The position numbers and the translations under genes are program-made. From assembly GCF_000738005.1 (NCBI RefSeq), contig NZ_JHAL01000002.1:1238634-1302633 (forward strand): a DNA stretch of 64,000 nucleotides. Direction: 5' to 3'. The notes beneath the pieces were generated by a model. It had not been told where the DNA came from. It did not search any database and saw only the letters and a list, made by a program, of their open reading frames with translations. Origin of the DNA: Bifidobacterium crudilactis. Its GTDB lineage: Bacteria > Actinomycetota > Actinomycetes > Actinomycetales > Bifidobacteriaceae. This document shows, one piece after another, positions 1 to 64,000 of the stretch (positions are counted from its first letter, which is position 1; every line of letters begins with the position of its first letter).

Positions 1-5
1 CCGGT

Positions 6-1589
6 CTAATCGACCGCCTGATCGACGACCATGGCCGCCGTCCGACTGTCCACATTCGCATCCATCACTATGCCCTCATCGGTGTATTCCACGGAGTTGA
101 CAGTCCCGTATTCCCGAATTCTCGACACCAAAGAGCCGCTCGTGTAGGGCAGCAGAGCATGAACATGCACATCGGGAACGGGAAGCTTCGCCTCCACCGC
201 CTGCCGCAAGGAGTCGAGTCCCTGGCCGGACTGTGCGGAAACCACAAAAGCCTCGGAATCCAACTGACGCAGACGTTCCGCCTCGACGGCGGTGATGCGA
301 TCGGCCTTGTTGAACACCATGATTCGTGGAATCGACTCGGCACCTGGAATATCGGCGAGAACCGCGTTCACCGCATCGACCTGACCGAAAGGATCGGGGT
401 GAGATCCGTCAACCACATGGATGATGAGATCCGCATCCGCCACTTCCTCCAACGTGGACTTGAAAGCCTCGACCAGCTGCGTGGGCAGACGACGCACGAA
501 ACCGACGGTGTCCACATAGGCGTAATATCGCCCATCCTGGGTTTTGGCACCTCGTACGGCGGTGTCGAGGGTGGCGAAGAGCGCATTCTCAACCAACTCC
601 CCCGAGCCGGTCAGCCGGTTCGTCAGGGACGACTTACCCGCATTCGTATACCCCACCACCGCAACGGTCGGCATGCCGAAACGTCTTCTTGACCCACGTT
701 TCACATCGCGGGCCGGAGCCATCTGCCGTATCTGTCTGCGCAGTTTGGCTATGCGCGTGCGAATCACTCTGCGGTCCATTTCGATTTTCGTCTCGCCTGG
801 GCCGCGCGAACCGATACCACCTGCCTGACCTGCCGCCTGGCCTCCTGCCTGACGCGACAATGAGGCTCCCCATCCGCGAAGTCGCGGAAGCATGTATTCC
901 AACTGAGCCAGCTCGACCTGAGCCTTGCCTTCCCTGCTGGTCGCATGCTGGGCGAATATATCGAGAATTACCGCTGTACGATCGACCACCTTGACTTTGG
1001 TGGCATCCTCGAGAGCTCGCCGCTGGGAGGGAGGAAGGTCATCGTCCACGATGATGGTATCCGCCTCGAGCTTGGCCACGATGCCAGCCAGCTCATAGGC
1101 TTTGCCCGAACCGACATAGGTCGCTCTGTCCGGAACGTTTCTGTGCTGCAGCAGTCCGTCGAGCACATCGGCACCGGCGGTTTCCGCCAAAGCCGCCAAC
1201 TCCCTGAGAGACTCCTCCGCCTGTTCCAACGTGGAAGACGCACTCGACCACACACCGACAAGCACGACACGTTCCAATCGCAACTGCCGGTATTCGACTT
1301 CGGTGACGTCCTGCAGCTCACCCAGACCGGCCACATGCTTGAGCTCGTTGCGATGCTCACGCTCAAGCCATTCCTGCTGAGAGCGTTCACTGCCTCCGCC
1401 GGTGTCGCCATCGAGCAACACTTCGGATTGTGACTGCAGAGCATCGCCCTGTCTACGGACATCACCATCGGCACCGATGGAAGACCCCGCCTGTTCGGTC
1501 GAGGCATAATCCGCGACAGCACTATCTTCTGTACTATGGTCTAGGTCCTGCACGAAGGAATCGGCTGGCAAACGTTGAGTCAATGGCAC
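6..1589 (-). CDS. hflX: GTPase HflX
   Basis: A 527-residue ribosome-associated GTPase of the Obg/HflX family, which binds the 50S subunit and splits or rescues stalled ribosomes. The N-terminal HflX domain holds the glycine-rich linker (GGQAAGQAGGIGSRGPGE) before the G domain. The G domain shows G1 GYTNAGKSS near residue 312, G3 DTVGF near 361 and G4 NKAD near 424. The protein is about 75 residues longer at the N terminus than E. coli HflX, and that extension is acidic and low in complexity, so a later start is possible. It is transcribed away from the methyltransferase gene on the other strand; the two are separated by roughly 200 bp. The stop codon lies at the very left edge of the window, so the gene is complete. 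Confidence 0.95.
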   Translation of the reverse strand: MPLTQRLPADSFVQDLDHSTEDSAVADYASTEQAGSSIGADGDVRRQGDALQSQSEVLLDGDTGGGSERSQQEWLEREHRNELKHVAGLGELQDVTEVEYRQLRLERVVLVGVWSSASSTLEQAEESLRELAALAETAGADVLDGLLQHRNVPDRATYVGSGKAYELAGIVAKLEADTIIVDDDLPPSQRRALEDATKVKVVDRTAVILDIFAQHATSREGKAQVELAQLEYMLPRLRGWGASLSRQAGGQAAGQAGGIGSRGPGETKIEMDRRVIRTRIAKLRRQIRQMAPARDVKRGSRRRFGMPTVAVVGYTNAGKSSLTNRLTGSGELVENALFATLDTAVRGAKTQDGRYYAYVDTVGFVRRLPTQLVEAFKSTLEEVADADLIIHVVDGSHPDPFGQVDAVNAVLADIPGAESIPRIMVFNKADRITAVEAERLRQLDSEAFVVSAQSGQGLDSLRQAVEAKLPVPDVHVHALLPYTSGSLVSRIREYGTVNSVEYTDEGIVMDANVDSRTAAMVVDQAVD

Positions 1590-1798
1590 CTCTATTTAGG
1601 GAGTTCTTAATTGTAGGAGTTCTCTGTGTGGTTATGGCCTTTTATTATTATCTGGTGAGCAGACATTCGCCGAGGGTTTAGGCTGAGGGCAGGATTGGGC
1701 AATCACCGGACATGAGGCTGCGTGCGAGGGATGATGGCTGGCGACATGTTGCGACGGGCAGAGAGCCCAGGGAACGTAGGCAGAAGGACAAGAAGCAA

Positions 1799-2614
1799 GT
1801 GAGTGCACAGGATCAGTATTTCTCCGCGAATCCTCAATCCGAGGATATTCGCAGAACGCTTCATATAACTCTGAGAGGCCATGAGGTGCAGGCCACCGTT
1901 TCCAATGGCGTGTTCTCATCAGGACGTCTGGACCTAGGCACTTCGGTACTGCTTCGGCACGCGCCGCAGCCTCCTGAAACAGGAACGTTCCTCGACCTGG
2001 GTTGCGGCTGGGGTCCGATTGCCTTGACCTTGTCCTTGGAATCCCCCAAGGCCTCCATCCACGCGATTGACATCAACGAGCGTGCGGTGTCGCTGACCGC
2101 AGAGAACGCATCGAATCTCGGCCTGCCGAATATCACGGCCCGCACGGCGGATAATCTGCCCGAATCCCTGGGATTCGATCTCATCTGGTCGAATCCTCCT
2201 ATACGCATCGGCAAAGAGGCTCTGCACACCTTGCTGATGACCTACCTGCACAGACTCAATCCCGGCGGCAGAGCCTATCTGGTGGTCCAGAAGAATCTCG
2301 GTGCCGATTCGCTGATCACATGGCTGTCAGGCACTCTCAACACGCCCTCGGGCAACAGCCAGGAAGAGTCAGGCGACGGCGTTGGACACCCCACCGCAGA
2401 AGAGGCCGACACCTCCACCTGGAGCGTGGGGAAAATCGCTTCCTCGAAGGGATTCCGCGTCATCGAAGTCATCCGGCCCATGCTCTCCGACGAGGCATCG
2501 GAGCATGGTTCGAAGGGCGTTCACGACGCGGAGCCTCGCACTGCGGAAACCCACACTCCGGAGCCTCACAACGCCGAGCCTCACAACTCAACGGCCGATA
2601 CGGCACAGGACTGA
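1799..2614 (+). CDS. Class I SAM-dependent methyltransferase, RsmC-like
   Basis: A methyltransferase of the RsmC/RlmG (MTS) type. It shows SAM motif I FLDLGCGWGPIALTL, then the catalytic loop SNPPIR (an NPPI-type motif seen in N2-guanine methyltransferases of rRNA). The protein starts with a region matching other actinobacterial members (QYFSANPQSEDIR). An ATG 87 bp upstream is in frame, but GTG at 1799 is preferred because it directly follows the purine-rich AAGGACAAGAAG and leaves the family's usual N terminus. The last ~35 residues are a degenerate (A)EP-H-(N/T) low-complexity tail, for example EPHNAEPHN. The gene ends 10 bp before hrpA, so the two are probably co-transcribed. The exact rRNA target cannot be read from the sequence. 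Confidence 0.85.
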   Translation: MSAQDQYFSANPQSEDIRRTLHITLRGHEVQATVSNGVFSSGRLDLGTSVLLRHAPQPPETGTFLDLGCGWGPIALTLSLESPKASIHAIDINERAVSLTAENASNLGLPNITARTADNLPESLGFDLIWSNPPIRIGKEALHTLLMTYLHRLNPGGRAYLVVQKNLGADSLITWLSGTLNTPSGNSQEESGDGVGHPTAEEADTSTWSVGKIASSKGFRVIEVIRPMLSDEASEHGSKGVHDAEPRTAETHTPEPHNAEPHNSTADTAQD

Positions 2615-2624
2615 ACAATATTCC

Positions 2625-5600
2625 ATGATTTTCGATTACCCCCAAGAACTCCCGGTCAGCGCAGCCAAAGAAGATATCGAGGCTGCGATTCGACGATCCC
2701 AAGTCGTGATCATCTCAGGTCAGACGGGTTCAGGAAAAACCACCCAGATCCCGAAAATACTGATGCAGATGGGACGAGGCACGCATGGCCACCAGATCGT
2801 CCACACCCAACCACGGAGAATCGCCGCAAGAAGCGTGGCGGAACGTATCGCCTCTGAACTGCACAGCAAGCTTGGTGATGAGGTTGGCTTCCAGGTCCGT
2901 TTCACCGATGAGAGCTCGTCGAAGACACGACTGCGCGTCGTCACCGATGGCATTCTGCTGGCTCAGATTCAGCGTGACCCGAAACTCATGGCCTACGACA
3001 CGATCGTCATCGACGAGGCGCATGAACGCAGTCTGAACATCGATTTCCTGCTCGGATATCTGACCACCTTGCTGCCCAAACGTCCGGACCTCAAACTCAT
3101 CATCACCTCGGCCACCATCGACTCCCTGAAGTTCAGCGAGCACTTCTCCAGGGCGCTGCACAAGGACGTACCGGTAATCGAGGTTTCCGGCCGCACCTAC
3201 CCCGTACAGATCGTGTATGAGCCGACGGACGGTCTCCCCGCCTTGATGCAGGAGGTGCCCGGTTTCACCGTTTCATCGAGGCACGGCGGCGACAACGTCA
3301 ACGACAGGGAGAATTCCCTGGACATGCCCGAAGCGGTGGCGCGAGCCTGTTCCGAGCTGATCACTCATTCACAGCACGAGCGCGGCCCCAGGGATGTTCT
3401 GGTATTCGCCGCCGGAGAACGCGATATCCATGATTACGAGCACTCCCTGCGCCGGCATTTCGGCGAGCGCGCGAACGATATGAGCCGTTCTGATGCCATC
3501 GAGATCATGCCGCTCTTCGCCAGGCTGTCATCCAAGGAACAGCATAAGGTTTTCGAACACCATCAGCATCAGCGCATCGTCATCGCCACGAACGTCGCCG
3601 AGACCTCTCTGACCGTTCCGGGGATTCGCTATGTGGTGGACCCGGGAACCGCACGCATCAGCCGTTATTCCAAGGCCGCGAAAGTGCAGCGACTGCCGAT
3701 TGAAGACATCTCGCAGGCCAGCGCGGACCAGCGGGCAGGCCGATGCGGCCGACTGGCGGACGGCATCGCCGTTCGGCTCTACGGCAAAGACGATTATGAC
3801 GGTCGTCCACGCTTCACCGAGCCGGAGATTCTCCGCACCTCCTTGGGCGCGGTGGTACTGCATATGCTGTCGGTGGGCGTAGCCCGCACCGCCCAGGACG
3901 TCGCTGATTTCGGGTTCATCGACCAGCCCGACATGCGTGCGGTTTCCGATGGGTTCAACGAGCTCACCGAATTGGGCGCCATATCGCGACGCCGAGGCGA
4001 GGTGCACCTGACCAAGACGGGCAGGCAGCTGGCCCGCATCCCGATTGATGTACGGCTTGGCCGAATGGTTATCGAAGCCTCACGAAATACCCCGAATGTG
4101 CTTGCCTGCGTTCTGGTGATCGTGGCGTTCCTCAGTCTGCAGGATCCCCGTGAACGCCCTGAAGAGCACCGCGAGGAAGCCGATCGGTGCCATAACCGCT
4201 ACGCCGACGAACGCAGCGATTTCATGACCGCGCTGAACATCTGGGACCGTTTCTTCCAGGCGGACGGCGAGCGCAGCAATTCCACGTTGCGCAAACTGTG
4301 CAGCAGCGAATACATGAGTTATATCCGTATGCGCCAATGGCGTGACCTCGTCCGCCAATTGCATGATATGACCCGAGAATTCAAATTCCGGGTGGGAGAG
4401 GTCCTCCCCTCGCAACGTCCGGCCCCCGAGGTCCAAGCTTTGCCTCAGAATCAGCAGGCGGCGCACAGCCTGACATGCTCATGGGATGACCAGGGCATTC
4501 ACCGCGCCATGCTTTCCGGCCTGCTGTCCAATATCGGCATGCAGGTGGTCCATGAAAGCAAGGCTTCGGATTTCACCGGCCTCAAGGGCGCTGCGCGTGC
4601 GCGAGCCATGAAACGAGCCTCGAAGCTTGCACGAAACGACTACCAGGGCGCGAGAGGGACGCGTTTCGCCCTCTTCCCCGCCTCCGGAGTATCCAAAACC
4701 ACACCCGATTGGGTTATGGTCACAGGACTGGTGGAGACCTCACGCCTATGGGCTCGGTATGCGGCGGCCATAGACCCTGCCTGGGCGGAATCCCTGGCAG
4801 GTTCCCTGACTCGGACCACCTATGCCGATGCCCATTGGTCCGCCTCCCGCGGTTCGGCTGTTGCCACGTCGAAAGTGCTGCTCTACGGCCTGCCCATCGT
4901 CCAGGACCGCAGTGTGCAATGGGGGTCCATCAATCCGGTGGAGGCCCGGGACATGCTGATACGTCAGGGACTGGTCGAAGGCGATATTCAGCAGCGCTTC
5001 TCCTATGATGACTTCGTTGAGGCCAACAGGGCGATTCTTGACCAGGCGGGTGACGATGCCAGTCGCACCAGACGCATAGTCGATGCCGTCAGCGATGAGG
5101 ATCTCTTCGATTTCTATGATCGCGTCCTGCCTGCTGAGGCCACCTCGCTGGCTGCCCTGGCGCACTGGTGGAAGTCGGAGCACGAGCGGCAACCGCATCT
5201 GCTGGACTTCGACCCCGACGAGGTCGAGCGGCTTCGGGAAAGCACGGAGATCAGTCTCGACGACTATCCCGATCACTGGCACACCGTCGCATCCGATGGC
5301 ACCACCGTCGCTCTCAAACTCAGCTACATCTACGATCCGCAGGCCCAGAACGACGGCGTAACCGTGCATATACCGCTGAAGTACCTGTCGCGGCTGCCGG
5401 AAGCGCCGTTCAGCTGGAATGTGCCCGGCATGTTGGACGAGCTGATCGTGAGCACGATCAAATCCTTGCCCAAGGCCCTGCGCGTGCAGTTCGTTCCCGC
5501 GCCGGATACGGCAAAGGCCATCAGAGCTTGGATTGATGCACACTACCCCGAGCTGCCCGGCACCAAAGCCGTGAGCGGTGAGGCCGACGACATGCAGCCG

Positions 5601-6662
5601 TGGCCTGATTTCTCGCAGGCTTTCACCAGCGCCGCGATAGCCGTGGTCGGGGCACAGCTCCATCCCGGCGTCTTCAATCAGGAGCAGCTTGACAAACTGC
5701 CCGCCTACACCAGGATGACCTTCAGCGTTGAAAAACCGCATCAGGGCAAAGGTCGGCACCATGGCAAGTCGTCAAACACCGTTCTCGGCACGTCAAAATC
5801 ACTGCACGACCTGCAGCTGCAATTCGCCAAGCAGGCGGAGGATTCCGCACGCAGACAGGTGAAGGGGAAAGCCGAGAAAGCGGCCGCGGCAGGAAAGCCC
5901 GTGGAACAGAGCAAACTTCTTCACAAGGCCGGTGCGACAACGCAATCCCACTCCTCCATGCTTTGGCAAGGGGCTCTCGACCTGCTCAGAATGCCTACCG
6001 AGCGGGTCACCTCCCGCTGGCTGGGCGCCGAATCCCTGATGATGGCCTCCGCTCCCTACCCCAGCACCAAGTCACTTGTCGAAGACCTGCAACTGGCCGC
6101 CGTCAAGCGTCTGTTGCCCGAGATTCAGAGGCTTCCCGACGACGCCGCATTGCAGCAGGCAGTCAGCGACATCAGCGAAGTGTTTGAAGACACGGTGTAC
6201 GCAGTCACGCAGGATACGGTGGTCATACTCAGAACCTTCGCCCAGGTCGACTCTGCGGTTTCAGGACCCGCCGACCTGCCGCTGCTTGCAGTCCTGCAAT
6301 GGATCAAAACACATATCGACACTCTGGTGCACCAGGGCTTCCTGTCGCAGACGCCTGCCGGCTCTCTGCCGCTGCTCGAGAAATATCTTCGGGCCGACCT
6401 CATGCGACTGCAGAAGGCTAAGGCCGACAAGGCCCGGGACGTCCGCTGGGCCTGGCAGGCGGAGGAGGCCGAACAACTCGTCTCGGATGCAAGCCTGAGA
6501 GCCCGGAAGGAACCTGCCGGTCCGCTTCGCGAGCGCATGGTGGAGCAATCCACGCAGGCCCGCTGGATGCTCGAGGAATTCTATGTCTCGCTTTGGGCAC
6601 AGGAGTTGGGAAGTTCAGGCCCTGTCAGCATCCAACGCATACGCAAGGTGATTGCGGGCTGA
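2625..6662 (+). CDS. hrpA: ATP-dependent RNA helicase HrpA (DEAH family)
   Basis: A 1345-residue DEAH-box RNA helicase, close to the length of E. coli HrpA. It shows Walker A GQTGSGKTTQ near residue 32, DEAHERS near 129, SATID near 162 and the motif VI stretch QRAGRCGR near 370. Helicase-associated and OB-like domains follow, and then the long C-terminal DUF3418-type region found in HrpA proteins. The open frame extends 81 codons upstream into the methyltransferase gene, but the ATG at 2625 begins the typical N terminus (MIFDYPQELPVS) and lies just behind the upstream stop, so it is chosen as the start. HrpA resolves collided ribosomes in E. coli; that role here is by family inference. It is interesting next to HflX, another ribosome rescue factor. 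Confidence 0.95.
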   Translation: MIFDYPQELPVSAAKEDIEAAIRRSQVVIISGQTGSGKTTQIPKILMQMGRGTHGHQIVHTQPRRIAARSVAERIASELHSKLGDEVGFQVRFTDESSSKTRLRVVTDGILLAQIQRDPKLMAYDTIVIDEAHERSLNIDFLLGYLTTLLPKRPDLKLIITSATIDSLKFSEHFSRALHKDVPVIEVSGRTYPVQIVYEPTDGLPALMQEVPGFTVSSRHGGDNVNDRENSLDMPEAVARACSELITHSQHERGPRDVLVFAAGERDIHDYEHSLRRHFGERANDMSRSDAIEIMPLFARLSSKEQHKVFEHHQHQRIVIATNVAETSLTVPGIRYVVDPGTARISRYSKAAKVQRLPIEDISQASADQRAGRCGRLADGIAVRLYGKDDYDGRPRFTEPEILRTSLGAVVLHMLSVGVARTAQDVADFGFIDQPDMRAVSDGFNELTELGAISRRRGEVHLTKTGRQLARIPIDVRLGRMVIEASRNTPNVLACVLVIVAFLSLQDPRERPEEHREEADRCHNRYADERSDFMTALNIWDRFFQADGERSNSTLRKLCSSEYMSYIRMRQWRDLVRQLHDMTREFKFRVGEVLPSQRPAPEVQALPQNQQAAHSLTCSWDDQGIHRAMLSGLLSNIGMQVVHESKASDFTGLKGAARARAMKRASKLARNDYQGARGTRFALFPASGVSKTTPDWVMVTGLVETSRLWARYAAAIDPAWAESLAGSLTRTTYADAHWSASRGSAVATSKVLLYGLPIVQDRSVQWGSINPVEARDMLIRQGLVEGDIQQRFSYDDFVEANRAILDQAGDDASRTRRIVDAVSDEDLFDFYDRVLPAEATSLAALAHWWKSEHERQPHLLDFDPDEVERLRESTEISLDDYPDHWHTVASDGTTVALKLSYIYDPQAQNDGVTVHIPLKYLSRLPEAPFSWNVPGMLDELIVSTIKSLPKALRVQFVPAPDTAKAIRAWIDAHYPELPGTKAVSGEADDMQPWPDFSQAFTSAAIAVVGAQLHPGVFNQEQLDKLPAYTRMTFSVEKPHQGKGRHHGKSSNTVLGTSKSLHDLQLQFAKQAEDSARRQVKGKAEKAAAAGKPVEQSKLLHKAGATTQSHSSMLWQGALDLLRMPTERVTSRWLGAESLMMASAPYPSTKSLVEDLQLAAVKRLLPEIQRLPDDAALQQAVSDISEVFEDTVYAVTQDTVVILRTFAQVDSAVSGPADLPLLAVLQWIKTHIDTLVHQGFLSQTPAGSLPLLEKYLRADLMRLQKAKADKARDVRWAWQAEEAEQLVSDASLRARKEPAGPLRERMVEQSTQARWMLEEFYVSLWAQELGSSGPVSIQRIRKVIAG

Positions 6663-6773
6663 CTTCCTCACAGGCGAACATCGGTACGGCTGTTTTACGA
6701 TGGTGCCAGCAGGGAATCCGAGTGCGCGAAATCAGGACGAGGCACATCATGTTCGGGAAGAGGTTGTCGACCA

Positions 6774-7718
6774 ATGACCGGTAGACGCAACGGCAAGCAC
6801 AACTCGGGAAAAAGCTCCCGCGCAACAGGAAGACGCTCCGGTGGCTCCACCATTGGCAGGATGGTGACAAAGCGTTGGAGACGGTGGTCCGCTCCGCAGC
6901 GCATAGTGGCATCCGTCGCGGCAACGCTGGTGGTGCTGCTGGTGATGACGCTGACGATGGGTGCGATTCGTTTCGCGCAGTATCTCACCGAGGTTCATGA
7001 CGCCCAGGAGCGCCAACAGCAGCTCACCAGAGAGTACGCCTTCAATCCCGGCAACATCATCACCGACGAGCGCTTCTTCGACTCGGCTGCCATGGATGCA
7101 TCCGATGTGCAGACCTTCCTCAATGAGCAGGGCGCCTCGTGCAACGGCAGCTCGTGTCTGAAGAACTACACCGTCGACACCCAGAACAAGGCTGCCGATG
7201 ACCTGTGCAAGGCCTACACGGGCGCATCCAAGCAAAGCGCGGCAACCATCATCGACTCGGTGGCGAAAGCCTGCGGCATCAGCCAGCGCACACTGCTGAC
7301 TCTGCTGCAGAAGGAACAGCATCTGGTCACCGCCACCGCCCCCTCCGATTGGCAATACAAATCGGCCATGGGACTATCCTGCCCAGATGATGCGGATTGC
7401 GACCCCGCATATGCGGGATTCTTCAATCAGGTCTACGGTGCGGCCAGCCGCTTCAAGTACTATCAGGCTCATCAGGACCGCTACTCGTACCATGAGCAGC
7501 AGCTCAACACGATTCAGTACAGTCCCACGAAGTCCTGCGGTTCTTCCAAGGTGTTCATCGAGAACCGTGCCACGGCATTGCTGTACATCTACACCCCGTA
7601 TCAGCCGAATGCTGCGGCTCTGCGCGCAGGGACCGGCGAAGGCAACGCCTGCTCCAGTTACGGAAACCGCAATTTTTCGATTATCTACGCGAATTGGTTC
7701 GGCAACCCGCGCGAATAG
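6774..7718 (+). CDS. Membrane-anchored or secreted protein of unknown function
   Basis: A 314-residue protein with a basic, Ser/Arg/Gly-rich cytoplasmic N terminus (residues 1-43), one hydrophobic segment (about 44-68, ASVAATLVVLLVMTLTMG) and a ~245-residue exported domain. The exported part contains the phrase NPGNIITDERFFDSAAMDA and an even number of cysteines spaced as if in disulfides (GASCNGSSCL, CPDDADC). Related actinobacterial proteins with an 'I(S/T)D..F(Y/F)....M...(V/I)Q.FL' pattern are often labelled hemagglutinin, without solid functional proof, and part of the fold may be lysozyme-like. No catalytic residues can be assigned with confidence. It lies 111 bp after hrpA and ends before a hairpin terminator. 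Confidence 0.75.
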   Translation: MTGRRNGKHNSGKSSRATGRRSGGSTIGRMVTKRWRRWSAPQRIVASVAATLVVLLVMTLTMGAIRFAQYLTEVHDAQERQQQLTREYAFNPGNIITDERFFDSAAMDASDVQTFLNEQGASCNGSSCLKNYTVDTQNKAADDLCKAYTGASKQSAATIIDSVAKACGISQRTLLTLLQKEQHLVTATAPSDWQYKSAMGLSCPDDADCDPAYAGFFNQVYGAASRFKYYQAHQDRYSYHEQQLNTIQYSPTKSCGSSKVFIENRATALLYIYTPYQPNAAALRAGTGEGNACSSYGNRNFSIIYANWFGNPRE

Positions 7719-7767
7719 CAGATAGCGCCCTCGTTCCGATGCACCACTAGGCGTCGAATCGTATCCT

Positions 7768-7799
7768 TGCCCTGTCGAAAAGGTATTTTCGACAGGGCA
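7768..7799. terminator. Bidirectional hairpin terminator
   Basis: Two perfect 14-bp arms (7768-7781 and 7786-7799) flank a GGTA loop. The arms end in AAAA/TTTT next to the loop and are followed by a T-rich stretch on the plus strand. It lies between two converging genes, as expected for a shared terminator. The core TGTCGAAAA also occurs in the hairpin at 41147-41190. Confidence 0.7.
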
Positions 7800-7922
7800 T
7801 TATTGTTTGTGTAGGGATTTATTACAAGACTGCGAGTATTCAGCCTGGTATTCCTTGAAATTACAACGTGATTTTTGCCTGAATACTTCGAAATCACTAC
7901 ACAATCGTATGTATACCCGCAG

Positions 7923-8630
7923 TTACACCGCCGCGTGCCCTGACATTGAGGTCAGAAAAGAGGATTGCATGGTCTCGACGCTGCGATGGGACTTGCCGAA
8001 TTCATCGATGAGCCCGTGGAACTCCTGCAATTCCTCCAGAGTAAACGAATCGGCCTCTATCAGCGGCATCATCTGCGACCTGAAAGCCTCATAGCCCTTC
8101 GCCACATCGAATCCCAGGAATGTGCACAGGCGCCTGGCATAGGTATCGGCGATGAAGACTCTACGGTCGAACACATAGAGCAGCATGTCGTCAGCCGTTT
8201 CGCCTCCGATGCCGAAGAGTTGCAGAAGTTCGGAACGCAACTCGTCATCCGAACGGCCGCTGGCGCGCTCAGGGTCGTATTCGTATCGGCTTCCAAACCA
8301 GTCACATAGGGATTGCAAAGTGCGGGACTTGTTCTGCTGAAAACCCGAAGGTCTGATGAGCGCTTGCAGGCGTGTATTATCCATGGAACGCAGCACATGG
8401 GGATTCAGTGCATCCGCAACCCTCAACTGGTCCAATGACCGTGCGACATTGCCCCAAGCCGTGTTCTGCGTGAGCACGGCACCGACCATGATTTCGAAGC
8501 GGGTCTCCGCCGGCCACCAATGACTTGGGCCCATGACCTGCAACATATGCGTGAACACGTCACGCAGAGTCGGTGTGCTCTGCGTGACGTGTCGTGGTTC
8601 AGAGGCGGGGCAGATATTTCTGCAATTCAT
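7923..8630 (-). CDS. HhH-GPD DNA glycosylase (endonuclease III-like, no Fe-S cluster)
   Basis: A 235-residue base-excision repair protein of the HhH-GPD superfamily. The N-terminal part shows WWPAETRFEIMVGAVLTQN, typical of the family. The hairpin-helix-hairpin is LFGIGGETADDML and the catalytic aspartate follows in FIADTYARRL. The lysine that makes endonuclease III bifunctional is replaced by glutamate in GIGGETAD, and no C-terminal four-cysteine Fe-S motif is present. It is therefore probably a monofunctional glycosylase, as in the MagIII-type 3-methyladenine glycosylases; the substrate is an inference. The start at 8630 overlaps the 3' end of glnA by 32 bp in another frame; the next internal ATG would cut into the first conserved helix. 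Confidence 0.8.
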   Translation of the reverse strand: MNCRNICPASEPRHVTQSTPTLRDVFTHMLQVMGPSHWWPAETRFEIMVGAVLTQNTAWGNVARSLDQLRVADALNPHVLRSMDNTRLQALIRPSGFQQNKSRTLQSLCDWFGSRYEYDPERASGRSDDELRSELLQLFGIGGETADDMLLYVFDRRVFIADTYARRLCTFLGFDVAKGYEAFRSQMMPLIEADSFTLEELQEFHGLIDEFGKSHRSVETMQSSFLTSMSGHAAV

Positions 8631-9945
8631 ATGGCGTTACCTGCAAACGATATTCTTCCCATTCCTTGCGCTTGTTGCGCAGGAAGTATTCGAAGGCATG
8701 CTCGCCGAGCACATTGGCCACGAAGTCCGATTTCTCCATGATTTTCAACGCGGAGTCGAGCGAGTCCGGCAGCGGTTGAATGCCCATCGCCTGACGCTCT
8801 GCATCGGTGAGCTCCCAAACGTCATCACTGGTCGGCTCCCCAAGCGTCATCTGCTGTTCGATGCCGTCAAGACCGGCAGCCAGGAGCACCGAATACGCCA
8901 GATATGGGTTCGTGACCGGGTCGAGCGCACGGAACTCCATACGAGCGGAGTTGCCCTTGCCCGGCTTGTACTGCGGGATGCGCAGCAGCGCCGAGCGGTT
9001 GTTGTGACCCCAGCAGATATAGCTCGGGGCCTCGTTGCCGCCCCAAAGGCGCTTGTACGAATTGACATACTGATCGGTGACCGCGGTGATTTCGGCTGCG
9101 TGATACAGGATGCCCGCCGCGAACTGACGAGCCGTCAGAGACATGTTGAATTCCTGACCGGCCTCGTAGAAAGCGTTCGCATCCCCCTCGAACAGACTGA
9201 GATGGGTATGCATCCCGGAACCCGGCTGATTGGCCAAGGGTTTGGGCATGAAGCTCGCATGGATGCCGCGCTCCAACGACACCTCTTTGACCACGGTACG
9301 GAAGGTCATGATGTTGTCGGCGGTCGTCAAGGCATCCGCATAACGCAAATCAATCTCGTTCTGCCCAGGTCCGGCCTCATGATGCGAGTACTCCACCGAG
9401 ATGCCCATCTGTTCGAGCATGTTGACCGTCGCACGGCGGAAATCCATCCCAGGGCTTCGCGGGACATGGTCGAAGTATCCACCCTCGTCGATGGGAGTAG
9501 GGACCTGAGACCAGTCGCTCTGGCTTTCAAAGAGATAGAATTCTATTTCCGGGTGCACATAGAAGGTGAAGCCCTTGTCCTTTGCCTTTTCTAGTGCACG
9601 TTTCAGCACCCGTCTAGGGTCACCGAGGCTGGGGTCGCCCTCGGGCGTCATGATGTCGCAGAACATTCGGGCCGTGCCCTGTGGGCCGCCGCGCCAAGGA
9701 AGAATCTGGAAGGTCGAAGGGTCCGGCTGAACGATCATGTCGTCCTCGGAGACCCTGGTCATGCCCTCAATCGCCGACCCGTCGAAGCCCAGTCCCTCCT
9801 CGAAGGCAGCTTCGAGTTCCGCCGGAGCGATAGCCACTGATTTCAAGGTTCCCAGCACATCGGTGAACCAAAGGCGAATAAAACGTACGTCGCGTTCCTC
9901 TACTGTGCGAAGCGCAAACTCCTGCTGTTTATCCATACCTGCCAT
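8599..9945 (-). CDS. glnA: Glutamine synthetase, type I (GSI-alpha like)
   Basis: A 448-residue glutamine synthetase that makes glutamine from glutamate, ammonia and ATP. Visible motifs are GFDGSAIEGM, the metal-ligand stretch PEIEFYLFE, the HHEAGPGQNEIDLR block, NQPGSGMHTHLS and the ATP/glutamate region NRSALLRIP. The length and the lack of the NLY(D) adenylylation tyrosine (the region reads GIQPLPDSLDSAL) point to the GSI-alpha subtype, which is not controlled by adenylylation. It is the first gene after priA, with 79 bp between them, so it may share transcripts with the his genes. A second ATG at 9936 is possible as start. Its 3' end overlaps the glycosylase gene. Confidence 0.95.
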   Translation of the reverse strand: MAGMDKQQEFALRTVEERDVRFIRLWFTDVLGTLKSVAIAPAELEAAFEEGLGFDGSAIEGMTRVSEDDMIVQPDPSTFQILPWRGGPQGTARMFCDIMTPEGDPSLGDPRRVLKRALEKAKDKGFTFYVHPEIEFYLFESQSDWSQVPTPIDEGGYFDHVPRSPGMDFRRATVNMLEQMGISVEYSHHEAGPGQNEIDLRYADALTTADNIMTFRTVVKEVSLERGIHASFMPKPLANQPGSGMHTHLSLFEGDANAFYEAGQEFNMSLTARQFAAGILYHAAEITAVTDQYVNSYKRLWGGNEAPSYICWGHNNRSALLRIPQYKPGKGNSARMEFRALDPVTNPYLAYSVLLAAGLDGIEQQMTLGEPTSDDVWELTDAERQAMGIQPLPDSLDSALKIMEKSDFVANVLGEHAFEYFLRNKRKEWEEYRLQVTPYELQKYLPRL

Positions 9946-10024
9946 GCTTTCACGAGTTTATTTCCTGTGCAATACCATCAAACGGTGTGTTGCCGAAACC
10001 TTGAGCGGGGCTTCGTGCGATTCC

Positions 10025-10750
10025 TCACACTCCGACCGCTTCCAAGGCCTGCTCCAATGTGAAGGCTCCTGCATACAGTGATTTGCCGAGTATGGCAGAG
10101 TCGACGCCCAGGTCGTTGAGTTCAGTGATCGCGCGAAGATCATCCAGAGTGGAGATACCACCGGACGCGGTGATCTTCGCCTCGCTGCGCTCCGCGACTT
10201 CCCTGAGCAGATCGATGTTAGGACCCTGCATCATGCCGTCCCGCGTCACGTCGGTGACGACATAGCGCGAGCAGCCGACGTCATCGAGGGCCTTCATCGT
10301 CTCGAAGAGATCTCCCCCTTCGCGGGTCCATCCTCGCGCAGCCAAGGTATGCCCGCGGACATCCAGCCCGATGGCGACCCGGTCGCCATATCGACCGATG
10401 ACCTTGGCTGTCCATTCAGGATTTTCCAAAGCCGCGGTGCCGATATTCACACGCGATGCACCCGCATCGAGAGCGGCCTGGAGACTGTCATCATCCCGGA
10501 CACCGCCACTCATCTCGATATGCACCTGATCGCCGAGCTCAGACACGATGCTTCTGAGCTCCGCACGGTTGTCTCCTGTACCGAAGGCTGCATCCAAATC
10601 GACCAGATGAATCCATTCGGCGCCACTGCGCAGCCACGTCCGAGCCGCTTCCAGAGGGCTGCCGTAATCGGTTTCCGAACCGGATTCGCCCTGACGAAGA
10701 CGAACGGCTTTGCCGTCACGAACATCGACAGCGGGGAGAAGCGTCAACAT
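10025..10750 (-). CDS. priA: Bifunctional HisA/TrpF phosphoribosyl isomerase
   Basis: A (beta-alpha)8 isomerase for histidine biosynthesis (ProFAR to PRFAR). In actinobacteria the enzyme usually also performs the TrpF step (PRA isomerase) of tryptophan synthesis. Visible are the catalytic aspartates in [10 protein letters not shown] and VVTDVTRDG and the RGW motif in [11 protein letters not shown], which carries the Arg and Trp residues linked with PriA dual specificity. The start at 10750 is favoured over an ATG 27 bp upstream because AAAGGA sits eight bases before it. It lies 71 bp after hisH on the same strand. Dual specificity is inferred from the motif; no trpF is visible in this window. 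Confidence 0.93.
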
Positions 10751-10821
10751 ATCACAGTCCTTTCCACAAATGCTCACAATATTCTAAGCCGAACATCGGC
10801 ACTTCCCCTCCATCGGCGCAA

Positions 10822-11499
10822 TCACCCGCAGTCGGGGAAGGTACCAATCCAGTTTCGCAACAACTGAGCCCCTGCCTGGGCGGATTTCTCCGGATGGAAC
10901 TGGGTGGCGCTCAGAGGCCCGCGCTCATACGCAGCCACGAAATGGCTGCGGCCATAATCGCACCAGGTGACCGTACCCTTCCCGTTTCCGTCCCCGATAC
11001 CGTCACCGCTCGAAAAGTCGACGTTGGGAACATCCTTGTCCTTGGCACCCATCGCCGCGTAGGAATGTACGAAATAGAAGCGTTCCGACTCGATGCCCGC
11101 CAGCAGGCGGCTACCGTGCCCTGCAGTGACGGTGTTCCAACCCATATGCGGCACCACATCCGCATCGAGGGCGGTGACCTCTCCCCCTATAAGTCCAAGT
11201 CCCTGGGCGTTTTCGTCATGCTCCGTACCGGATTCGAACATGATCTGTTCGCCGACGCAGACGCCGAGCACCGGCCTTCCGGCCTGCAGGCGGTCCTGAA
11301 TCACCCGATCGCCACGCACCGAACGAAGCCCCTCCATGCAGGCGGCAAAAGCCCCCACCCCGGGCACCACCAGACCGTCGGCCTCCAAGGACGCACGATA
11401 ATCCGAAGTCAGTGTCACATCGGCTCCCAGATTGTACACAGCTCTGAGCATCGAGCGAACATTGCCGAATCCATAGTCAAACACCACTATTGAAGTCAT
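10822..11499 (-). CDS. hisH: Imidazole glycerol phosphate synthase, glutaminase subunit
   Basis: The class I glutamine amidotransferase subunit that feeds ammonia to HisF. The catalytic cysteine is in LGVCVGEQIMFE and the His/Glu pair is in ATQFHPEKS. The oxyanion strand PGVGAF and the conserved PHMGWN are present. The start at 11499 has AAGGAG upstream; a GTG six codons earlier overlaps the preceding gene's stop and is less likely. At 225 residues the protein is a little long because of an inserted Gly/Asp-rich loop (SSGDGIGDGNGKG). HisF is not encoded in this window, so its partner must lie elsewhere. Confidence 0.94.
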   Translation of the reverse strand: MTSIVVFDYGFGNVRSMLRAVYNLGADVTLTSDYRASLEADGLVVPGVGAFAACMEGLRSVRGDRVIQDRLQAGRPVLGVCVGEQIMFESGTEHDENAQGLGLIGGEVTALDADVVPHMGWNTVTAGHGSRLLAGIESERFYFVHSYAAMGAKDKDVPNVDFSSGDGIGDGNGKGTVTWCDYGRSHFVAAYERGPLSATQFHPEKSAQAGAQLLRNWIGTFPDCG

Positions 11500-11513
11500 T
11501 GATATCTCCTTGC

Positions 11514-12314
11514 TCACTCATCCTCTGAAGATGCGCCGCGTTCCGAGAAACCGGGTCTTGTGTGACGATTGATGATTTCCATGGCCGACTCATCGTTCAA
11601 ATTCGCAGTGTCGGTCACAGCATAACCGTCGACCTGAACCATGCTGAGCGTGGATGCGCCGATGAGCAGATCCTCCACGCATGAGGATGTCGATGCGAAC
11701 AGCACAGGTGGCGAGAAGGTCTCTCCCGATGCTCCGTTCAGCCAAAGCGTGGCTTCAAGCTTGTCGGCGCGATTCACCGCCAGCACCGCAGACAGTCCTG
11801 AAATCACGGATGTCAGATCACCCACGGCGCTTTCAGGCTCATCTCCGGTAAGGTCCTTGAGCACTGCAAACGCGCCTTCAGGTGTATCGACGCATGATGC
11901 CGACACGCCTGCCAGGTGACAGAAGGCGGCAAGCAACTCCGCCGACGACAGCCTGGTGATAATCGTAGCTATCTTCGCTTTGTTGCCGATAAGCCCTTCC
12001 AGCTCGTCGTCGAAGTCCAACCCAACGTCCGGATGTTCGGCATCCGCCGATGATGGGTTCCCCGCATCGCCCTCATGAGAGGCATCTGCGGAGGCGGATT
12101 GATTCGCATCTTTCGCAGCCCCCTCACCGGAGCTGCCCAAGGTCGCATTGTCGGCATCAGAGGAAGTGGAGGCCTTCCCCGAGGCAAAGCCCTCCTCAGC
12201 ATTCATCTCCCGCTCGAAACCTGCTATCGCAGCGTTGATTTCCTCATCGCTCAGACGATACTCATCACCTGACTCGAATGCATCGTCACGCCGCTTATCG
12301 TCGCTATTGCTCAC
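11514..12314 (-). CDS. Acidic protein of unknown function in the his operon
   Basis: A 266-residue, strongly acidic protein that I do not recognise by function. It starts with a charged segment ([19 protein letters not shown]), passes through a low-complexity Ala/Ser/Asp linker (about residues 40-105) and ends in a more ordered domain of about 150 residues ([16 protein letters not shown] ... [19 protein letters not shown]). The start ATG overlaps the hisB stop (ATGA, 12311-12314), and the stop lies 14 bp before hisH, so it is translationally coupled inside the his run. The position suggests a conserved accessory gene of bifidobacterial his operons; the role is unknown. Confidence 0.8.
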
Positions 12315-12910
12315 AGCGCACCCTTGGTGCTGGGAATGCCCGAAACCCTTGGGTCGAGTTCGACCGCTCCACGCAATGCACGGGCGAGAGCCTTGAATTC
12401 GGCTTCCGCGATGTGGTGGGGGTCGCGTCCGGAATGCAGCGTCAGGTGCAGGCAGATACCGGCATGGAAGGCGATGGACTCCATGACGTGACGAACCAGC
12501 GACCCCGTGAAATGGCCGCCAATCATGGCGTATTCGAAGCCCTCAGGCTCCCCCGTGCACACAGCATATGGGCGACCCGAAATATCCACTACCGCCGTGG
12601 CCAGTGCCTCATCCAACGGCACGGTGGCATCAGCGAAGCGTCGAATCCCCCGCTTGTCACCCAAAGCCTGCTTCAAGGCTTCACCGAACACTATGGCGAT
12701 GTCCTCGACCGTGTGATGGGCGTCGATGTCGGTGTCCCCAGTGGCCTTGATGGTCAAATCGATAAGCGAATGCTTGCCCAGAGCGGTCATCATATGGTTA
12801 TAGAACGGCACGCTGGTATCAATCTGCGTTTTGCCAGTGCCATCGAGGTTCAGGCTCAATTCGACCTGGGACTCGCTGGTAGCCCGTGTTATCGAGGCTG
12901 TTCTATCCAT
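12311..12910 (-). CDS. hisB: Imidazoleglycerol-phosphate dehydratase
   Basis: A 199-residue monofunctional HisB that dehydrates IGP to imidazole-acetol phosphate. The metal-binding motifs are [17 protein letters not shown] and its C-terminal counterpart [15 protein letters not shown]. The [13 protein letters not shown] block is also present. A strong ribosome-binding site (AAGGAG, seven bases before the ATG) fixes the start. In the direction of transcription the preceding his gene, hisC, is more than 4.6 kb away because of the adhesin region. This hisB therefore needs its own promoter or read-through from the adhesin gene. The leader at 12911-13094 shows no promoter I would assert. Confidence 0.96.
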
Positions 12911-13094
12911 GGTTTCTCCTTAGTGGAAGGTATCTGATACTCAGCATAACGACTCATGGCTACAGGCGACGTTGGCGTTCTCATAGAATCACAGTCATAT
13001 CTAGAGTCAGAGCATCCACCTTATCCCCGTCAAGCCGACATTCCTGGGAGAGCGGTTAAAATCGTGAGCCACACCGGATATCTGGCCGTGTAGA

Positions 13095-13167
13095 AGATAA
13101 CTGCACTAAAAGGACAGCTTTTCCGGTGAAGTATCACCAAATTGCTGTCCTTTTAGTGCAGTTATCT
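13095..13167. repeat. Nested palindrome, family A, copy 1
   Basis: Perfect 24-bp arms (13095-13118 and 13144-13167, core ATAACTGCACTAAAAGGACA) enclose a 25-bp loop. The loop contains a second small hairpin, GGTGA-AGTA-TCACC (13125-13138). It starts 25 bp after the stop of the minus-strand adhesin gene and could end that transcript, but three further copies (32.1, 34.6 and 60.2 kb) occur in other contexts. It is therefore a dispersed element and not simply a terminator. Confidence 0.9.
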
Positions 13168-13192
13168 CCGTTTAAGGCCCAGGCCGGAACAG

Positions 13193-16100
13193 CTAGACCA
13201 GGTTCGCGTCGCGTTCCGCCCGCTTGGAGAGGACATAAGGGCGGACGGCGAACACGAGCATCAGACCTCCGACGATGAGCAGGATGAGAATACCCATACC
13301 ACCCGTGTAGGGCAGGTTCGCCAGGCTCCACGCCGGGTCAAGGACCGTGACTTGCCTGCCATCCTTAGACACGTAGGCGAGGTTCGTACCCGCCGTGGCA
13401 TACGTGACCTTCGTGACCTGCGTGGCATCCTCATTCCACACGGGACGGATATCCACCGTGAAATCCGACACCCTGAAATAGCCCGACGGAGCCTTCGTCT
13501 CCTTGAAGGACAGCTCACGAGCCTCCACACCCTGCAACGACAACGTGCCGTCAGTATGCGTCGTCACGGCCTGCGTGGCACCACCCTCACCGGACACCGC
13601 CAGACGGTACACACCATCAACCACCTTCTCGAACCTCAACGGCTCCCCGTCACGGGACACCTCGAACCCCACACCACCAAGCGTCGTCGACCGGTCATCC
13701 TTATCCAGCTTCACCACATCCACCGTGAACGAATACACGTTCGCCGTGGCACTCTTGGACTCCGTGCCATCGCCGTTATCCGTCCAACCTTCAGTCGCAC
13801 TGTCCGTATAGGAGCGGGTCAGGGTCACGGCATTCACATTCGGCTTCAACGACTCCCCCTCAACAGGAGACGACACCACAGCCGACGCATTCAACACCGC
13901 CCTATAGCGGATGCGAATCAACGAATCCACAGGCACAGCATCCTGGTTCCGCACACCAGAACCACTCGACTCCGCGAATACGGCCTTCAACCCGTCCACA
14001 CTCAACGTGTCACCAGACACCGCAATCGACGAGGGCGGCAAAGTCTGCGGCTCCGTGGGCGAGAGCGCATCCACGAACACCTCAACCCCCGACCCATCGG
14101 CAGGCAACGTCAACCCCGACGCCGCCTCATCAGCCACATCGAACACATACGAGTCATACGACACATTCGACAACCCACTCAAATCAGGCACCCGAAGCGC
14201 AACCTCAAACTCCACCTCGGAGCCCACATCGAAGCCATCCATACCCGCATCGTTCACTATCCGCTTCGCAATATCCGTCACCGTGGTCTTCAACGCCGCC
14301 TGGCCCAATCGAGGCTTACCCTTCACCCCAGCGTCAGCGAAATCCACCATCCCGTCCTCGACCACGTCCTCCATCGCCTCGTTGAATACCTTCGTGCCCA
14401 CGATAATCGGCAGGGACGTGCCACTGGAATCGACAATCAGATACAAGCCAGGACCAGACACCGGCAAGGTCACGGGACTGTCAACAGGAGCGTCCAAACC
14501 ATTCAACGGCACCGGCTCAGCAGTCAATCCACTCGCATCCTCAGCCAGCGCCTGAGCAAACAACTGCAACTGACCCGCATACGGACTGAACGCCGAAGTC
14601 ACATCCTCACTAGCAGGGTCAGTCGGATACCCAAGCCACCTGGACGCCACCCAGCCAATCGGGTTATCCGCATCCACATCAGCTCCACCAGCAGTTTCAG
14701 CAGCCGTCTTCAACACCGTGCCCAAATCCTCGGGAGTATCCAAACGCACACTCTTCAACGCTCCAGTCTGCGTGAACAAAGTCTCGTCATACTCGCCGAT
14801 ACGGTATGCCGTCAACGTGCCCGAAGTCTGGCCTGTCAGTGAAATACCGAATGAGCGTGGAACATACTCTTTACCATCTTTGATGGTCACACGGTTGGCG
14901 GTTGTCGCACGATTCGACCACCCCTTCTCGGCGCTCCCATTCTCCTGACCCCAAAAATAAAAGTCCAGAACCTTGCCTGCCGGGAAAACAGAAGTGTCGA
15001 TATTCCCATCCTCGCTGAAGCCCGAAGCGAACACCGAACCATCCTCAGCAGTAGGGTCAACGGCCTTCCAACCATATCCATCTATCGAAGCGTCCTCGTC
15101 GGCATCAACCATCAACGTGCCAGGAACTGAGTCAAGCTTTGAGTCTTTCAGAGACCAATTCTCATCAGCAAATGTCAACCTCAACGAATCATCATCATCC
15201 AACACCTGAGTCTGATTCTCACTATGCGCAGACAACAACAGATTGTCCAACTTCAAACGAAAAGCCGGCCGCAACGCAGCTTCCGGCGCCATGTAGCCCG
15301 TAAACATCTCTCCTCTTGCATAAACGTTTACAGTGTAATTGGCCCCAGTGTGGTTAGCGGAGCGTAGCCACAATCTTTCGTTGCCTCCGTCAATGTTGCG
15401 ATTGGCATATTCGCTCTGAGTATCTGCGGGGGGAATGTTGAAATACACTGATATATCACCAGTCGACAACGGAAAGACCTTATAGGCATAAACCGACAGC
15501 CGTTGTGCGGTATAGCTACCAGAACCACATCCATTGGAGGAAGTGCAAACACCCTCCACACTTCTGTTGATGATGGAGTCTTTCTCGGACTGCGAGTAAT
15601 TCCTGTCTGCAACGCTGTCAGAAACCACTGCAGTATTTGACTTTCCACTGGAATAATCATAATAATTGCAGTCTTGGGAACTACAAGCCTTCCAGGGTTG
15701 GAACCGGAAGCCATTCGTGCTCATATGGTCCGCAGCCAACAACACTTCATCAGATAGCAACGATGTCGTAGCGGACTGCAAACCTACATATCCGGCATCA
15801 GGAATACTCGATATAGCACCGAGCCCCAGCGTCTTGTACCCACCAGACAATGTCAGACTGTCATAGGTCTCGCTAGAAGCCGTTTTCCCAAACATGATTC
15901 TTCTGACATTAATCCACCCATCCTGAGGCACATCAGGCGTCTCGTTGTCTTTATCAACAACAGGCATCACCTTGCCATCGCCATCGGTATCTTTCAAAGC
16001 ACTGAAATAGCCATCAGGTCCATAATCATTCGCATCAGCAACCGCTTCATGCACCGGCGTCGATACGAGTATTCCTGCAATGAGCACGAACATAGCAAAA

Positions 16101-16207
16101 GCGAAAGCAATGCAGGTCAGGAGTTTCCTCTTGTAATCGCCAGGGCGTTTTCCCTCGCTGCGCTCCAGATGACGACAACATGCAACAAACGTACGCAACC
16201 GACCCAT
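13193..16207 (-). CDS. Sortase-anchored surface adhesin (SpaA/Cna-B type, LPYTG)
   Basis: A ~1004-residue wall-anchored protein. A long basic N terminus precedes a signal or membrane segment (CIAFAFAMFVLIAGILVSTP). Next comes a region resembling DUF6273, with ERLWLRSANHTG and ALRPAFRLKLDNLLLS. A fimbrial D2-like isopeptide domain follows (about residues 640-815), then a Cna-B-like domain that carries the E-box FKETKAPSGYF. The C terminus has LPYTG (about 965-969), a hydrophobic stretch and a basic tail (RPYVLSKRAERD). No sortase and no second pilin gene are next to it, so it is either a stand-alone adhesin or served by a sortase elsewhere. The gene sits between hisC and hisB. The start is uncertain: GTG at 16222 is also possible, and a 9-G tract lies just upstream. 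Confidence 0.9.
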   Translation of the reverse strand: MGRLRTFVACCRHLERSEGKRPGDYKRKLLTCIAFAFAMFVLIAGILVSTPVHEAVADANDYGPDGYFSALKDTDGDGKVMPVVDKDNETPDVPQDGWINVRRIMFGKTASSETYDSLTLSGGYKTLGLGAISSIPDAGYVGLQSATTSLLSDEVLLAADHMSTNGFRFQPWKACSSQDCNYYDYSSGKSNTAVVSDSVADRNYSQSEKDSIINRSVEGVCTSSNGCGSGSYTAQRLSVYAYKVFPLSTGDISVYFNIPPADTQSEYANRNIDGGNERLWLRSANHTGANYTVNVYARGEMFTGYMAPEAALRPAFRLKLDNLLLSAHSENQTQVLDDDDSLRLTFADENWSLKDSKLDSVPGTLMVDADEDASIDGYGWKAVDPTAEDGSVFASGFSEDGNIDTSVFPAGKVLDFYFWGQENGSAEKGWSNRATTANRVTIKDGKEYVPRSFGISLTGQTSGTLTAYRIGEYDETLFTQTGALKSVRLDTPEDLGTVLKTAAETAGGADVDADNPIGWVASRWLGYPTDPASEDVTSAFSPYAGQLQLFAQALAEDASGLTAEPVPLNGLDAPVDSPVTLPVSGPGLYLIVDSSGTSLPIIVGTKVFNEAMEDVVEDGMVDFADAGVKGKPRLGQAALKTTVTDIAKRIVNDAGMDGFDVGSEVEFEVALRVPDLSGLSNVSYDSYVFDVADEAASGLTLPADGSGVEVFVDALSPTEPQTLPPSSIAVSGDTLSVDGLKAVFAESSGSGVRNQDAVPVDSLIRIRYRAVLNASAVVSSPVEGESLKPNVNAVTLTRSYTDSATEGWTDNGDGTESKSATANVYSFTVDVVKLDKDDRSTTLGGVGFEVSRDGEPLRFEKVVDGVYRLAVSGEGGATQAVTTHTDGTLSLQGVEARELSFKETKAPSGYFRVSDFTVDIRPVWNEDATQVTKVTYATAGTNLAYVSKDGRQVTVLDPAWSLANLPYTGGMGILILLIVGGLMLVFAVRPYVLSKRAERDANLV

Positions 16208-16222
16208 AAGAGCACCACCCAC

Positions 16223-16578
16223 CTAAGCGAAAACAGCACCCCCCCCCGCGACCGTTCTTAACCCAGCGGAACGCCTGGAATCAGCGGGAGGAACATGCGA
16301 CGAACATGATGAGTAACATCATACATGACGTTTAACTTTGCTGTGCAGATTTCATCTTTATCAGATGCACTCCACGAATTATCAAGGTCTCCTGCCAGAC
16401 CCCGACCGCACACGGGATAATTGCGAATTTCCTCTAAGACATGCAAGACCGGTGTGGTCTGCTTATCTAGAGTCGGATTATCTAGGACTGGGCGCCTATG
16501 GGGAGCCCTGCATGATGTTGAGCTGCAGAAAGCCTTATCGGCTGAGCCTTTCCTTGAAGAAGCGCAGATGAAAGCGAG
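16223..16578. other. Upstream region of the adhesin gene
   Basis: No convincing gene is seen here. Nine cytosines at 16239-16247 (nine G on the adhesin strand) lie 31-40 bp before the ATG at 16207. The remaining sequence would have to hold the adhesin promoter on the minus strand. A weak minus-strand open frame (16258-16602) has no protein-like character. Confidence 0.5.
16239..16247 (-). promoter_or_regulatory. Homopolymeric G9 tract 5' of the adhesin gene
   Basis: A run of nine identical bases directly upstream of a surface-protein gene. Such tracts change length by slipped-strand mispairing and can switch expression of surface structures. Here the tract lies outside the annotated frame (an in-frame TAG follows it), so an effect would be on transcription, on mRNA leader structure, or through an alternative upstream start. 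The role is an inference. Confidence 0.5.
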
Positions 16579-16581
16579 TTG

Positions 16582-17051
16582 ATGATGAACGGCAAACAAC
16601 ACCCTGACTCCTTGGGGTTCTTGGACTGGATGAGCCTATTCGGGTTCCTGGGTTCCGTACTGCTAGGCACAGCGTTGCCCTTTTTTCTTGGGGTCTTTGC
16701 CGTTCATCGCTTGTTCCCCTTCGCAGAACTGAACTCCTGGGTCTACGGATGGCGTGCGGCAACAGGCATTCTAGGCATTTTTTGGTCTGGTTCTTCTCCA
16801 CCTACATCACCGACCGCTTGGCGAAACTATTCAGCGATAAACGCACGCACCCCGTACTCCACGAATTCGCCGTCGAAGCGCTCAGCGTGCTCGTACTATT
16901 CGTACTCATGTACTCACTCTTTGCCGCATGGCAGACCGCGTTACTGTGCTCGGTGGTGACGTCCATTCTGACAGTGGTATTCGGGCTGATAATCAACAAC
17001 TTATTTGACCGCACTGACAGGCAAGAAGAATCGAAAGACCACACAATCTGA
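16582..17051 (+). pseudogene. Small membrane protein, frameshifted at a T6 tract
   Basis: Two overlapping frames together encode one ~155-residue membrane protein. The first frame (from 16582) carries LFGFLGSVLLGTALPFFLGVF and a second hydrophobic segment. Near 16778-16783 (TTTTTT) the reading must drop back one base to continue as FLVWFFSTYITDRLAKLFSD. Two further membrane segments then follow, down to 17051. Without the shift, the first frame yields a Ser/Pro-rich tail that looks non-coding. It may be a pseudogene, a slip-tract switch or a sequencing error. I do not recognise the family. It is transcribed divergently from the adhesin gene and may belong to the same inserted region. Confidence 0.6.
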
Positions 17052-17169
17052 TGTTGCATGGCAACAGCAAAGTTACGGAAATTCACAGCATTGGGTATTC
17101 ATTCGATGAAGATGGCAGTTACCGGGGAATGTAGCTGCAGGACAAAGCACAGCGAGGGGTTGCGTTAGA

Positions 17170-17550
17170 TTGTGAGAGGTTGCGTTACGTATTGCGACGT
17201 GTGGCAAGCGCTGCGCGCTTCTTTACAATCGCTGCAGCGATTGACTTCGCAGCCTTCGTAATCGCCGAAGCGATTACCTTCGCAGCCTTTGCGGCTGCTC
17301 ACCTCACCTAGCCGAAGCACACAGTGCTTCGGCCATAACGGTTCGGCTGCTCACCGAGCCTAAGGGATACCCACAGGGCATCCCTTCTGACGGCTCGGCC
17401 TTGGCGGGCGCTCACCTCGCCTAGCCCATGCAGGTTTCATGTGACAGTTTCCGCTTGAACCTCGTTGATTAATCGCTTTCAGCGATTCTTCGCGCCCTTG
17501 GCGGGCGCTCACTTCGCCTACGGGAAGCCCACTGGGCTTCCCGCTTAACG
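17170..17550. repeat. Modular hairpin repeat block downstream of hisC
   Basis: This gene-free stretch between the small membrane protein and hisC is packed with palindromes. Three units share a left flank GCTCACnnnnCCTA, then a hairpin with an ACA or ACT loop, then a right flank ending ACGGyTC. The stems differ completely: 17311-17333 (GCCGAAGCAC), 17362-17386 (AAGGGATACCC, one mismatch) and 17522-17542 (GGGAAGCCC). Further small hairpins of the type CAATCGC-GCGATTG and AAGCGC-GCGCTT lie between them. The same modules recur at 60257-60395. On the hisC strand the block begins directly after the stop codon. Confidence 0.85.
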
Positions 17551-17560
17551 GTTCAGAGGC

Positions 17561-18706
17561 TTAGAGACCGAGCACTTCGGTGAAGGCCTTGCGGAAGCGG
17601 GCCATCTCCTCGTCTGTACCCATGCATACGCGCAGCCAGCCTTCCGGGCCGACAACACGAATCAGCACGCCGCGGTCAAGCAGCTCCTGGAAGATGGCTT
17701 CACGATTGTCGAAGGTACCGAACAGCACGAAGTTCGACCCTGACGGAGCAACCCGAAGATTGGCGCCGTGATAACGCTGCTGAGCAAGCCATGAAGCAGT
17801 CCGTTCTCTGGTCTGCCTCAGATGCTCGACGGTACTGAGCTGCTCGTCCGTATGCTCGAAAGCCGCCAGCGCGGCGGCCTGAGTGACCGCACTCAGGTGG
17901 TAGGGCATACGCACGATACGCACCGCGTCGATGATTCCCTCGTCGGCGGCAAGATACCCTACGCGGGCTCCGGCAAAGGCGAAGGCCTTCGACATGGTCC
18001 TGCTGACCGCCAGATTCCTGTGTTTCGACACCAACGCCACAGCAGAAGGCGTACCAGGGTCACGGAACTCGATGTATGCTTCATCGACCACCAGAATCGG
18101 ATGGGCCCCTTCAGGAGCCCCGCTGACCGCGGCATGTTCGCACGCGTCGAGCAATGCTTCGATCTGCTCGTGAGGCAGCACGGTTCCCGTCGGATTGTTT
18201 GGGCTGGTCACCAGCACCATCGAGGGGCCGTACTCATTGATCGCCGCAATGGTGCCCGCGACATCCAGAGTGAAATCCTCGTTGCGATGAGCCAGCTTCC
18301 ATGTGGTGAAGGTGTCGCGAGCGTACTCGGGGTACATCGAATACGTCGGGTCGCAACCCAGCGCCGTGCGTCCAGGTCCTCCGAAGGCCTGGAACAGCTG
18401 CAGCATGATCTCATTCGAACCGTTGGCACCCCACAGCTGCTCCACGCGCAGACGTGCGCCGGATTCCTTCGCCAGATAATCGCTGAAAGCCTGTCGAAGT
18501 TCGATATGCTCCCTGTCCGGGTACCGGTTCAGCGTAGGGGCGATTTCCGCGACGCGCTTGGCGATGCTCTCCACAACGCTCGCTTCGAGCCGGTAGGGGT
18601 TCTCGTTGACGTTCAGACAGACCGGCACGTCAAGCTGCGGAGCGCCGTAAGGCTCCTCCCCCAGCAGGTCGTTGCGCAGAGGGATGCTTGCGGGGATGGC
18701 ACTCAT
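17561..18706 (-). CDS. hisC: Histidinol-phosphate aminotransferase
   Basis: A 381-residue PLP-dependent class I/II aminotransferase that converts imidazole-acetol phosphate to histidinol phosphate. The cofactor lysine lies in SRTMSKAFAFAGARVGY. The SPNNPTGT motif and the substrate-binding arginine region near the C terminus (GWLRVCMGT) are visible. Its ATG overlaps the hisD stop by four bases (18703-18706), so translation is coupled. Downstream the operon is broken: instead of hisB, the stop is followed by the modular hairpin block and the adhesin region. Confidence 0.96.
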   Translation of the reverse strand: MSAIPASIPLRNDLLGEEPYGAPQLDVPVCLNVNENPYRLEASVVESIAKRVAEIAPTLNRYPDREHIELRQAFSDYLAKESGARLRVEQLWGANGSNEIMLQLFQAFGGPGRTALGCDPTYSMYPEYARDTFTTWKLAHRNEDFTLDVAGTIAAINEYGPSMVLVTSPNNPTGTVLPHEQIEALLDACEHAAVSGAPEGAHPILVVDEAYIEFRDPGTPSAVALVSKHRNLAVSRTMSKAFAFAGARVGYLAADEGIIDAVRIVRMPYHLSAVTQAAALAAFEHTDEQLSTVEHLRQTRERTASWLAQQRYHGANLRVAPSGSNFVLFGTFDNREAIFQELLDRGVLIRVVGPEGWLRVCMGTDEEMARFRKAFTEVLGL

Positions 18707-20100
18707 AGCAGACCGGCTTCCTGCTCCTGCTGGCGAAGCGTCGGCTTATCATACGGGTCGTCGACGAATCGGCTGAGCACGCACTCCCCGTGGCCCGGCA
18801 AATCCTCGCTTACCGCAAAGGCGTTGATACGCGCGGCAAGCGTCTTCAATCCCTCTTCGTCATATTCGATGACTTCAACGGGCTTCATGAAGGTGTGCAC
18901 ACCCAGACCGCTGGCGAATCGTGCGGTTCCACCGGTAGGCAGCACATGGTTGGAGCCGGACATGTAATCCCCGAGCGGCACCGGAGAATACGGGCCTCGG
19001 AAGATGGCTCCGGCATTGGCGATTCGGGCGATGACCGCGTCGGCGTCCTTGGTCTGAATCTCAAGATGTTCGGCGGCATAGGCGTTGGCGACATCGATGG
19101 AATGGTCGATATCGTCGGTGAGGATGATGCCCGACTGGCTGCCTTCAAGCGATGTGGTGACTCGTTGGGCGTGCTCGGTGCGATGGACGCGTGCGAGGAG
19201 GCTTTGCTGAACCTTGGCGGCAAGCTCCTCGTCGTCGGTGATGAGCACCGAACCGGCGAGTTCATCATGCTCGGCCTGACCGATGAGGTCGGCGGCAAGC
19301 CACTCAGGATTGGCACCGGCATCGGCGACGATGGCGATTTCAGTCGGCCCCGCCACTGCATCGATGCCGACGATACCGGAGACCAGACGCTTGGCGGTAG
19401 CCACGAAGATGTTGCCCGGTCCGGTAATCTTATCGACCGGGTCGCACAGCACCTCGCCATCCTGAGGCTCGGAGCCCTTCGCCCCGTATGCGAACATGGC
19501 GATGGCCTGTGCGCCGCCTACGGCGTAGACCTCGTCAACACCCAGAATCGCGCAAGTCGCGAGGATGGTGGCGTTGGGCAGACCTTCTGCAGATGTCTTT
19601 GAAGGAGGCGTGGCGATGGCCAGTGATTCGACGCCCGCCGCCTGTGCGGGCACGACGTTCATAATCACCGAGCTTGGATATACGGCCTTGCCCCCGGGAA
19701 CGTACAAGCCGACACGTTGAATCGGTATCCACCGTTCGCTGACTCGGGCGCCCTGCCCCAAATCGGTATGGAAATCCTTCGGGACCTGTGACTGGCTGAC
19801 CGCACGTGACCGGCGCACCGATTCCTCGATGGCCGCCCTCACCTCGGGGTCGAGTTCTGCGAGTGCCTGCTGCATGGCCTCTTTGGGGACGCGCAATTGG
19901 GTGGGACGCACACCGTCGAAACGTTCGGCGAAATCCCTGAGGGCCGCGGCACCGCGTTGATGCACCTCATCGAGAATCGGCTGCACCAGTTCGCTGGCTT
20001 CGGAAGTGCCCATCTGGGCACGTGGCATGGCCTGGAGGAGTTCGGAGCGTGTGAGCTTACGCCCGCGCAGATCAATGGTTCTCATGAGATTGTCCGTCAT
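18703..20100 (-). CDS. hisD: Histidinol dehydrogenase
   Basis: The NAD-dependent enzyme for the last two steps of histidine biosynthesis, about 465 residues. Visible are the glycine-rich YVPGGKAVYPSSVIMN, the zinc and active-site region GQAEHDELAGSVLIT and the C-terminal SGSNHVLPTGGTARF. The start is not certain: ATG at 20100 is chosen, an upstream TTG at 20124 and an ATG at 20085 are alternatives, and none has a strong ribosome-binding site. It is the first gene of the his run. Its upstream region contains 16-bp tandem repeats. Confidence 0.95.
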   Translation of the reverse strand: MTDNLMRTIDLRGRKLTRSELLQAMPRAQMGTSEASELVQPILDEVHQRGAAALRDFAERFDGVRPTQLRVPKEAMQQALAELDPEVRAAIEESVRRSRAVSQSQVPKDFHTDLGQGARVSERWIPIQRVGLYVPGGKAVYPSSVIMNVVPAQAAGVESLAIATPPSKTSAEGLPNATILATCAILGVDEVYAVGGAQAIAMFAYGAKGSEPQDGEVLCDPVDKITGPGNIFVATAKRLVSGIVGIDAVAGPTEIAIVADAGANPEWLAADLIGQAEHDELAGSVLITDDEELAAKVQQSLLARVHRTEHAQRVTTSLEGSQSGIILTDDIDHSIDVANAYAAEHLEIQTKDADAVIARIANAGAIFRGPYSPVPLGDYMSGSNHVLPTGGTARFASGLGVHTFMKPVEVIEYDEEGLKTLAARINAFAVSEDLPGHGECVLSRFVDDPYDKPTLRQQEQEAGLL

Positions 20101-20245
20101 GGTTCCGATGGTAGATTCTACCAATGACTACTAGGGCTCGGAACCTCCCCTGTACCCACATCGTGAGATACCCGAATCCTCCACACCGAAACTGTGCAAA
20201 CAAGCATGCTAAACCAAGGAATTCAGCATCTTGGCGTACTTATAT

Positions 20246-20304
20246 GCACAGTTGCACATAAGCACAGTTGCACATAAGCACAGTTGCACATGAACACAGT
20301 TTGC
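20246..20304. repeat. 16-bp tandem repeat upstream of hisD
   Basis: The unit GCACAGTTGCACATAA is repeated at 20246-20261, 20262-20277 and 20278-20293 (last copy with one change), plus a partial fourth copy. It lies between the dnaE stop and the hisD start, about 145 bp before the hisD ATG. It could be part of the his promoter region or a variable-number repeat. Confidence 0.85.
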
Positions 20305-20319
20305 GAAATATGCCTGCCG

Positions 20320-23300
20320 TCACGCAGCCGTGAGGCATGACGGCCCGAAAATCGTCTTGATTTCCGCGAACAGGCTCGTATCCCGCTTAATTCGGAAACC
20401 ATCGCCGAACGTCATCACCGTGGCATTCCCCTGTGCGTCAGGGACAAGCAGTTTCACCTCGCAATACCCCGGATGCGAGCGCAGGATATCGCTGAGCTGC
20501 CCCATTCTGGCGGTGTCAAGCGCCACAGGTGGCAGTGCTATCACCAGTGGACGCTCATCCACCGATTCCAGTGTGGGTTTCTCCATCTCGGTGGCACGCA
20601 TCGACACGGTCTCGTCACGCACCTCGATCTGGCCACGAATGCGCACCACGGTGTCCACGGCCAAATCCATCGCATTCGCCTCGTACACCTTGCCGAAGAA
20701 CATGCATTGGATGGAGCTTTCCAAATCCTCGACGGTCACGATGGCCCAGGCGTTGCCTTTCTTGGACACACGTCTATCGACGCCGGTAATCAAGCCGGCG
20801 ATGGTGATGATCTGCCCGTCCCCCATGGTCTTCGCCCTGTCGATGAGCTGCGCGATGGACATGTCACGCAGTCCGGCCAGCACCGAAGTCATGCCGCTGA
20901 GGGGATGGTCGGAGACGTAGAGGCCGAGCATCTCGCGCTCGAAGTTCAGTTTGGTGGATTTGTCCCACTCGTCGATGTCGGGCACAGTGACGGCAGCATC
21001 GCCCATCGCGTCATCAGCCGAGTCGTCACCGGCATCCGCGAAAAGGTCGAACTGGCCTTCGGCCTGCTTGCGCTTGAGCGGCACCAGGGAGTCGATCGCC
21101 ACTTCATGAATCTGGTACAGAGCGCGACGATTCGGGTCGATTGCGTCGAATGCCCCGGCCTTGATCAATGATTCCAGCGAGCGTCTGTTCAGCACGTTCA
21201 GCGAGACGCGGCGCACGAAGTCCACGAAGTTGACATAGCGGCCGTGCGCGCCTTCACGTTCGGAGACGATATCCGCAACCACCTTGTCGCCGACGTTTCG
21301 GATGGCTCCCAGCCCGAAACGCACCACATCACCGACTGCCGAATATTCGGACACGGATTCGTTCACGTCGGGAGGCAGAACCTGGATGCCCATACGTCGG
21401 GCTTCGCCGAGGTAGAGAGCGGTCTTGTCCTTGTTCGTGCGTTCGTTCTGCAGCAGCGCCGCCATGAATTCCACTGGATAATGCGTTTTGAGATAGGCGG
21501 TCCAATAGGAAATCATGCCGTATGCGGCGGAGTGCGCCTTGTTGAAGGCGTAACCGGAGAAGGGCACCAGAATATCCCAGACGGCCTGTGCCGCCTGTTC
21601 CGAGTATCCATGCTCCTTCATTCCGGCGAAGAAGGGCACACGTTCCTTGGCCAGCACCTCGGGCTTCTTCTTACCCATCGCACGTCGCAGCACGTCTGCC
21701 TTGCCGAGAGAGTATCCGGCCAGGATTCGTGCTGCGGACTGCACCTGCTCCTGGTAGACGATCAGGCCGTAGGTCTCGTCAAGCACGTCCTTCAACGGTT
21801 CCGCCACCTCTGGATGGATGGGCTCAATCTTCTGCAGACCGTTCTTGCGCTTGGCGTAGTTGGTATGCGAGTTCATATCCATAGGTCCCGGGCGGTACAG
21901 AGCAATCAACGCGGAGATGTCGTTGAAGTTGTCGGGTCGCAAGGTCTTGAGCAGCGAGCGCATGCCATCGCCATCGAGCTGGAAGACGCCCAGGGTGTCT
22001 CCGCGCGACAGCAGCTGATAGGTTTCCCTGTCGTCCAGCGGTATCTGCTGAATGGTAATCGGCTCCTTGCCGTTGCGCTCGATGTTCTTGATGGTGTCAC
22101 GGATAACCGTGAGATTGGAGAGCCCGAGGAAATCCATCTTGACCAGGCCCAGAGTTTCGCAAGTGTGGTATTCGAAGGTGGTCGTGACGGTGCCGTCATT
22201 GCGCTCCATCAACGGCGAGGTGTCGGTGATCGGGTTCGAGGCCATGATCGTCGCACAGGCATGCACTCCGGTCTGCCGAATCATGCCTTCGATGCCTTTG
22301 GCCTCTTCGGTGATGCGTTTCACGTCAGGGTCCGAGTCATATAGGTCGCGGAATTCTCGGGCTTCGGGATACCGTTTGGATGTGGCGTCGAAAATCTCCT
22401 TCAGACTCATATCCTTGCCGTTGACCGACGGCGGCAGCGCCTTGGTGACGCGGTCGCCCATCGAGAACTCGTAATCCATGATGCGCGCCGAGTCCTTCAA
22501 AGCCTGCTTGGTCTTGATCGTGCCATAGGTCACGCATTGCGCGACCTTGTCGCTGCCGTATTTTCTCGCCACATATCCGAGCACGCGCATACGGCCCTCG
22601 GGGTCGAAGTCCACATCGATATCAGGCAGCGAGACACGTTCCGGGTTCAGGAATCGTTCGAAAATCAGACCATGCTTAATCGGGTCCAGTTCGGTGATGC
22701 CCATCGCATAGGCCACCATCGACCCTGCGGCGGAACCACGACCAGGGCCTACCATGATGCCGTTCTCCTTGGCCCAGTTGATGTAATCGGCCACCACCAG
22801 GAAGTACCCGGCGAACTGCATCTGGCAAATCACGCCGCATTCGTAATCCGCCTGCTGCACGACGCTCTGAGGCACGCCGTCCGGATAGCGCTCCTCCAGC
22901 CCCTCCTCGACGAGGTGCAGGAAGAGCGAGGTCTCGTCCCATCCTTCCGGGCAATCGAAACGCGGCATGAACGCGCCATCCTCGTGATCGTCGAACATCA
23001 CATTGCAACGTTCGGCTATATCCAGCGTATGGTCGCAGGCTTCGGGGAACTCCTTGAAGAGCTCGCGCATCTCCTGAGCCGATTTGATGTAGTATCCGCT
23101 GCCGTCGAATTTGAATCGTCCCGGCTCGTCCAGGCGTGAACCGGAATTGATGCACAGCAGAGCATCCTGAGCCGACGCATCCTGTTCGTGAACATAGTGG
23201 GAGTCGTTCGTGGCGAGCAGCGGCGCGTCAAGCTGCTTGGCCAGCCGCAGCAGGTCCTTGGTGACTCGACTTTCGATTTCCAGGCCGTGGTCCATCAGCT

Positions 23301-23880
23301 CGACATAGTAGTTCTCCTTGCCGAAGATGTCCTGGAACTCCGAAGCCGCACGCAGCGCCTCGTCGTACTGCCCAAGGCGCAGACGGGTCTGCACGATGCC
23401 CGAAGGGCATCCCGTGGTGGCGATAACACCTTTGGCATGCTGCGACAGCACTTCCTTGTCCATACGCGGCCATTTGCCCACCAAGCCTTCGAGGTTGGCT
23501 ATCGAGGAGGCCTTCATCAGGTTGACCAGCCCCTCATCGTTGCTGGCCAGCAGCGTCATATGGGTAATGAAACCGCCGCCGGAGACGTCATCGGAACGCT
23601 GGGCCTCGGTGCCCCAACGTACGCGAGTTCTGTCCTGACGGGCCGTCTCTGGCGTGACATATGCCTCGATGCCGATAATCGGCTTGACCCCGGCTCGGAC
23701 GGCTGTGCTCCACATCTCGTAGGCACCGTGCATGTTGCCGTGGTCGGTAATCGCCACGGCAGGCTGCCCCAGATTCTTGACCTGTTCGACCAGGTCGGGA
23801 ATCCGTGATGCACCGTCAAGCATCGAGTAGTGGGTATGCGTGTGCAGATGAACAAAACTGGAATCGACGGAGGAAGTCAT
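20320..23880 (-). CDS. dnaE: DNA polymerase III subunit alpha
   Basis: The 1186-residue replicative polymerase catalytic subunit. The N-terminal PHP domain starts with FVHLHTHTHYSMLDGA. The polymerase core shows GPGRGSAAGS and the catalytic PDIDVDFDPEGR, with the third carboxylate further on. The FNKAHSAAYG block, the helix-hairpin-helix region and a C-terminal OB domain (ITIAGLITGVDRRVSKKGN) are present. The length fits DnaE1 of actinobacteria. It is followed by rluD-lspA on its upstream side, all on the minus strand, a common actinobacterial order. Confidence 0.97.
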   Translation of the reverse strand: MTSSVDSSFVHLHTHTHYSMLDGASRIPDLVEQVKNLGQPAVAITDHGNMHGAYEMWSTAVRAGVKPIIGIEAYVTPETARQDRTRVRWGTEAQRSDDVSGGGFITHMTLLASNDEGLVNLMKASSIANLEGLVGKWPRMDKEVLSQHAKGVIATTGCPSGIVQTRLRLGQYDEALRAASEFQDIFGKENYYVELMDHGLEIESRVTKDLLRLAKQLDAPLLATNDSHYVHEQDASAQDALLCINSGSRLDEPGRFKFDGSGYYIKSAQEMRELFKEFPEACDHTLDIAERCNVMFDDHEDGAFMPRFDCPEGWDETSLFLHLVEEGLEERYPDGVPQSVVQQADYECGVICQMQFAGYFLVVADYINWAKENGIMVGPGRGSAAGSMVAYAMGITELDPIKHGLIFERFLNPERVSLPDIDVDFDPEGRMRVLGYVARKYGSDKVAQCVTYGTIKTKQALKDSARIMDYEFSMGDRVTKALPPSVNGKDMSLKEIFDATSKRYPEAREFRDLYDSDPDVKRITEEAKGIEGMIRQTGVHACATIMASNPITDTSPLMERNDGTVTTTFEYHTCETLGLVKMDFLGLSNLTVIRDTIKNIERNGKEPITIQQIPLDDRETYQLLSRGDTLGVFQLDGDGMRSLLKTLRPDNFNDISALIALYRPGPMDMNSHTNYAKRKNGLQKIEPIHPEVAEPLKDVLDETYGLIVYQEQVQSAARILAGYSLGKADVLRRAMGKKKPEVLAKERVPFFAGMKEHGYSEQAAQAVWDILVPFSGYAFNKAHSAAYGMISYWTAYLKTHYPVEFMAALLQNERTNKDKTALYLGEARRMGIQVLPPDVNESVSEYSAVGDVVRFGLGAIRNVGDKVVADIVSEREGAHGRYVNFVDFVRRVSLNVLNRRSLESLIKAGAFDAIDPNRRALYQIHEVAIDSLVPLKRKQAEGQFDLFADAGDDSADDAMGDAAVTVPDIDEWDKSTKLNFEREMLGLYVSDHPLSGMTSVLAGLRDMSIAQLIDRAKTMGDGQIITIAGLITGVDRRVSKKGNAWAIVTVEDLESSIQCMFFGKVYEANAMDLAVDTVVRIRGQIEVRDETVSMRATEMEKPTLESVDERPLVIALPPVALDTARMGQLSDILRSHPGYCEVKLLVPDAQGNATVMTFGDGFRIKRDTSLFAEIKTIFGPSCLTAA

Positions 23881-23974
23881 GCTTCTAATCTAACAGCCTC
23901 ACCCAATCTGCATAGGGAACTCCAGCGGTCGTGCCATGTCGCCAGGCGTGCCCCGATGGCCGAGAACAGGGGAA

Positions 23975-24907
23975 TCAGCCGCGATTCTCAGCGTGCGGGG
24001 TTTTGCTGATGGCGGTAAGCGCCTGTTGCAGGTCGGCGGGATAGCTGGAGTCGACGCGCGTCCACAGATGCGTGCGCGGATGACGGAATTCGAGCCTCAT
24101 CGCATGGAGCCACTGCCGTTCAAGACCGAGCCGTTGAGCAAGTTGCGGATTGGCCCCATACATGTGGTCTCCTACGAGCGGATGACCGATAGAGGAGAAA
24201 TGCACGCGTATCTGGTGCGTTCTTCCCGTTTCTAGATTCACGCTCACCAGCGTCGCCTCACCGAATCGTTCAAGCACATCCCAGTGCGTGACGGCCGCCT
24301 TGCCGGCCGGCGTGACGGTGAAACGAAAGTCGGAAACCTTGGCACGCCCTATCGGCGCATCTATCGTGGCCTTATCCTCTCGCAGATTCCCCTGCACCAG
24401 AGCGTGATAGGTTTTCACGACCTCATGCTCGGAGAACTGTCTGCGCATCTCCTTGTACGCCAGTTCGGATTTGCACACCAGCATCAGACCGCTGGTACCG
24501 ACGTCCAGGCGGCTTACGATGCCCTGCCGCCCTGCCGCACCGTAACTGGTGATATGCACCCCGCGCTCCAGCAGACTGCCCAGCACCGTCGGCCCTGTCC
24601 ACCCTACGGAAGCATGGGCGGCGACACCCACAGGCTTGTCCACGACCACGATGTCCTCATCCTCGTAGGCTATGGACATACCTTCGGCAATCGGCTCCAC
24701 CTGTTCGGGCGGCTCTTCGAGGTCGAGGTCGATAAGGTCTCCCTCACGAAGGCCGGTGGACTTTGATATTTCTCGACCAAGCAGTCTCGCCTGACCCGAA
24801 TCGATGAGTTCACCGGCTTTCGCCCTTGATATGCCGAGCATTTTCGACAAGGCAACATCAATGCGTCTGCCCACCAAAGCGTCAGGAGCGGGAAGAAGTC
24901 TGCTCAT
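23975..24907 (-). CDS. rluD: RluA/RluD-family 23S rRNA pseudouridine synthase
   Basis: A 310-residue pseudouridine synthase. An N-terminal S4 RNA-binding domain (RIDVALSKMLGISRAKAGELI) is followed by the catalytic domain, with the nucleophilic aspartate in SRLDVGTSGLMLVCKS. Conserved ETGRTHQIRVH and HPLVGDHMYG blocks follow. The ATG overlaps the lspA stop (24904-24907), so the two genes are coupled, a very common pairing in bacteria. The exact rRNA sites (in RluD: helix 69) are assumed from the family, not proven here. Confidence 0.92.
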   Translation of the reverse strand: MSRLLPAPDALVGRRIDVALSKMLGISRAKAGELIDSGQARLLGREISKSTGLREGDLIDLDLEEPPEQVEPIAEGMSIAYEDEDIVVVDKPVGVAAHASVGWTGPTVLGSLLERGVHITSYGAAGRQGIVSRLDVGTSGLMLVCKSELAYKEMRRQFSEHEVVKTYHALVQGNLREDKATIDAPIGRAKVSDFRFTVTPAGKAAVTHWDVLERFGEATLVSVNLETGRTHQIRVHFSSIGHPLVGDHMYGANPQLAQRLGLERQWLHAMRLEFRHPRTHLWTRVDSSYPADLQQALTAISKTPHAENRG

Positions 24908-25467
24908 CGACCATCAGGCTGCATCTGCCCGTCCCCTGCCTCGGCCGGTTCATCCTCGGAGCCTTCGCTGTCATCGTTGAAGGGAAAACCCATGAACAGC
25001 AGCACCACAATGCCGATTCCTGCCACCATGAGCACAATGTCGGCAACATTGCCGATTGACCACCCATAGTCCAGAAAGTCCACGACCTTGCCGTTGAGAA
25101 AGCCGTCGGCGTACACGATTCTGTCGATGAGATTACCCATCGCGCCCGAAAAGGCCAGAGCCAGCAGCACCGTCCACCGCATCGAGGTGGTGCGCATCAG
25201 CATCACGACGAAGGCGATGCAGGCCGCAATCGCCACCACGGAAATAACCCATGTGGCACCGGACCCCAGGCCCAATGAAGCACCGGGGTTACGCAACAGT
25301 CTCAGCGAGAGGAAGCCGGGAAGGACACCCACCGACCTGCCGTCCGACAGCTTCGTCAAAGCCAGTGCCTTGGTAATCTGGTCCACACCCAGCGCAACGG
25401 CCGTTACGCACGCAAAGACGGCCACGCGAGTGCGCAGCCGCCTTGCATCATCTCCCTGAAGAGACAT
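24904..25467 (-). CDS. lspA: Lipoprotein signal peptidase (signal peptidase II)
   Basis: An inner-membrane aspartyl protease that removes signal peptides from prolipoproteins. Four hydrophobic segments are visible, and the two catalytic aspartates lie in GNLIDRIVYADGF and SIGNVADI. The RNPGASLGLG and KVVDFLDYGW blocks also match the family. The acidic C-terminal tail (about 30 residues) is an extension often seen in actinobacteria. ATG at 25467 is chosen, with GAGGT nine bases upstream; a TTG one codon earlier is possible. Confidence 0.94.
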   Translation of the reverse strand: MSLQGDDARRLRTRVAVFACVTAVALGVDQITKALALTKLSDGRSVGVLPGFLSLRLLRNPGASLGLGSGATWVISVVAIAACIAFVVMLMRTTSMRWTVLLALAFSGAMGNLIDRIVYADGFLNGKVVDFLDYGWSIGNVADIVLMVAGIGIVVLLFMGFPFNDDSEGSEDEPAEAGDGQMQPDGR

Positions 25468-25492
25468 CAATCATAACCTCGATGATAGAAAA

Positions 25493-26761
25493 TCAGTGCT
25501 TCGAGTCATTCGACCCTTCAACACCCTGATAGGAGTTGGTATCGGAAACCTGGGAGACCAGCTGGCCGAGGAACTCGGTAAGCCTGCTCCTGTACTCCGC
25601 CTCGAACTGCTTGAGGCCCTGGATGTTGCCCTCGATGACCTTGGACTGGGTGACGAGCTTGTCCTTGACATCGGCCGCGTACTGATCGGCTCCCGTACGA
25701 GTTTCCTTGTCGTACTGCTGAGCACGCTTCTGGACTTCCGACTCGTAAGTGTCGGCTTCCGCGCGAGTGTGCTTGCTGTAGACATCGGCATCGGAGCGGG
25801 TCTTCGTCGAATAGGCATCGGCCTCGGAGTGCACGCGTGTGGAGTAGTTGTCGGCATCCGTGTGCGTACGCTTGGCGTACTCATCGGCCGCCACATGCGT
25901 CCGGTTGGAGTACTCGTCAGCCTTGGCGACACTCTCGTCATGCTTGGCCTGTCCGTCGGCGATCAGCTCGGCGCCCTTGGCCTTGCCCTTGTCGACATAC
26001 TGGTCGTGCAGCTGCATGGCCAGCGTCAACATGGCGGTCGCGCGCTCGGGCTCGGAATTCGCATCCGCTCCCGCACCTGCGATCTTCTTGAGGCTGCCCG
26101 TTTCCGTGGAAGGCTCCATCTTGGAGACCTGCTGACGGAGCTGCTCCTCGCGCTGCTTCGACTCCTCGAGCTGCTTCGTAAGATTCTGGCTTGCACCGGA
26201 CTGTTGCGAAAGCTGCTGCTGGAGCTGGACGACCTGCTGCTGTGCGGCGGAAAGCTGCTGTTGCAGACCTTCGCCACGGCTGCGGAAGGAGTCGCGCTCC
26301 TGCTGAACGGCGGTAAGCTGGTTGGCCAGAGCCTCGGCGTCATTGCCTTTGGCCGCCTGAGCCGTAAGCTGATCAATCTGATTGTTCAGCTGATCGACCT
26401 GCTGCTTGAGCTGCTCGTTCTGCGTGGCCAGCGTCTGTACCCGCTGCTCCGCCTCGGCAAGTTTTCCGCTTGCATCGGAAGCACCGTCGGACTTGCTCGG
26501 AGCAGCCTTAAGAGTCGCGTTCTCCTTTTGCAGTGATTCGACCTGTGCGGTCAACTCGGAGATCTTCGAGTTCAGCTTGGCAACGTCAGGGCCGAGTGAC
26601 TGAGTCGATGCATCGTTCTGCATGGCTTGACGGCCAAGCACCTCCACAGTCTCGGCAACCTCGTCCAGGAAGTCGTCGACTGCATCCTTGTCGAAGCCTT
26701 CTTTAAACCTGACTACCGGGATGTAGCGCTCCCTTATGTCTTTCGGCGTCAATAGGACCAT
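25493..26761 (-). CDS. DivIVA/Wag31-like polar growth protein
   Basis: A 422-residue cell-pole scaffold protein. The N-terminal DivIVA domain is clear (LTPKDIRERYIPVVRF ... VDDFLDEVAE) and binds curved membrane in the family. A Gln-rich coiled coil follows (about residues 70-220). Near residues 279-366 is an unusual stretch of about eight 11-residue repeats of the form ADxYSxxTxxx, for example ADEYAKRTHTD, probably a right-handed hendecad coiled coil. The start at 26761 is supported by AGGGGTGG upstream; an ATG nine codons earlier is weaker. The neighbours yggT, sepF and ftsZ fit a role in septal and polar growth. Confidence 0.93.
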   Translation of the reverse strand: MVLLTPKDIRERYIPVVRFKEGFDKDAVDDFLDEVAETVEVLGRQAMQNDASTQSLGPDVAKLNSKISELTAQVESLQKENATLKAAPSKSDGASDASGKLAEAEQRVQTLATQNEQLKQQVDQLNNQIDQLTAQAAKGNDAEALANQLTAVQQERDSFRSRGEGLQQQLSAAQQQVVQLQQQLSQQSGASQNLTKQLEESKQREEQLRQQVSKMEPSTETGSLKKIAGAGADANSEPERATAMLTLAMQLHDQYVDKGKAKGAELIADGQAKHDESVAKADEYSNRTHVAADEYAKRTHTDADNYSTRVHSEADAYSTKTRSDADVYSKHTRAEADTYESEVQKRAQQYDKETRTGADQYAADVKDKLVTQSKVIEGNIQGLKQFEAEYRSRLTEFLGQLVSQVSDTNSYQGVEGSNDSKH

Positions 26762-26859
26762 TGAAATTCCACCCCTTTCGGGCAACATGCGCTCGCATTG
26801 TTGGTTTCCTTCTCAGAATGCTAGCACGCGCACTCGCCGTAGGTACCAACCATCGGCGG

Positions 26860-27141
26860 TTATATGAGTACTCGCAACACAATTAACACGAAGTACAGCA
26901 CCATAAAGCTCAGATCCAGCTGGATCGCACCCAACGGCAAAGGCCGAATGTAGCGTCGCAGCCAACGCAGCGGCGGGTCGGTGAGCTTATACACCAGCGA
27001 GATCAAGGTGGCGACGAATCCACGTGGATACCAACGCGGCGAAAGAACGAAAATCCAATCGAGAATCATACGGCATATGAGAATGAAGAGATAGGCGCTG
27101 ATGACCCAATCCACAATCAGACGAATCAGTAAGAGAATCAT
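26860..27141 (-). CDS. YggT family membrane protein
   Basis: A 93-residue protein with two or more hydrophobic segments and the YggT signature (ILDWIFVLSPRWYPRGFV and KLTDPPLRWLRRYIRPLP). It lies between sepF and divIVA, the normal place for yggT/ylmG in Gram-positive division clusters. Members of the family influence septum or nucleoid placement in some bacteria and plastids, but the mechanism is not known. The gene is separated from sepF by 250 bp, which is long for an operon and may hold a separate promoter. Confidence 0.9.
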   Translation of the reverse strand: MILLLIRLIVDWVISAYLFILICRMILDWIFVLSPRWYPRGFVATLISLVYKLTDPPLRWLRRYIRPLPLGAIQLDLSFMVLYFVLIVLRVLI

Positions 27142-27392
27142 TCGACAAGCCTACCAATACTTGCTTGGAGCGAGCCGAAAGGCACCATGCGGGGAACGAC
27201 CTCCTGCGCAAGTCGACATGCTCCGTTCGACTCCCCTGCGGGAGGTGCTATGCCGATGAGAGCTTCGCTGCTCACTGGCTCAGCGTTGCTATGCACACGG
27301 AAGCACGGTATCGCAAGGCAACTGATTCAGAACAGCAACATCACCGTGAAGCGGTTGCATTCACGTTGCGATGAATGCAATTCCTTCACCGC
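27142..27392. other. Intergenic region between sepF and yggT with a nested inverted repeat
   Basis: No gene is seen. It contains ACCTCC (27199-27204) paired with GGAGGT (27241-27246), and inside that AGTCGA (27211-27216) paired with TCGACT (27227-27232). It may be a leader structure or a terminator for sepF on the minus strand. Confidence 0.45.
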
Positions 27393-27857
27393 CTATTCAG
27401 CGAACAAGTCGTGGGAAGGCGACTGCCGCTGCGGTTCTTCGACCTTGATATTGACCTGGGCCGGGCTCAGGAGGAATACTCTTGGCGTCACCCGCTCGAT
27501 CGACCCGCGGACGCCGAAGACCACGCCTGCGGAGAAATCGACGATTCGGTATGCAATGGCTTCGGATACACCGGTGAGATTCAACACGACAGGAACACCG
27601 TCACGCAACGCCCTGCCCACCAACTGGGCGTCCTCATAGGACTTCGGATGAATGGTGGTGATGCGGTTGACCCTGCCCTGGAACGGGCTTGGCTCACGTG
27701 ACGCCGAAGAGTTGGCGACAGGAGCAATCGGGGTGACGGTATGATCCGAGTCGAAGGATGATTCTGTCGAATCCTCCTGTTCGCGCTCGAGCTCATCTTC
27801 GTCGACCACATCCGCCATACCAAGGTACGACATTGCGTTCTTCATGAATCCTGCCAT
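27393..27857 (-). CDS. sepF: Cell division protein SepF
   Basis: A 154-residue FtsZ-membrane tether. The N-terminal MAGFMKNAMSYLGM helix is the membrane anchor, an acidic linker follows (about residues 18-60), and the C-terminal SepF domain runs from RITTIHPKSYEDAQLVG to VFLLSPAQVNI. In actinobacteria, which lack FtsA, SepF is the main membrane anchor of FtsZ. The gene lies directly downstream of ftsZ with 18 bp between them and is certainly co-transcribed. The C-terminal tail after the domain is short and charged. Confidence 0.95.
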   Translation of the reverse strand: MAGFMKNAMSYLGMADVVDEDELEREQEDSTESSFDSDHTVTPIAPVANSSASREPSPFQGRVNRITTIHPKSYEDAQLVGRALRDGVPVVLNLTGVSEAIAYRIVDFSAGVVFGVRGSIERVTPRVFLLSPAQVNIKVEEPQRQSPSHDLFAE

Positions 27858-27875
27858 GTGTGCTCCTTAATCGTC

Positions 27876-29069
27876 TCAGCGAAGAAAGTCAGGAATATCG
27901 AGATCGCCGGGGTCCTGCTGACTTTGCGGGGTCGGAGCCTGCTGCACCACGTCATGCTCTGAGGTCTCGTCCGAAACGGTTTCCTCCTGCTGCTCGCCGC
28001 CCTTCGCAGGAGCACCGGCAGGAGCGGAAGCCGTCAGAGGCGGTACCTCGGTGGCGTTGCGCTGGGCGCTTCGCGCTCCGCTGTACTGCTGTGGGTCGTC
28101 ATCCTGCTTGTTGGGATCGAAGCCTGCAGCGATGACGGTCACGCGTACTTCGTCCCCATACGAATCGTCAAGCGCAAGGCCCCAGATGATCTGTGCCTCG
28201 GGATGGATGGCATCCTGAACAAGCTGGGCGGCCGCCGAAGCCTCCTGCATCGAAAGATCGGTAGGACCTGCGACATTGATCAACGCACCATGCGCACCTT
28301 CGATGCTCTCTTCGAGCAGCGGCGAACTGATGGCGATCTCGGCCGCCTGCGTTGCACGATCCTCGCCCCGTGCGGCTCCGATGCCGAACAAAGCCGTGCC
28401 TGCATCCTTGAGGATGGCGGTCACATCGGAGAAATCGACGTGAATGTATGAATTCATCGTAATGAGATCAGTGATGCCCTGTACGCCTGCAAGCAGTGCG
28501 GTATCTGCGGTCTTGAAGGCATCGATCACACTGACGGTGCGGTCCGAGAGGTCAAGCAGACGATCGTTCGGAATCACGATCAGTGCATCGACCTCCTTAC
28601 GGAGGTTCTCGATACCCGACTCGGCCGAGGATGCGCGTCGCGGACCTTCGAAGGTGAATGGCCGCGTGACCACGGCGATGGTCAGCGCTCCGAGCTGTCG
28701 GGCAGCGCGCGCCACGAGCGGACTCGCGCCCGTACCGGTACCGCCGCCCTCTCCGGCGGTGACGAAAACCATGTCGGAACCCTTGATGGCCTCTTCGATA
28801 TCGGACTGGTGATCCTGGGCTGCTTTGGCGCCCTTCTCGGGATCGGCTCCTGCGCCGAGCCCACGACTGTTGTTGTCGGAAAGAGAAATCTTGACATCGG
28901 CTTCCGAACGCAGCAGATCCTTCGCATCGGTATTCACCGCCACGAATTGGACGTTCTGCAACCCCTCAGCGATCATGCGATTGACCGCATTACCACCAGC
29001 TCCTCCGACACCGACGACCTTAATGCTGGTCTTGTCGTTGAAATTGTCAGTCTGGGCAATCTCGCTCAC
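27876..29069 (-). CDS. ftsZ: Cell division protein FtsZ
   Basis: The tubulin-like GTPase that forms the Z ring, 397 residues. The tubulin signature GGGTGTGAS is near residue 106, NAVNRMI and NTDAKDL lie in the nucleotide pocket, and the T7 loop reads NMSYIHVDFSDV-like (here NSYIHVDFSDV). After a Pro/Gln-rich linker the C-terminal peptide GDLDIPDFLR is the SepF-binding tail. A very short gap to sepF marks an operon. Upstream 133 bp separate it from dusB. Confidence 0.98.
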   Translation of the reverse strand: MSEIAQTDNFNDKTSIKVVGVGGAGGNAVNRMIAEGLQNVQFVAVNTDAKDLLRSEADVKISLSDNNSRGLGAGADPEKGAKAAQDHQSDIEEAIKGSDMVFVTAGEGGGTGTGASPLVARAARQLGALTIAVVTRPFTFEGPRRASSAESGIENLRKEVDALIVIPNDRLLDLSDRTVSVIDAFKTADTALLAGVQGITDLITMNSYIHVDFSDVTAILKDAGTALFGIGAARGEDRATQAAEIAISSPLLEESIEGAHGALINVAGPTDLSMQEASAAAQLVQDAIHPEAQIIWGLALDDSYGDEVRVTVIAAGFDPNKQDDDPQQYSGARSAQRNATEVPPLTASAPAGAPAKGGEQQEETVSDETSEHDVVQQAPTPQSQQDPGDLDIPDFLR

Positions 29070-29202
29070 AGTATGCTCCTGTCACTCACGGTTAGACTCA
29101 CTCTATCGCAGTTCTTACGCGCTTCGATGGAAATTTGCGCGTGTTTGCTTCGTTTTTCTGCCATCTTGCCGGCTTTGCGCGTTCTTCCCGCACAATCCAC
29201 CA

Positions 29203-30471
29203 TCAGTAGGACGCATCCATCGGGTCATCCCCAAACAGTGCCTCGCGCCCTTCCTTCGACAATTCACGAGAATCCAGCCACCCATACGGCAGATGAACTT
29301 TTTTGGCATATCGTACCCGCCCACGGGGCTTGTCCGCCATCTCATCGGGGAGGCGTAGGTTGGGGTCAAGTTCCCGGACATTCCTCGCGATGTCTTCCAG
29401 ATTCTCAGACTGCATGAAGGCCTTGCGCGTCGCACCGCCGACGGCGAATCCCTTGAGATACCAGGCGACGTGCTTGCGCAGGTCATGAACGGCCATGACC
29501 TCATCACCGTCATAGAATTCGGTGAGCAACCGGGCGTGCTCTTCTATGACCGCTCCCACTTCTGCGAGGGTTGGGTTAACACGTTCGTCGGAGGCGTTGA
29601 AGGCGTTCTTGATGTCCGCGAAGAGCCAGGGACGCCCTTGGCAGCCCCGGCCTATGGCGACACCGGCGCATCCGGTCTGCTTCATCATATCCAAGGCGTC
29701 CTGAGCGCCCCAGATGTCGCCGTTGCCGAATACCGGTATGGTCAGCGCGTCCGCAAGCTCAGCGATCCTATGCCAATCGGCATGCCCGCCATAGTATTCC
29801 GCCGTCGTGCGGGCGTGCAGGCTGACGGCGGCGCACCCCTCCTCCTGGGCGATGCGCCCGGCGTCGAGATAGGTCTCATGCTCATGATCGATGCCGACGC
29901 GAATCTTCGCGGTCACCGGAATGCCTGCGGCGTCGCACACTGAGACCACACGGTGAATGAGTTCTGCGAACACATCAAGCTTCCAGGGCAGGGCCGAGCC
30001 GCCTCCGCGACGGGTGACCTTCGGCACAGGGCACCCGAAGTTGAGATCGACATGGTCGGCCATATGACCGTCTACGACCATTCGTGCAGCCTGCTCCACA
30101 ATCCCCGGATTCACTCCGTAGAGCTGTAAGGATCTCGGGGATTCGCTGGGAGCGAAACGGCATAGTCTGAAAGCCTTCGGATTGCGTGCCACCAAAGCCC
30201 TGGCGGTGATCATCTCGGCAACGTACAGTCCTTGAGGACCGTACCGTTCGCAGAGCACGCGGAAAGGCCAATTGGTCACACCGGCCATAGGCGACAGCAT
30301 CACGGGAACCGGAACATCCAGCTTCCCCAGCTTGATACCGGGAATGGTCAGACGCTCTTGGGTCGCTCCACTTTGCGACACGGCCGACTCGGGCGCATCG
30401 GATTCTTCGACGTTTCCGCGCGAATCCACGTCGTTGTTCCCGACTGTTTTCGCAGTATCAGTAATTGCCAC
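29203..30471 (-). CDS. dusB: tRNA-dihydrouridine synthase (DusB-like)
   Basis: An FMN-dependent enzyme that reduces uridines in the tRNA D loop, 422 residues. The N-terminal barrel starts with [20 protein letters not shown]. The catalytic cysteine lies in [20 protein letters not shown], and the FMN phosphate loop is FGNGDIWGA. The start overlaps the glyS stop by 14 bp in another frame (30458-30471). The first 35 residues before the barrel are low in complexity, so a later start is possible. The Dus subtype (B against A or C) is an assignment by general resemblance. Confidence 0.93.
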
Positions 30472-31975
30472 CGGCTTCGGCCACCTTTACCGGGGCTGAC
30501 TCGTCCTGTCCCGCTTCCTTGTTGACATCCACGGCCCCATCCGCGGAATGCACACCGGTTATCGAAGCAGGGCCTTCAGGATACTTGACGCGCTTTTCCT
30601 TGATGCGGTCATTCACAAAATCAGCGACCTTGTCAAGGGAGATACGCTGCTGCTCCATGCTGTCACGATCGCGTACGGTGACGGCCTGATCGTCGATCGT
30701 GTCGAAGTCCACGGTGATGCACACCGGGGTGCCGATCTCATCCTCACGACGGTAGCGACGGCCGATGGCCCCGGCCTCGTCATAGTCGATCATCCAGTCA
30801 TGCTGCCGAAGATCCGCCGCGAGGTTATGGGCGATGTCCTGAAGTGCAGGCTTCTTGGACAATGGCAGCACCGCGGCCTTGACCGGCGCCAGCCTGGGAT
30901 CGAGGTGCAGCACCGTGCGCTTGTCCACGCCGCCCTTGGTGTTCGGAGCCTCGTCAACGTCATAGGAATCCACCAAGAAGGCCATCAGAGACCTGGTCAG
31001 GCCTGCCGCGGGTTCGATGACGTATGGCACGTAGCGCTCTCCGGTGGCCTGGTTGAAGTAGCTGAGGTCCTCGCCGGAATGCTCGGCGTGCGAGCTCAGA
31101 TCGAAATCGGTACGGTTCGCGACGCCTTCCAGCTCGCCCCACTCCGAACCCTGGAATCCGAAACGATACTCCAGGTCGACGGTGCGCTTGGCATAATGCG
31201 CCAGCTTCTCCTTTGGATGCTCGTAGTGACGCAGATTGTCCGGGTTCACGCCCAGGTCCGTGTACCACCGGGTACGGGTGTCAATCCAATACTGATGCCA
31301 TTCCTCGTCGGTACCGGGCTCGACGAAGAACTCCATCTCCATCTGCTCGAACTCGCGGGTACGGAAGATGAAGTTGCCCGGGGTGATTTCATTGCGGAAG
31401 CTCTTGCCCATATTGGCGATGCCGAATGGAGGCTTGGAGCGGGAGGAGCCCATCACGTTCTTGAAGTCCACGAAGATGCCCTGAGCTGTTTCAGGACGAA
31501 GATAATGCAGACTGTGGTCGTCCTGAACCGGACCGAGATGCGTCTGCAGCATCATGTTGAAGTCGCGTGGTTCGGTCCAGTTGCCCTTCGTCCCGCAATC
31601 CGGACAGGGAATATCCTTCAGCCCGTTCTCAGGAGCATGCCCGTGCTTCTCCTCATAGGCTTCCTCCAAAGTGTCTGCACGATGACGCTTGTGGCAGGAG
31701 AGGCACTCGATCAGCGGATCGTTGAACACGGACACATGGCCCGATGCCACCCACACAGGGGTAGGGAGAATCACGGAGGTGTCGACGCCGACAACGTCAC
31801 CTCTGGTGATAACCATCGAACGCCACCATTCGCGCTTGATATTGTCTTTCAGCGCCACGCCGAGAGGACCATAATCCCACGCAGAGCGCGTGCCTCCGTA
31901 GATCTCCCCCGCGGGGAACACGAAGCCACGGCGCTTCGCAAGGGACACCACTGCATCGAGTTTGGATTCAGCCAC
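30458..31975 (-). CDS. glyS: Glycyl-tRNA synthetase (class II, homodimeric)
   Basis: A 505-residue alpha2-type glycyl-tRNA synthetase. It starts at a GTG with AAGGTG upstream. Visible are the zinc or cysteine pairs (CLSC, CPDC) in the insertion, motif 2 with [19 protein letters not shown], the conserved [13 protein letters not shown] and the anticodon-binding domain near the C terminus. The last 35 residues (after KYPEGPASI) are an acidic, low-complexity tail not found in most members. It is divergent from the thiamine operon. The common leader between them carries a palindrome (32065-32141). Confidence 0.96.
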
Positions 31976-32064
31976 GGAACACCTTCTGTTGAGATTGGTT
32001 TATCAGGGTTTTGACTCGATAGAGTCTATAGCGAGACTCTGACACCTCCTCCGCCGCATCATCC

Positions 32065-32141
32065 CGAGATAACTGCAATAAAAAGACAGATAAATACCGA
32101 CAAATGCGGTCCGGAACTGTCCTTTTATTGCAGTTATCTCG
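32065..32141. repeat. Nested palindrome, family A, copy 2
   Basis: The 25-bp arms at 32065-32089 and 32117-32141 differ at one position. Relative to the other copies, a base pair has changed from C:G to A:T on both arms (GCAATAAAA with TTTTATTGC in place of GCACTAAAA with TTTTAGTGC). The 27-bp loop holds an inner ACCG-CGGT hairpin. It lies between divergent glyS and thiM, so it is not a terminator by position. Confidence 0.88.
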
Positions 32142-32192
32142 CGTTCTGGCCGGGTACGGGCTGTCCAAGGCGTTTCTTATGGTTCAAGAGCA

Positions 32193-32292
32193 CATGCAGG
32201 GGCACTCGAAAGAGTTGAGATGGCACGATGTCACGACGGCATCACGTCAGTCCCTTCGAACCTGTTGGTTAAGACCATCGTAGGGAGACATG
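32193..32292 (+). promoter_or_regulatory. TPP riboswitch (THI element)
   Basis: The core matches the thiamine pyrophosphate riboswitch: GGGGC near 32199-32203, TTGAGATGGC at 32215-32224, then GAACCTGTTGGTTAAGACC (32258-32276) and CGTAGGGA at 32279-32286. P1 can form from CATG at 32193-32196 and CATG at 32289-32292. The conserved AGGGAG at the 3' end is also the ribosome-binding site of thiM, eight bases before its ATG. Control is therefore expected at translation initiation: with TPP bound, the site is closed. Confidence 0.95.
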
Positions 32293-32294
32293 AA

Positions 32295-33224
32295 ATGTCT
32301 GATACCACTCCATCCCAAACACCATCGACAGCCAAGGCGAACACCGAGCAGTTGGCCGCAGACCATCCGCTTCGTCAGGCCATCCAGGAAGCGGCGCGGC
32401 AAGTACGCCAGCAGACTCCCCTGGCGCAGTCCTTCACCAATTTCGTCACCATCAACCTGGTGGCCAACGCCCAGCTTGCCGTCGGCGGCAGCGCCGCTAT
32501 GAGCTATCTGCCGGATGATATCGCCGATGTCAGCGAGATATCGGGCGCAAGCTACATCAACGTCGGCACCCTGCTGCCCTTCTTCGCACAGGCACTGCCG
32601 GAAATCGCACAAGAGTTCGCTCGGACAGGGCACCCATGGGTGCTCGACCCGGTAGCGGCAGGACTAGGCAATACGCGAACTGCCATACTGTCCTCCTTCA
32701 AGGAGTATCCGCCGACCGTGGTACGGGGCAACGCCTCGGAAATCATCACTTTGGCGCATATGTGGGAACTCGAGGATGGCGACGACGCCGGACACTCGGG
32801 AAACCAGGATTCAAGACCTGCAGGAGTGGAATCCGTCGACGACGTCGAGCACGCCCGGCACGCCGCGACGATACTGGCCCGATACCTGGTGTCCCACAGC
32901 GCTTCAGGCAAGGCCTGCGTTGCCGTCTCAGGAGCAGTCGACCTGATCACCGACGGCAGCCTCGTATACCGTCTTCCCGGAGGCAGCGAACTCATGACCA
33001 AAATCACCGGCGCAGGCTGCTCGTTGGGTGGTGTCATCGGCACATACCTCGCCGTATCCGACCCTTTGACGGCCGCCCTCGCAGCCTCGGCCCATTACAA
33101 TGTCGCCTCCGAACAGGCCGCACTGAGCGCCAAAGGACCAGGAAGCTTCCAGAGCGCATTCCTCGATGGCCTGTGGAACGCCAGCGCCACGGACATCGCC
33201 AACGCCCCCATACTGCTGAACTGA
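32295..33224 (+). CDS. thiM: Hydroxyethylthiazole kinase
   Basis: A 309-residue salvage kinase that phosphorylates the thiazole moiety of thiamine. Visible are NFVTINLVANAQLAVGGSAAM at the N terminus, HPWVLDPVAAG and the anion hole/active-site motif KITGAGCSLGGVIGTY. The frame is open into the riboswitch, but ATG at 32295 directly after AGGGAG is the clear start. It carries an extra acidic loop (about residues 160-190, DGDDAGHSGN) compared with B. subtilis ThiM. It is followed by thiE, a salvage-type thiamine operon. No de novo thi genes are seen here. Confidence 0.95.
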   Translation: MSDTTPSQTPSTAKANTEQLAADHPLRQAIQEAARQVRQQTPLAQSFTNFVTINLVANAQLAVGGSAAMSYLPDDIADVSEISGASYINVGTLLPFFAQALPEIAQEFARTGHPWVLDPVAAGLGNTRTAILSSFKEYPPTVVRGNASEIITLAHMWELEDGDDAGHSGNQDSRPAGVESVDDVEHARHAATILARYLVSHSASGKACVAVSGAVDLITDGSLVYRLPGGSELMTKITGAGCSLGGVIGTYLAVSDPLTAALAASAHYNVASEQAALSAKGPGSFQSAFLDGLWNASATDIANAPILLN

Positions 33225-33371
33225 GCGGCGAGAGTGATTGACCAGAGCGTCGTTCGGCCCCAAAAAACCCTAATCCGCAATCGGCTCCGCTCATAACACT
33301 CCGCTCATCACACTGCGCTCAGTGAGCAAGGATTGCAACAACGATGTATCGAGACACTAAGGATTGTGACT

Positions 33372-34097
33372 ATGACATTCGAGTACGCGTCGATGCGTGA
33401 ACACTTCGATTTGAGCGCCTATCTGGTACTCGGGCCGGATGACACCCACGGAAGGAGGGTCGAGGACGTCGTCGCCGCCGCGCTGCGGGCCGGTATCAGC
33501 TTCGTGCAATTACGTGCCAAGCACTCGGATGCCTCCGACATCATCGAGATGGCACGTGGCATCGCCGATACGATAGCCGAGGCGGGAAAGAGTTCGACCG
33601 TTCCGCTGGTGATAGACGACCGCGTCGATGCGGCATGGCAGGCACGCTGCGAGGGCATCAAAGTCGATGGCGTGCATGTCGGTCAGACTGATATCGGGGT
33701 CGAGTACTGCCGGCGACTGCTGGGAGAGGACGCCATCGTGGGGCTGTCGGCGAACACCGAGCATCTTATCGACACCGTGAATCTCCTGCCCGAAGGCGTC
33801 ATCGACTATGTCGGTGCAGGCCCTGTGCACCCCTCTATCAGCAAACCTGATGCAGGTGTGGATGCTCTCGGTGTGGCTCACAATCTGGAAATCGAAGGCA
33901 TCCGGACGCTCTCTACGGTCAGCAGCTATCCTGTGGTGGCGGGCGGCGGAGTGACGGCCTCAGACATGCCCGCGCTGGCCGAAACCAAGGTGGCCGGATG
34001 GTTCGTCATCTCTGCCATCGCAGGCAAGGATGATCCGGAGCAGGCCGCCAGAGAACTCGTCGAAGCCTGGCAGCAGGCGAAACGGCATCGCGCCTAG
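33372..34097 (+). CDS. thiE: Thiamine-phosphate synthase
   Basis: A 241-residue (beta-alpha)8 enzyme that joins HMP-PP with thiazole phosphate. Family motifs are SFVQLRAKHSD, VDGVHVGQTD, GLSANTEHLID, VGAGPVHPS, VAGGGVTASD and the phosphate loop VISAIAG. The ATG at 33372 follows AAGGAT; an upstream in-frame ATG has no ribosome-binding site. 147 bp separate it from thiM, and no second promoter is evident, so it is probably still read from the riboswitch-controlled transcript. Confidence 0.95.
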   Translation: MTFEYASMREHFDLSAYLVLGPDDTHGRRVEDVVAAALRAGISFVQLRAKHSDASDIIEMARGIADTIAEAGKSSTVPLVIDDRVDAAWQARCEGIKVDGVHVGQTDIGVEYCRRLLGEDAIVGLSANTEHLIDTVNLLPEGVIDYVGAGPVHPSISKPDAGVDALGVAHNLEIEGIRTLSTVSSYPVVAGGGVTASDMPALAETKVAGWFVISAIAGKDDPEQAARELVEAWQQAKRHRA

Positions 34098-34234
34098 CAT
34101 CGAGGACATCACAGAGCGCTCACCGTACAGTTACATAGCAGGCATGATGTTCATCACACGGTGACACAGCAACACAGCTACACGGTCACATCGTCACGCG
34201 GAAACCAACGAACAAGGGCACCAAGGAGACACCA

Positions 34235-34588
34235 ATGGAATCACCTCAAGAACAGCAGACGTCGGATTCGGGCAAGCAATACATCAATACCGTCGCAGCG
34301 CTGTGCATCGCGCCAAGCGGAGTCGGCGACGAACTCTCCACCTACGTTGCGCAGGCGGTGGCGACCATCCGAGACTCGGGACTGCCCAATGAGACCAACG
34401 CCATGTTCACCAATATCGAGGGCGACCTCGATGACGTGCTCAAGGTCGTGCGCGAGGCCACGATGAAGCTCGCCGGACAGGGGTATCGCACGGGAGTGAC
34501 GCTGAAACTCGATATCCGCCCGGGATTCACCGGCCAGCTCACCCGAAAACCCGAATTGGTGGACGAAATCCTCGACCAGCAAGGCTGA
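34235..34588 (+). CDS. Thiamine-binding protein, MTH1187/YkoF-like (UPF0045)
   Basis: A 117-residue protein of the MTH1187/UPF0045 family (DUF77), small ferredoxin-like domains that bind thiamine or thiamine phosphate in the cytoplasm. Matching features are the first strand AALCIAPSGVGDELSTYVA, IRDSGLPNETNAMFTNIEGDLDDVL and the final strand VTLKLDIRPG. Its position behind thiM and thiE agrees with a thiamine role, possibly as carrier or sensor. It ends 15 bp before family A palindrome copy 3, which may end the operon. Confidence 0.88.
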   Translation: MESPQEQQTSDSGKQYINTVAALCIAPSGVGDELSTYVAQAVATIRDSGLPNETNAMFTNIEGDLDDVLKVVREATMKLAGQGYRTGVTLKLDIRPGFTGQLTRKPELVDEILDQQG

Positions 34589-34603
34589 GCACATCGGCAA
34601 CAG

Positions 34604-34675
34604 AGATAACTGCACTAAAAGAACAGCAAATCCACGTACATACCAGGAAAAAGCTGTCCTTTTAGTGCAGTTATC
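34604..34675. repeat. Nested palindrome, family A, copy 3
   Basis: The arms at 34604-34627 and 34653-34675 differ at one base; the loop is 25 bp. Read on the minus strand its loop aligns with copies 1 and 4 (T-run first, ATTT last), so it is inserted in the opposite orientation. It lies between converging genes and could serve as a terminator for both. Confidence 0.88.
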
Positions 34676-34701
34676 GCATATCTGCCCAAGGACAGGCGGC
34701 C

Positions 34702-35499
34702 TCAGGCTTTTACGCCCCCGAAACGACGGTCACGATGGATGTAATCGTCGATGGAGCGCCACAACACGTCACGCCCGCAGTCGGGGAACAGTTCGGGCAC
34801 GAAATCCAGTTCTGCATACGCGGCTTCCCACGGCAGGAAATTACTGGTGCGCTGCTCGCCGGATGTGCGAATCACCAAATCGCAATCGGGTATATCGGGA
34901 TTGTACAGGTGTTCGGCAATCATCTTTTCGGTGACCCTGCCACCCTTGATTCTGCCGCTGGCCACCTCTTTGGCGATGGCGCTAGCCGCGTCGGCGATTT
35001 CCGCACGACCACCATAATTGATGCAGAACACCACATCGATCACCGAATTGTTCTTGGTGCGTTCCATGGCTACTTCAAGCTCATCGATCACCGATTTCCA
35101 CAGTTTCGGCCTGCGCCCGGACCAGCGCACCCTCACACCCCATTCGTCCATCTGCGCAACGCGCCTGTGGATGATGTCCCTCGAGAATCCCATGAGGAAT
35201 CGCACCTCGGAAGGACTGCGCTTCCAGTTCTCGGTCGAAAAGGTATAGAGACTCAGATATCTCACACCGCTTTCGATAGCGCCCGCGATGGTGTCGAACA
35301 CCACCGGTTCCGCCGCCTGATGACCACGCGTACGTTCCAGACCACGATGTTTCGCCCACCGACCGTTGCCGTCCATGATGACGCCGACATGTCTGGGTAC
35401 GACATTCTTGGGAAAATCAGGAATTCGCGATGGTTCGGAGAAGGGTGCGGCCGGAATATCCAGCGAAGTGTAGTCAACCTGTTCAAAGCTCATGGTCAC
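34702..35499 (-). CDS. uppS: Isoprenyl transferase (undecaprenyl diphosphate synthase type)
   Basis: A 265-residue cis-prenyltransferase that makes the lipid carrier for peptidoglycan. The substrate and Mg site is VGVIMDGNGRWAKHRG near residue 40. Further conserved blocks are YLSLYTFSTENWKR and the C-terminal LVIRTSGEQRTSNFLPWEAAYAEL. Chain length (C50 or C55) cannot be read from the sequence. Its ATG overlaps the recO stop by four bases (35496-35499), a frequent pairing. It forms part of an isoprenoid-related stretch with ispG and dxr. Confidence 0.96.
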   Translation of the reverse strand: MTMSFEQVDYTSLDIPAAPFSEPSRIPDFPKNVVPRHVGVIMDGNGRWAKHRGLERTRGHQAAEPVVFDTIAGAIESGVRYLSLYTFSTENWKRSPSEVRFLMGFSRDIIHRRVAQMDEWGVRVRWSGRRPKLWKSVIDELEVAMERTKNNSVIDVVFCINYGGRAEIADAASAIAKEVASGRIKGGRVTEKMIAEHLYNPDIPDCDLVIRTSGEQRTSNFLPWEAAYAELDFVPELFPDCGRDVLWRSIDDYIHRDRRFGGVKA

Positions 35500-36284
35500 G
35501 AATCTAACAAGCGCAGTGAACGAAGTGGACGCTCAAGATAATATTCGCCCCATTCCTCAACAATACGAGCGCATTGGGCATCGCCATCAGGATTAGGCCG
35601 GGATGAACCCGTCCGCGCATCGCCTTCGCCCTCGCTTTCGCAGCGCTGCAGGGATGCTTCATCCAGCAGCTTCCAGTTCCCCTCGACCAAAGCCTTGAGC
35701 TGTGTGCGGCATTGCGTGGTCATACCCCTGGCCTCAGGCGTGCGATCGTTGACGCACATCGTACCTCCGGCAGGAACCGAAAAGAACTCAAGCCCATCGC
35801 TTCTGCCGCACACCACGCAGGAGTCGAATCGTGGCAGCCAACCCGCCAGGGCCAGGGAACGCATGACATAGGACGCACTGATCATATGCGGATCGTGACG
35901 ATGCCTGGATAGGGATGCCAATGCCGACACGAGGAGCATGTATTGCTCGGTTGCGGATTCGTGCTCCGTATTGACCAGTTTGTTCATCGTTTCGAGGATA
36001 ACCGAGCCGTTGGCATACAGGTCGAAATCACCGCAGATCGCATCCGCGTAGGATGCTATGCTCGCCGCCTGTGAAATTCTGTCAAGGTTTCTGCCCTGAG
36101 ATATCAATACATCGCTTCGCATAAAAGGTTCCAGCCTCGCTCCGAAGCGTGATTTGCTGCGTCTGACACCGCGAGCGACCGCCCGTATCTTGCCGTGCTC
36201 CTTGGTGAGCATCGTGATGATGCGGTCCGCTTCGCCGAGTTTGGCGGTGGTGAGCACCACTCCCTCGTCATGATATGTGGACAC
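35496..36284 (-). CDS. recO: DNA repair protein RecO
   Basis: A 262-residue recombination mediator that loads RecA with RecR. The N-terminal OB fold starts with YHDEGVVLTTAKLGEADRII. The helical domain follows, and a cysteine set (CVVCG, a lone Cys in GGTMCVND, then TTQC) matches the zinc-finger region of RecO proteins. It is translationally coupled to uppS. The start ATG at 36284 leaves the standard N terminus (MSTYHDEG). An additional low-complexity stretch near the end (GEGDARTGSSRPN) looks like a lineage-specific insertion. Confidence 0.93.
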   Translation of the reverse strand: MSTYHDEGVVLTTAKLGEADRIITMLTKEHGKIRAVARGVRRSKSRFGARLEPFMRSDVLISQGRNLDRISQAASIASYADAICGDFDLYANGSVILETMNKLVNTEHESATEQYMLLVSALASLSRHRHDPHMISASYVMRSLALAGWLPRFDSCVVCGRSDGLEFFSVPAGGTMCVNDRTPEARGMTTQCRTQLKALVEGNWKLLDEASLQRCESEGEGDARTGSSRPNPDGDAQCARIVEEWGEYYLERPLRSLRLLDS

Positions 36285-36362
36285 CGCCCACCTCCCTGTA
36301 GCTCAAGACAGTACATCATGGCGAGCTGCCGGTGCGCGTTCGTACAAGATTCGCTTCTTCGC

Positions 36363-38072
36363 TTAATAGACGAACAATCCCCAGAATGCGAAAACCAGCA
36401 GAATACAGAACATCGCCACCGTGGTGACCACGAACAGCACTCTGCCCAAGCGGGTCGATGCCAACACCGGTTTGTTCTTCTGCTGTGCTATTGCACGTTT
36501 CTCAGCGGCACTCAAATCGTCCTTGCTCTGATGAATATTCGTCAGTCCGCGCAGTGACGCCACTTCGAATAACCTGCCGAAAACCCTTGACCAAGCCCAC
36601 ACCACCAGTGTGGAAACAATCTGAATAACCGGCCAGCTCCAATAAATCATGCCCGCCGGTTCAGGTGCGCCACCCCAGGCAAGTTTCACCACTCCGACGA
36701 CCACCTGTCCCAAACCTGAAACAAACAGCAGCAGTGTCGCCAAGGTCGTGCCGGTAATCAGCAGCAGTATGCCGCCGAAGCCATGAACGAAACCCAGAGC
36801 ACGCCCCTTGTGCTTGACCATGTGGTTGATTTTCGTGACCAATGCGATGACCGCGAGGATAATCGACACCACCATGGACAGTAGCGCGGCCACATGCAGG
36901 CCAATCATATACACGGTCAGCGTCGGACGCGCATGCAGGTCGCTCGGCACGGCGATTGACTGACGAATCGTATCCCCTGCCACGCGCTCAGAAGTCTGTT
37001 CAAGGCCGTGCACCTGTCCGACCGCCCAATCCGTCACATCCTCCGGGTAGTGATCCGCCAATGGTGTGCCTGATTGCGCCTCGTCCCCCAGTCGCAGGAC
37101 ATGATTGGCGATGGGATAGTTCCGAACGGTGACATTCCAGTTATCGGCCTGGTGAGCCAGTTTCAGAATCTCCTGAGTTCCCTCGACCTGTGCCGTCATC
37201 ACATCCTTGGAACCGTAGGCGACGAATGTGGGAATCGCGTAGGCGCTGGCATGCATGGTGTCTATGTCTATGTTGTTCAGTCCGAACAGCGCGGCATCGG
37301 TGCTGAACAGCCGACGCAGGATGGATTGGTAACCGGGGTTCGCACCCACCAGAGCAAAATCCTGGGCCGCAAGAAAACCCAAGGAATGCCTGGGCGAATT
37401 CACCATGGGGCTGAGCAGTATCTGGAAAGCGAGCCTGGGGTCGTCCTCCAGCAGATAGGCACTGATCCATGTGCTCTCGCTGGTGGCATAGATGCCCACT
37501 TTGTCAGGGTTGACGTTGCTCTGCTGTCTCAGGTATTGCACGGCTTGTTCATACGCTTTGGCGGAGGCGGGATAATCCCGATTGACATCGCTGGTGTTCC
37601 ACACGGGCTTGTCGATGACCACCGTCACGAAGCCTGCGGAAGACAAGGTTTTCGCCACATCCCCGAAGGAATTGTCACTGGTGCCGTATCCGGCGCCGTG
37701 CATGAATACGATTGCCGGCCGTTGCCCGCTGGCACCAACGGGTTCTCGAATCAGCATGTTGATGTTCTGCCGGTCACCTGTGGACGGCTGGGTGGCGACG
37801 AAGGACTCGTGGCGTTCGCCGACCTGGTAATCCCCGTCCTTGTCGAGATGAAGGTTCGAGGGGTTCGAGAAAGTGACGCCGGTGTCGGAGGAAAGCGTTG
37901 CGACGGTTTGGTTCGTGGGTTCGTTCTTCCAAGGCACCGTGGTGATATGCGATACGGATGTCAGAATACCTATCATCATGATAAATATCGGCAGGCTGAC
38001 CATCAGCCGCCTGGAACGGCTCCAAGCCCTGTTGGCCTTCACGGTATATTCATCATTCGACACGGGAGACAT
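36363..38072 (-). CDS. Membrane-embedded alpha/beta hydrolase
   Basis: A 569-residue protein. An N-terminal membrane segment (LMVSLPIFIMMIGILTSV) is followed by an extracytoplasmic alpha/beta hydrolase domain of about 330 residues (oxyanion region FMHGAGYGTSDNS, candidate nucleophile in YATSESTW, candidate histidine in IANHVLRLGD). Four hydrophobic segments end the protein. Such proteins in bifidobacteria are usually annotated as hydrolase or dienelactone-hydrolase-like, with unknown substrate. The serine motif is not the classical GxSxG, so activity is uncertain. The start at 38072 has AGGTTACA directly upstream; an in-frame ATG 33 bp earlier has no ribosome-binding site. Confidence 0.8.
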   Translation of the reverse strand: MSPVSNDEYTVKANRAWSRSRRLMVSLPIFIMMIGILTSVSHITTVPWKNEPTNQTVATLSSDTGVTFSNPSNLHLDKDGDYQVGERHESFVATQPSTGDRQNINMLIREPVGASGQRPAIVFMHGAGYGTSDNSFGDVAKTLSSAGFVTVVIDKPVWNTSDVNRDYPASAKAYEQAVQYLRQQSNVNPDKVGIYATSESTWISAYLLEDDPRLAFQILLSPMVNSPRHSLGFLAAQDFALVGANPGYQSILRRLFSTDAALFGLNNIDIDTMHASAYAIPTFVAYGSKDVMTAQVEGTQEILKLAHQADNWNVTVRNYPIANHVLRLGDEAQSGTPLADHYPEDVTDWAVGQVHGLEQTSERVAGDTIRQSIAVPSDLHARPTLTVYMIGLHVAALLSMVVSIILAVIALVTKINHMVKHKGRALGFVHGFGGILLLITGTTLATLLLFVSGLGQVVVGVVKLAWGGAPEPAGMIYWSWPVIQIVSTLVVWAWSRVFGRLFEVASLRGLTNIHQSKDDLSAAEKRAIAQQKNKPVLASTRLGRVLFVVTTVAMFCILLVFAFWGLFVY

Positions 38073-38281
38073 TGTAACCTCACTGCCCGTACACCGTCTC
38101 AACATCGCTAAACGATTCGAAGCTGCAATACCTTGAAGATGTCACCGACACGCAGACGCTCCTTCACCTCAGTCATGCCGAACATCCCCATGAACACCGC
38201 AAAGTGCCACAGAGCAATCAGCGTCACAGAGCAATCGCTGTCGAATACCACGCCTGACACGGGCGACACATGACGATATGT

Positions 38282-39706
38282 TCAACGGTGGTGGGTTAGA
38301 CCGTCGTGCTCAACACCCATGATGGGAAGCTGAGGACTCACCGGCACCACCACAGGCCCGACATTCGCGCCCGCGCCGTCCGACAAACCCGTCAGCATAT
38401 CCTCGGCCATTTCGGATGCCCTCCGCAACAGGGTCTCGACGATGCGATTTTCCGGGACGGTTTCGACCACGGTTCCCTTGATGAAAATCCTCCCCTTGCC
38501 GTTGCCCGACGCCACACCAAGGTCGGCTTCCCTCGCTTCACCCGGGCCGTTGACGATGCACCCCATCACGGCAACGCGAAGCGGGGCCTGAATATCCTTG
38601 AGCCCTTCGGCGACCTCGTTCGCCAAGGCGATGACATCGACCTGAGCCCTGCCGCAACTCGGGCACGAAATCAGGTCGAATTTCCGTTCACGCAAGCCCA
38701 TGTATTCAAGTATCTTGCAGGCGACCTTGACCTCCTCCACAGGAGGTGCCGACAGAGAAACACGAATCGTGTCGCCGACACCTTCGGCAAGCAGTGCTCC
38801 AAAAGCCACGCAGGATTTGATTGTTCCCTGCCATTGCGGACCTGCCTCCGTGACGCCAAGATGCAAAGGCCAATCACCTTCGCCTGCCAACAGACGATAG
38901 GTCTGTACGGTCACCACGGGGTCATGGTGCTTGACGGATATCTTGAAATCCCGGAAGCCCACATCCTCAAACAATCTCGCTTCCTTCAACGCTGATTCGA
39001 CCAAGGCTTGAGGTGTCGCTCCCCCAAAACGGCTGTAGATGTCCTGATCCAGACTCCCCGCGTTGATGCCGATACGCAGCGAAACGCCTGCAGCTTGCGC
39101 CGCTTGGCATATTCTCGGCCCCACCTCTCCGAATTTCCTGATATTGCCTGGATTCACCCGCACAGCTGCACACCCGGCATCAATGGCGCGGAAGACGTAA
39201 TTGCTTTGAAAATGAATGTCGGCAATCACCGGAAGGGGAGATTTGGCGACAATCGACGCCAGGGCATCCGCATCCTCCTGTTGGGGCACGGCGACTCGCA
39301 CGATATCGCAACCCGCAGCATGCAATTCGGCTATCTGCCTCAGTGTGGCGTCGATATCCGAAGTTCTCGTGTTGGTCATCGATTGAACAGAAATCGGCGC
39401 TCCGTCTCCAACAGCAACGCCACCGACCCTAATCCGCCTGGATTGACGACGCCGATGAAGTGGAGAATCAGAGGAAGGTGGGGTCGTGGGTCTGAAGCGT
39501 GCGACGTCTTTGGCAGTGGTGTTCTCCATGGTGGCGTCCTTCATGGTGGCGTCCTCCATGGTTGTGTCCTTCACGGTGGCGCGCTTCACGGTGACATCAT
39601 TCATAGTGGTTCCCTTCACGGCGACATCCTTGACTGTGGTTGTGGAGTCGGACCCCACTATTTCGAGTTTCCATGATTTCGGCGCCTGTGAATCTCCGCT
39701 GCTCAT
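38282..39706 (-). CDS. ispG: (E)-4-hydroxy-3-methylbut-2-enyl-diphosphate synthase
   Basis: The Fe-S enzyme of the MEP isoprenoid pathway that turns MEcPP into HMBPP. The barrel begins with [16 protein letters not shown]. The 4Fe-4S ligands are in [12 protein letters not shown] and [11 protein letters not shown], with the conserved Glu in the latter. The frame is open to 39823, but ATG at 39706 is the first start after the dxr stop (31 bp earlier in transcription). It leaves an odd N-terminal extension of about 80 residues, of which about 45 are tandem five-residue repeats of the type T(M/V)KDx. The conserved protein starts near [12 protein letters not shown], so a start inside the repeats is also possible. 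Confidence 0.93.
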
Positions 39707-39737
39707 CTCCCCCGCCCCGCTTCTGGATGGTGATGCT

Positions 39738-41069
39738 TTACAAACGCTCCACCAAAGAATCGGCAGTGCTGCGAGCCTGCGATTCGAGTTCGAGCACTTC
39801 TGCCACATCCGCACACGACCCACCTGCCTTCAACCGCGAATCCATCCGGTCAAGGACAGCCCTGACCACATCGACTATTCCGAGATAGGACAGTCGATGC
39901 CCCAGAAATGCCTGTACCGCCTGTTCATTGGCCGCGTTCATGGCGATTGTGTGATTTTCCGATGCGGCAAGAGCCTCACGGGCCAGGGCAATCGCGGGGA
40001 AGGCCGCATCATCCACGGGTTCGAAGCTCCACTGGCTGGCGCGAGACCAGTCACAGGCCTGCGAGACGTGCTTCAGACGCTCGGGCGCGGACAGTCCGAG
40101 GGCGATAGGCAATGTCATATCAGGTGGGGACATCTGCGCGAGCGTTGCTCCATCCGTGAACTCGACCAGGGAATGCACGATGGATTGCGGGTGCACGCTG
40201 ACCTCGATGCGAGAACCGGGGACATCGAAGAGACGACTTGCTTCGATGATTTCGAGACCTTTGTTCATCATATTCGACGAGTTCACCGTCACCACCGGAC
40301 CCATATTCCAGGTGGGATGCCGAAGCGCCTGTTCGGGTGTGATGCTCTGCATATCGTTTCTGCTCCAACCGCGAAAAGGCCCGCCCGAGGCAGTCAGGAT
40401 GAGTCTGCTGACCTCGTCACGGGTGCCTGCCCGCATGGACTGCCAGATCGCGGAGTGCTCCGAATCAACCGGATGTATCTGATGAGGTCTTATCTGGGCT
40501 TCGAAAAGCAGATGTCCACCCGCTACCACGGATTCCTTGTTGGCAAGTGCCAGTTGCGCGCCCGCTCGCAACGCCATTATCGAAGGCTGCAGTCCCACCG
40601 ATCCATTGATGCCGTTGAGCACGATGTCCGCGCCGCTACCGGCGAGCTCCGCTGCGGCGTGCTTCCCTGACAGAATCTTCGTTCCCCGAATATTCAACTC
40701 ATCAAGGCACCGCTTGAGAGGAACAATGGCGGCCGGATTTTCCACTGCTACGTGAGGGACATTGAATCGGGCTATCTGCCGTGCCAACAGCTCAATTCTG
40801 CTGCCGTATGCGGCGAGACCGGCCACGCGAAAACGCTGAGGATGACGGGATATGAGTTCCAGCGCCTGAGTGCCTATGGAACCGCTTGACCCGAGAATCA
40901 CCACTGAACGCCTATCGGAGTGCTCTGTGCCCGCGATGGTCAATGACTCCGATGTGGATACTCGCACTGAAGTTGACGTTCGCGTCGAAATAACGGTTTC
41001 AGCACTTGCAGAGCAGGTCTCAGATATTCGCAAGGGCTGGAAACGCTTGCTTTGGTGCAGCTGTATCAA
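39738..41069 (-). CDS. dxr: 1-deoxy-D-xylulose 5-phosphate reductoisomerase
   Basis: The second enzyme of the MEP pathway (DXP to MEP, NADPH). The nucleotide site [16 protein letters not shown] begins near residue 58. [22 protein letters not shown] and the flexible loop region [10 protein letters not shown] are visible, and so is the C-terminal helical domain. The N terminus is 50 residues longer than usual and Ser/Thr rich, so the true start may be further downstream. It lies just before ispG, on the same strand, which makes a small isoprenoid operon. Confidence 0.94.
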
Positions 41070-41146
41070 TTATCGACTCCGTTGGCGGTGAAAGTAACAT
41101 GAGAACACTTCCACTCTGCCGTTCGGCGCGGTCGAAGCATACCAAA

Positions 41147-41190
41147 ACCTCATTTTTCGACACTATGTACACATTGTCGAAAAATGAGGT
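41147..41190 (-). terminator. Rho-independent-like terminator of the DivIVA-like gene
   Basis: Perfect 16-bp arms (41147-41162 and 41175-41190) enclose a loop that itself can pair (ATGT-AC-ACAT). On the minus strand the stem is followed by TTTT. It lies between the stop of the DivIVA-like gene and the dxr start. It shares TGTCGAAAA with the hairpin at 7768-7799. Confidence 0.75.
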
Positions 41191-41326
41191 GCTTGTCCCC
41201 GGTATTCCATCCGATAAGGAATGCCCTCGGGACTGCTCGGATCGAAGGCCCCTTGCATCCACCGAAGCAGTACCGACTCAGATTGTCTGTCTGTCGTCTG
41301 GCTCGTGGAAGCGCTATGCGAACCGA

Positions 41327-43153
41327 CTACCGCTTGGCGTCTTGTGCTTTCGATGCATCGGTTGTGCCGTTCCCCTCGTCGAAACCGGGGAAAGACAAAT
41401 CCGGAATATCCAAATCAACCTTCGGGAAAGTCGAACTGTCCAGGAGTGAGGTGAGTTTCGCCAAATACTGATCAGGGTCCTGACTCTGCTTTTCGGATGC
41501 CGCCGTGGAACGTTCTTGTGCACCTTGAGAGGGGTCCGGCTCGGTAGCGGACACAGGCACTGCAGCGGATTGCGGTACGGCAGATGAGAAGTCTGATGGC
41601 GTGGACGGCTGGGTATCCCAAGCTCGTTGAGCGTCAGAGGTTACGGCAGATGCTTTGTCTGGTGTAAGACCGCCAGCGGCACCGGCCGAATGCTCGACGT
41701 CGGCACTGCCTCGATATCCGCTTGTAGCTGTTTCTGCGGGGTGGGATGTAGACGATGACGCTTGCTGAGGCTGCCAAGAACGCGGTTGTTCCGCCCCCTG
41801 AATATTCAGAGGGTCAAACCGTTCCGTGGCCGCATCCTCCACCGAAGGGCCGGATTGCTCGCCCACAGACCTATTGCCATTGTCGCTGATTACCGATCCT
41901 GAAAGCTGCGTCTCACTGTTGTCCTGCTGAGCGCCGTAACCCTCAGGGACGGCACTCTGCACCGGCTGAGTCTGCGCAAGTGCTGCAAGAGAGGCGTTTG
42001 CCGAACCAGGGAAAGACAAGGAGTCATTGAGCCCGCGGGCGTCGCTCTCCTGTTTCGGAGCGGATGCCGGCACGTCATCCAAAGCGACATCTGAGCGGGC
42101 ACTGCCGTCTGGCCGGGTTTCATCCTGTGCAGGATGGGCTTGACTCGAGCTTTCAGAATCAGGAGTGGTCCGGTCCGCAGCTGTAAGGTCAACTGAATTT
42201 CGATTGCCGTCACTGCCGTCAACGGCATCTGAGCTCTGGAAAATAGCTCTTTCCGCCGCATTCAGCCGATGGAAATCATCATCCTGCTGTGCTGTCTCAG
42301 AGTCGAATGAGGATTGAAAAGGCTCGACCGCGAAAGCGCTGGCTTCATTGCCGTCCTCGGCTCGCGCTCCCCTAGCTGACATGTCGAACAGCGGCGCAAC
42401 AACCTGCGTTTCGCCCACACCTGCGTCAGCGCCTGAGGAAAGCGCACTTGTTGCCTGGGAATCCTGCCCGAAAGCTGTTGAAGCGTCTGCGTCGGCGGAT
42501 GCGTCCTCAGAGCTCACATAGTCGTTCAGACGCGCATAGGATTCAACGCGCGACAAGAGCTGAACCGCGTAATTGAGGAAGTAATCCACCTGGCGTTCGT
42601 CGTATCCTCGCTTGCCGCGATACTGCGTGAAAATCACGTTGGAAACACGTTTGGCATTCAAATCAACGAGATCTTTGGCTTCGTCCGAATGTCGCCGCTG
42701 GCTGAGTTCAACCGAGAGCTTCTTTGTAATCTGATCTATCAGACGATCCACTTGTGCGCACTTGTAGGAAGGCTGCTTCGACTTCCCCAGTTTGAATCGT
42801 TCCTTGTGTGCACGCTGCGCATGCTCGGAGTATTTCTTGAACATCGATTCGGTCTGCGCGCGCCAAGCGACGCGACCATGCTGGTTAATCTCCCAAGTGG
42901 TTCTCTTGTCGACGACTGCGCGTTCCAAACGTGCGAGAGCCGCATCCACCTGAGCTATGACGTAGCCGTTCTTAACCAGTTCGAAGGAAACATTCTGAAT
43001 ATCACTCTGCCCGAGCCGTGGCTCGTCGCTTTCATACAAGGCATGAGCCTTCTCAAGAAAAGCATCGACCTGCGCTGTGTTGTAACCCCACTTGCGTTTT
43101 CCAGCGAGTGCAATCACAGACCCACGTTTCTCGGCATCCGGCTCTTGCGCCAT
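41327..43153 (-). CDS. DivIVA-like protein with four membrane-binding-type motifs
   Basis: A 608-residue protein. The first ~200 residues hold four copies of the DivIVA-like element (G)YxxxQVDxxL: KWGYNTAQVDAFL (QVD at 28-30), KNGYVIAQVDAAL (68-70), YKCAQVDRLI (134-136) and KRGYDERQVDYFL (188-190), each followed by a helix. The remaining ~400 residues are a Ser/Asp/Gln-rich, probably disordered tail with a short hydrophobic patch near the end (FPKVDLDIPDLSFPGFDEG). The tail phrase LDIPDLSF resembles the FtsZ C-terminal peptide LDIPDFL. I infer a septal or polar scaffold role; the exact function is not known. Confidence 0.85.
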   Translation of the reverse strand: MAQEPDAEKRGSVIALAGKRKWGYNTAQVDAFLEKAHALYESDEPRLGQSDIQNVSFELVKNGYVIAQVDAALARLERAVVDKRTTWEINQHGRVAWRAQTESMFKKYSEHAQRAHKERFKLGKSKQPSYKCAQVDRLIDQITKKLSVELSQRRHSDEAKDLVDLNAKRVSNVIFTQYRGKRGYDERQVDYFLNYAVQLLSRVESYARLNDYVSSEDASADADASTAFGQDSQATSALSSGADAGVGETQVVAPLFDMSARGARAEDGNEASAFAVEPFQSSFDSETAQQDDDFHRLNAAERAIFQSSDAVDGSDGNRNSVDLTAADRTTPDSESSSQAHPAQDETRPDGSARSDVALDDVPASAPKQESDARGLNDSLSFPGSANASLAALAQTQPVQSAVPEGYGAQQDNSETQLSGSVISDNGNRSVGEQSGPSVEDAATERFDPLNIQGAEQPRSWQPQQASSSTSHPAETATSGYRGSADVEHSAGAAGGLTPDKASAVTSDAQRAWDTQPSTPSDFSSAVPQSAAVPVSATEPDPSQGAQERSTAASEKQSQDPDQYLAKLTSLLDSSTFPKVDLDIPDLSFPGFDEGNGTTDASKAQDAKR

Positions 43154-43409
43154 AGGACATCGACCTCCCGCCCCATCAGGGCATCAGACTCAGACAAACC
43201 AACACTACGTGATTGTTGCGACTCATTCAGTTAAGCATAACGAATACATACAACACGGATAACGGCTGAAGCTTAGCTGTGAGGGCTCTGCATCGGGACC
43301 GTAAGCATATCCACATCATAGGCACGGGACGCGCGACATGCCTTGTTCATGACGCATGTCGCACACAACACGCAGTTCCGTCCAGTGATACTGTATTGTA
43401 GTTCGTTGC

Positions 43410-43483
43410 GGGCGATTAGCTCAGTTGGCTAGAGCGCCACCTTTACACGGTGGATGTCGGGGGTTCGAGCCCCTCATCGCCCA
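43410..43483 (+). tRNA. tRNA-Val (anticodon TAC)
   Basis: A full cloverleaf can be drawn: acceptor GGGCGAT with ATCGCCC, anticodon stem CCACC with GGTGG, loop TTTACAC with anticodon TAC at 43444-43446, and T arm GGGGG-TTCGAGC-CCC. The discriminator is A and CC follows directly in the DNA. It is a single gene with no neighbours of its kind in the window. Confidence 0.97.
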
Positions 43484-43662
43484 CCCGTGGATACAGGCTG
43501 AAAACGTTGAAATACCAACGGTTTCAGCCTTTCTTTTTGCCCATAACCTGCGTTCTGCCCACATGTTGCCCGCCGGCGTTAACTGCACACCGACAGAGGC
43601 ATGTCCGCATAGTGCAAGACAGCTGCATACCGTATCCAGTTAGGCGGTTCGCACACGAGGCA

Positions 43663-44202
43663 TCATCGCATGTGTCGCCACTGTTTGCTGAGTATGGCGT
43701 ATTCTCTGGTGTCCTCGTAGTGCTTCGTGCCATCCGGATTGTCGACGAAGGATATGAACTCGTGGAAGAGGGCCTCCTGTCTCATGCCGAGACGTTCGCA
43801 CAAGCGCTGTGACGGGATGTTGTCGTCCTCAACATAGGCATATATTCTGCGTGCCCGTAGGTCATGGAACAGGTGATTCAGGAAGGCGACGGCCGCTTCA
43901 GTCGCGTATCCCTGACCGCCAAATGTCGGATTGAAGTTCCACCCGACACCGTAGGTGTCCGGTTCCTCGAAGTCCGCAAACACGCTGCCGATCAGCCGGT
44001 CACCATCCTTGGTGCAAACAGCCAATTGCAAGTCATCGCCGGATTTCTGGCGAATATCCCGTCGCGCCTCGGCCATGGAGTCCAATCGCTCTTGCGCAAA
44101 GCAATGAACGGTCGGGTGTGCCCTGTATTCGAGGAGCGCCGCCGCGTCCCGGTCCCGATAGTTCCTCAGCGTGAGTCTGTCTGTATCGATTGCCGTAATC
44201 AT
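43663..44202 (-). CDS. GNAT family N-acetyltransferase (RimJ/RimL-like)
   Basis: A ~179-residue acetyltransferase of the RimJ/RimL type (Acetyltransf_3): TDRLTLRNYRDRDAAALLEY at the start, the acetyl-CoA loop region GGQGYATEAAVAFLNHLF, and NIPSQRLCERLGMRQEALF near the end. The start at 44202 has AGGGAT six bases upstream; the open frame continues 12 codons further without a signal. The substrate is unknown. It is the first of four GNAT genes within 8.3 kb. It stands downstream of, and opposite to, the tRNA-Val gene. Confidence 0.9.
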   Translation of the reverse strand: MITAIDTDRLTLRNYRDRDAAALLEYRAHPTVHCFAQERLDSMAEARRDIRQKSGDDLQLAVCTKDGDRLIGSVFADFEEPDTYGVGWNFNPTFGGQGYATEAAVAFLNHLFHDLRARRIYAYVEDDNIPSQRLCERLGMRQEALFHEFISFVDNPDGTKHYEDTREYAILSKQWRHMR

Positions 44203-44388
44203 GTATGCATCCCTGCTAATGGTGTCCTGCCGCGCCAACGGGTCTTAGGACGGTACCGGTCTGAGCCGGCCACCCACCAGCGTATAGGATTCTCCTTCTT
44301 CCCGCCAGACATGGATACCACTGTTGACATGTATTCTGGTTCCGGTCGGAAAGTGGCGCATACATGGGCAAATCGTTGGGAGGCCTAG

Positions 44389-45678
44389 ATGGCGGGATTG
44401 GTTAATGAAATCGCAGCCGTCATGGTGCTCATATGCCTGCTTGCGGTCGTAATCGTCAAACCGCGTGGCATACCTGAGGGCTTGGCAGGCTTCGCAGGCG
44501 CTTTGCTGCTCATCGCTGTTGGAGCAACCACCACGAATGCCGCCATTTCACAAATGGATGAGCTGATGCCGACCGCATTGTTTCTGGGAGCGTGCCTGAT
44601 TCTCGCCGGGCTATGCGAACGAGAAGGCCTGTTCTCTTATCTCGGTGAGGTAACCGTCCGGCTTTCCCATGGCAATCCTTCACGACTGTTTCTGTTGTCG
44701 TTTCTCCTATGCGCGATAGTGACCGCCATGCTGAGTCTTGACACCACCGTGCTGCTGTTGACACCGGTCATACTGCATATGGCGGATCGGGCAGGCGCGG
44801 ATTATCGTCCGTATACATATGCCGCATGCCATCTGGCCAACACCGCATCACTGTTGCTGCCGGTGTCCAATCTGACGAACCTTCTGGCAATGAACAGCTC
44901 CGGGCTTGATTTTCTCGGTTTTGCCCGCACGATGTTCTTACCGTGGTGTGCGGCTGTGGCCGTTGAATACGTCGTAATACGCGTAGCGTTCCACTCATCG
45001 TTTTCAGACGACGCCCTGCTCATAGCCAGCCACAATTCCGATGGTGACGATGCCAGAAGTGTCACGAAGAACAACGTCCCCACCTTCGCCTTATTCGTGG
45101 TGGCAGCCTCCCTGATTGGCTTTATGGTATCCAGTTCGCTGGGGGCTCCCCCGTTCTGGGTCGCCATGCTGGCCTGCCTGGTGCTGTTCGCGCATAGGGT
45201 GATTCGCGAACGTGCCGTCCTTGGAACAGAGACTCGGCAGGTTTCCAAGGATGCGAATCCGTCGTTTCTGATATTCGTGCTGTCTCTTGCTGTTGTGGTG
45301 TCTGCGCTGTCCGACAATGGTCTGGGCAGCCTCCTTGCACCGTTGTTCTCCGGGGAAGAGACATTGATGAAGCTGCTGATTGTGGCATGCTCCTCTGCTC
45401 TGGCGTCGAATCTGTTAAATAATCTGCCGGCGGCTATGCTGCTGATACCCTTGGCCGCCTCCAGCGGCTCGACCATGGTGATGGCGGTGCTCATTGGCGT
45501 CAATATCGGCCCCAATCTGACCTACGCCGGTTCTCTGGCGACAATACTATGGAGAAGGATTGTGCAAAGCAGGGGGAAGCACATCGCACTCTCGCGGTTT
45601 ACCGGTATCGGACTGGTCAGTGTGCCCCTGTGCATATTCTTCGCAACGCTGTCCCTTTGGCTGGCAAATCTGCACTGA
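44389..45678 (+). CDS. ArsB/NhaD-type (SLC13-like) permease
   Basis: A 429-residue integral membrane protein with about eleven hydrophobic segments, of the ion transporter superfamily that contains ArsB, NhaD and DASS carriers. Features are the hairpin region with LSLDTTVLLLTPVIL in the first half and SNLLNNLPAAMLLIP in the second half, which are the paired Thr/Asn-containing motifs of this fold. The substrate could be arsenite, Na+/H+ or an organic anion, and no arsR or arsC is adjacent. The ATG is 16 bp after an in-frame region of no coding character. Confidence 0.85.
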   Translation: MAGLVNEIAAVMVLICLLAVVIVKPRGIPEGLAGFAGALLLIAVGATTTNAAISQMDELMPTALFLGACLILAGLCEREGLFSYLGEVTVRLSHGNPSRLFLLSFLLCAIVTAMLSLDTTVLLLTPVILHMADRAGADYRPYTYAACHLANTASLLLPVSNLTNLLAMNSSGLDFLGFARTMFLPWCAAVAVEYVVIRVAFHSSFSDDALLIASHNSDGDDARSVTKNNVPTFALFVVAASLIGFMVSSSLGAPPFWVAMLACLVLFAHRVIRERAVLGTETRQVSKDANPSFLIFVLSLAVVVSALSDNGLGSLLAPLFSGEETLMKLLIVACSSALASNLLNNLPAAMLLIPLAASSGSTMVMAVLIGVNIGPNLTYAGSLATILWRRIVQSRGKHIALSRFTGIGLVSVPLCIFFATLSLWLANLH

Positions 45679-46106
45679 AGCCCACCGCATATGCACCATC
45701 ACCATGCGGGGCCATCAGCACACACTGCAAGAGCTTAATTGGAGGCTGGGGGGGGTGAATTTGTCGGCGTGTTCTGGTGTTGGGCGTTTTCGTATGTCTT
45801 CAACAAGCATTGATAAACCGTGTCGATATCGAACCGGTAATCTTGAAATCAGCAGTCACCAGGTGCCTAAATCCTTGTAGAACAGAAGGCTGTCCTCGTC
45901 ATAGTAAGACTGTGTTCACATTCACAAAAGTGAAGAAAACGGCTGCGTGATAACAATTGGCAGTGAGTGTCTATTCTCACGATGTCCGCAGTGTCTGAAG
46001 TGATATGAAAACCGGTCTTTCACTATGACAGCACAGCAGCATCCTGTAAGAATCGTCCGGACTCAGGTCAGGACCAAGACGAGCAGCGTGCGTATAGGAA
46101 GACCGC
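45679..46106. other. Gap between converging genes
   Basis: No convincing gene. A weak hairpin (CCGCAT at 45685-45690 with ATGCGG at 45704-45709) directly after the permease stop may end that transcript, and a G8 run lies near 45749-45756. Base composition looks lower in G+C than neighbouring genes, as if it were decayed or acquired sequence. Confidence 0.4.
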
Positions 46107-46850
46107 TCACCCCTGTTCTCGTAGCAGATGATGCAGCACCGACTCACGATGGTTGATGAAGGTCTCCGTTATCCGATAGGCGTCAGTCTCTTCGTAAGCG
46201 CACGGACGGATAGGTGGATTATCGAAATCGAGTATCGTCGCACCGGGTAGGCCAAGCAGAATCGGCGAATGCGTGGCGATGATGAACTGCGACCCACGAA
46301 CCGCACCTTCGTCAATCATCGCCAGCAATGACAGTTGACGCTGTGCTGACAGCGCCGATTCGGGCTCATCCATAAGATACAGACCTTCGGATTCGAAGGC
46401 GTTGAAAAACGACAGGAAGCTTTCTCCATGTGACTGCTCATGCAGATTAGCAAAGGACGCAGTGGAGCGAGGTGACGGGCCGTATTTCAACGCCGCCGTC
46501 GCCAAGTTGAAAAAACTTTCCGCACGGAAGAAATAACTCGAACGAGCCTTGCCACGCTCTCGCGCGACGATTAGGGCCTGACCGAGTTCCGAAACATCAT
46601 CGTAGGTTGAGAACCGGTAATTCAGCGTGCCACCCTCGCCATTAAAGCCATACGCGGTGGCGATACCCTCAAGCACTGTCGACTTGCCGGTCCCGTTCTC
46701 TCCGACCAGGAAGGTCACCGGCGCATCGAATGCCAAGGAATCAAGCGTTCTGATGGCCGGGATATCCCGCAGATATGAATCCTCGGGCATGGCGTTCCAG
46801 TCCACACTCACGCCACGGATGAATCGCAGCGTTGTGTTGTCCATATTCAC
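46107..46850 (-). CDS. AAA family ATPase (ABC/SMC-like, COG3910 type)
   Basis: A 247-residue stand-alone ATPase of the RecF/SMC-ABC fold. Walker A is VGENGTGKST (residues 49-58), a degenerate signature SHGESF lies near 140-145, Walker B is LYLMDEPES (157-165) and the H-loop is IIATHSP (190-196). Proteins of this size (COG3910) are common and of unknown role; some relatives work in defence systems or DNA repair, but no partner nuclease or toxin is next to this one. It borders a recombination scar at 47.0-47.4 kb, which may be a sign of exchange. Confidence 0.88.
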   Translation of the reverse strand: MNMDNTTLRFIRGVSVDWNAMPEDSYLRDIPAIRTLDSLAFDAPVTFLVGENGTGKSTVLEGIATAYGFNGEGGTLNYRFSTYDDVSELGQALIVARERGKARSSYFFRAESFFNLATAALKYGPSPRSTASFANLHEQSHGESFLSFFNAFESEGLYLMDEPESALSAQRQLSLLAMIDEGAVRGSQFIIATHSPILLGLPGATILDFDNPPIRPCAYEETDAYRITETFINHRESVLHHLLREQG

Positions 46851-47006
46851 TTACGTCCGTTTCTCATAAGGATTCCGGCGAGCGCCGCCGGGTACCATAT
46901 ACCTCAACTATCTGTTCCAGCTCTATTGTCACATGAAACAGTCGGGGGCTGAAAGAGGAATTACATACGCCACAGTGAATGACGTGCTCCATTTATGCGT
47001 GGCCAC

Positions 47007-47066
47007 CTGTGCATAAGAGCACGCGAAGCCAGCGAGATAGCGGACTCCGCGTGCTCTTATGCACAG
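47007..47066. repeat. Palindrome downstream of an adhesin remnant
   Basis: Perfect 19-bp arms (47007-47025 and 47048-47066, CTGTGCATAAGAGCACGCG) with a 22-bp loop. It starts 16 bp after the stop codon of the minus-strand sortase-protein remnant. The sequence is unrelated to family A, but the size and place are the same as for copy 1 behind the intact adhesin gene. Confidence 0.85.
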
Positions 47067-47082
47067 TTCCCGTAAGAAATGG

Positions 47083-47156
47083 TCAGATGAGGTTGGCAGT
47101 GGCCTCGGCACGCTTAGCCAGGTAATACGGGCGAATAGCGAACACGAGTATCACAT
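47083..47156 (-). pseudogene. C-terminal tail of a sortase-anchored surface protein
   Basis: About 24 codons on the minus strand end in VILVFAIRPYYLAKRAEA and a short TANLI. This matches the last residues of the adhesin at 13193 (LMLVFAVRPYVLSKRAER with DANLV). The region with the LPXTG motif and everything upstream is gone; homology stops near 47156. It is therefore the remnant of a lost surface-protein gene. Confidence 0.85.
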
Positions 47157-47411
47157 GCGCGCAAAGCCGCCAGAAAAGCGTCACTCAACCCAGTCCCCAT
47201 CACCGAGGGCGGATACGGCAAACCCCTTGGAAACAAACATGGGCAGAATCTCACCGGCCTATTAAAACTCAAACTCCGAACCGAAGGAATCAGAATCGTC
47301 TACATGCTTGAACGCGCAACCCAAACCATGACAATCCTCGTGGTCAGTGTCCGTGACGATATGCAGGTATACGATGCCGCATCCATACGACGCAATACTC
47401 CACTACGATAA
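47154..47411 (+). pseudogene. RelE/ParE toxin, truncated at the 5' end
   Basis: The plus strand carries the C-terminal two thirds of a RelE-type mRNA interferase: ARKAARKASLNPVPITEGG, YGKPLGNKHG, NLTGLLKLKLR, IRIVYMLERA and ILVVSVRDDMQVYDAAS, with a normal stop. No start codon or N-terminal strand is left, and no antitoxin gene is adjacent. Homology begins at about 47154, exactly where the opposite-strand surface-protein tail stops. Confidence 0.85.
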
Positions 47412-47873
47412 ACAATCAGGTACGGCTACGTTCATTAAATCCGATACAAGCGCGAAGCATGTGATGCCCCGAATCTGGCGAACATATGATCAAGCTGTTC
47501 TACAGGCAACACCACACTCTGTCCGCCAGCGCTCTCGGCGCCCAAGCGATTCAGATGCTGAAAATCAATATTCAGTATCGGATGCAGGCTGAACACCGAC
47601 ATCAATGCCGGTCGATGATGGCGAAAGCCGTTTCTTCAACCTTAAGAGAGGATAACCGCAGAACAGTATTCCTCATTTCATATAGCACTAGCCCCATGTG
47701 AGCATTCGTTGGTCTCCGATTACCATTCTCGTGTTAGAGCGATTTGAGCCCGGTATTGGACAGCCTTGGAGATACAGGTGACCTGCATTACTGCTCAGCA
47801 CTGTCAAAACCTCCTCCAGGTAACAATTCGGATAATCTGATGCGGGCTAGATTCTCTGCCGAAAGGCACCATC
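47412..47873. other. Gap without recognisable gene
   Basis: Short open frames exist on both strands, none with family features. A possible pseudogene cannot be excluded. Nothing else is seen. Confidence 0.4.
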
Positions 47874-48287
47874 TCAGTCTGCGAAGTTATCGTTGACGGT
47901 TTGCATGGCGATGCCGTCCTGCATGATGCTGAATCCATGCTGCTGGTAGAACGAGGCGTTCCTGCTTTCTTCAGGCATGACCTCAACGTAGAGATAGTCC
48001 TTGTAGTGGTCTTTGACCATTGACATCAGATGGCCGGCTATACCGTGGCCCTGGTATTCGGGATCGACCAGCACATAGTGCACGTAGGCGGTCATGCTCC
48101 CATCATCAAGCACTCGAACCAACCCGGCCAGATGCACGCCTTTCCATGCGGTGAACACCATGGAAGAGCCCATCAGCGCGGCAAGCAAACGTTTCGGGTA
48201 ATTGGCTGACACCCAGCCCACGGACGAGAACAGTTCCCGCACGTCATCCTTGGTAAAGTTCCGTTCCGTGGTGTACGTGATATCCAT
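47874..48287 (-). CDS. GNAT family N-acetyltransferase
   Basis: A 137-residue short GNAT protein. The fold is shown by the acetyl-CoA motif YVLVDPEYQGHGIAGHLMSM and the C-terminal NASFYQQHGFSIMQDGIAM. N-terminal TTERNFTKDDVRELFSSVGW is typical for the COG0454-like enzymes with unknown small-molecule or protein substrates. The gene is isolated by gaps of 460 bp and 197 bp on its two sides, so it is probably monocistronic. Confidence 0.9.
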   Translation of the reverse strand: MDITYTTERNFTKDDVRELFSSVGWVSANYPKRLLAALMGSSMVFTAWKGVHLAGLVRVLDDGSMTAYVHYVLVDPEYQGHGIAGHLMSMVKDHYKDYLYVEVMPEESRNASFYQQHGFSIMQDGIAMQTVNDNFAD

Positions 48288-48484
48288 TGCAGCATGTTTC
48301 CTGTCGTAGGTGTCGTAAGTATGGAACCGCCAACACTAATAGCCGGAGCCAAGTACCGCCACGCCCTTCCAGACTATGGAAGGCACACACTCCTGCCTCG
48401 CCTGCAGCCACAACCAGCGCGCCTCGCACCCCTTTGGTCGAAGCGAGCAAGGAGACCGGGACTTGTGTGAGATACTGCTAAGCA

Positions 48485-49009
48485 ATGAATGATTGGCCCG
48501 TTGCTCAACCGCTTGACACTACCCGGCTGCATTTGGAACCCCTGAACATCGCCCACGCTCGGGAAATGTCCCATGTGCTTAGCGATACCAGTCTCTATCG
48601 ATACATTGGCGGAACGCCGCCAACGCTACAGCGGCTGATGGAGCGATATGCCCGGCAATCGCTAGGACACTCTCCCGATGGGGAACAAGGCTGGCTCAAC
48701 TGGATCGTCCGCCGCCAAGACACTGCCGCAGCAATAGGCTTTGTGCAAGCCACCGTCCTTTGCACGCACGAATCATTGAGAGCCGAGATTGCTTGGGTGA
48801 TTGGCTCGCGACATCAAGGCAAGGGCTATGCCACTGAAGCCTCAAGGCGGATGGTCGCATGGCTGTGCACGCAAGAAGTCAACACCCTAATCGCCCATAT
48901 TCACCCGAGGAATCAGACTTCTGCAGCAGTAGCGCACAAACTGGGACTGAGCGCTACTGAAACCATTGTCGACGGTGAAGTACGTTGGGAAACCTCGCTG
49001 TCGAAGTGA
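48485..49009 (+). CDS. GNAT family N-acetyltransferase (RimJ/RimL-like)
   Basis: A 174-residue acetyltransferase with LDTTRLHLEPLNIAHAREM at the N terminus, the acetyl-CoA loop GSRHQGKGYATEASRRMVAW and NQTSAAVAHKLGLSATETI near the end. It belongs to the Acetyltransf_3 group, which includes ribosomal protein N-acetyltransferases but also antibiotic-modifying and unknown enzymes. It is divergent from the GNAT gene at 47874, with 197 bp between them. The substrate cannot be told from the sequence. Confidence 0.9.
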   Translation: MNDWPVAQPLDTTRLHLEPLNIAHAREMSHVLSDTSLYRYIGGTPPTLQRLMERYARQSLGHSPDGEQGWLNWIVRRQDTAAAIGFVQATVLCTHESLRAEIAWVIGSRHQGKGYATEASRRMVAWLCTQEVNTLIAHIHPRNQTSAAVAHKLGLSATETIVDGEVRWETSLSK

Positions 49010-49196
49010 ATCGGCAAATACGCTCCACCATCCAGAATCTACGCTAAGAGCACGGTCGTCACCACCACAGTGAACGCAGGAGCATAAGCGGCGCGCGCAC
49101 ATGCATCGCCACAGCCGGAGCTCACGGAATTTCGCCCTGGGTCGAATCGCGTTTAGCTTCGGTGCATCGGCGTCACAGATGCCTATACTTCTTCTA

Positions 49197-49224
49197 TTGA
49201 CAAGTCAATCATTGATATATCAAT
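49197..49224. promoter_or_regulatory. Probable MarR operator and promoter region
   Basis: Two palindromes lie side by side: TTGACAAGTCAA (49197-49208), which contains a consensus -35 hexamer TTGACA, and ATTGATATATCAAT (49211-49224). They are 48-75 bp before the marR ATG. MarR-family regulators bind such short AT-rich palindromes in their own promoters. Autoregulation is inferred. Confidence 0.6.
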
Positions 49225-49271
49225 TTTAGTGTCAACTTGCCTATCTGACGCTCGGAGCAAGGAAGGAATCC

Positions 49272-49760
49272 ATGACGGACAACCGGATGGAAGTGCTGCT
49301 GACAGTCAGCCGTTTGCAGGCGCGCGTAAGCAACGTATTCGAAAGCTACACGGGCAGCAGCGTGGCCAGATTCAGCATTCTGTATGCCCTGAGCGACTCC
49401 GACTCACTCTCTCAGACGGACCTGCGCCGCCTCTTGGGAATCAATGCGAGCGCGGTGACACGTCATGTGCAGCACCTCGAGGGCTCTGGCCTGGTCACAA
49501 GAAAACGCATACCCGGGGACCAGAGAAACGTTGCGGTGAGCATAACACCTGCAGGCATGCAGCTACTCAAAGGCTGTGAGAACAATCGCGAGTCATTCCT
49601 GTCAACACTGTTCGCAGGACTCAGCCACGGTGAACTCACCACATTGCTGGACATCGTGTCCTCCATGGAATCACATCTCGACCGGGCAACAGAACTCTGC
49701 GTTCGGAAAGACTCAACCATCGCCGACAACGGCAGCACCGACGACAAGGGAACCCTATGA
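49272..49760 (+). CDS. MarR family transcriptional regulator
   Basis: A 162-residue winged-helix regulator. The recognition region is LSQTDLRRLLGINASAVTRHV, followed by the wing LVTRKRIPGDQRNVAVSIT with the conserved D-R. Helices for dimerisation lie at both ends. The stop overlaps the start of the nitroreductase gene (ATGA, 49757-49760), so the two are coupled and the regulator likely controls the nitroreductase. The inducer is unknown. A palindrome pair sits upstream. Confidence 0.93.
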   Translation: MTDNRMEVLLTVSRLQARVSNVFESYTGSSVARFSILYALSDSDSLSQTDLRRLLGINASAVTRHVQHLEGSGLVTRKRIPGDQRNVAVSITPAGMQLLKGCENNRESFLSTLFAGLSHGELTTLLDIVSSMESHLDRATELCVRKDSTIADNGSTDDKGTL

Positions 49761-50392
49761 CGAACCTCACCACGAATGATTTCACCGACATACTCGAGGG
49801 GCGACGCTCGATCCGTCAGTATGACCCGAAGGTATCGATATCCCGTGAAGAGATGCTGGAGATGCTCAATGAAGCGGCGAAAGCACCTTCGTCCGTAAAT
49901 ATGCAGCCCTGGAGATTCCTCATCGTGCAGTCCGAGGAGGGAAGGGCGACCCTCAAACCGCTGATTCGTTTCAACAAGCGCCAGAACAAGAGCTCCTCGG
50001 CGATGATCGTGGTATTCGGAGACATGCGATGCTACGAATACGCCGACCGCATCTACACGGAGTCCGCGGAGAAGGGCATCATGCCGAAGCTCATGGCAAA
50101 AACGCAGCTGTCCGTCATCGTGCCGACCTACAGGAAATACGACCGGGCCAAAATGAACGATGTGGTGAAGATAGATTCCAGCCTGTTCGCCATGCAATTC
50201 ATGCTCGTAGCCAGGTCCCATGGCTACGACACCAATCCCATCGGCGGTTTCGAAGAGGATCGCATCGCCGAAGCCTTCGGACTCGACGCCGAACGATATG
50301 TGCCGGTACTGATCATGTCGATTGGCAAAGCGGACTCCGAAGGTCATACATCATTCAGGCTTCCCGCAGAGGAGCTCACTTGGTGGCGCTGA
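49757..50392 (+). CDS. Nitroreductase family protein
   Basis: A 211-residue flavoprotein of the nitroreductase superfamily: the FMN-binding GRRSIRQYDPKVSISREE and AAKAPSSVNMQPWRFLIV near the N terminus, and NPIGGFEEDRIAEAFG with VPVLIMSIGKA near the end. Such enzymes reduce nitro compounds, quinones or flavins with NAD(P)H. It is translationally coupled to marR and followed at 78 bp by a DUF1304 gene, a frequent redox or stress detoxification set. Confidence 0.93.
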   Translation: MTNLTTNDFTDILEGRRSIRQYDPKVSISREEMLEMLNEAAKAPSSVNMQPWRFLIVQSEEGRATLKPLIRFNKRQNKSSSAMIVVFGDMRCYEYADRIYTESAEKGIMPKLMAKTQLSVIVPTYRKYDRAKMNDVVKIDSSLFAMQFMLVARSHGYDTNPIGGFEEDRIAEAFGLDAERYVPVLIMSIGKADSEGHTSFRLPAEELTWWR

Positions 50393-50470
50393 CCGCAACG
50401 GACCCCGAACGGGCGCACGCTGCTCCAGTGACAAACCATCACAACACATCATTACCGAGAGGAAACCGTC

Positions 50471-50863
50471 ATGCTTGAGATAAGCGCAGCGATTCTGGTC
50501 CTGCTGGCAGGATTGCTTCATGGATACATCTTCATTCTGGAATCCTTCAGGTGGACCAAGCAATCGACGATGGACCTCTTCTCGATTTCCACCCGAGACG
50601 AGGCAGAGGCCACACGCGAAATGGCCTTCAATCAGGGCTTCTACAACCTGTTCCTGGGAGTGACTGCCGTAATCGGTTCCGTCATATACCTGTCCGGTAT
50701 ACAGACGGTCGGATTGACGTTGATGTTTGCCGGAACGGCACCGATGGTCGGAGCTGCTGTCGTATTGCTGGTCGGAAGCCCCGATAAGCGTGCAGCAGCG
50801 TTGAAGCAGATGGCTCTCCCCCTGCTTGGCTGCATAGCACTGCTGATATCGATGCTGCCGTGA
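50471..50863 (+). CDS. DUF1304 family membrane protein
   Basis: A 130-residue membrane protein with four hydrophobic segments. The DUF1304 pattern is seen in LLHGYIFILESFRWTK near the N terminus, followed by the conserved NQGFYNLFLGVTAVIG. The function is not known; members are frequently associated with MarR or nitroreductase genes. A good ribosome-binding site (GAGAGGAAA) precedes the ATG. It probably forms the third gene of the marR transcript. Confidence 0.92.
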   Translation: MLEISAAILVLLAGLLHGYIFILESFRWTKQSTMDLFSISTRDEAEATREMAFNQGFYNLFLGVTAVIGSVIYLSGIQTVGLTLMFAGTAPMVGAAVVLLVGSPDKRAAALKQMALPLLGCIALLISMLP

Positions 50864-50933
50864 AGACGCGGCACTCATCTGATTCGCCTGTTGACCGCGT
50901 GCTACCATATCCACTCAGAACCCGTATGGGTCC

Positions 50934-50974
50934 CCGGACGATGGTCAAGTACCCGGACAGCGACAAGACTTGCC
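50934..50974 (+). promoter_or_regulatory. Guanidine-III riboswitch
   Basis: This 41-nt stretch carries the compact guanidine-III aptamer: CCGGACGA at its 5' end, then ACCCGG (50951-50956), then GACAAGA (50962-50968), with CAAG (50946-50949) pairing with CTTG (50969-50972). This fits the two-helix pseudoknot of the class. The aptamer ends one base before GAAAGG, the ribosome-binding site of the SMR transporter gene, which suggests control of translation. I matched it by eye to the known consensus. Confidence 0.9.
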
Positions 50975-50986
50975 GAAAGGTCAGTC

Positions 50987-51304
50987 ATGTTCGCATGGGT
51001 CGTTCTCATTGTTTCCGGCGTATTCGAATCCGTATGGGCAACCGCCCTCGGCAAGTCCGAGGGATTGTCCAAACCCGTCCCGGATATCATCTTCATCGTC
51101 GGCTTGGTGCTGAGCATGGTGGGACTCGCCTATGCCATGCGTGACATTCCCGCCAGCACCGCATACGCGGTATGGGTTGGCGTCGGAGCGGCCTTGACTG
51201 TTATCTACGCGATGATTTCCGGCGCCGAGGCATTCAGTCTTCTTCGAGCCCTGCTGATATGCGGGTTGGTCGCCTGCGTGATCGGACTCAAGCTCGCTCA
51301 TTGA
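50987..51304 (+). CDS. gdx: Guanidinium exporter, SMR family (Gdx/SugE)
   Basis: A 105-residue four-helix small multidrug resistance protein. The essential glutamate sits in VSGVFESVWATALGKSEG, and the second and third helices read GLVLSMVGLAYAMRDIPAS and TAYAVWVGVGAALTV. These details (the GVFESVWA stretch, DIPASTAYAVW) place it in the Gdx/SugE branch and not with EmrE. The guanidine-III riboswitch just upstream directly supports guanidinium as substrate. The start is ATG at 50987 with AAAGG upstream; an in-frame GTG/ATG further 5' would run through the riboswitch. It exports guanidinium in exchange for protons. Confidence 0.95.
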   Translation: MFAWVVLIVSGVFESVWATALGKSEGLSKPVPDIIFIVGLVLSMVGLAYAMRDIPASTAYAVWVGVGAALTVIYAMISGAEAFSLLRALLICGLVACVIGLKLAH

Positions 51305-51370
51305 GCAGTCCATCATCAACCCGCCCTTGGCCGAATAACTCACTCGCTGATTAAGAATTGAGGTTTCTTC

Positions 51371-51898
51371 ATGGATGGCATCACCTTCACAACCTGTACC
51401 GCAGCGAATCTTGATGAATTACGTTCACTGTGCATCGACACTTTCACCGACACCTTTGCCAAAGACAATAGTCCTGAGGACATGAACGCCTACGTTGAGC
51501 GTTCCTTCTCGCCGGAACGACTGGACTCGGAGCTCTCCAATCCCCGGTCGACCTTCATCATGGCCTACATCGACGGCATACCAGCCGGATACATGAAACT
51601 CAATACGGGGACCGCACAGACCGAGGTCATGAACGACGACGCCATGGAGATTGAACGTCTCTATATTCTCACCAGATTCAAACGACACGGACTGGGTACC
51701 TCTCTCATCCGGCAAGCCGAAGAAACCGCCATGGCGCAAGGTGCATCGACCATATGGCTTGGCGTGTGGGAGCATAATGAACCGGCCAGGAGCTTCTATA
51801 CGAGCAGGGGCTTCGTGAAGACGGGGCAGCATGTGTTCATGCTCGGCGATGATGAGCAGACCGACCACATCATGTGTAAACGTCTACAGACTGTTTGA
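51371..51898 (+). CDS. GNAT family N-acetyltransferase
   Basis: A 175-residue acetyltransferase: the N terminus FTTCTAANLDELRSLCIDTF, the acetyl-CoA region IERLYILTRFKRHGLGTSLI with its R/K-x-x-G-x-G-like turn, and NEPARSFYTSRGFVKTGQHVFML at the end. The pattern resembles the PaiA / spermidine or ribosomal-type enzymes of low-G+C relatives. A ribosome-binding site GAGGT lies upstream of the ATG. It is the fourth GNAT gene of the stretch; the target is unknown. Confidence 0.9.
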   Translation: MDGITFTTCTAANLDELRSLCIDTFTDTFAKDNSPEDMNAYVERSFSPERLDSELSNPRSTFIMAYIDGIPAGYMKLNTGTAQTEVMNDDAMEIERLYILTRFKRHGLGTSLIRQAEETAMAQGASTIWLGVWEHNEPARSFYTSRGFVKTGQHVFMLGDDEQTDHIMCKRLQTV

Positions 51899-52063
51899 GC
51901 CAAGCTGCAGTACCTTGACGAAAACTCGAAATACACACACGTCACGGAACAGCGGACAGCTCCCTTGCCTGCAGACACGCTCGATAGCGCAAGTCAGACA
52001 AGTGCGACAAGTGCGTCATACATGGTCTTCCACCCACGGCGAAGCAGGAATAGCAGACAATGA

Positions 52064-52076
52064 GGTCAAGTTGACC
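52064..52076 (+). promoter_or_regulatory. Palindrome at the phzF-like start
   Basis: GGTCAA-G-TTGACC, a perfect 13-bp palindrome, ends four bases before the ATG at 52081. The weak ribosome-binding site GAGG overlaps it. It could be an operator or a translational hairpin. Confidence 0.5.
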
Positions 52077-52080
52077 AGAT

Positions 52081-52989
52081 ATGGCGATAACAACCGAAGT
52101 GCAGAGATATACAGCGTTCGCGGAAACCCCGCATGGCGGGAATCGGGCGGGAGTGGTGCTGGACGCAAGCAGGCTCACGGATGCAGAGATGCAGGAAATC
52201 GCTGCGAAACTCGGCTATTCGGAAACGGCCTTCTTGGTCTCCTCCACCATTGCGAAATCCAGCAAAGCATCACGGAAAAGCGCACAATCACCAGCAAACC
52301 GGCCACACCGCGAGTATCACGTCCGTTACTGGTCGCCTGCCGTTGAGGTCCCCTTCTGCGGGCACGCCACCGTGGCCACTGCAGTCGCTCTCGCGGAACG
52401 TGACGGAACCGGCCCCTTCGTGTTGCACACACTTGCCGGTGACATCCCGATTTTGACCAGCCATTCCGCCAGCGGGCAGGTCGAGGTCTCCATGACGAGC
52501 GTGGAACCCGACATTCGTGATTTCGACTCGGAAACACTGACCACACTGCTCGAACTTCTCGGCCTCGATTCTACCGACCTTGATTCGAGATTCCCGCCAC
52601 GAGAAGCTTTCGCCGGAAACTGGCACCCCATCCTTGTTCTCAGCGACGCAGACATCTTCAACCAATTCCGATTCTCACCTCCCGCGGTTGCTGCTCTTAT
52701 GAAATCCCAGGGGTGGTCCGGAACCGTAACGGTGCTGCATGAGAGTGCACCGGCAGAATTCCAGGCCCGCAACCTGTTCCCCGTAGGTCGTATCACCGAA
52801 GACCCGGCGACCGGTTCGGCTGCGGCCTCGACGGGTGCCTATCTGCGTTCCATCGGGTATGCCAGCGCGGAGAGCGGAATCACCATTCATCAGGGACAAC
52901 ATGTGGGGCGCCCGAGCGTACTGACTGTGGTCATCCCCGAACATGGCGGTATTACCGTGCTTGGCAGCGCAACGTCAATCGCACCGTAA
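52081..52989 (+). CDS. PhzF family isomerase/epimerase-like protein
   Basis: A 302-residue member of the PhzF/diaminopimelate-epimerase-like fold. The catalytic glutamate lies in KLGYSETAFLV, and FCGHATVATAVAL and EDPATGSAAASTGAYL are the two glycine-rich loops of the family. Many bacteria carry PhzF-like proteins outside phenazine pathways, with unknown substrates, and nothing else of a phenazine pathway is here. A Ser/Lys/His-rich loop near residues 55-80 (TIAKSSKASRKSAQ) is an unusual insertion after the catalytic segment. The start overlaps a 13-bp palindrome. Confidence 0.9.
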   Translation: MAITTEVQRYTAFAETPHGGNRAGVVLDASRLTDAEMQEIAAKLGYSETAFLVSSTIAKSSKASRKSAQSPANRPHREYHVRYWSPAVEVPFCGHATVATAVALAERDGTGPFVLHTLAGDIPILTSHSASGQVEVSMTSVEPDIRDFDSETLTTLLELLGLDSTDLDSRFPPREAFAGNWHPILVLSDADIFNQFRFSPPAVAALMKSQGWSGTVTVLHESAPAEFQARNLFPVGRITEDPATGSAAASTGAYLRSIGYASAESGITIHQGQHVGRPSVLTVVIPEHGGITVLGSATSIAP

Positions 52990-53039
52990 CCCTGTGACGC
53001 GGCACCTCATGCAAGCCTGATGCCACCGTTACGTAGTTC

Positions 53040-53510
53040 TTATTGCTGTGCCGCATAACGTTCGACGGCATGTGCATACATGGGCAAGGTACGGGCGAGC
53101 GCGGTGAGCGCGACTCTGAGGGCCTCGTCACAGCGTCCGGCATCCCGGAGGGCAAGTGCCAGAAAGGCCTGTGCCGCGTCACCGGTCTCTTCGCTGCCCG
53201 GTTCCTGAGACAGTATCGCGATGGCCGATTCCGCATCGCCGATGTTGCGCAGCGAGCTCGCGAGTTGGATAACCGCCTGAGAGCGTCTGGCACCGGAAAG
53301 GCCCTGCTCAAGCGCGGCACGGTACAGAGGAATCGCCTGCTCCTCCAAGCCGAGGAAATCGTGAACCGAGGCCCACTCGAATGCACCTCGCGGATCGTGT
53401 TTCGGCAATTCGCCAACCAGATTGCGCATGGCGATAATCGCCGACTCGCGCTCCATACCGTCCGCAGCAGCCCAGAAATCGGCTATCTTGTCATCCCATG
53501 AATCAGTCAT
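53040..53510 (-). CDS. TPR-type repeat protein
   Basis: A 156-residue helical protein with tetratricopeptide-like repeats (AFEWASVHDFLGLEEQAIPLY, RRSQAVIQLASSLRNIGDAE, QAFLALALRDAGRCDEAL). It belongs to the small TPR group (TPR_5) common in Gram-positive genomes; it probably binds a partner protein but no partner is visible. ATG at 53510 is chosen over an upstream start because the extra N terminus (CSGKLRLREILGR) has no family character. It lies convergent to the phzF-like gene. Confidence 0.82.
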   Translation of the reverse strand: MTDSWDDKIADFWAAADGMERESAIIAMRNLVGELPKHDPRGAFEWASVHDFLGLEEQAIPLYRAALEQGLSGARRSQAVIQLASSLRNIGDAESAIAILSQEPGSEETGDAAQAFLALALRDAGRCDEALRVALTALARTLPMYAHAVERYAAQQ

Positions 53511-53615
53511 GCGCCCCAGTATCTCACGAAGTCGGAGCTTGCCTGAGCAACGGGCCGTACGTCTCATCTCGGCATGGAATCCGCGATGATTCACCAAGAA
53601 ACGCAGGGCGGCGGC

Positions 53616-54035
53616 TCAGCCCAGCGAATGCGACCAGTCGACGACAGCCTCGATGTTGTTGCCGTCGGGGTCGAGAATGAAGGCCGAGTAGTAGCCGGGA
53701 TGGTAGTCGCGCATCCCGGGTTCGCCGTTCTCCGTACCGCCCGCGGCAAGCCCCTCCTCATGGAAGCGGTCCACCGCCGTTTCGTCGCCCGCGCGAAAGG
53801 CAATGTGGGTGACGGGTGATGTCGACTCCTTACGACAGGTCTCAGCAGACTCCTGAGCCTTCGAGATTCGCGGGGAAACATAGAAATCAGCATGAGGAGT
53901 CCCGTCCTCCATCCCGAAACCGACGGTTTCACCATGCCGAACTTTGCGGACATATCCCAACGGAGCCAAAACACGAGTGTAGAAATCTATCGAGCGTCCG
54001 GCATCGTCGACATGCAGGGTGATGTGGTCTATCAT
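53616..54035 (-). CDS. VOC family protein (glyoxalase/bleomycin-resistance type)
   Basis: A 139-residue vicinal-oxygen-chelate protein. Paired beta-alpha-beta modules are seen: MIDHITLHVDDAGRSIDFY at the start and a final YYSAFILDPDGNNIEAVV, with candidate metal ligands H and E. HIAFRAGDETAVDRFHEEGL is also typical. The substrate is unknown; glyoxalase I, dioxygenases and antibiotic-binding proteins share this fold. The start overlaps by four bases a weak upstream frame (54032-54433). Confidence 0.9.
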   Translation of the reverse strand: MIDHITLHVDDAGRSIDFYTRVLAPLGYVRKVRHGETVGFGMEDGTPHADFYVSPRISKAQESAETCRKESTSPVTHIAFRAGDETAVDRFHEEGLAAGGTENGEPGMRDYHPGYYSAFILDPDGNNIEAVVDWSHSLG

Positions 54036-54433
54036 CGTGCACCACCATCGGCACGCGACGGCGCGACCGTCGTCAACAACATAGCTGCTGGTTCGCGGTC
54101 CTCTGACCGAGTACTCTCTTCCCCGGCAATCCCTACCTCTACAGTCTCCACCCCGGCAATCTCCACCCCAGCAGCCTGCCGCGCCGTCACTCGTGTCCCC
54201 GGCACATCGCTCTTAGCTCCACCGCACTCGTCATCTTCGGTCATATCACCATCAATACCGCTGTAGTACGACGAATGCCACATCCTCTCGCATCCGGGCG
54301 AGACCACAAACCCCGCAAGCGCTCGAAACACCGAGCGGCGTGCCGTTTGCCGCTTATCGGCGCTGCCACGGGCAGATAGACACCGGCTGGTAGACGCCGC
54401 CAGGAAACCACCGTGAAAACAATCACGGTGCAT
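54032..54433 (-). CDS. Doubtful open frame upstream of the VOC gene
   Basis: A 133-codon frame whose stop overlaps the VOC start (ATGA), an arrangement usually seen for coupled genes. But the protein (Arg/Ser-rich first half, then a repetitive VEIAGVETVEVGIAGEES stretch) has no recognisable domain and its 5' end runs into a palindrome (54423-54473). It may be a real small gene or just chance; I consider it doubtful. Confidence 0.2.
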   Translation of the reverse strand: MHRDCFHGGFLAASTSRCLSARGSADKRQTARRSVFRALAGFVVSPGCERMWHSSYYSGIDGDMTEDDECGGAKSDVPGTRVTARQAAGVEIAGVETVEVGIAGEESTRSEDREPAAMLLTTVAPSRADGGAR

Positions 54434-54473
54434 CGGATACGAGGGGAATGCTCCCCGTCCCGATGCACCGTGA
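54423..54473. terminator. Nested hairpin downstream of the phytase-like/PAP2 gene
   Basis: Outer 14-bp arms TCACGGTGCATCGG (54423-54436) and their complement (54460-54473), with an inner hairpin GGGGA-ATGC-TCCCC (54443-54456). It lies 41 bp after the stop of the minus-strand surface enzyme gene, as expected for a transcript end. Its shape resembles the elements behind the adhesin genes at 13.1 and 47.0 kb. Confidence 0.75.
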
Positions 54474-54514
54474 CCTGGCGCTTTATGCAGCGTTGTGCTG
54501 GAAGCAGCCCCGGG

Positions 54515-57292
54515 TTAGCGTTGCTTTCTGCGTCGGATGCTGACCAGAATCAAGGCTCCGCCTGCCAACAGTACGATCAGCGCAGCAACCGCGACCATCG
54601 CCACATCGGCTCCGGTCTTCGCCAGTGGCGATGCGGTCTTCCCCTGCTTCGACGCCTTGGCCTTGTCGTTGGCACCGGCCTTCGGCGTCGCAGTGTTGGC
54701 ACCAGCCTGACCCTTGTCGGTTCCGGTATTCGAGCCGGTACCGTTATTGCTGTTGCCGCCGTTGGTATCGCTGTTGCCATTGTTGCCGTTGTTGGTATCG
54801 GCAGCCTTCACCACGCTGGGCGCGCTCTGACCTGCAGCTACGGCAACCACATTGCCCTTGTCATCCAGAGTCACCTTCGCGCTCATCGCGGAAGCGAGAT
54901 CCATGTTGTAGTAGCCCTGTGAGGACGACTGCAAAGGATTGCCGGATACCGGCAGAGCGGTCTGGGCGAGCACCTGCCTACGCTGGGCGCCGGTCAGAGT
55001 CGGATATGCCGTGGTCAGGAGATTCTCGGCACCTGCAGGCACCTGATCCACCGAGGTGGATACTGCCTTCTGAAATGTCGTGGTCTGGTTACCGCTGGCG
55101 GTGAACCCATAGGTCATGCGGCTTTGGTACGCCTTGATGGCCGATGCGCGATCGGTAACCGGCTGCGTGGATACGGGGTCCACGAAGCTGTTGGCATAGC
55201 CCTTCGAACCATTGGCTTCGGTGGTGGTGATGCATTGGCTCAACGTGCTGCCGTAACCGTTCGCCTTGCATTCCTTCGTCAGATAGTTCACCAACTCCTG
55301 ACGCGCAGGCTCGAGCTGATCCTTGACGAACGTCGCGTCGGACCAACGCGCGACGTTGGCGACGTCACCGTCGATTCTGCCGCCGATGATATCCAGCGGA
55401 TAGTGGACGCCCAAAACTATGCGGTTGTTGCCGGCTTCCGAACCACGAGCGAGGATTTCAGGGGCCAGCTCAGGAAGCAAGGTCGCCAGACCGACGGCAC
55501 CCGAAGTCGCGTAGGTGGTGTGCCCGGATGGGAATGAGCCCGATGTGGTCATCGCATCGTACGAAGGGTCGTGCTTGGTACCGGTGGAATCGGTCCAGGC
55601 TTGCACCTTCTCGATGCCGACGGTCTTGTCGAGGCCCGCTGCGGGATAGCCGCCGTTGGTGCGGTCGACGTAGGGACGCGGGTGGTTGAAGGTGTTCTTC
55701 GCCTTGGACGTCGACACATAGTCACCGAGCGTCGATACACCATAACCGGTCTGGTTCGTTTGTGTGAAGAGCTTGGTGAACGTCGGGAGGCTTCCGTCGG
55801 AGATGCCTTGTGACAGGTATTTGCCAAGCACGGGTCCGAGGGCGTCGGGGAGCGTCTCTCCGAGCTTGTAATCGGAATCGACCAATGCTCGCTGCTGCTG
55901 GGCGGAGGGCGTGGTGCCGGTGGAGCCTGCGGCCGCCGCGTTGTTGATGGCCTTGGTCATGTCGTCGTTGTGCTTGAGCACCGAGGTATTGCCGACGGTT
56001 CCCTTGCCGAAGGTGCTCACATCACTCGACACGAAAGGCGTCGAGGCTTTCCACAGTGAACTGAAATCGGAGAGCAAGGAGACCAGGTCGGGCTGATTGC
56101 TGTCGGACTCGTAGTTGGCGGTGTCCACACTGAGATTGAGTACACGCGTGGTCTGTGTGGCACCGAAATTGTTGTCGCTGATGATGCTGACATCTGCGGT
56201 ATCACCGTCCTGCTTGGTGATTGCCATACCCTCGTAATTGTCCATCAGAGGATTCTTCTGAGTCGCGCCGGATTTGGCTGTGGCACCGAGCGTCTTGCAG
56301 TTGGTGAGATTCGCCATGGTTTGTGAGCTCAGAAAATCCGTGGTCGGAGCTGCGGAAAGGTTCTGCACGCCGCTTACGTCGGGAGCAGCGGTCAGCCCGC
56401 TGGCTTTGGAAAGGATGACGTCGTTGCCGCTGGCTTTCGCGAAGGAACGCTGCAGCACCAGCACGCTGTCATCTGACAGCGCCGAAATCTCCGAGATGCC
56501 CTTGGCTGCGTCGGCGACTTTGAAAGCCGTCTGTTTCGTGAGCTTCCACTGTCCTTGCGTACCTGCCTGGTCATCGCGATAGACGAGGAATCGGCGGGAA
56601 AGCGTGTCACTTGCGGATACGTCCCCCGACAGGCTGCCTTCCATCGCGGCGACGATCTGATGTCCGGACGGTGAAATCGTCAGGCCTTCCAGCGTCAGAT
56701 TCGTGGTCGCTTCTCCGCTTGCAGCCGTGGTGTCATTGTGAACCATGAAACGGTCGGGCACGGTAAGAGCGCTCTTCTGCACACCGTCGCGGCCGTAGAT
56801 GCGAATCGATGGTTCCGTTTCGGAGCTGACCAGATAATCACCATTCGGCAGCACCGCAAGACCCTCGTTGTCGGAATTGTAGCCGTTGTATGCGTTCCCG
56901 TTCTGGTCCTTCAGAATCAAGGGTTCACGAGAGACCGACGGTTTGCTCATGTCGCTGCCCAGGAACCAGATGCGGGCGGTGGTGTCACCGTTGTTGTCGA
57001 GACTCGACACATAGGAGTTGCTCTGCTCATCCCAAGCCAATGAGGAAAGCCCACCTACACGCTCATTGTTGTATGTCACATTATCCAAGGCATCCGTATA
57101 TCCGAGCATGCCCACATTCGCCGAACACGCGTCCGCCGCGGTCGCCGTCGCACTCTGATAGGTGCTTGCCTCATCCGCATGGGCCGTACCCGCCGTCAAA
57201 GCACTGATATTCATCGTCGTCAGTCCCACCGCCACGGCGGTCAACGCCACCGCCCAACGCGGCACACGTCTGAAATCTCTGTTTTCTGACAT
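54515..57292 (-). CDS. Surface-anchored phytase-like esterase / PAP2 phosphatase
   Basis: A 925-residue secreted protein with a signal peptide (cleavage probably near AHADEAS), a beta-propeller-like 'esterase-like activity of phytase' domain (about residues 70-400, with GLAVLPNGDYLVSSE and NYEGMAI) and a PAP2/acid-phosphatase domain (KNTFNHPRPYVD near 535, SGSFPSGHTTYA near 585, NRIVLGVHYPLDIIGG near 630). A Gly/Asn-rich linker and the sortase-like LAKTG (about 893), a membrane segment and RRRKQR end it. It probably releases phosphate from organic phosphates outside the cell; both domains look complete. Substrates are inferred. Confidence 0.9.
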   Translation of the reverse strand: MSENRDFRRVPRWAVALTAVAVGLTTMNISALTAGTAHADEASTYQSATATAADACSANVGMLGYTDALDNVTYNNERVGGLSSLAWDEQSNSYVSSLDNNGDTTARIWFLGSDMSKPSVSREPLILKDQNGNAYNGYNSDNEGLAVLPNGDYLVSSETEPSIRIYGRDGVQKSALTVPDRFMVHNDTTAASGEATTNLTLEGLTISPSGHQIVAAMEGSLSGDVSASDTLSRRFLVYRDDQAGTQGQWKLTKQTAFKVADAAKGISEISALSDDSVLVLQRSFAKASGNDVILSKASGLTAAPDVSGVQNLSAAPTTDFLSSQTMANLTNCKTLGATAKSGATQKNPLMDNYEGMAITKQDGDTADVSIISDNNFGATQTTRVLNLSVDTANYESDSNQPDLVSLLSDFSSLWKASTPFVSSDVSTFGKGTVGNTSVLKHNDDMTKAINNAAAAGSTGTTPSAQQQRALVDSDYKLGETLPDALGPVLGKYLSQGISDGSLPTFTKLFTQTNQTGYGVSTLGDYVSTSKAKNTFNHPRPYVDRTNGGYPAAGLDKTVGIEKVQAWTDSTGTKHDPSYDAMTTSGSFPSGHTTYATSGAVGLATLLPELAPEILARGSEAGNNRIVLGVHYPLDIIGGRIDGDVANVARWSDATFVKDQLEPARQELVNYLTKECKANGYGSTLSQCITTTEANGSKGYANSFVDPVSTQPVTDRASAIKAYQSRMTYGFTASGNQTTTFQKAVSTSVDQVPAGAENLLTTAYPTLTGAQRRQVLAQTALPVSGNPLQSSSQGYYNMDLASAMSAKVTLDDKGNVVAVAAGQSAPSVVKAADTNNGNNGNSDTNGGNSNNGTGSNTGTDKGQAGANTATPKAGANDKAKASKQGKTASPLAKTGADVAMVAVAALIVLLAGGALILVSIRRRKQR

Positions 57293-57557
57293 ATTCCCCT
57301 TCTTCAGTCACGGCGCCTTCAGCGTCAAAACCGCATCGTGAACCCCTTTGGAACACCTCAAACGACACTAATCCTGGGGAATGCAGCACACGGGGAATCG
57401 GGGACAACACAGATGCAACAATAGGTGAATTCTTGATGACGCACGCCCTGATGACGATAACCATATGAACGACATAGCCCGGTGAAGAATCCCCTCGCAG
57501 GCACAGCCGACCTACCCCATCTGCATAGAGCGAAGAGCGTACGAAAACCGCAAGGGT

Positions 57558-57896
57558 TTACAGGCGAATATAGCCTGACTGCACAGGCTGCATCCGTGCG
57601 AGGAACACCATGCCCGATGGGACGATTCTGACGCTCTCGGGAATATCCTCTTCACCGATTTGATGGCTCCTCATCGCCGCAGCGCACGCCACAAGACCGA
57701 CGCCGTCAGGAATATCGGATGCACTCACTGTTTTCAGTCCGGATATGGCGGTGTGGTTCACCACTATGAGCACTGTATCGGCACATTCGGCATCGCCTAC
57801 GATGGCGGCGGCCGCTCTCAACGCTCGACCCACATCCTCGGGAAGGTCCGAGGCATGGAGAATCAGCGGATTGCTTTCCAACAGCGTATCTGTCAT
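57558..57896 (-). CDS. DsrE-like protein
   Basis: A 112-residue protein resembling the DsrE/DsrF-like fold (Rossmann-like, C-terminal motif ESVRIVPSGMVFLARMQ). The N-terminal half shows LILHASDLPEDVGRALRAA and the middle TVLIVVNHTAISGL. The usual catalytic cysteine of true sulfur-transfer DsrE proteins is not clear (a single C in LVACAAAM may serve). ATG at 57896 has AAAGGA upstream; another ATG two codons earlier is possible. The function is unknown. Confidence 0.72.
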   Translation of the reverse strand: MTDTLLESNPLILHASDLPEDVGRALRAAAAIVGDAECADTVLIVVNHTAISGLKTVSASDIPDGVGLVACAAAMRSHQIGEEDIPESVRIVPSGMVFLARMQPVQSGYIRL

Positions 57897-58029
57897 GACC
57901 ATCCTTTGCCACAGAGGACGCTATGCCCTCGACCGTCAGGTGCACATACATGGACCCGCGCACCGGCGGTCTGCAGGACAGACATCTACTTACCGGATGA
58001 GCGCGAATCGATGACCTAGATACTACGCT

Positions 58030-59310
58030 TCACTTGGCCTTCAATGATGAGAATACGGTCGACTGGATAAAAGTATCGCCTAAAGTCAGCAACGGCGAGG
58101 AATTGCTATCACCACTCGACTCAGCGTCAAGTATCTGCTGATAGGTGGCTTTCCCACCGGTTTGCAAATCCACAAGTTCCTGTGCCTCGTCCGCGCCGAT
58201 GCTTTCCCCGCCTCCGCCCAGCTGACCTTTGGCTGCCACATACCCCCACCTGGTGGTCCATATGGCCACGCTGCGATTGGAGTCCAGAGTGGCATTCGCC
58301 ACCATGGCATTGCCGATGTCTCCGCCAGTCATCTGACTCGTCTCGACAACACGCAACTGGCAAATCGCCCGTGAAGGGTATTGCTTCGAATAGACGGTCA
58401 CCGTATCCCCATCCTGCTGCACTGTGACGCGGCCCTTCCAGTAATCTGGGATGTCGAACTGATAGCTGTCCGTCGTAATGTGGGAGGCATCTTGTTCCTC
58501 CTTGGTCTTGATGCTGGCATTGACGGCATCGACGGCCTTCTGCAAGGCGCTCTGGGCGTCCGCATACTGCTGCTTATCCGAAACATCATTCGAGGCCAGA
58601 ACCTTCTCGGCCGCGGTTATCGCTTCCTGGAGGCTGGTTCTGCTTGCATCGTCAGCGACTTTCCCCTCCGAGGATGTCAGCACGCTGCGCGAGGACGTCA
58701 ACGAGTCGTTGAGGGCATTCTTCGCATCGCTGAGCCCCTTCTGCGTTTGGCTGCTGCTGACCGCCGCACTTGCCTTGTCCACCGTCCCGGCATTTTCCTT
58801 CAGCGTTCCTGCGGCCATATCCAAAGCCGCGGCATTGGCATTGAGCTGATCCGTCTCCCCTGCGGCAGGGCAATCCTTACGGGCGGGAACCTTGGCCTGC
58901 AGAGCGTCCTTCAAATCACTAACGGTCTGAGCATCATCCACCTGTTCCGGCGTCACGGCCTTGGTGGTCGAAGCCTTGGCCGTGGACTCGTTGAAGCTTT
59001 TCAAAGCCGAGTCATACGCCGCGAGATTCTTCTCGCACGAGGACAAAGCCTGCCGTTGGCGGAGTTCGGAGATATGCCCGCTGAAAGCCCTCACACCGAA
59101 CACACCGGCTGCCACGAGGACAGCCGCCACCAGCACCGCGATAAGCACACGAAGACCATGTCTTCCGCCACCTGTGTGCCCTGCATCCGGGTCTTCGCCA
59201 TCGGCACCTGAGGTGTTGGACGGGGCATTCATCTGTGAACTGCCTTGGACGGCCCCATCACCGACAGGACTCAGAATCTGCGTATCATCGTTTTCAGTCA
59301 ACTCCGTCAA
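58030..59310 (-). CDS. Membrane-anchored protein with helical extracellular domain
   Basis: A 426-residue protein: a low-complexity acidic N terminus (1-50), one membrane segment (VLIAVLVAAVLVAAGVFGV, about 52-74), then a long helical region (about 75-280) with Ala/Ser/Lys/Asp composition and the repeated pattern ALNDSLTSS, AITAAEKVLAS and SALQKAVDAVNAS. The last pattern resembles the FIVAR-type helical modules of Gram-positive surface proteins. A C-terminal domain (DSYQFDIPDYWKGRVTVQQDG) of about 130 residues follows. I do not recognise its function; it may be a cell-envelope sensor or surface protein. Confidence 0.8.
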   Translation of the reverse strand: MTELTENDDTQILSPVGDGAVQGSSQMNAPSNTSGADGEDPDAGHTGGGRHGLRVLIAVLVAAVLVAAGVFGVRAFSGHISELRQRQALSSCEKNLAAYDSALKSFNESTAKASTTKAVTPEQVDDAQTVSDLKDALQAKVPARKDCPAAGETDQLNANAAALDMAAGTLKENAGTVDKASAAVSSSQTQKGLSDAKNALNDSLTSSRSVLTSSEGKVADDASRTSLQEAITAAEKVLASNDVSDKQQYADAQSALQKAVDAVNASIKTKEEQDASHITTDSYQFDIPDYWKGRVTVQQDGDTVTVYSKQYPSRAICQLRVVETSQMTGGDIGNAMVANATLDSNRSVAIWTTRWGYVAAKGQLGGGGESIGADEAQELVDLQTGGKATYQQILDAESSGDSNSSPLLTLGDTFIQSTVFSSLKAK

Positions 59311-59658
59311 TCTTTCTGCTCAGCCAAACCCCAAGAACTTGGGAGACATAGCCCCGAATCACTAACCACAATGTTAGCCGACCCACCGGCCCGGAAATCC
59401 AGATTGTTGAGCGATATCGACACATGGATGAAAGCATTCGCGCATCGCACCGCACTTTGAGCACACCCGTCACCAACCCAGGGCTCCACGAACCGGCAGG
59501 TCAAACCGTCAAACCATCAAAGCCGGCACAATCATACTGGCGCAACGCACTGCTGGCCCTGCGCCGTCAACAGCGCGATGCTTTAGAACCGCCTGGAAAA
59601 CGATAAAACGATACCTCAGTAGTTCATGCCCGCCATCGGCGGTCATGAGAGCCGTTGT
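59311..59658. other. Gap upstream of the membrane protein gene
   Basis: No recognisable gene or RNA. A short plus-strand frame (59424-59606, 60 codons) has no family features. The promoter of the minus-strand gene at 58030-59310 should lie near its left end. Confidence 0.4.
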
Positions 59659-60075
59659 TCAGCGTCCCTTGCCAAAAGCACTCAACCGGACGCCATTCCA
59701 ATCAGCACTAATTCTCAAAGGCATCGCAGCATTCATTCCGGCAGTCTTCGCCGCATTTTGAATCGTGCTCGCATTCGGAGCACCCGGACGCCCTGGTTTG
59801 GGAGTCAGAATCCACAAGGGACCGTCATCTCCTAGAACCGTGTACGCATCCACAATAGTGTCGGCAAGGTCGTCTTCATCATCTCCATCGCGCCACCAGA
59901 TGATGGTTCCGTCAATCGCAGAGTCGTAATCTTCATCAACGATCTCTTCGCCTGTACATTTCTCTATTCGAGCGCGAATGTCATCATCCACATCGTCGTC
60001 CCACATCCATTCCTGGATAATGCCACCGGGATGGAATCCGAATTCTTCCGCTTTCTGGGTCGTCGTATCAGCCAC
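59659..60075 (-). CDS. DUF3052 family protein
   Basis: A 138-residue acidic protein of the actinobacterial DUF3052 family. Features are GFHPGGIIQEWMWDDDVDDD and IIWWRDGDDEDDLADTIVDA, with LWILTPKPGRPG and ALRISADWNGVRLSAFG following the usual order. No function is known for the family. GTG at 60075 has GGGGGC just upstream; ATG at 60087 is the alternative. Confidence 0.88.
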   Translation of the reverse strand: MADTTTQKAEEFGFHPGGIIQEWMWDDDVDDDIRARIEKCTGEEIVDEDYDSAIDGTIIWWRDGDDEDDLADTIVDAYTVLGDDGPLWILTPKPGRPGAPNASTIQNAAKTAGMNAAMPLRISADWNGVRLSAFGKGR

Positions 60076-60152
60076 AGCCCCCAGCATAACAACATAGGCG
60101 AACAGCGCGTTAACACAGCGAGATATTCAGAGATATATAGGAGACATATAAG

Positions 60153-60225
60153 AGATAACTGCACTAAAAGGACAGCTTTTTGCGGGGATATTCCCTAAAT
60201 TGCTGTCCCTTTAGTGCAGTTATCT
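60153..60225. repeat. Nested palindrome, family A, copy 4
   Basis: The 24-bp arms (60153-60176 and 60202-60225) differ at one base; the 25-bp loop has an inner GGGA-TAT-TCCC hairpin. The arm sequence is the same as copy 1 but the inner stem is different and still self-complementary. It lies between the Lon-domain gene (3' end) and the DUF3052 gene (5' end), next to a modular repeat block. Confidence 0.9.
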
Positions 60226-60256
60226 AGTTTAGCGGCTCACTGAGCCTGACTTCCGG

Positions 60257-60395
60257 AAAGGTTGCGTTGCATATTACGACGTGTGGCAAGCGCTGCGCGC
60301 TTCTTCGCAATCGCCACAGCGATTGACTTCGCGCCCTTGGCGGGCGCTCACCAAGCCTACGTACAGCACACAGTGCTGTACGCTTAACGGCTCAG
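60257..60395. repeat. Modular hairpin repeat block downstream of the Lon-domain gene
   Basis: Same architecture as the block after hisC. The shared part includes GACGTGTGGCAAGCGCTGCG and the CAATCGC/GCGATTG hairpin. Then follow GCGCTCACCAAGCCTA, the hairpin CGTACAGCAC-ACA-GTGCTGTACG (60360-60382) and TTAACGGCTCAG. It overlaps the stop codon of the minus-strand gene by a few bases, so the right flank of the repeat supplies the stop region. Confidence 0.85.
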
Positions 60396-61240
60396 CAATG
60401 TGGGAGAGACTGGGCTTTGTTTTGGCCTATGGCAACGATTGCATCGTAGGCCTCGCTGAGAGTGGAGACCTTGACATCACGCAGACCGCTGGGAACATGC
60501 CCGGAGACATCGGTGCAATTGGCCGCAGGAGCGAGGAACCATGTGGCTCCGTCACGCTTGGCACCCAACATCTTCAAACGAATGCCACCGATTGCTCCGA
60601 CCTTGCCCTCATCATCCATCGTTCCGGTACCGGCGATGACCTTGCCACCGGTCTCGTTCTGCTCGGTAAGCAGGTCAATCGTCCCCAAGGTATACATCAG
60701 CCCCGCCGAAGGGCCGCCGATATCCTTGACCTGAATGCTGACTTTCGCTGATGACACATCATGCCCCTTGGCCTCAAGGAACTTCAGCGCCTGCGAAGTG
60801 GCCGCATCCTGTGAGGAGCTCATCTGCTTGGTGTTCTCGCTCTTATACTCGTCGACGGTCTCCCCCTGTGGAAAAATCGCCTCTCTGGGCATCACGATGC
60901 TGTGCTTGTCGAACCAGCTCCACAGCACCTGGCCATTGTTCACCGGATATCCGGGAACCCCCACCGCGTTGACCGTGGTCATCAGCAGAGAGCCCGAATC
61001 CGTGTACGTATTCACGCCGGAAATGCTTATCACAGTCGAAGAACCGGACTTGCCCAGCACATTCTGGGTGGGCCCGGGGGTCTCCACCACGTAAGGGCTC
61101 GGAAGCATCAACGCGATGAAAGCCAACACCACCGCGAGAACACCGATTTTCGCCTTCTTCGGCGTCGCCTTGTACATCTTGAGATACCCCGAGAATGCGC
61201 CATCGGCGGACATTCCACTTTTTCCGTGCTGATCTGCCAT
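60392..61240 (-). CDS. Lon-like serine protease domain protein (YlbL-related, no PDZ)
   Basis: A ~282-residue membrane protein. A membrane segment (AKIGVLAVVLAFIALMLPSPY) precedes the YlbL-type beta region (VVETPGPTQNVLG ... LLMTTVNAVGVPG). The Lon/S16 protease domain follows, with the catalytic serine in KDIGGPSAGLMYTLG and the catalytic lysine in GGIRLKMLGAKRDGA. The PDZ domain that YlbL proteins carry between these parts is missing; the chain passes directly from SSSQDAATSQALKFLEAKG to the protease. The neighbours DUF2342 metalloprotease and UvrD are the same as in mycobacteria. The start is uncertain (61240 or 61213). Confidence 0.88.
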   Translation of the reverse strand: MADQHGKSGMSADGAFSGYLKMYKATPKKAKIGVLAVVLAFIALMLPSPYVVETPGPTQNVLGKSGSSTVISISGVNTYTDSGSLLMTTVNAVGVPGYPVNNGQVLWSWFDKHSIVMPREAIFPQGETVDEYKSENTKQMSSSQDAATSQALKFLEAKGHDVSSAKVSIQVKDIGGPSAGLMYTLGTIDLLTEQNETGGKVIAGTGTMDDEGKVGAIGGIRLKMLGAKRDGATWFLAPAANCTDVSGHVPSGLRDVKVSTLSEAYDAIVAIGQNKAQSLPHC

Positions 61241-61319
61241 ACCTCCAATACTATGGACAAGCAAGACGAGTATGCTGGTCAGCACAATAATCTCAATGAA
61301 TACGGAGTATGGCGGCGCT

Positions 61320-62925
61320 ATGGACGATAATGCAATCCACCAATGGTTGATCGAATGCTTCGGGCCGGTTCAGGGCGAAGCTGCCTGGCAGCAATTCTCG
61401 CAACTACCTGAATCGCTTCGCGACCAGATTCGCGCTCAGGGAGAGCAAGGGTTGCCCAAACCCGCCGAAGTGCAGTCTCTCATCCAGGCCTTCACCGCAG
61501 GAGGCCTCAACACGGCAGGGGACGTGCAACGCACCGTCGAAGCCGGTCCCATCAACATTCGTCTGGCGAAATCCATCGCGTCGAAACGCATCAGCGAAGA
61601 AGGCGCGCAAAGCTCCGTCGACGCACAGGAAGGCGCCAAGGTCCGTTCCACCCTCAGCGAGAGCGGACTTTGGCTGGATTCCGTATGCAAGTTCAACCCC
61701 GCACCAGGCGAGACCCAACTGCTTACACGCGAAGGCTGGCTCGACGGCACCATAGAGGCATGGGCGCAATTCGCGGCTCCCGTCGCAAGCTCGATGAACG
61801 AAGCCCTGGCGTCCGTGTTCAAGGAGCGTCTTGGCGGTTCGCTGGACGGAGAGGTATCCGGTATGTTCGCCGGCCCCGTCCCCATCCCGATTCCCGACGA
61901 CCTCAAGGACCCAGGAACGCTGATGAAGCTGCTCGGAAACACCTCCTTCTCCATGCAGCTCGGTCAGGCCGCAGGAAATCTTTCCAGCGAAGTGCTCGGC
62001 AGCTTCGACCAGGGCATAGCCCTGCTCAAATCCCCCGCAGGAGCGCTCATTCCGCAAAACATCAAGGCATACGCCGGATTCCCTGGAAATCGACCCGTCG
62101 GAGGTCACGGCATTCGTCGCCCTGCACGAGCTGGCCCATGCCAGGCTCTTCGCTTCGGTTCCTTGGCTGATGCCTCGTTTCGAAGCGCTCATCGGGAAAT
62201 ATGCGCGAGGCATCTCCATAGACCTCGATGCCATGGAGGAACAGCTGCGCGAGGCCAACCAAATGAATCCCGAATCCATCGCAGGTGCGGTAAACCTGTC
62301 GAATGTGGGAGTTAATGACACCCCGGAACAGCGTTCCGCACTGCAAAGCCTCGAAAATCTGTTGGCTCTCGTGGATGGATGGGTCGATTGCATCGTATGG
62401 CGTGCCGGAATGGCACATCTGCCGCATATCGAACAGCTCAGGGAAATGACCCGACGTCAGCGAGCGGCCGGCGGTCCTGCAGAGCTCACCTTCGAGTCCC
62501 TGCTCGGATTGCAGCTCAGACCACGCCGTCTGCGTGAGGCTTCCGAGCTGTGGGAGAGCATCACTGCAACCGAAGGTCAGGATTCACGCGATGCCCACTG
62601 GTCTCACCCGGACATGCTTCCGCTGCTTCAGGACGACAGCGATGCGGACAGCGTGATCGAAGCACCGACGAGTGCCGCGAATCCAACGCAGACCGGCGAC
62701 GACCACAGTGGGGTCGACTGGGATGCCGAACTCAGCAAGCTCCTTCAGGAGGACGATTCCTCGAAGAACGCTTCCCCGCAGGCAAACGATGGTGATTCGA
62801 CGCACCCCGGCGACACGAAACACACGGGACCCGACAGCGAAGGAAACGGCACCGGCGAAGAACAAGGGCCGGAGAACCAGGGCAACGAGAACAACCCTGA
62901 TGCGGGTGACGAAGGCGGGCACTGA
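61320..62925 (+). pseudogene. Zinc metalloprotease (DUF2342), frameshifted
   Basis: The gene for a ~535-residue actinobacterial zinc-dependent hydrolase of the DUF2342 family, in two frames. The first (to about 62078) carries the N-terminal half (AGPVPIPIPDDLKDPGTLMKL). Near 62079 the frame moves by one base, and the second frame continues with SLEIDPSEVTAFVALHELAH, which holds the HExxH motif at 62125-62139. It runs to 62925 through an acidic low-complexity tail. Both halves are otherwise intact. A single extra base (the T at 62079 or a neighbour) or a sequencing error would explain it. As sequenced, the product of the first frame lacks the active site. Confidence 0.85.
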
Positions 62926-62985
62926 GCGTCCCACGCATGCCATCGTTCACCGAGGCAAGCGGTCCCCAGGCAGTTCGACGGGACC

Positions 62986-64000
62986 TCAGCCCCGCAGCAG
63001 AAAGCGGCTGGCCTGACGCGTCGACAGGGCGGAGGTGCCTGAACCCTGTGAGAATGACAGGTGCAAGCTGTTCTCGGCCCTGGTCACACCCACATAAAAC
63101 AGACGACGTTCCTCTTCAAGGGTCTCCCCTGCCGCAGGAGAGGAAAATGGAATGAGCCCCTCCGAACATCCGACGATCCAGACATGTCGGAATTCCAGAC
63201 CCTTGGCGGCGTGAATGGTGGAAACCGTGGCCACACCCTGATCCTCGCCACGTTCCAACGACTCCATCAAGGCTTTACGCCCTTGCTCAGTCGACGGCAT
63301 GCTGGCATTGTGCCATCCCGACTCCGTACGGACCCTGTACCTGATGCCTTCCTCGTGCAGAGCTCTGCATATCAGTGTCTGCTGTGCATTCACCCTCGTC
63401 AGCACAGCACAATCGCCCATCCTTTCACCCTGCTGAACGGCTTTGGCGATTCTTCTTGCCACAGCTCTGGCCTCAGCCACGTCATCGGCATACCCCGTGA
63501 CCTGCACCCGCCGACCGGTGGTCCTCGATGCATCCAGCCTGATGTAGTGTTCTCGTTCGGGGGAAGCCGCAAGAACCTTATTCGCATAGCGGATGATTTG
63601 AGGTGTGGAGCGATAATCGGTGTTCAACGTGAGATCCGCGGTCACCGGAGCGAATTCATTCGCAAAATCACGCAGATAGTAGCTCGTTGCACCTGCGAAT
63701 GAGTAAATCGTCTGGGCAGGGTCTCCTACGACGCAGATATTCCTGTTGTCTCCAAGCCACAATCGCATCAGACGATGTTGCAGCGGCGACAGATCCTGAT
63801 ACTCGTCAACGGTCAGCGTGCCTATCTGCGAACGGATTGAGCTGGCCAGCTCCCCCGGCGTCTGCAGGACATGGCATGCAATCAGCAGCATGTCATTGAA
63901 ATCAATCTGGTTGCGAGCTGTTTTCTCATCCTCGAACATGCCCATGATCTGGGACATGCGTTCAGGGTCAAGATTCGCAGGAGGCTCACGGTGCATTGCC
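62986..64000 (-). CDS. UvrD/PcrA-type DNA helicase (3' part)
   Basis: The C-terminal ~338 residues of a superfamily 1 helicase; the 5' part lies beyond the right end of the window. Visible motifs are II LTVDEYQDLSPLQHRLM, III VVGDPAQTIYSFAGAT, IV YRSTPQIIRYAN, V VSTIHAAKGLEFRHVWIVG and VI RRLFYVGVTRAENSLHL. The missing part contains Walker A. In related actinobacteria, a UvrD2-type helicase sits beside the metalloprotease and the Lon-domain gene, which supports the assignment. No C-terminal HRDC domain is seen in the present part. Confidence 0.93.
   Translation of the reverse strand, partial: AMHREPPANLDPERMSQIMGMFEDEKTARNQIDFNDMLLIACHVLQTPGELASSIRSQIGTLTVDEYQDLSPLQHRLMRLWLGDNRNICVVGDPAQTIYSFAGATSYYLRDFANEFAPVTADLTLNTDYRSTPQIIRYANKVLAASPEREHYIRLDASRTTGRRVQVTGYADDVAEARAVARRIAKAVQQGERMGDCAVLTRVNAQQTLICRALHEEGIRYRVRTESGWHNASMPSTEQGRKALMESLERGEDQGVATVSTIHAAKGLEFRHVWIVGCSEGLIPFSSPAAGETLEEERRLFYVGVTRAENSLHLSFSQGSGTSALSTRQASRFLLRG

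Follow-up and report, generated by a model that had tools for sequence, protein, structure and literature searches.

The REP and BIME sequences that go with RAYT are short intergenic palindromes found near gene ends, in high copy number and with variable stems, and their hairpins carry a 5' GTAG or GGAG tetranucleotide. The BOX and Efar repeats follow a module grammar in which the number of hairpin modules varies. Integron attC sites consist of a folded single strand with conserved ends and a variable stem, the two ends bearing the complementary boxes RYYYAAC and GTTRRRY, while MITEs have a target duplication of fixed short length. Tandem inversion duplications show a direct-inverted-direct order, and fold-back template switching produces paths that turn twice. 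In mitochondria, the double-hairpin elements of Allomyces (DHE) and their counterparts in sponges (RHE) are, like the element considered here, short consecutive hairpins present in many scattered copies and thought to be mobile; the accessible part of PMC2800124 suggests an RNA intermediate for the Allomyces elements and describes them as having no flank duplications. Template switching has been reported to create, perfect and maintain hairpins, and quasi-palindrome mutations involve fold-back synthesis that leaves an inverted copy, as set out in the accessible part of PMC8794818.

The repeats described here lie in a 64,000-nt stretch of Bifidobacterium crudilactis DNA (the window), which holds four copies of a 48-nt core, three of them 3' of hisC and one over the stop codon of a Lon-domain gene (PF05362; by ORF call, the TGA at 60392-60394 is within the core). 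At both loci the element abuts or supplies the stop codon. A sequence-only reading had pointed to a hairpin repeat at these two places, and the repeat is real, its cores scoring 58.6 to 70.5 bits with the core model R2 (Table 1); three of the four are rows of the alignment from which R2 was built and match it by construction, unit 2 being the one that is not, and the independent tests of R2 are the genomes of relatives, not the window cores. The four stem hairpins reported in that reading are present, three at hisC and one at the Lon-domain gene, but the third linker, at 17410, carries module E and no private stem. The linker motif GCTCACNNNNCCTA was matched at 17297, 17349, 17410, 17507 and 60346, always on the plus strand. 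When one mismatch is allowed the window contains 10 matches against 3.2 expected, a number reached in none of 100 shuffles, and the whole genome of 2.36 Mb contains 36 exact matches (26 forward, 10 reverse) against five for the reversed pattern. With model R1, which describes the strand as read, 50 matches at E<=0.01 were obtained in the window genome.

Table 1. Position, strand and basis of the repeat features in the window; folding values refer to the minus strand.
Feature	Position	Strand	Description and basis	Folding
Module A, about 52 nt	17174..17225	+	AAGCGC/GCGCTT hairpin; 19-mer common with 60285-60303; further copies in the window genome	
Two module H hairpins	17226..17283	+	CAATCGC..GCGATTG and TAATCGC..GCGATTA; direct repeat family D3; module strings	
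Module B of unit 1	17282..17298		Short second hairpin GCAGCC/GGCTGC; sequence; covarying B helix	
Core hairpin, unit 1	17299..17346	-	P1 helix, internal loop, 10-bp D stem, 3-nt loop; R2 64.9 bits; alignment row	-25.2 kcal/mol, z -4.7
Core hairpin, unit 2	17351..17398	-	P1 fully Watson-Crick; R2 58.6 bits; not an alignment row	-30.2 kcal/mol, z -5.3
Third linker	17410..17423	+	No D stem, followed by a different module; pattern match, sequence	
Module E	17424..17493	+	Holds the AATCGCTTTCAGCGATT hairpin and replaces the D stem; same module in other copies of the window genome	
Module B of unit 4	17492..17508		GCGCCC/GGGCGC; sequence; covarying B helix	
Core hairpin, unit 4	17509..17556	-	Adjoins the hisC stop codon; R2 70.5 bits; alignment row	-24.7 kcal/mol, z -4.5
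Module A, Lon-domain-gene locus	60249..60308	+	Sequence, common 19-mer, module strings	
Module B, Lon-domain-gene unit	60331..60347		Sequence; covarying B helix	
Core hairpin, Lon-domain gene	60348..60395	-	R2 65.0 bits; alignment row	-24.5 kcal/mol, z -3.6; 1 of 200 shuffles folds as well

In the window genome the loci are mosaics of the hairpin modules A (AAGCGC/GCGCTT), E (AATCGCT/AGCGATT) and H (AATCGC/GCGATT) together with the short hairpin B, the linker, the 10-bp stem D and the tail. Parsed copies usually run (A or E)(H)-B-linker-D-tail and often stand in tandem, though some depart from this scheme, for instance by having no A, E or B; the simple rules behind these module strings miss diverged copies and returned "none" for 13 loci. 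The basic unit is elaborated with extra hairpin modules (A, E and H) in this genome, and the other small hairpins noticed earlier between units (CAATCGC/GCGATTG) correspond to module H. In its modular strings of hairpins the element is similar to BOX and Efar; their sequences and modules differ, and we know of neither paired flanks nor an insertion scar of the kind described below for those repeats. Its D and B hairpins are consecutive, as in the mitochondrial double-hairpin elements, from which it differs in being bacterial and in having a demonstrably shared, covarying core.

The linker and the tail, which the sequence-only reading took for conserved flanks around private stems, pair with each other and form the basal helix, P1, of one long hairpin; moreover, they vary in register with each other, as in CTTCGCC/GGCTCAG, CCTCACC/GGTTCGG and CTGTAGC/GCTACAG. 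On the structured strand the basic unit of about 75 nt has the form CUGAGCC-GUUAAG-D stem-UA-GGCGAAG-UGA-second hairpin-GCGAAGG. It had also been stated that the stems have little in common, which is not the case, as the inner AGC/GCT pairs of D are largely kept (in 57, 56 and 51 of 65 cores), the outer pairs varying by two-sided change. Among 24 aligned copies, two-sided changes affect 12 of the 16 pairs of B and D, with a covariation score of 0.573 against 0.175 for shuffled alignments. Among 65 distinct 48-nt cores they affect 16 of the 17 pairs of P1 and D, and the score is 0.565 against 0.169 in shuffled and at most 0.105 in slid controls. Over all alignments, including that of the reverse strand, covariation amounts to 0.57-0.60 against 0.17-0.19 (shuffled) and at most 0.17 (slid). 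The covariation of the 65-core alignments on both strands, as well as their consensus, is based on the 68 of 93 D-bearing rows that have the standard spacing, 65 of them unique. In the stems a whole pair is replaced at a time, CG by GC or AU by CG for example, and few intermediates are seen. A GTTAAGC in the element resembles the GTTRRRY box of integron attC sites; this assignment was rejected, since only one box is present, GTTAAG facing TA with no RYYYAAC partner, and the targets are duplicated.

Mismatches in the stems are mostly A.C on the strand as read and G.U on the opposite one. In the reverse-strand alignment of the cores (the minus strand) G.U outnumbers A.C by 41 to 14 (21:2 in P1, 20:12 in D), although its rows were gathered with R1, the model of the opposite strand, and selection by that model would push the ratio the other way. 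The 77 unique matches of a second set, which come from another genus, gave a ratio of 22:1; this is inflated by selection, the rows being the best matches of the same-strand model R2, in which a G.U earns more than an A.C. A single P1 pair accounts for 15 of the 41 G.U cells in the one alignment and for 10 of the 22 in the other, and the cells are not independent. Two central P1 positions show C.T/T.C on the strand as read and hence tandem G.A/A.G on the opposite one; this is so in 47 of 65 rows of the first alignment and 68 of 73 of the second, and all four window units fold more stably on the minus strand, by 4.5-5.9 kcal/mol. Owing to the G.U/A.C asymmetry, the tandem G.A pairs and this better folding, the minus strand is the structured strand in the window. 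The structure is kept up on that strand, as the covariation and the excess of G.U over A.C show, and the selection for structure suggested from the letters alone is thereby supported. Selection appears to act on the structured strand as RNA or as single-stranded DNA; either would fit, because G.T is the better tolerated mismatch in DNA too.

Model R1 matches six of the 27 genomes of the genus, the window genome included, and one genome of another genus. A search for the flanks across the family had been proposed in the sequence-only reading; the element proved widespread there and is not confined to the two window loci, the core model R2 matching 110 of 189 Bifidobacteriaceae genomes, some of them weakly; genomes with weak matches only (E above 1e-6) may match by chance, and copy counts are lower bounds, as at most 32 candidates per genome were scored. 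Among 149 sampled genomes of the order, three matches to the core model were obtained, all in Bifidobacteriaceae. The internal loop CC-GUUAAG..UA-GG, the loop and the tail are common across genera, with E-values down to 1e-18. Plasmids and phages gave no match to 17180-17560 of the window. Rfam at the gathering score returned for the whole window only a tRNA and a guanidine-III riboswitch match (50915-50977, 52 bits), both away from the repeats, and no family was matched on 17000-17700 at E<=5. A description of the element was not found in the literature searched, which excluded subscription papers, and it is not described in the accessible parts of PMC5746004, PMC8355165, PMC2800124 and PMC8794818.

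At orthologous loci the element is often common to several species while its stems differ, so that the stems at one and the same locus, a comparison called for earlier, are not identical. At the Lon-domain gene the stem is CGTACAGCAC in the window genome, TGTACAGCAC and CGCACAGCCC in G004, and CATGCAGCCC and CGTACAGCCC in G011. At typA, species whose insertion agrees in its B hairpin and inverted copy differ in the D stem, which is CGAACAGTCC, CGGAAAGCCC or CGGACAGTCC.

In the second set, inspection of the flanks by eye showed that the sequence before the element recurs behind it, with an inverted piece between. An exact recurrence downstream of at least 12 nt of the 5' flank ending at the element was found at 9 of 51 loci in this set and 6 of 47 in the first set; swapped flanks gave 0.1%. 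At 7 of the 51 there is an inverted copy that is anchored and at least 8 nt long (again 0.1% for swapped flanks), and one of at least 7 nt is present at none of the 47 loci of the first set. The direct copies differ in length and reach about 60 nt, 60 nt being the stretch examined, and some form tandem arrays; these variable lengths and the extra inverted copy led to the rejection of a MITE. When inverted copies of at least 6 nt with at most one mismatch were counted at the 88 of 98 loci where the element end could be placed, 11 loci had one, against 0.42% of swapped pairs, and the gap x between this copy and the element was 4, 3 and 2 nt in six, four and one cases, respectively, with 15 positions searched. 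Read on the structured strand the scar is T'-ELEMENT-x-T-turn-T'-rc(x), where T is the inverse of T'. The predicted T'+rc(x) was found downstream at 8 of 98 loci (8 of the 13 with P0>=5), compared with 1 of 2911 swapped pairs (16 of which have P0>=5), and at typA the prediction holds in 5 of the 11 cases with P0, among 20.

At a minority of loci, then, the footprint amounts to a direct-inverted-direct triplication in miniature. One of its two U-turns is occupied by the element, offset by 3-4 nt; the other, in those typA examples that were read closely, is formed by a short inverted repeat of the target. No clear inverted copy is present at 77 of the 88 loci; we take this for decay, although other modes of insertion could also lie behind it. 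The T'/T scar is absent at both window loci, and as none is left there, their history is deduced from the family and not read at the site. The earlier proposal of an insertion mechanism that makes fresh inverted repeats is supported by the inverted target copy that occurs beside the element elsewhere in the family; this repeat derives from the target and not from the element's own stems. The possibility that the second hairpin, B, is copied from the local target was rejected as well, own and other targets both scoring 5.5. Like REP/BIME sequences, the repeats are short palindromes near gene ends with many copies and variable stems; they differ in leaving a direct-inverted-direct scar. From the Allomyces elements, which are without flank duplications (accessible part of PMC2800124), they differ in that the flanks are duplicated both directly and inverted.

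The clearest insertions are those at typA, a gene present in all 112 genomes of the second genus. Its end was covered for 90 of these genomes (30 by search, 60 by region), and 76 of the loci could be read, the remaining 14 being unrecognised by motif. Of the 22 loci with the element, 18 have at least 9 nt of the gene end in inverted copy, against 2 of the 54 without it (Fisher 1e-11), and for a direct copy of at least 12 nt the figures are 13 of 22 and 1 of 54 (Fisher 4e-8); the species are related and many insertions are shared by descent, so that there were fewer than 22 events, and the Fisher values ignore kinship. The two apparently empty loci with an inverted copy are L324, which by eye carries an element missed by the rule, and L377, which carries a remnant, as do L373 and L375 among the 54. 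Two genomes, G087 and G088, share 98.5% of 779 aligned bases at typA, and an insertion of 122 nt sets them apart. The filled site, in G088, contains, besides the element, a fold-back copy and the gene end for a second time, whereas the bare site of G087 has a short inverted repeat, AACAACGC..GCGTTGTT, where the fold lies; the usual T-tract terminator is still present behind the insert. This pair shows gain or loss of the element at one site between two near-identical genomes, and with the footprints it provides the mark of mobility attributed to double-hairpin elements. A search of six genomes for a donor with stems identical to those of the one clear insertion, at typA, found none, G087 giving no match at all. 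Tandem double insertions occur at typA in L388, L364, L368 and L380. It is also worth mentioning that the two copies in L388 have the same D stem and different second hairpins, as if module B had been exchanged as a block.

The filled typA site, with a whole element that is absent from the empty target, bears directly on the idea that there is no mobile element at all and that hairpins at gene ends arose independently and were perfected by quasi-palindrome correction alone. Template switching does make and maintain hairpins (accessible part of PMC8794818), but the internal loop, loop and tail common across genera contradict this explanation, which is highly improbable. The element resembles quasi-palindrome mutations and tandem inversion duplications in its fold-back signature, and differs from both in that one of the turns takes up a specific element of 75 nt, with a nearly fixed offset and at many loci.

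Taken as a whole, the repeats probably represent a mobile element of the Bifidobacteriaceae, a short non-coding hairpin that is inserted by fold-back template switching. A 3' end at a fold-prone site, often a gene end, would fold back and switch template, and the element hairpin would be taken up at the turn of the fold-back; the path would turn twice, at the element and then at a short inverted repeat of the target, giving the direct-inverted-direct triplication. Template switching between the arms of the hairpin would rewrite both sides of a stem in one step, which fits the stems changing in pairs with few intermediates. The enzymology of insertion is unproven, fold-back template switching being favoured. 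The orientation of the element relative to replication is without bias (73 to 58, p 0.22), a rough control in which the origin was assumed at base 1 and which covers the matches listed for 14 of 16 genomes (G079 and G109 not included), tandem neighbours having been dropped in some genomes only. If this reading is right, there is a widespread bifidobacterial repeat whose structure changes in pairs and whose insertion scar can be read to the base, and it offers a natural system for how RNA stems change on both sides without broken intermediates. The typA gene and other gene ends would be the places to look for insertion between strains.

A constant offset of 3-4 nt is unexpected of random template switching and hints at an enzyme; the constant element ends and the nearly constant offset both speak against a purely accidental process, and an enzyme may be involved. 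It may be, although we put this forward tentatively, that a folded single strand bridges both strands of a site staggered by 3-4 nt and turns synthesis back, a second fold-back restoring the direction; to our knowledge such a route is not known for any transposon. Each insertion would then write a direct-inverted-direct micro-triplication and make a new hairpin from the end of the host gene while leaving the gene intact, and the element could spread safely through 3' ends across a whole bacterial family. Alternatively, a DNA enzyme might move the folded single strand and join it across a staggered break, the hairpin capping a 3-4 nt overhang and replication copying the capped end. The offset of 3-4 nt in 10 of 11 cases, with 15 positions searched, and the constant ends speak for this, and a strand-specific structure is expected of single-strand transposition, but the flank duplications vary in length, unlike those of known single-strand transposons, no Y1 transposase (PF01797) is present in the window genome and no candidate protein was identified, making such a transposition unlikely. 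An assignment to REP/RAYT was rejected: the single genome examined, that of the window, lacks PF01797 while 5 of 14 control genomes are positive, and no GTAG or GGAG is found 5' of the hairpin, the D stem being preceded in the consensus by GTNAAG and followed by TAGG.

The structured strand looks like RNA, and the inserted strand runs between the complements of the two RNA ends, beginning with that of the 3' end and stopping at that of the 5' end, as would be the case for a SINE-like retroposon, in which a structured-strand RNA (5' CUGAGCC, 3' GCGAAGG) is reverse transcribed end to end with template jumping. Reverse transcriptases of PF00078 were found in only 14 of 189 family genomes, and the window genome and the copy-rich G180 and G142 are not among these; most element-bearing genomes are therefore without an RT detectable with PF00078, and the enzyme was rejected as an explanation for being too rare. 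A past or divergent RT may lie behind the retroposon reading, which we consider very unlikely.

In the first set, whose orthologues were collapsed by a 60% rule into 46 groups, 25 of 37 locus groups have a tail-side gene that reads into the element (p 0.047) and 17 of 34 have such a gene on the other side, the neighbour being at least 100 aa long in these 37 and 34 groups. In the second set (g32) divergent genes flank only 4 of 81 clusters, and in 11 of 52 the stop codon of the gene upstream on the structured strand falls inside the element; the 81 clusters come from 76 loci picked among the best matches, not at random, and the gene calls around loci are simple ORF picks rather than annotation. 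Co-directional loci of this set are divided into 30 sense and 25 antisense, and the bias towards gene ends exceeds that towards one orientation.

These positions, together with a G.U bias that is strongest where only the structured strand is transcribed (25:2), are what would be seen if the repeats were resident 3' UTR elements that protect or end transcripts, or slow ribosomes at stop codons, mobility being secondary; transcripts of B. breve UCC2003, too, often end at GC-rich stem-loops without a consensus, according to the accessible part of PMC5746004. The orientation is mixed, however, R1 has no match in 21 of 27 genomes of the genus, the T-tract terminator persists downstream in the filled typA allele, and the G.U bias has the same direction where only the other strand is transcribed (11:5; p 0.08 for the difference). 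Moreover, no T-run follows the D hairpin on either strand. A resident 3' UTR element is thus quite unlikely as the primary explanation. The hairpins of the four window units are stable (z -3.6 to -5.3 on the minus strand), as those of Rho-independent terminators are, but this class was rejected, as D is followed in the consensus of the 65-core alignments by TAGGCGA(A/G)G or, on the other strand, by CTTNACGG. There is room for an RNA role of the mobile element in 3' UTRs, although a function for the host is unproven, and some of the B. breve transcripts that end at stem-loops lacking a consensus (accessible part of PMC5746004) may owe their ends to the element.

Six relatives (G011, G004, G018, G015, G005 and G012) have hisB close behind hisC with no element between, hisB having been identified by its translation in G011 and by a similar start in the other five, and the named relatives resemble them in this arrangement. 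Among 28 named hisC neighbourhoods the core is present in one, that of B. hapali. In the window the his operon is split, the hairpin array and a gene for a pilin-like surface protein with a SpaA domain lying between hisC and hisB (12911-17560); the array borders the hisC side and another palindrome the hisB side.

Hairpin arrays often have a second palindromic repeat as their direct neighbour, GATAACTGCACTAAAAGGACAGC followed after about 25 nt by its inverse; it occurs in the window at 60153-60225 and about 13096-13166, and near L032, L033, L037, L038 and L044. In the copy-rich genome G180 (L259-L275) GTCATCCTGAGC is often found before the element and GAAGGATCCTT after it, which resembles a compound with another repeat. 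Three genomes of 1.5-1.7 Mb (G126, G173 and G175) have 13-20 weak core-model matches each, the best with E of about 4e-6, which represent a diverged relative or chance. Several genomes contain a longer subfamily of about 200 nt, in which a conserved outer helix and a GCAAAATC..GATTTTGC hairpin surround the core (L236, L240, L241, L244, L245, L296, L297, L299, L302, L304 and L306), and more than one copy of it is present in G151.
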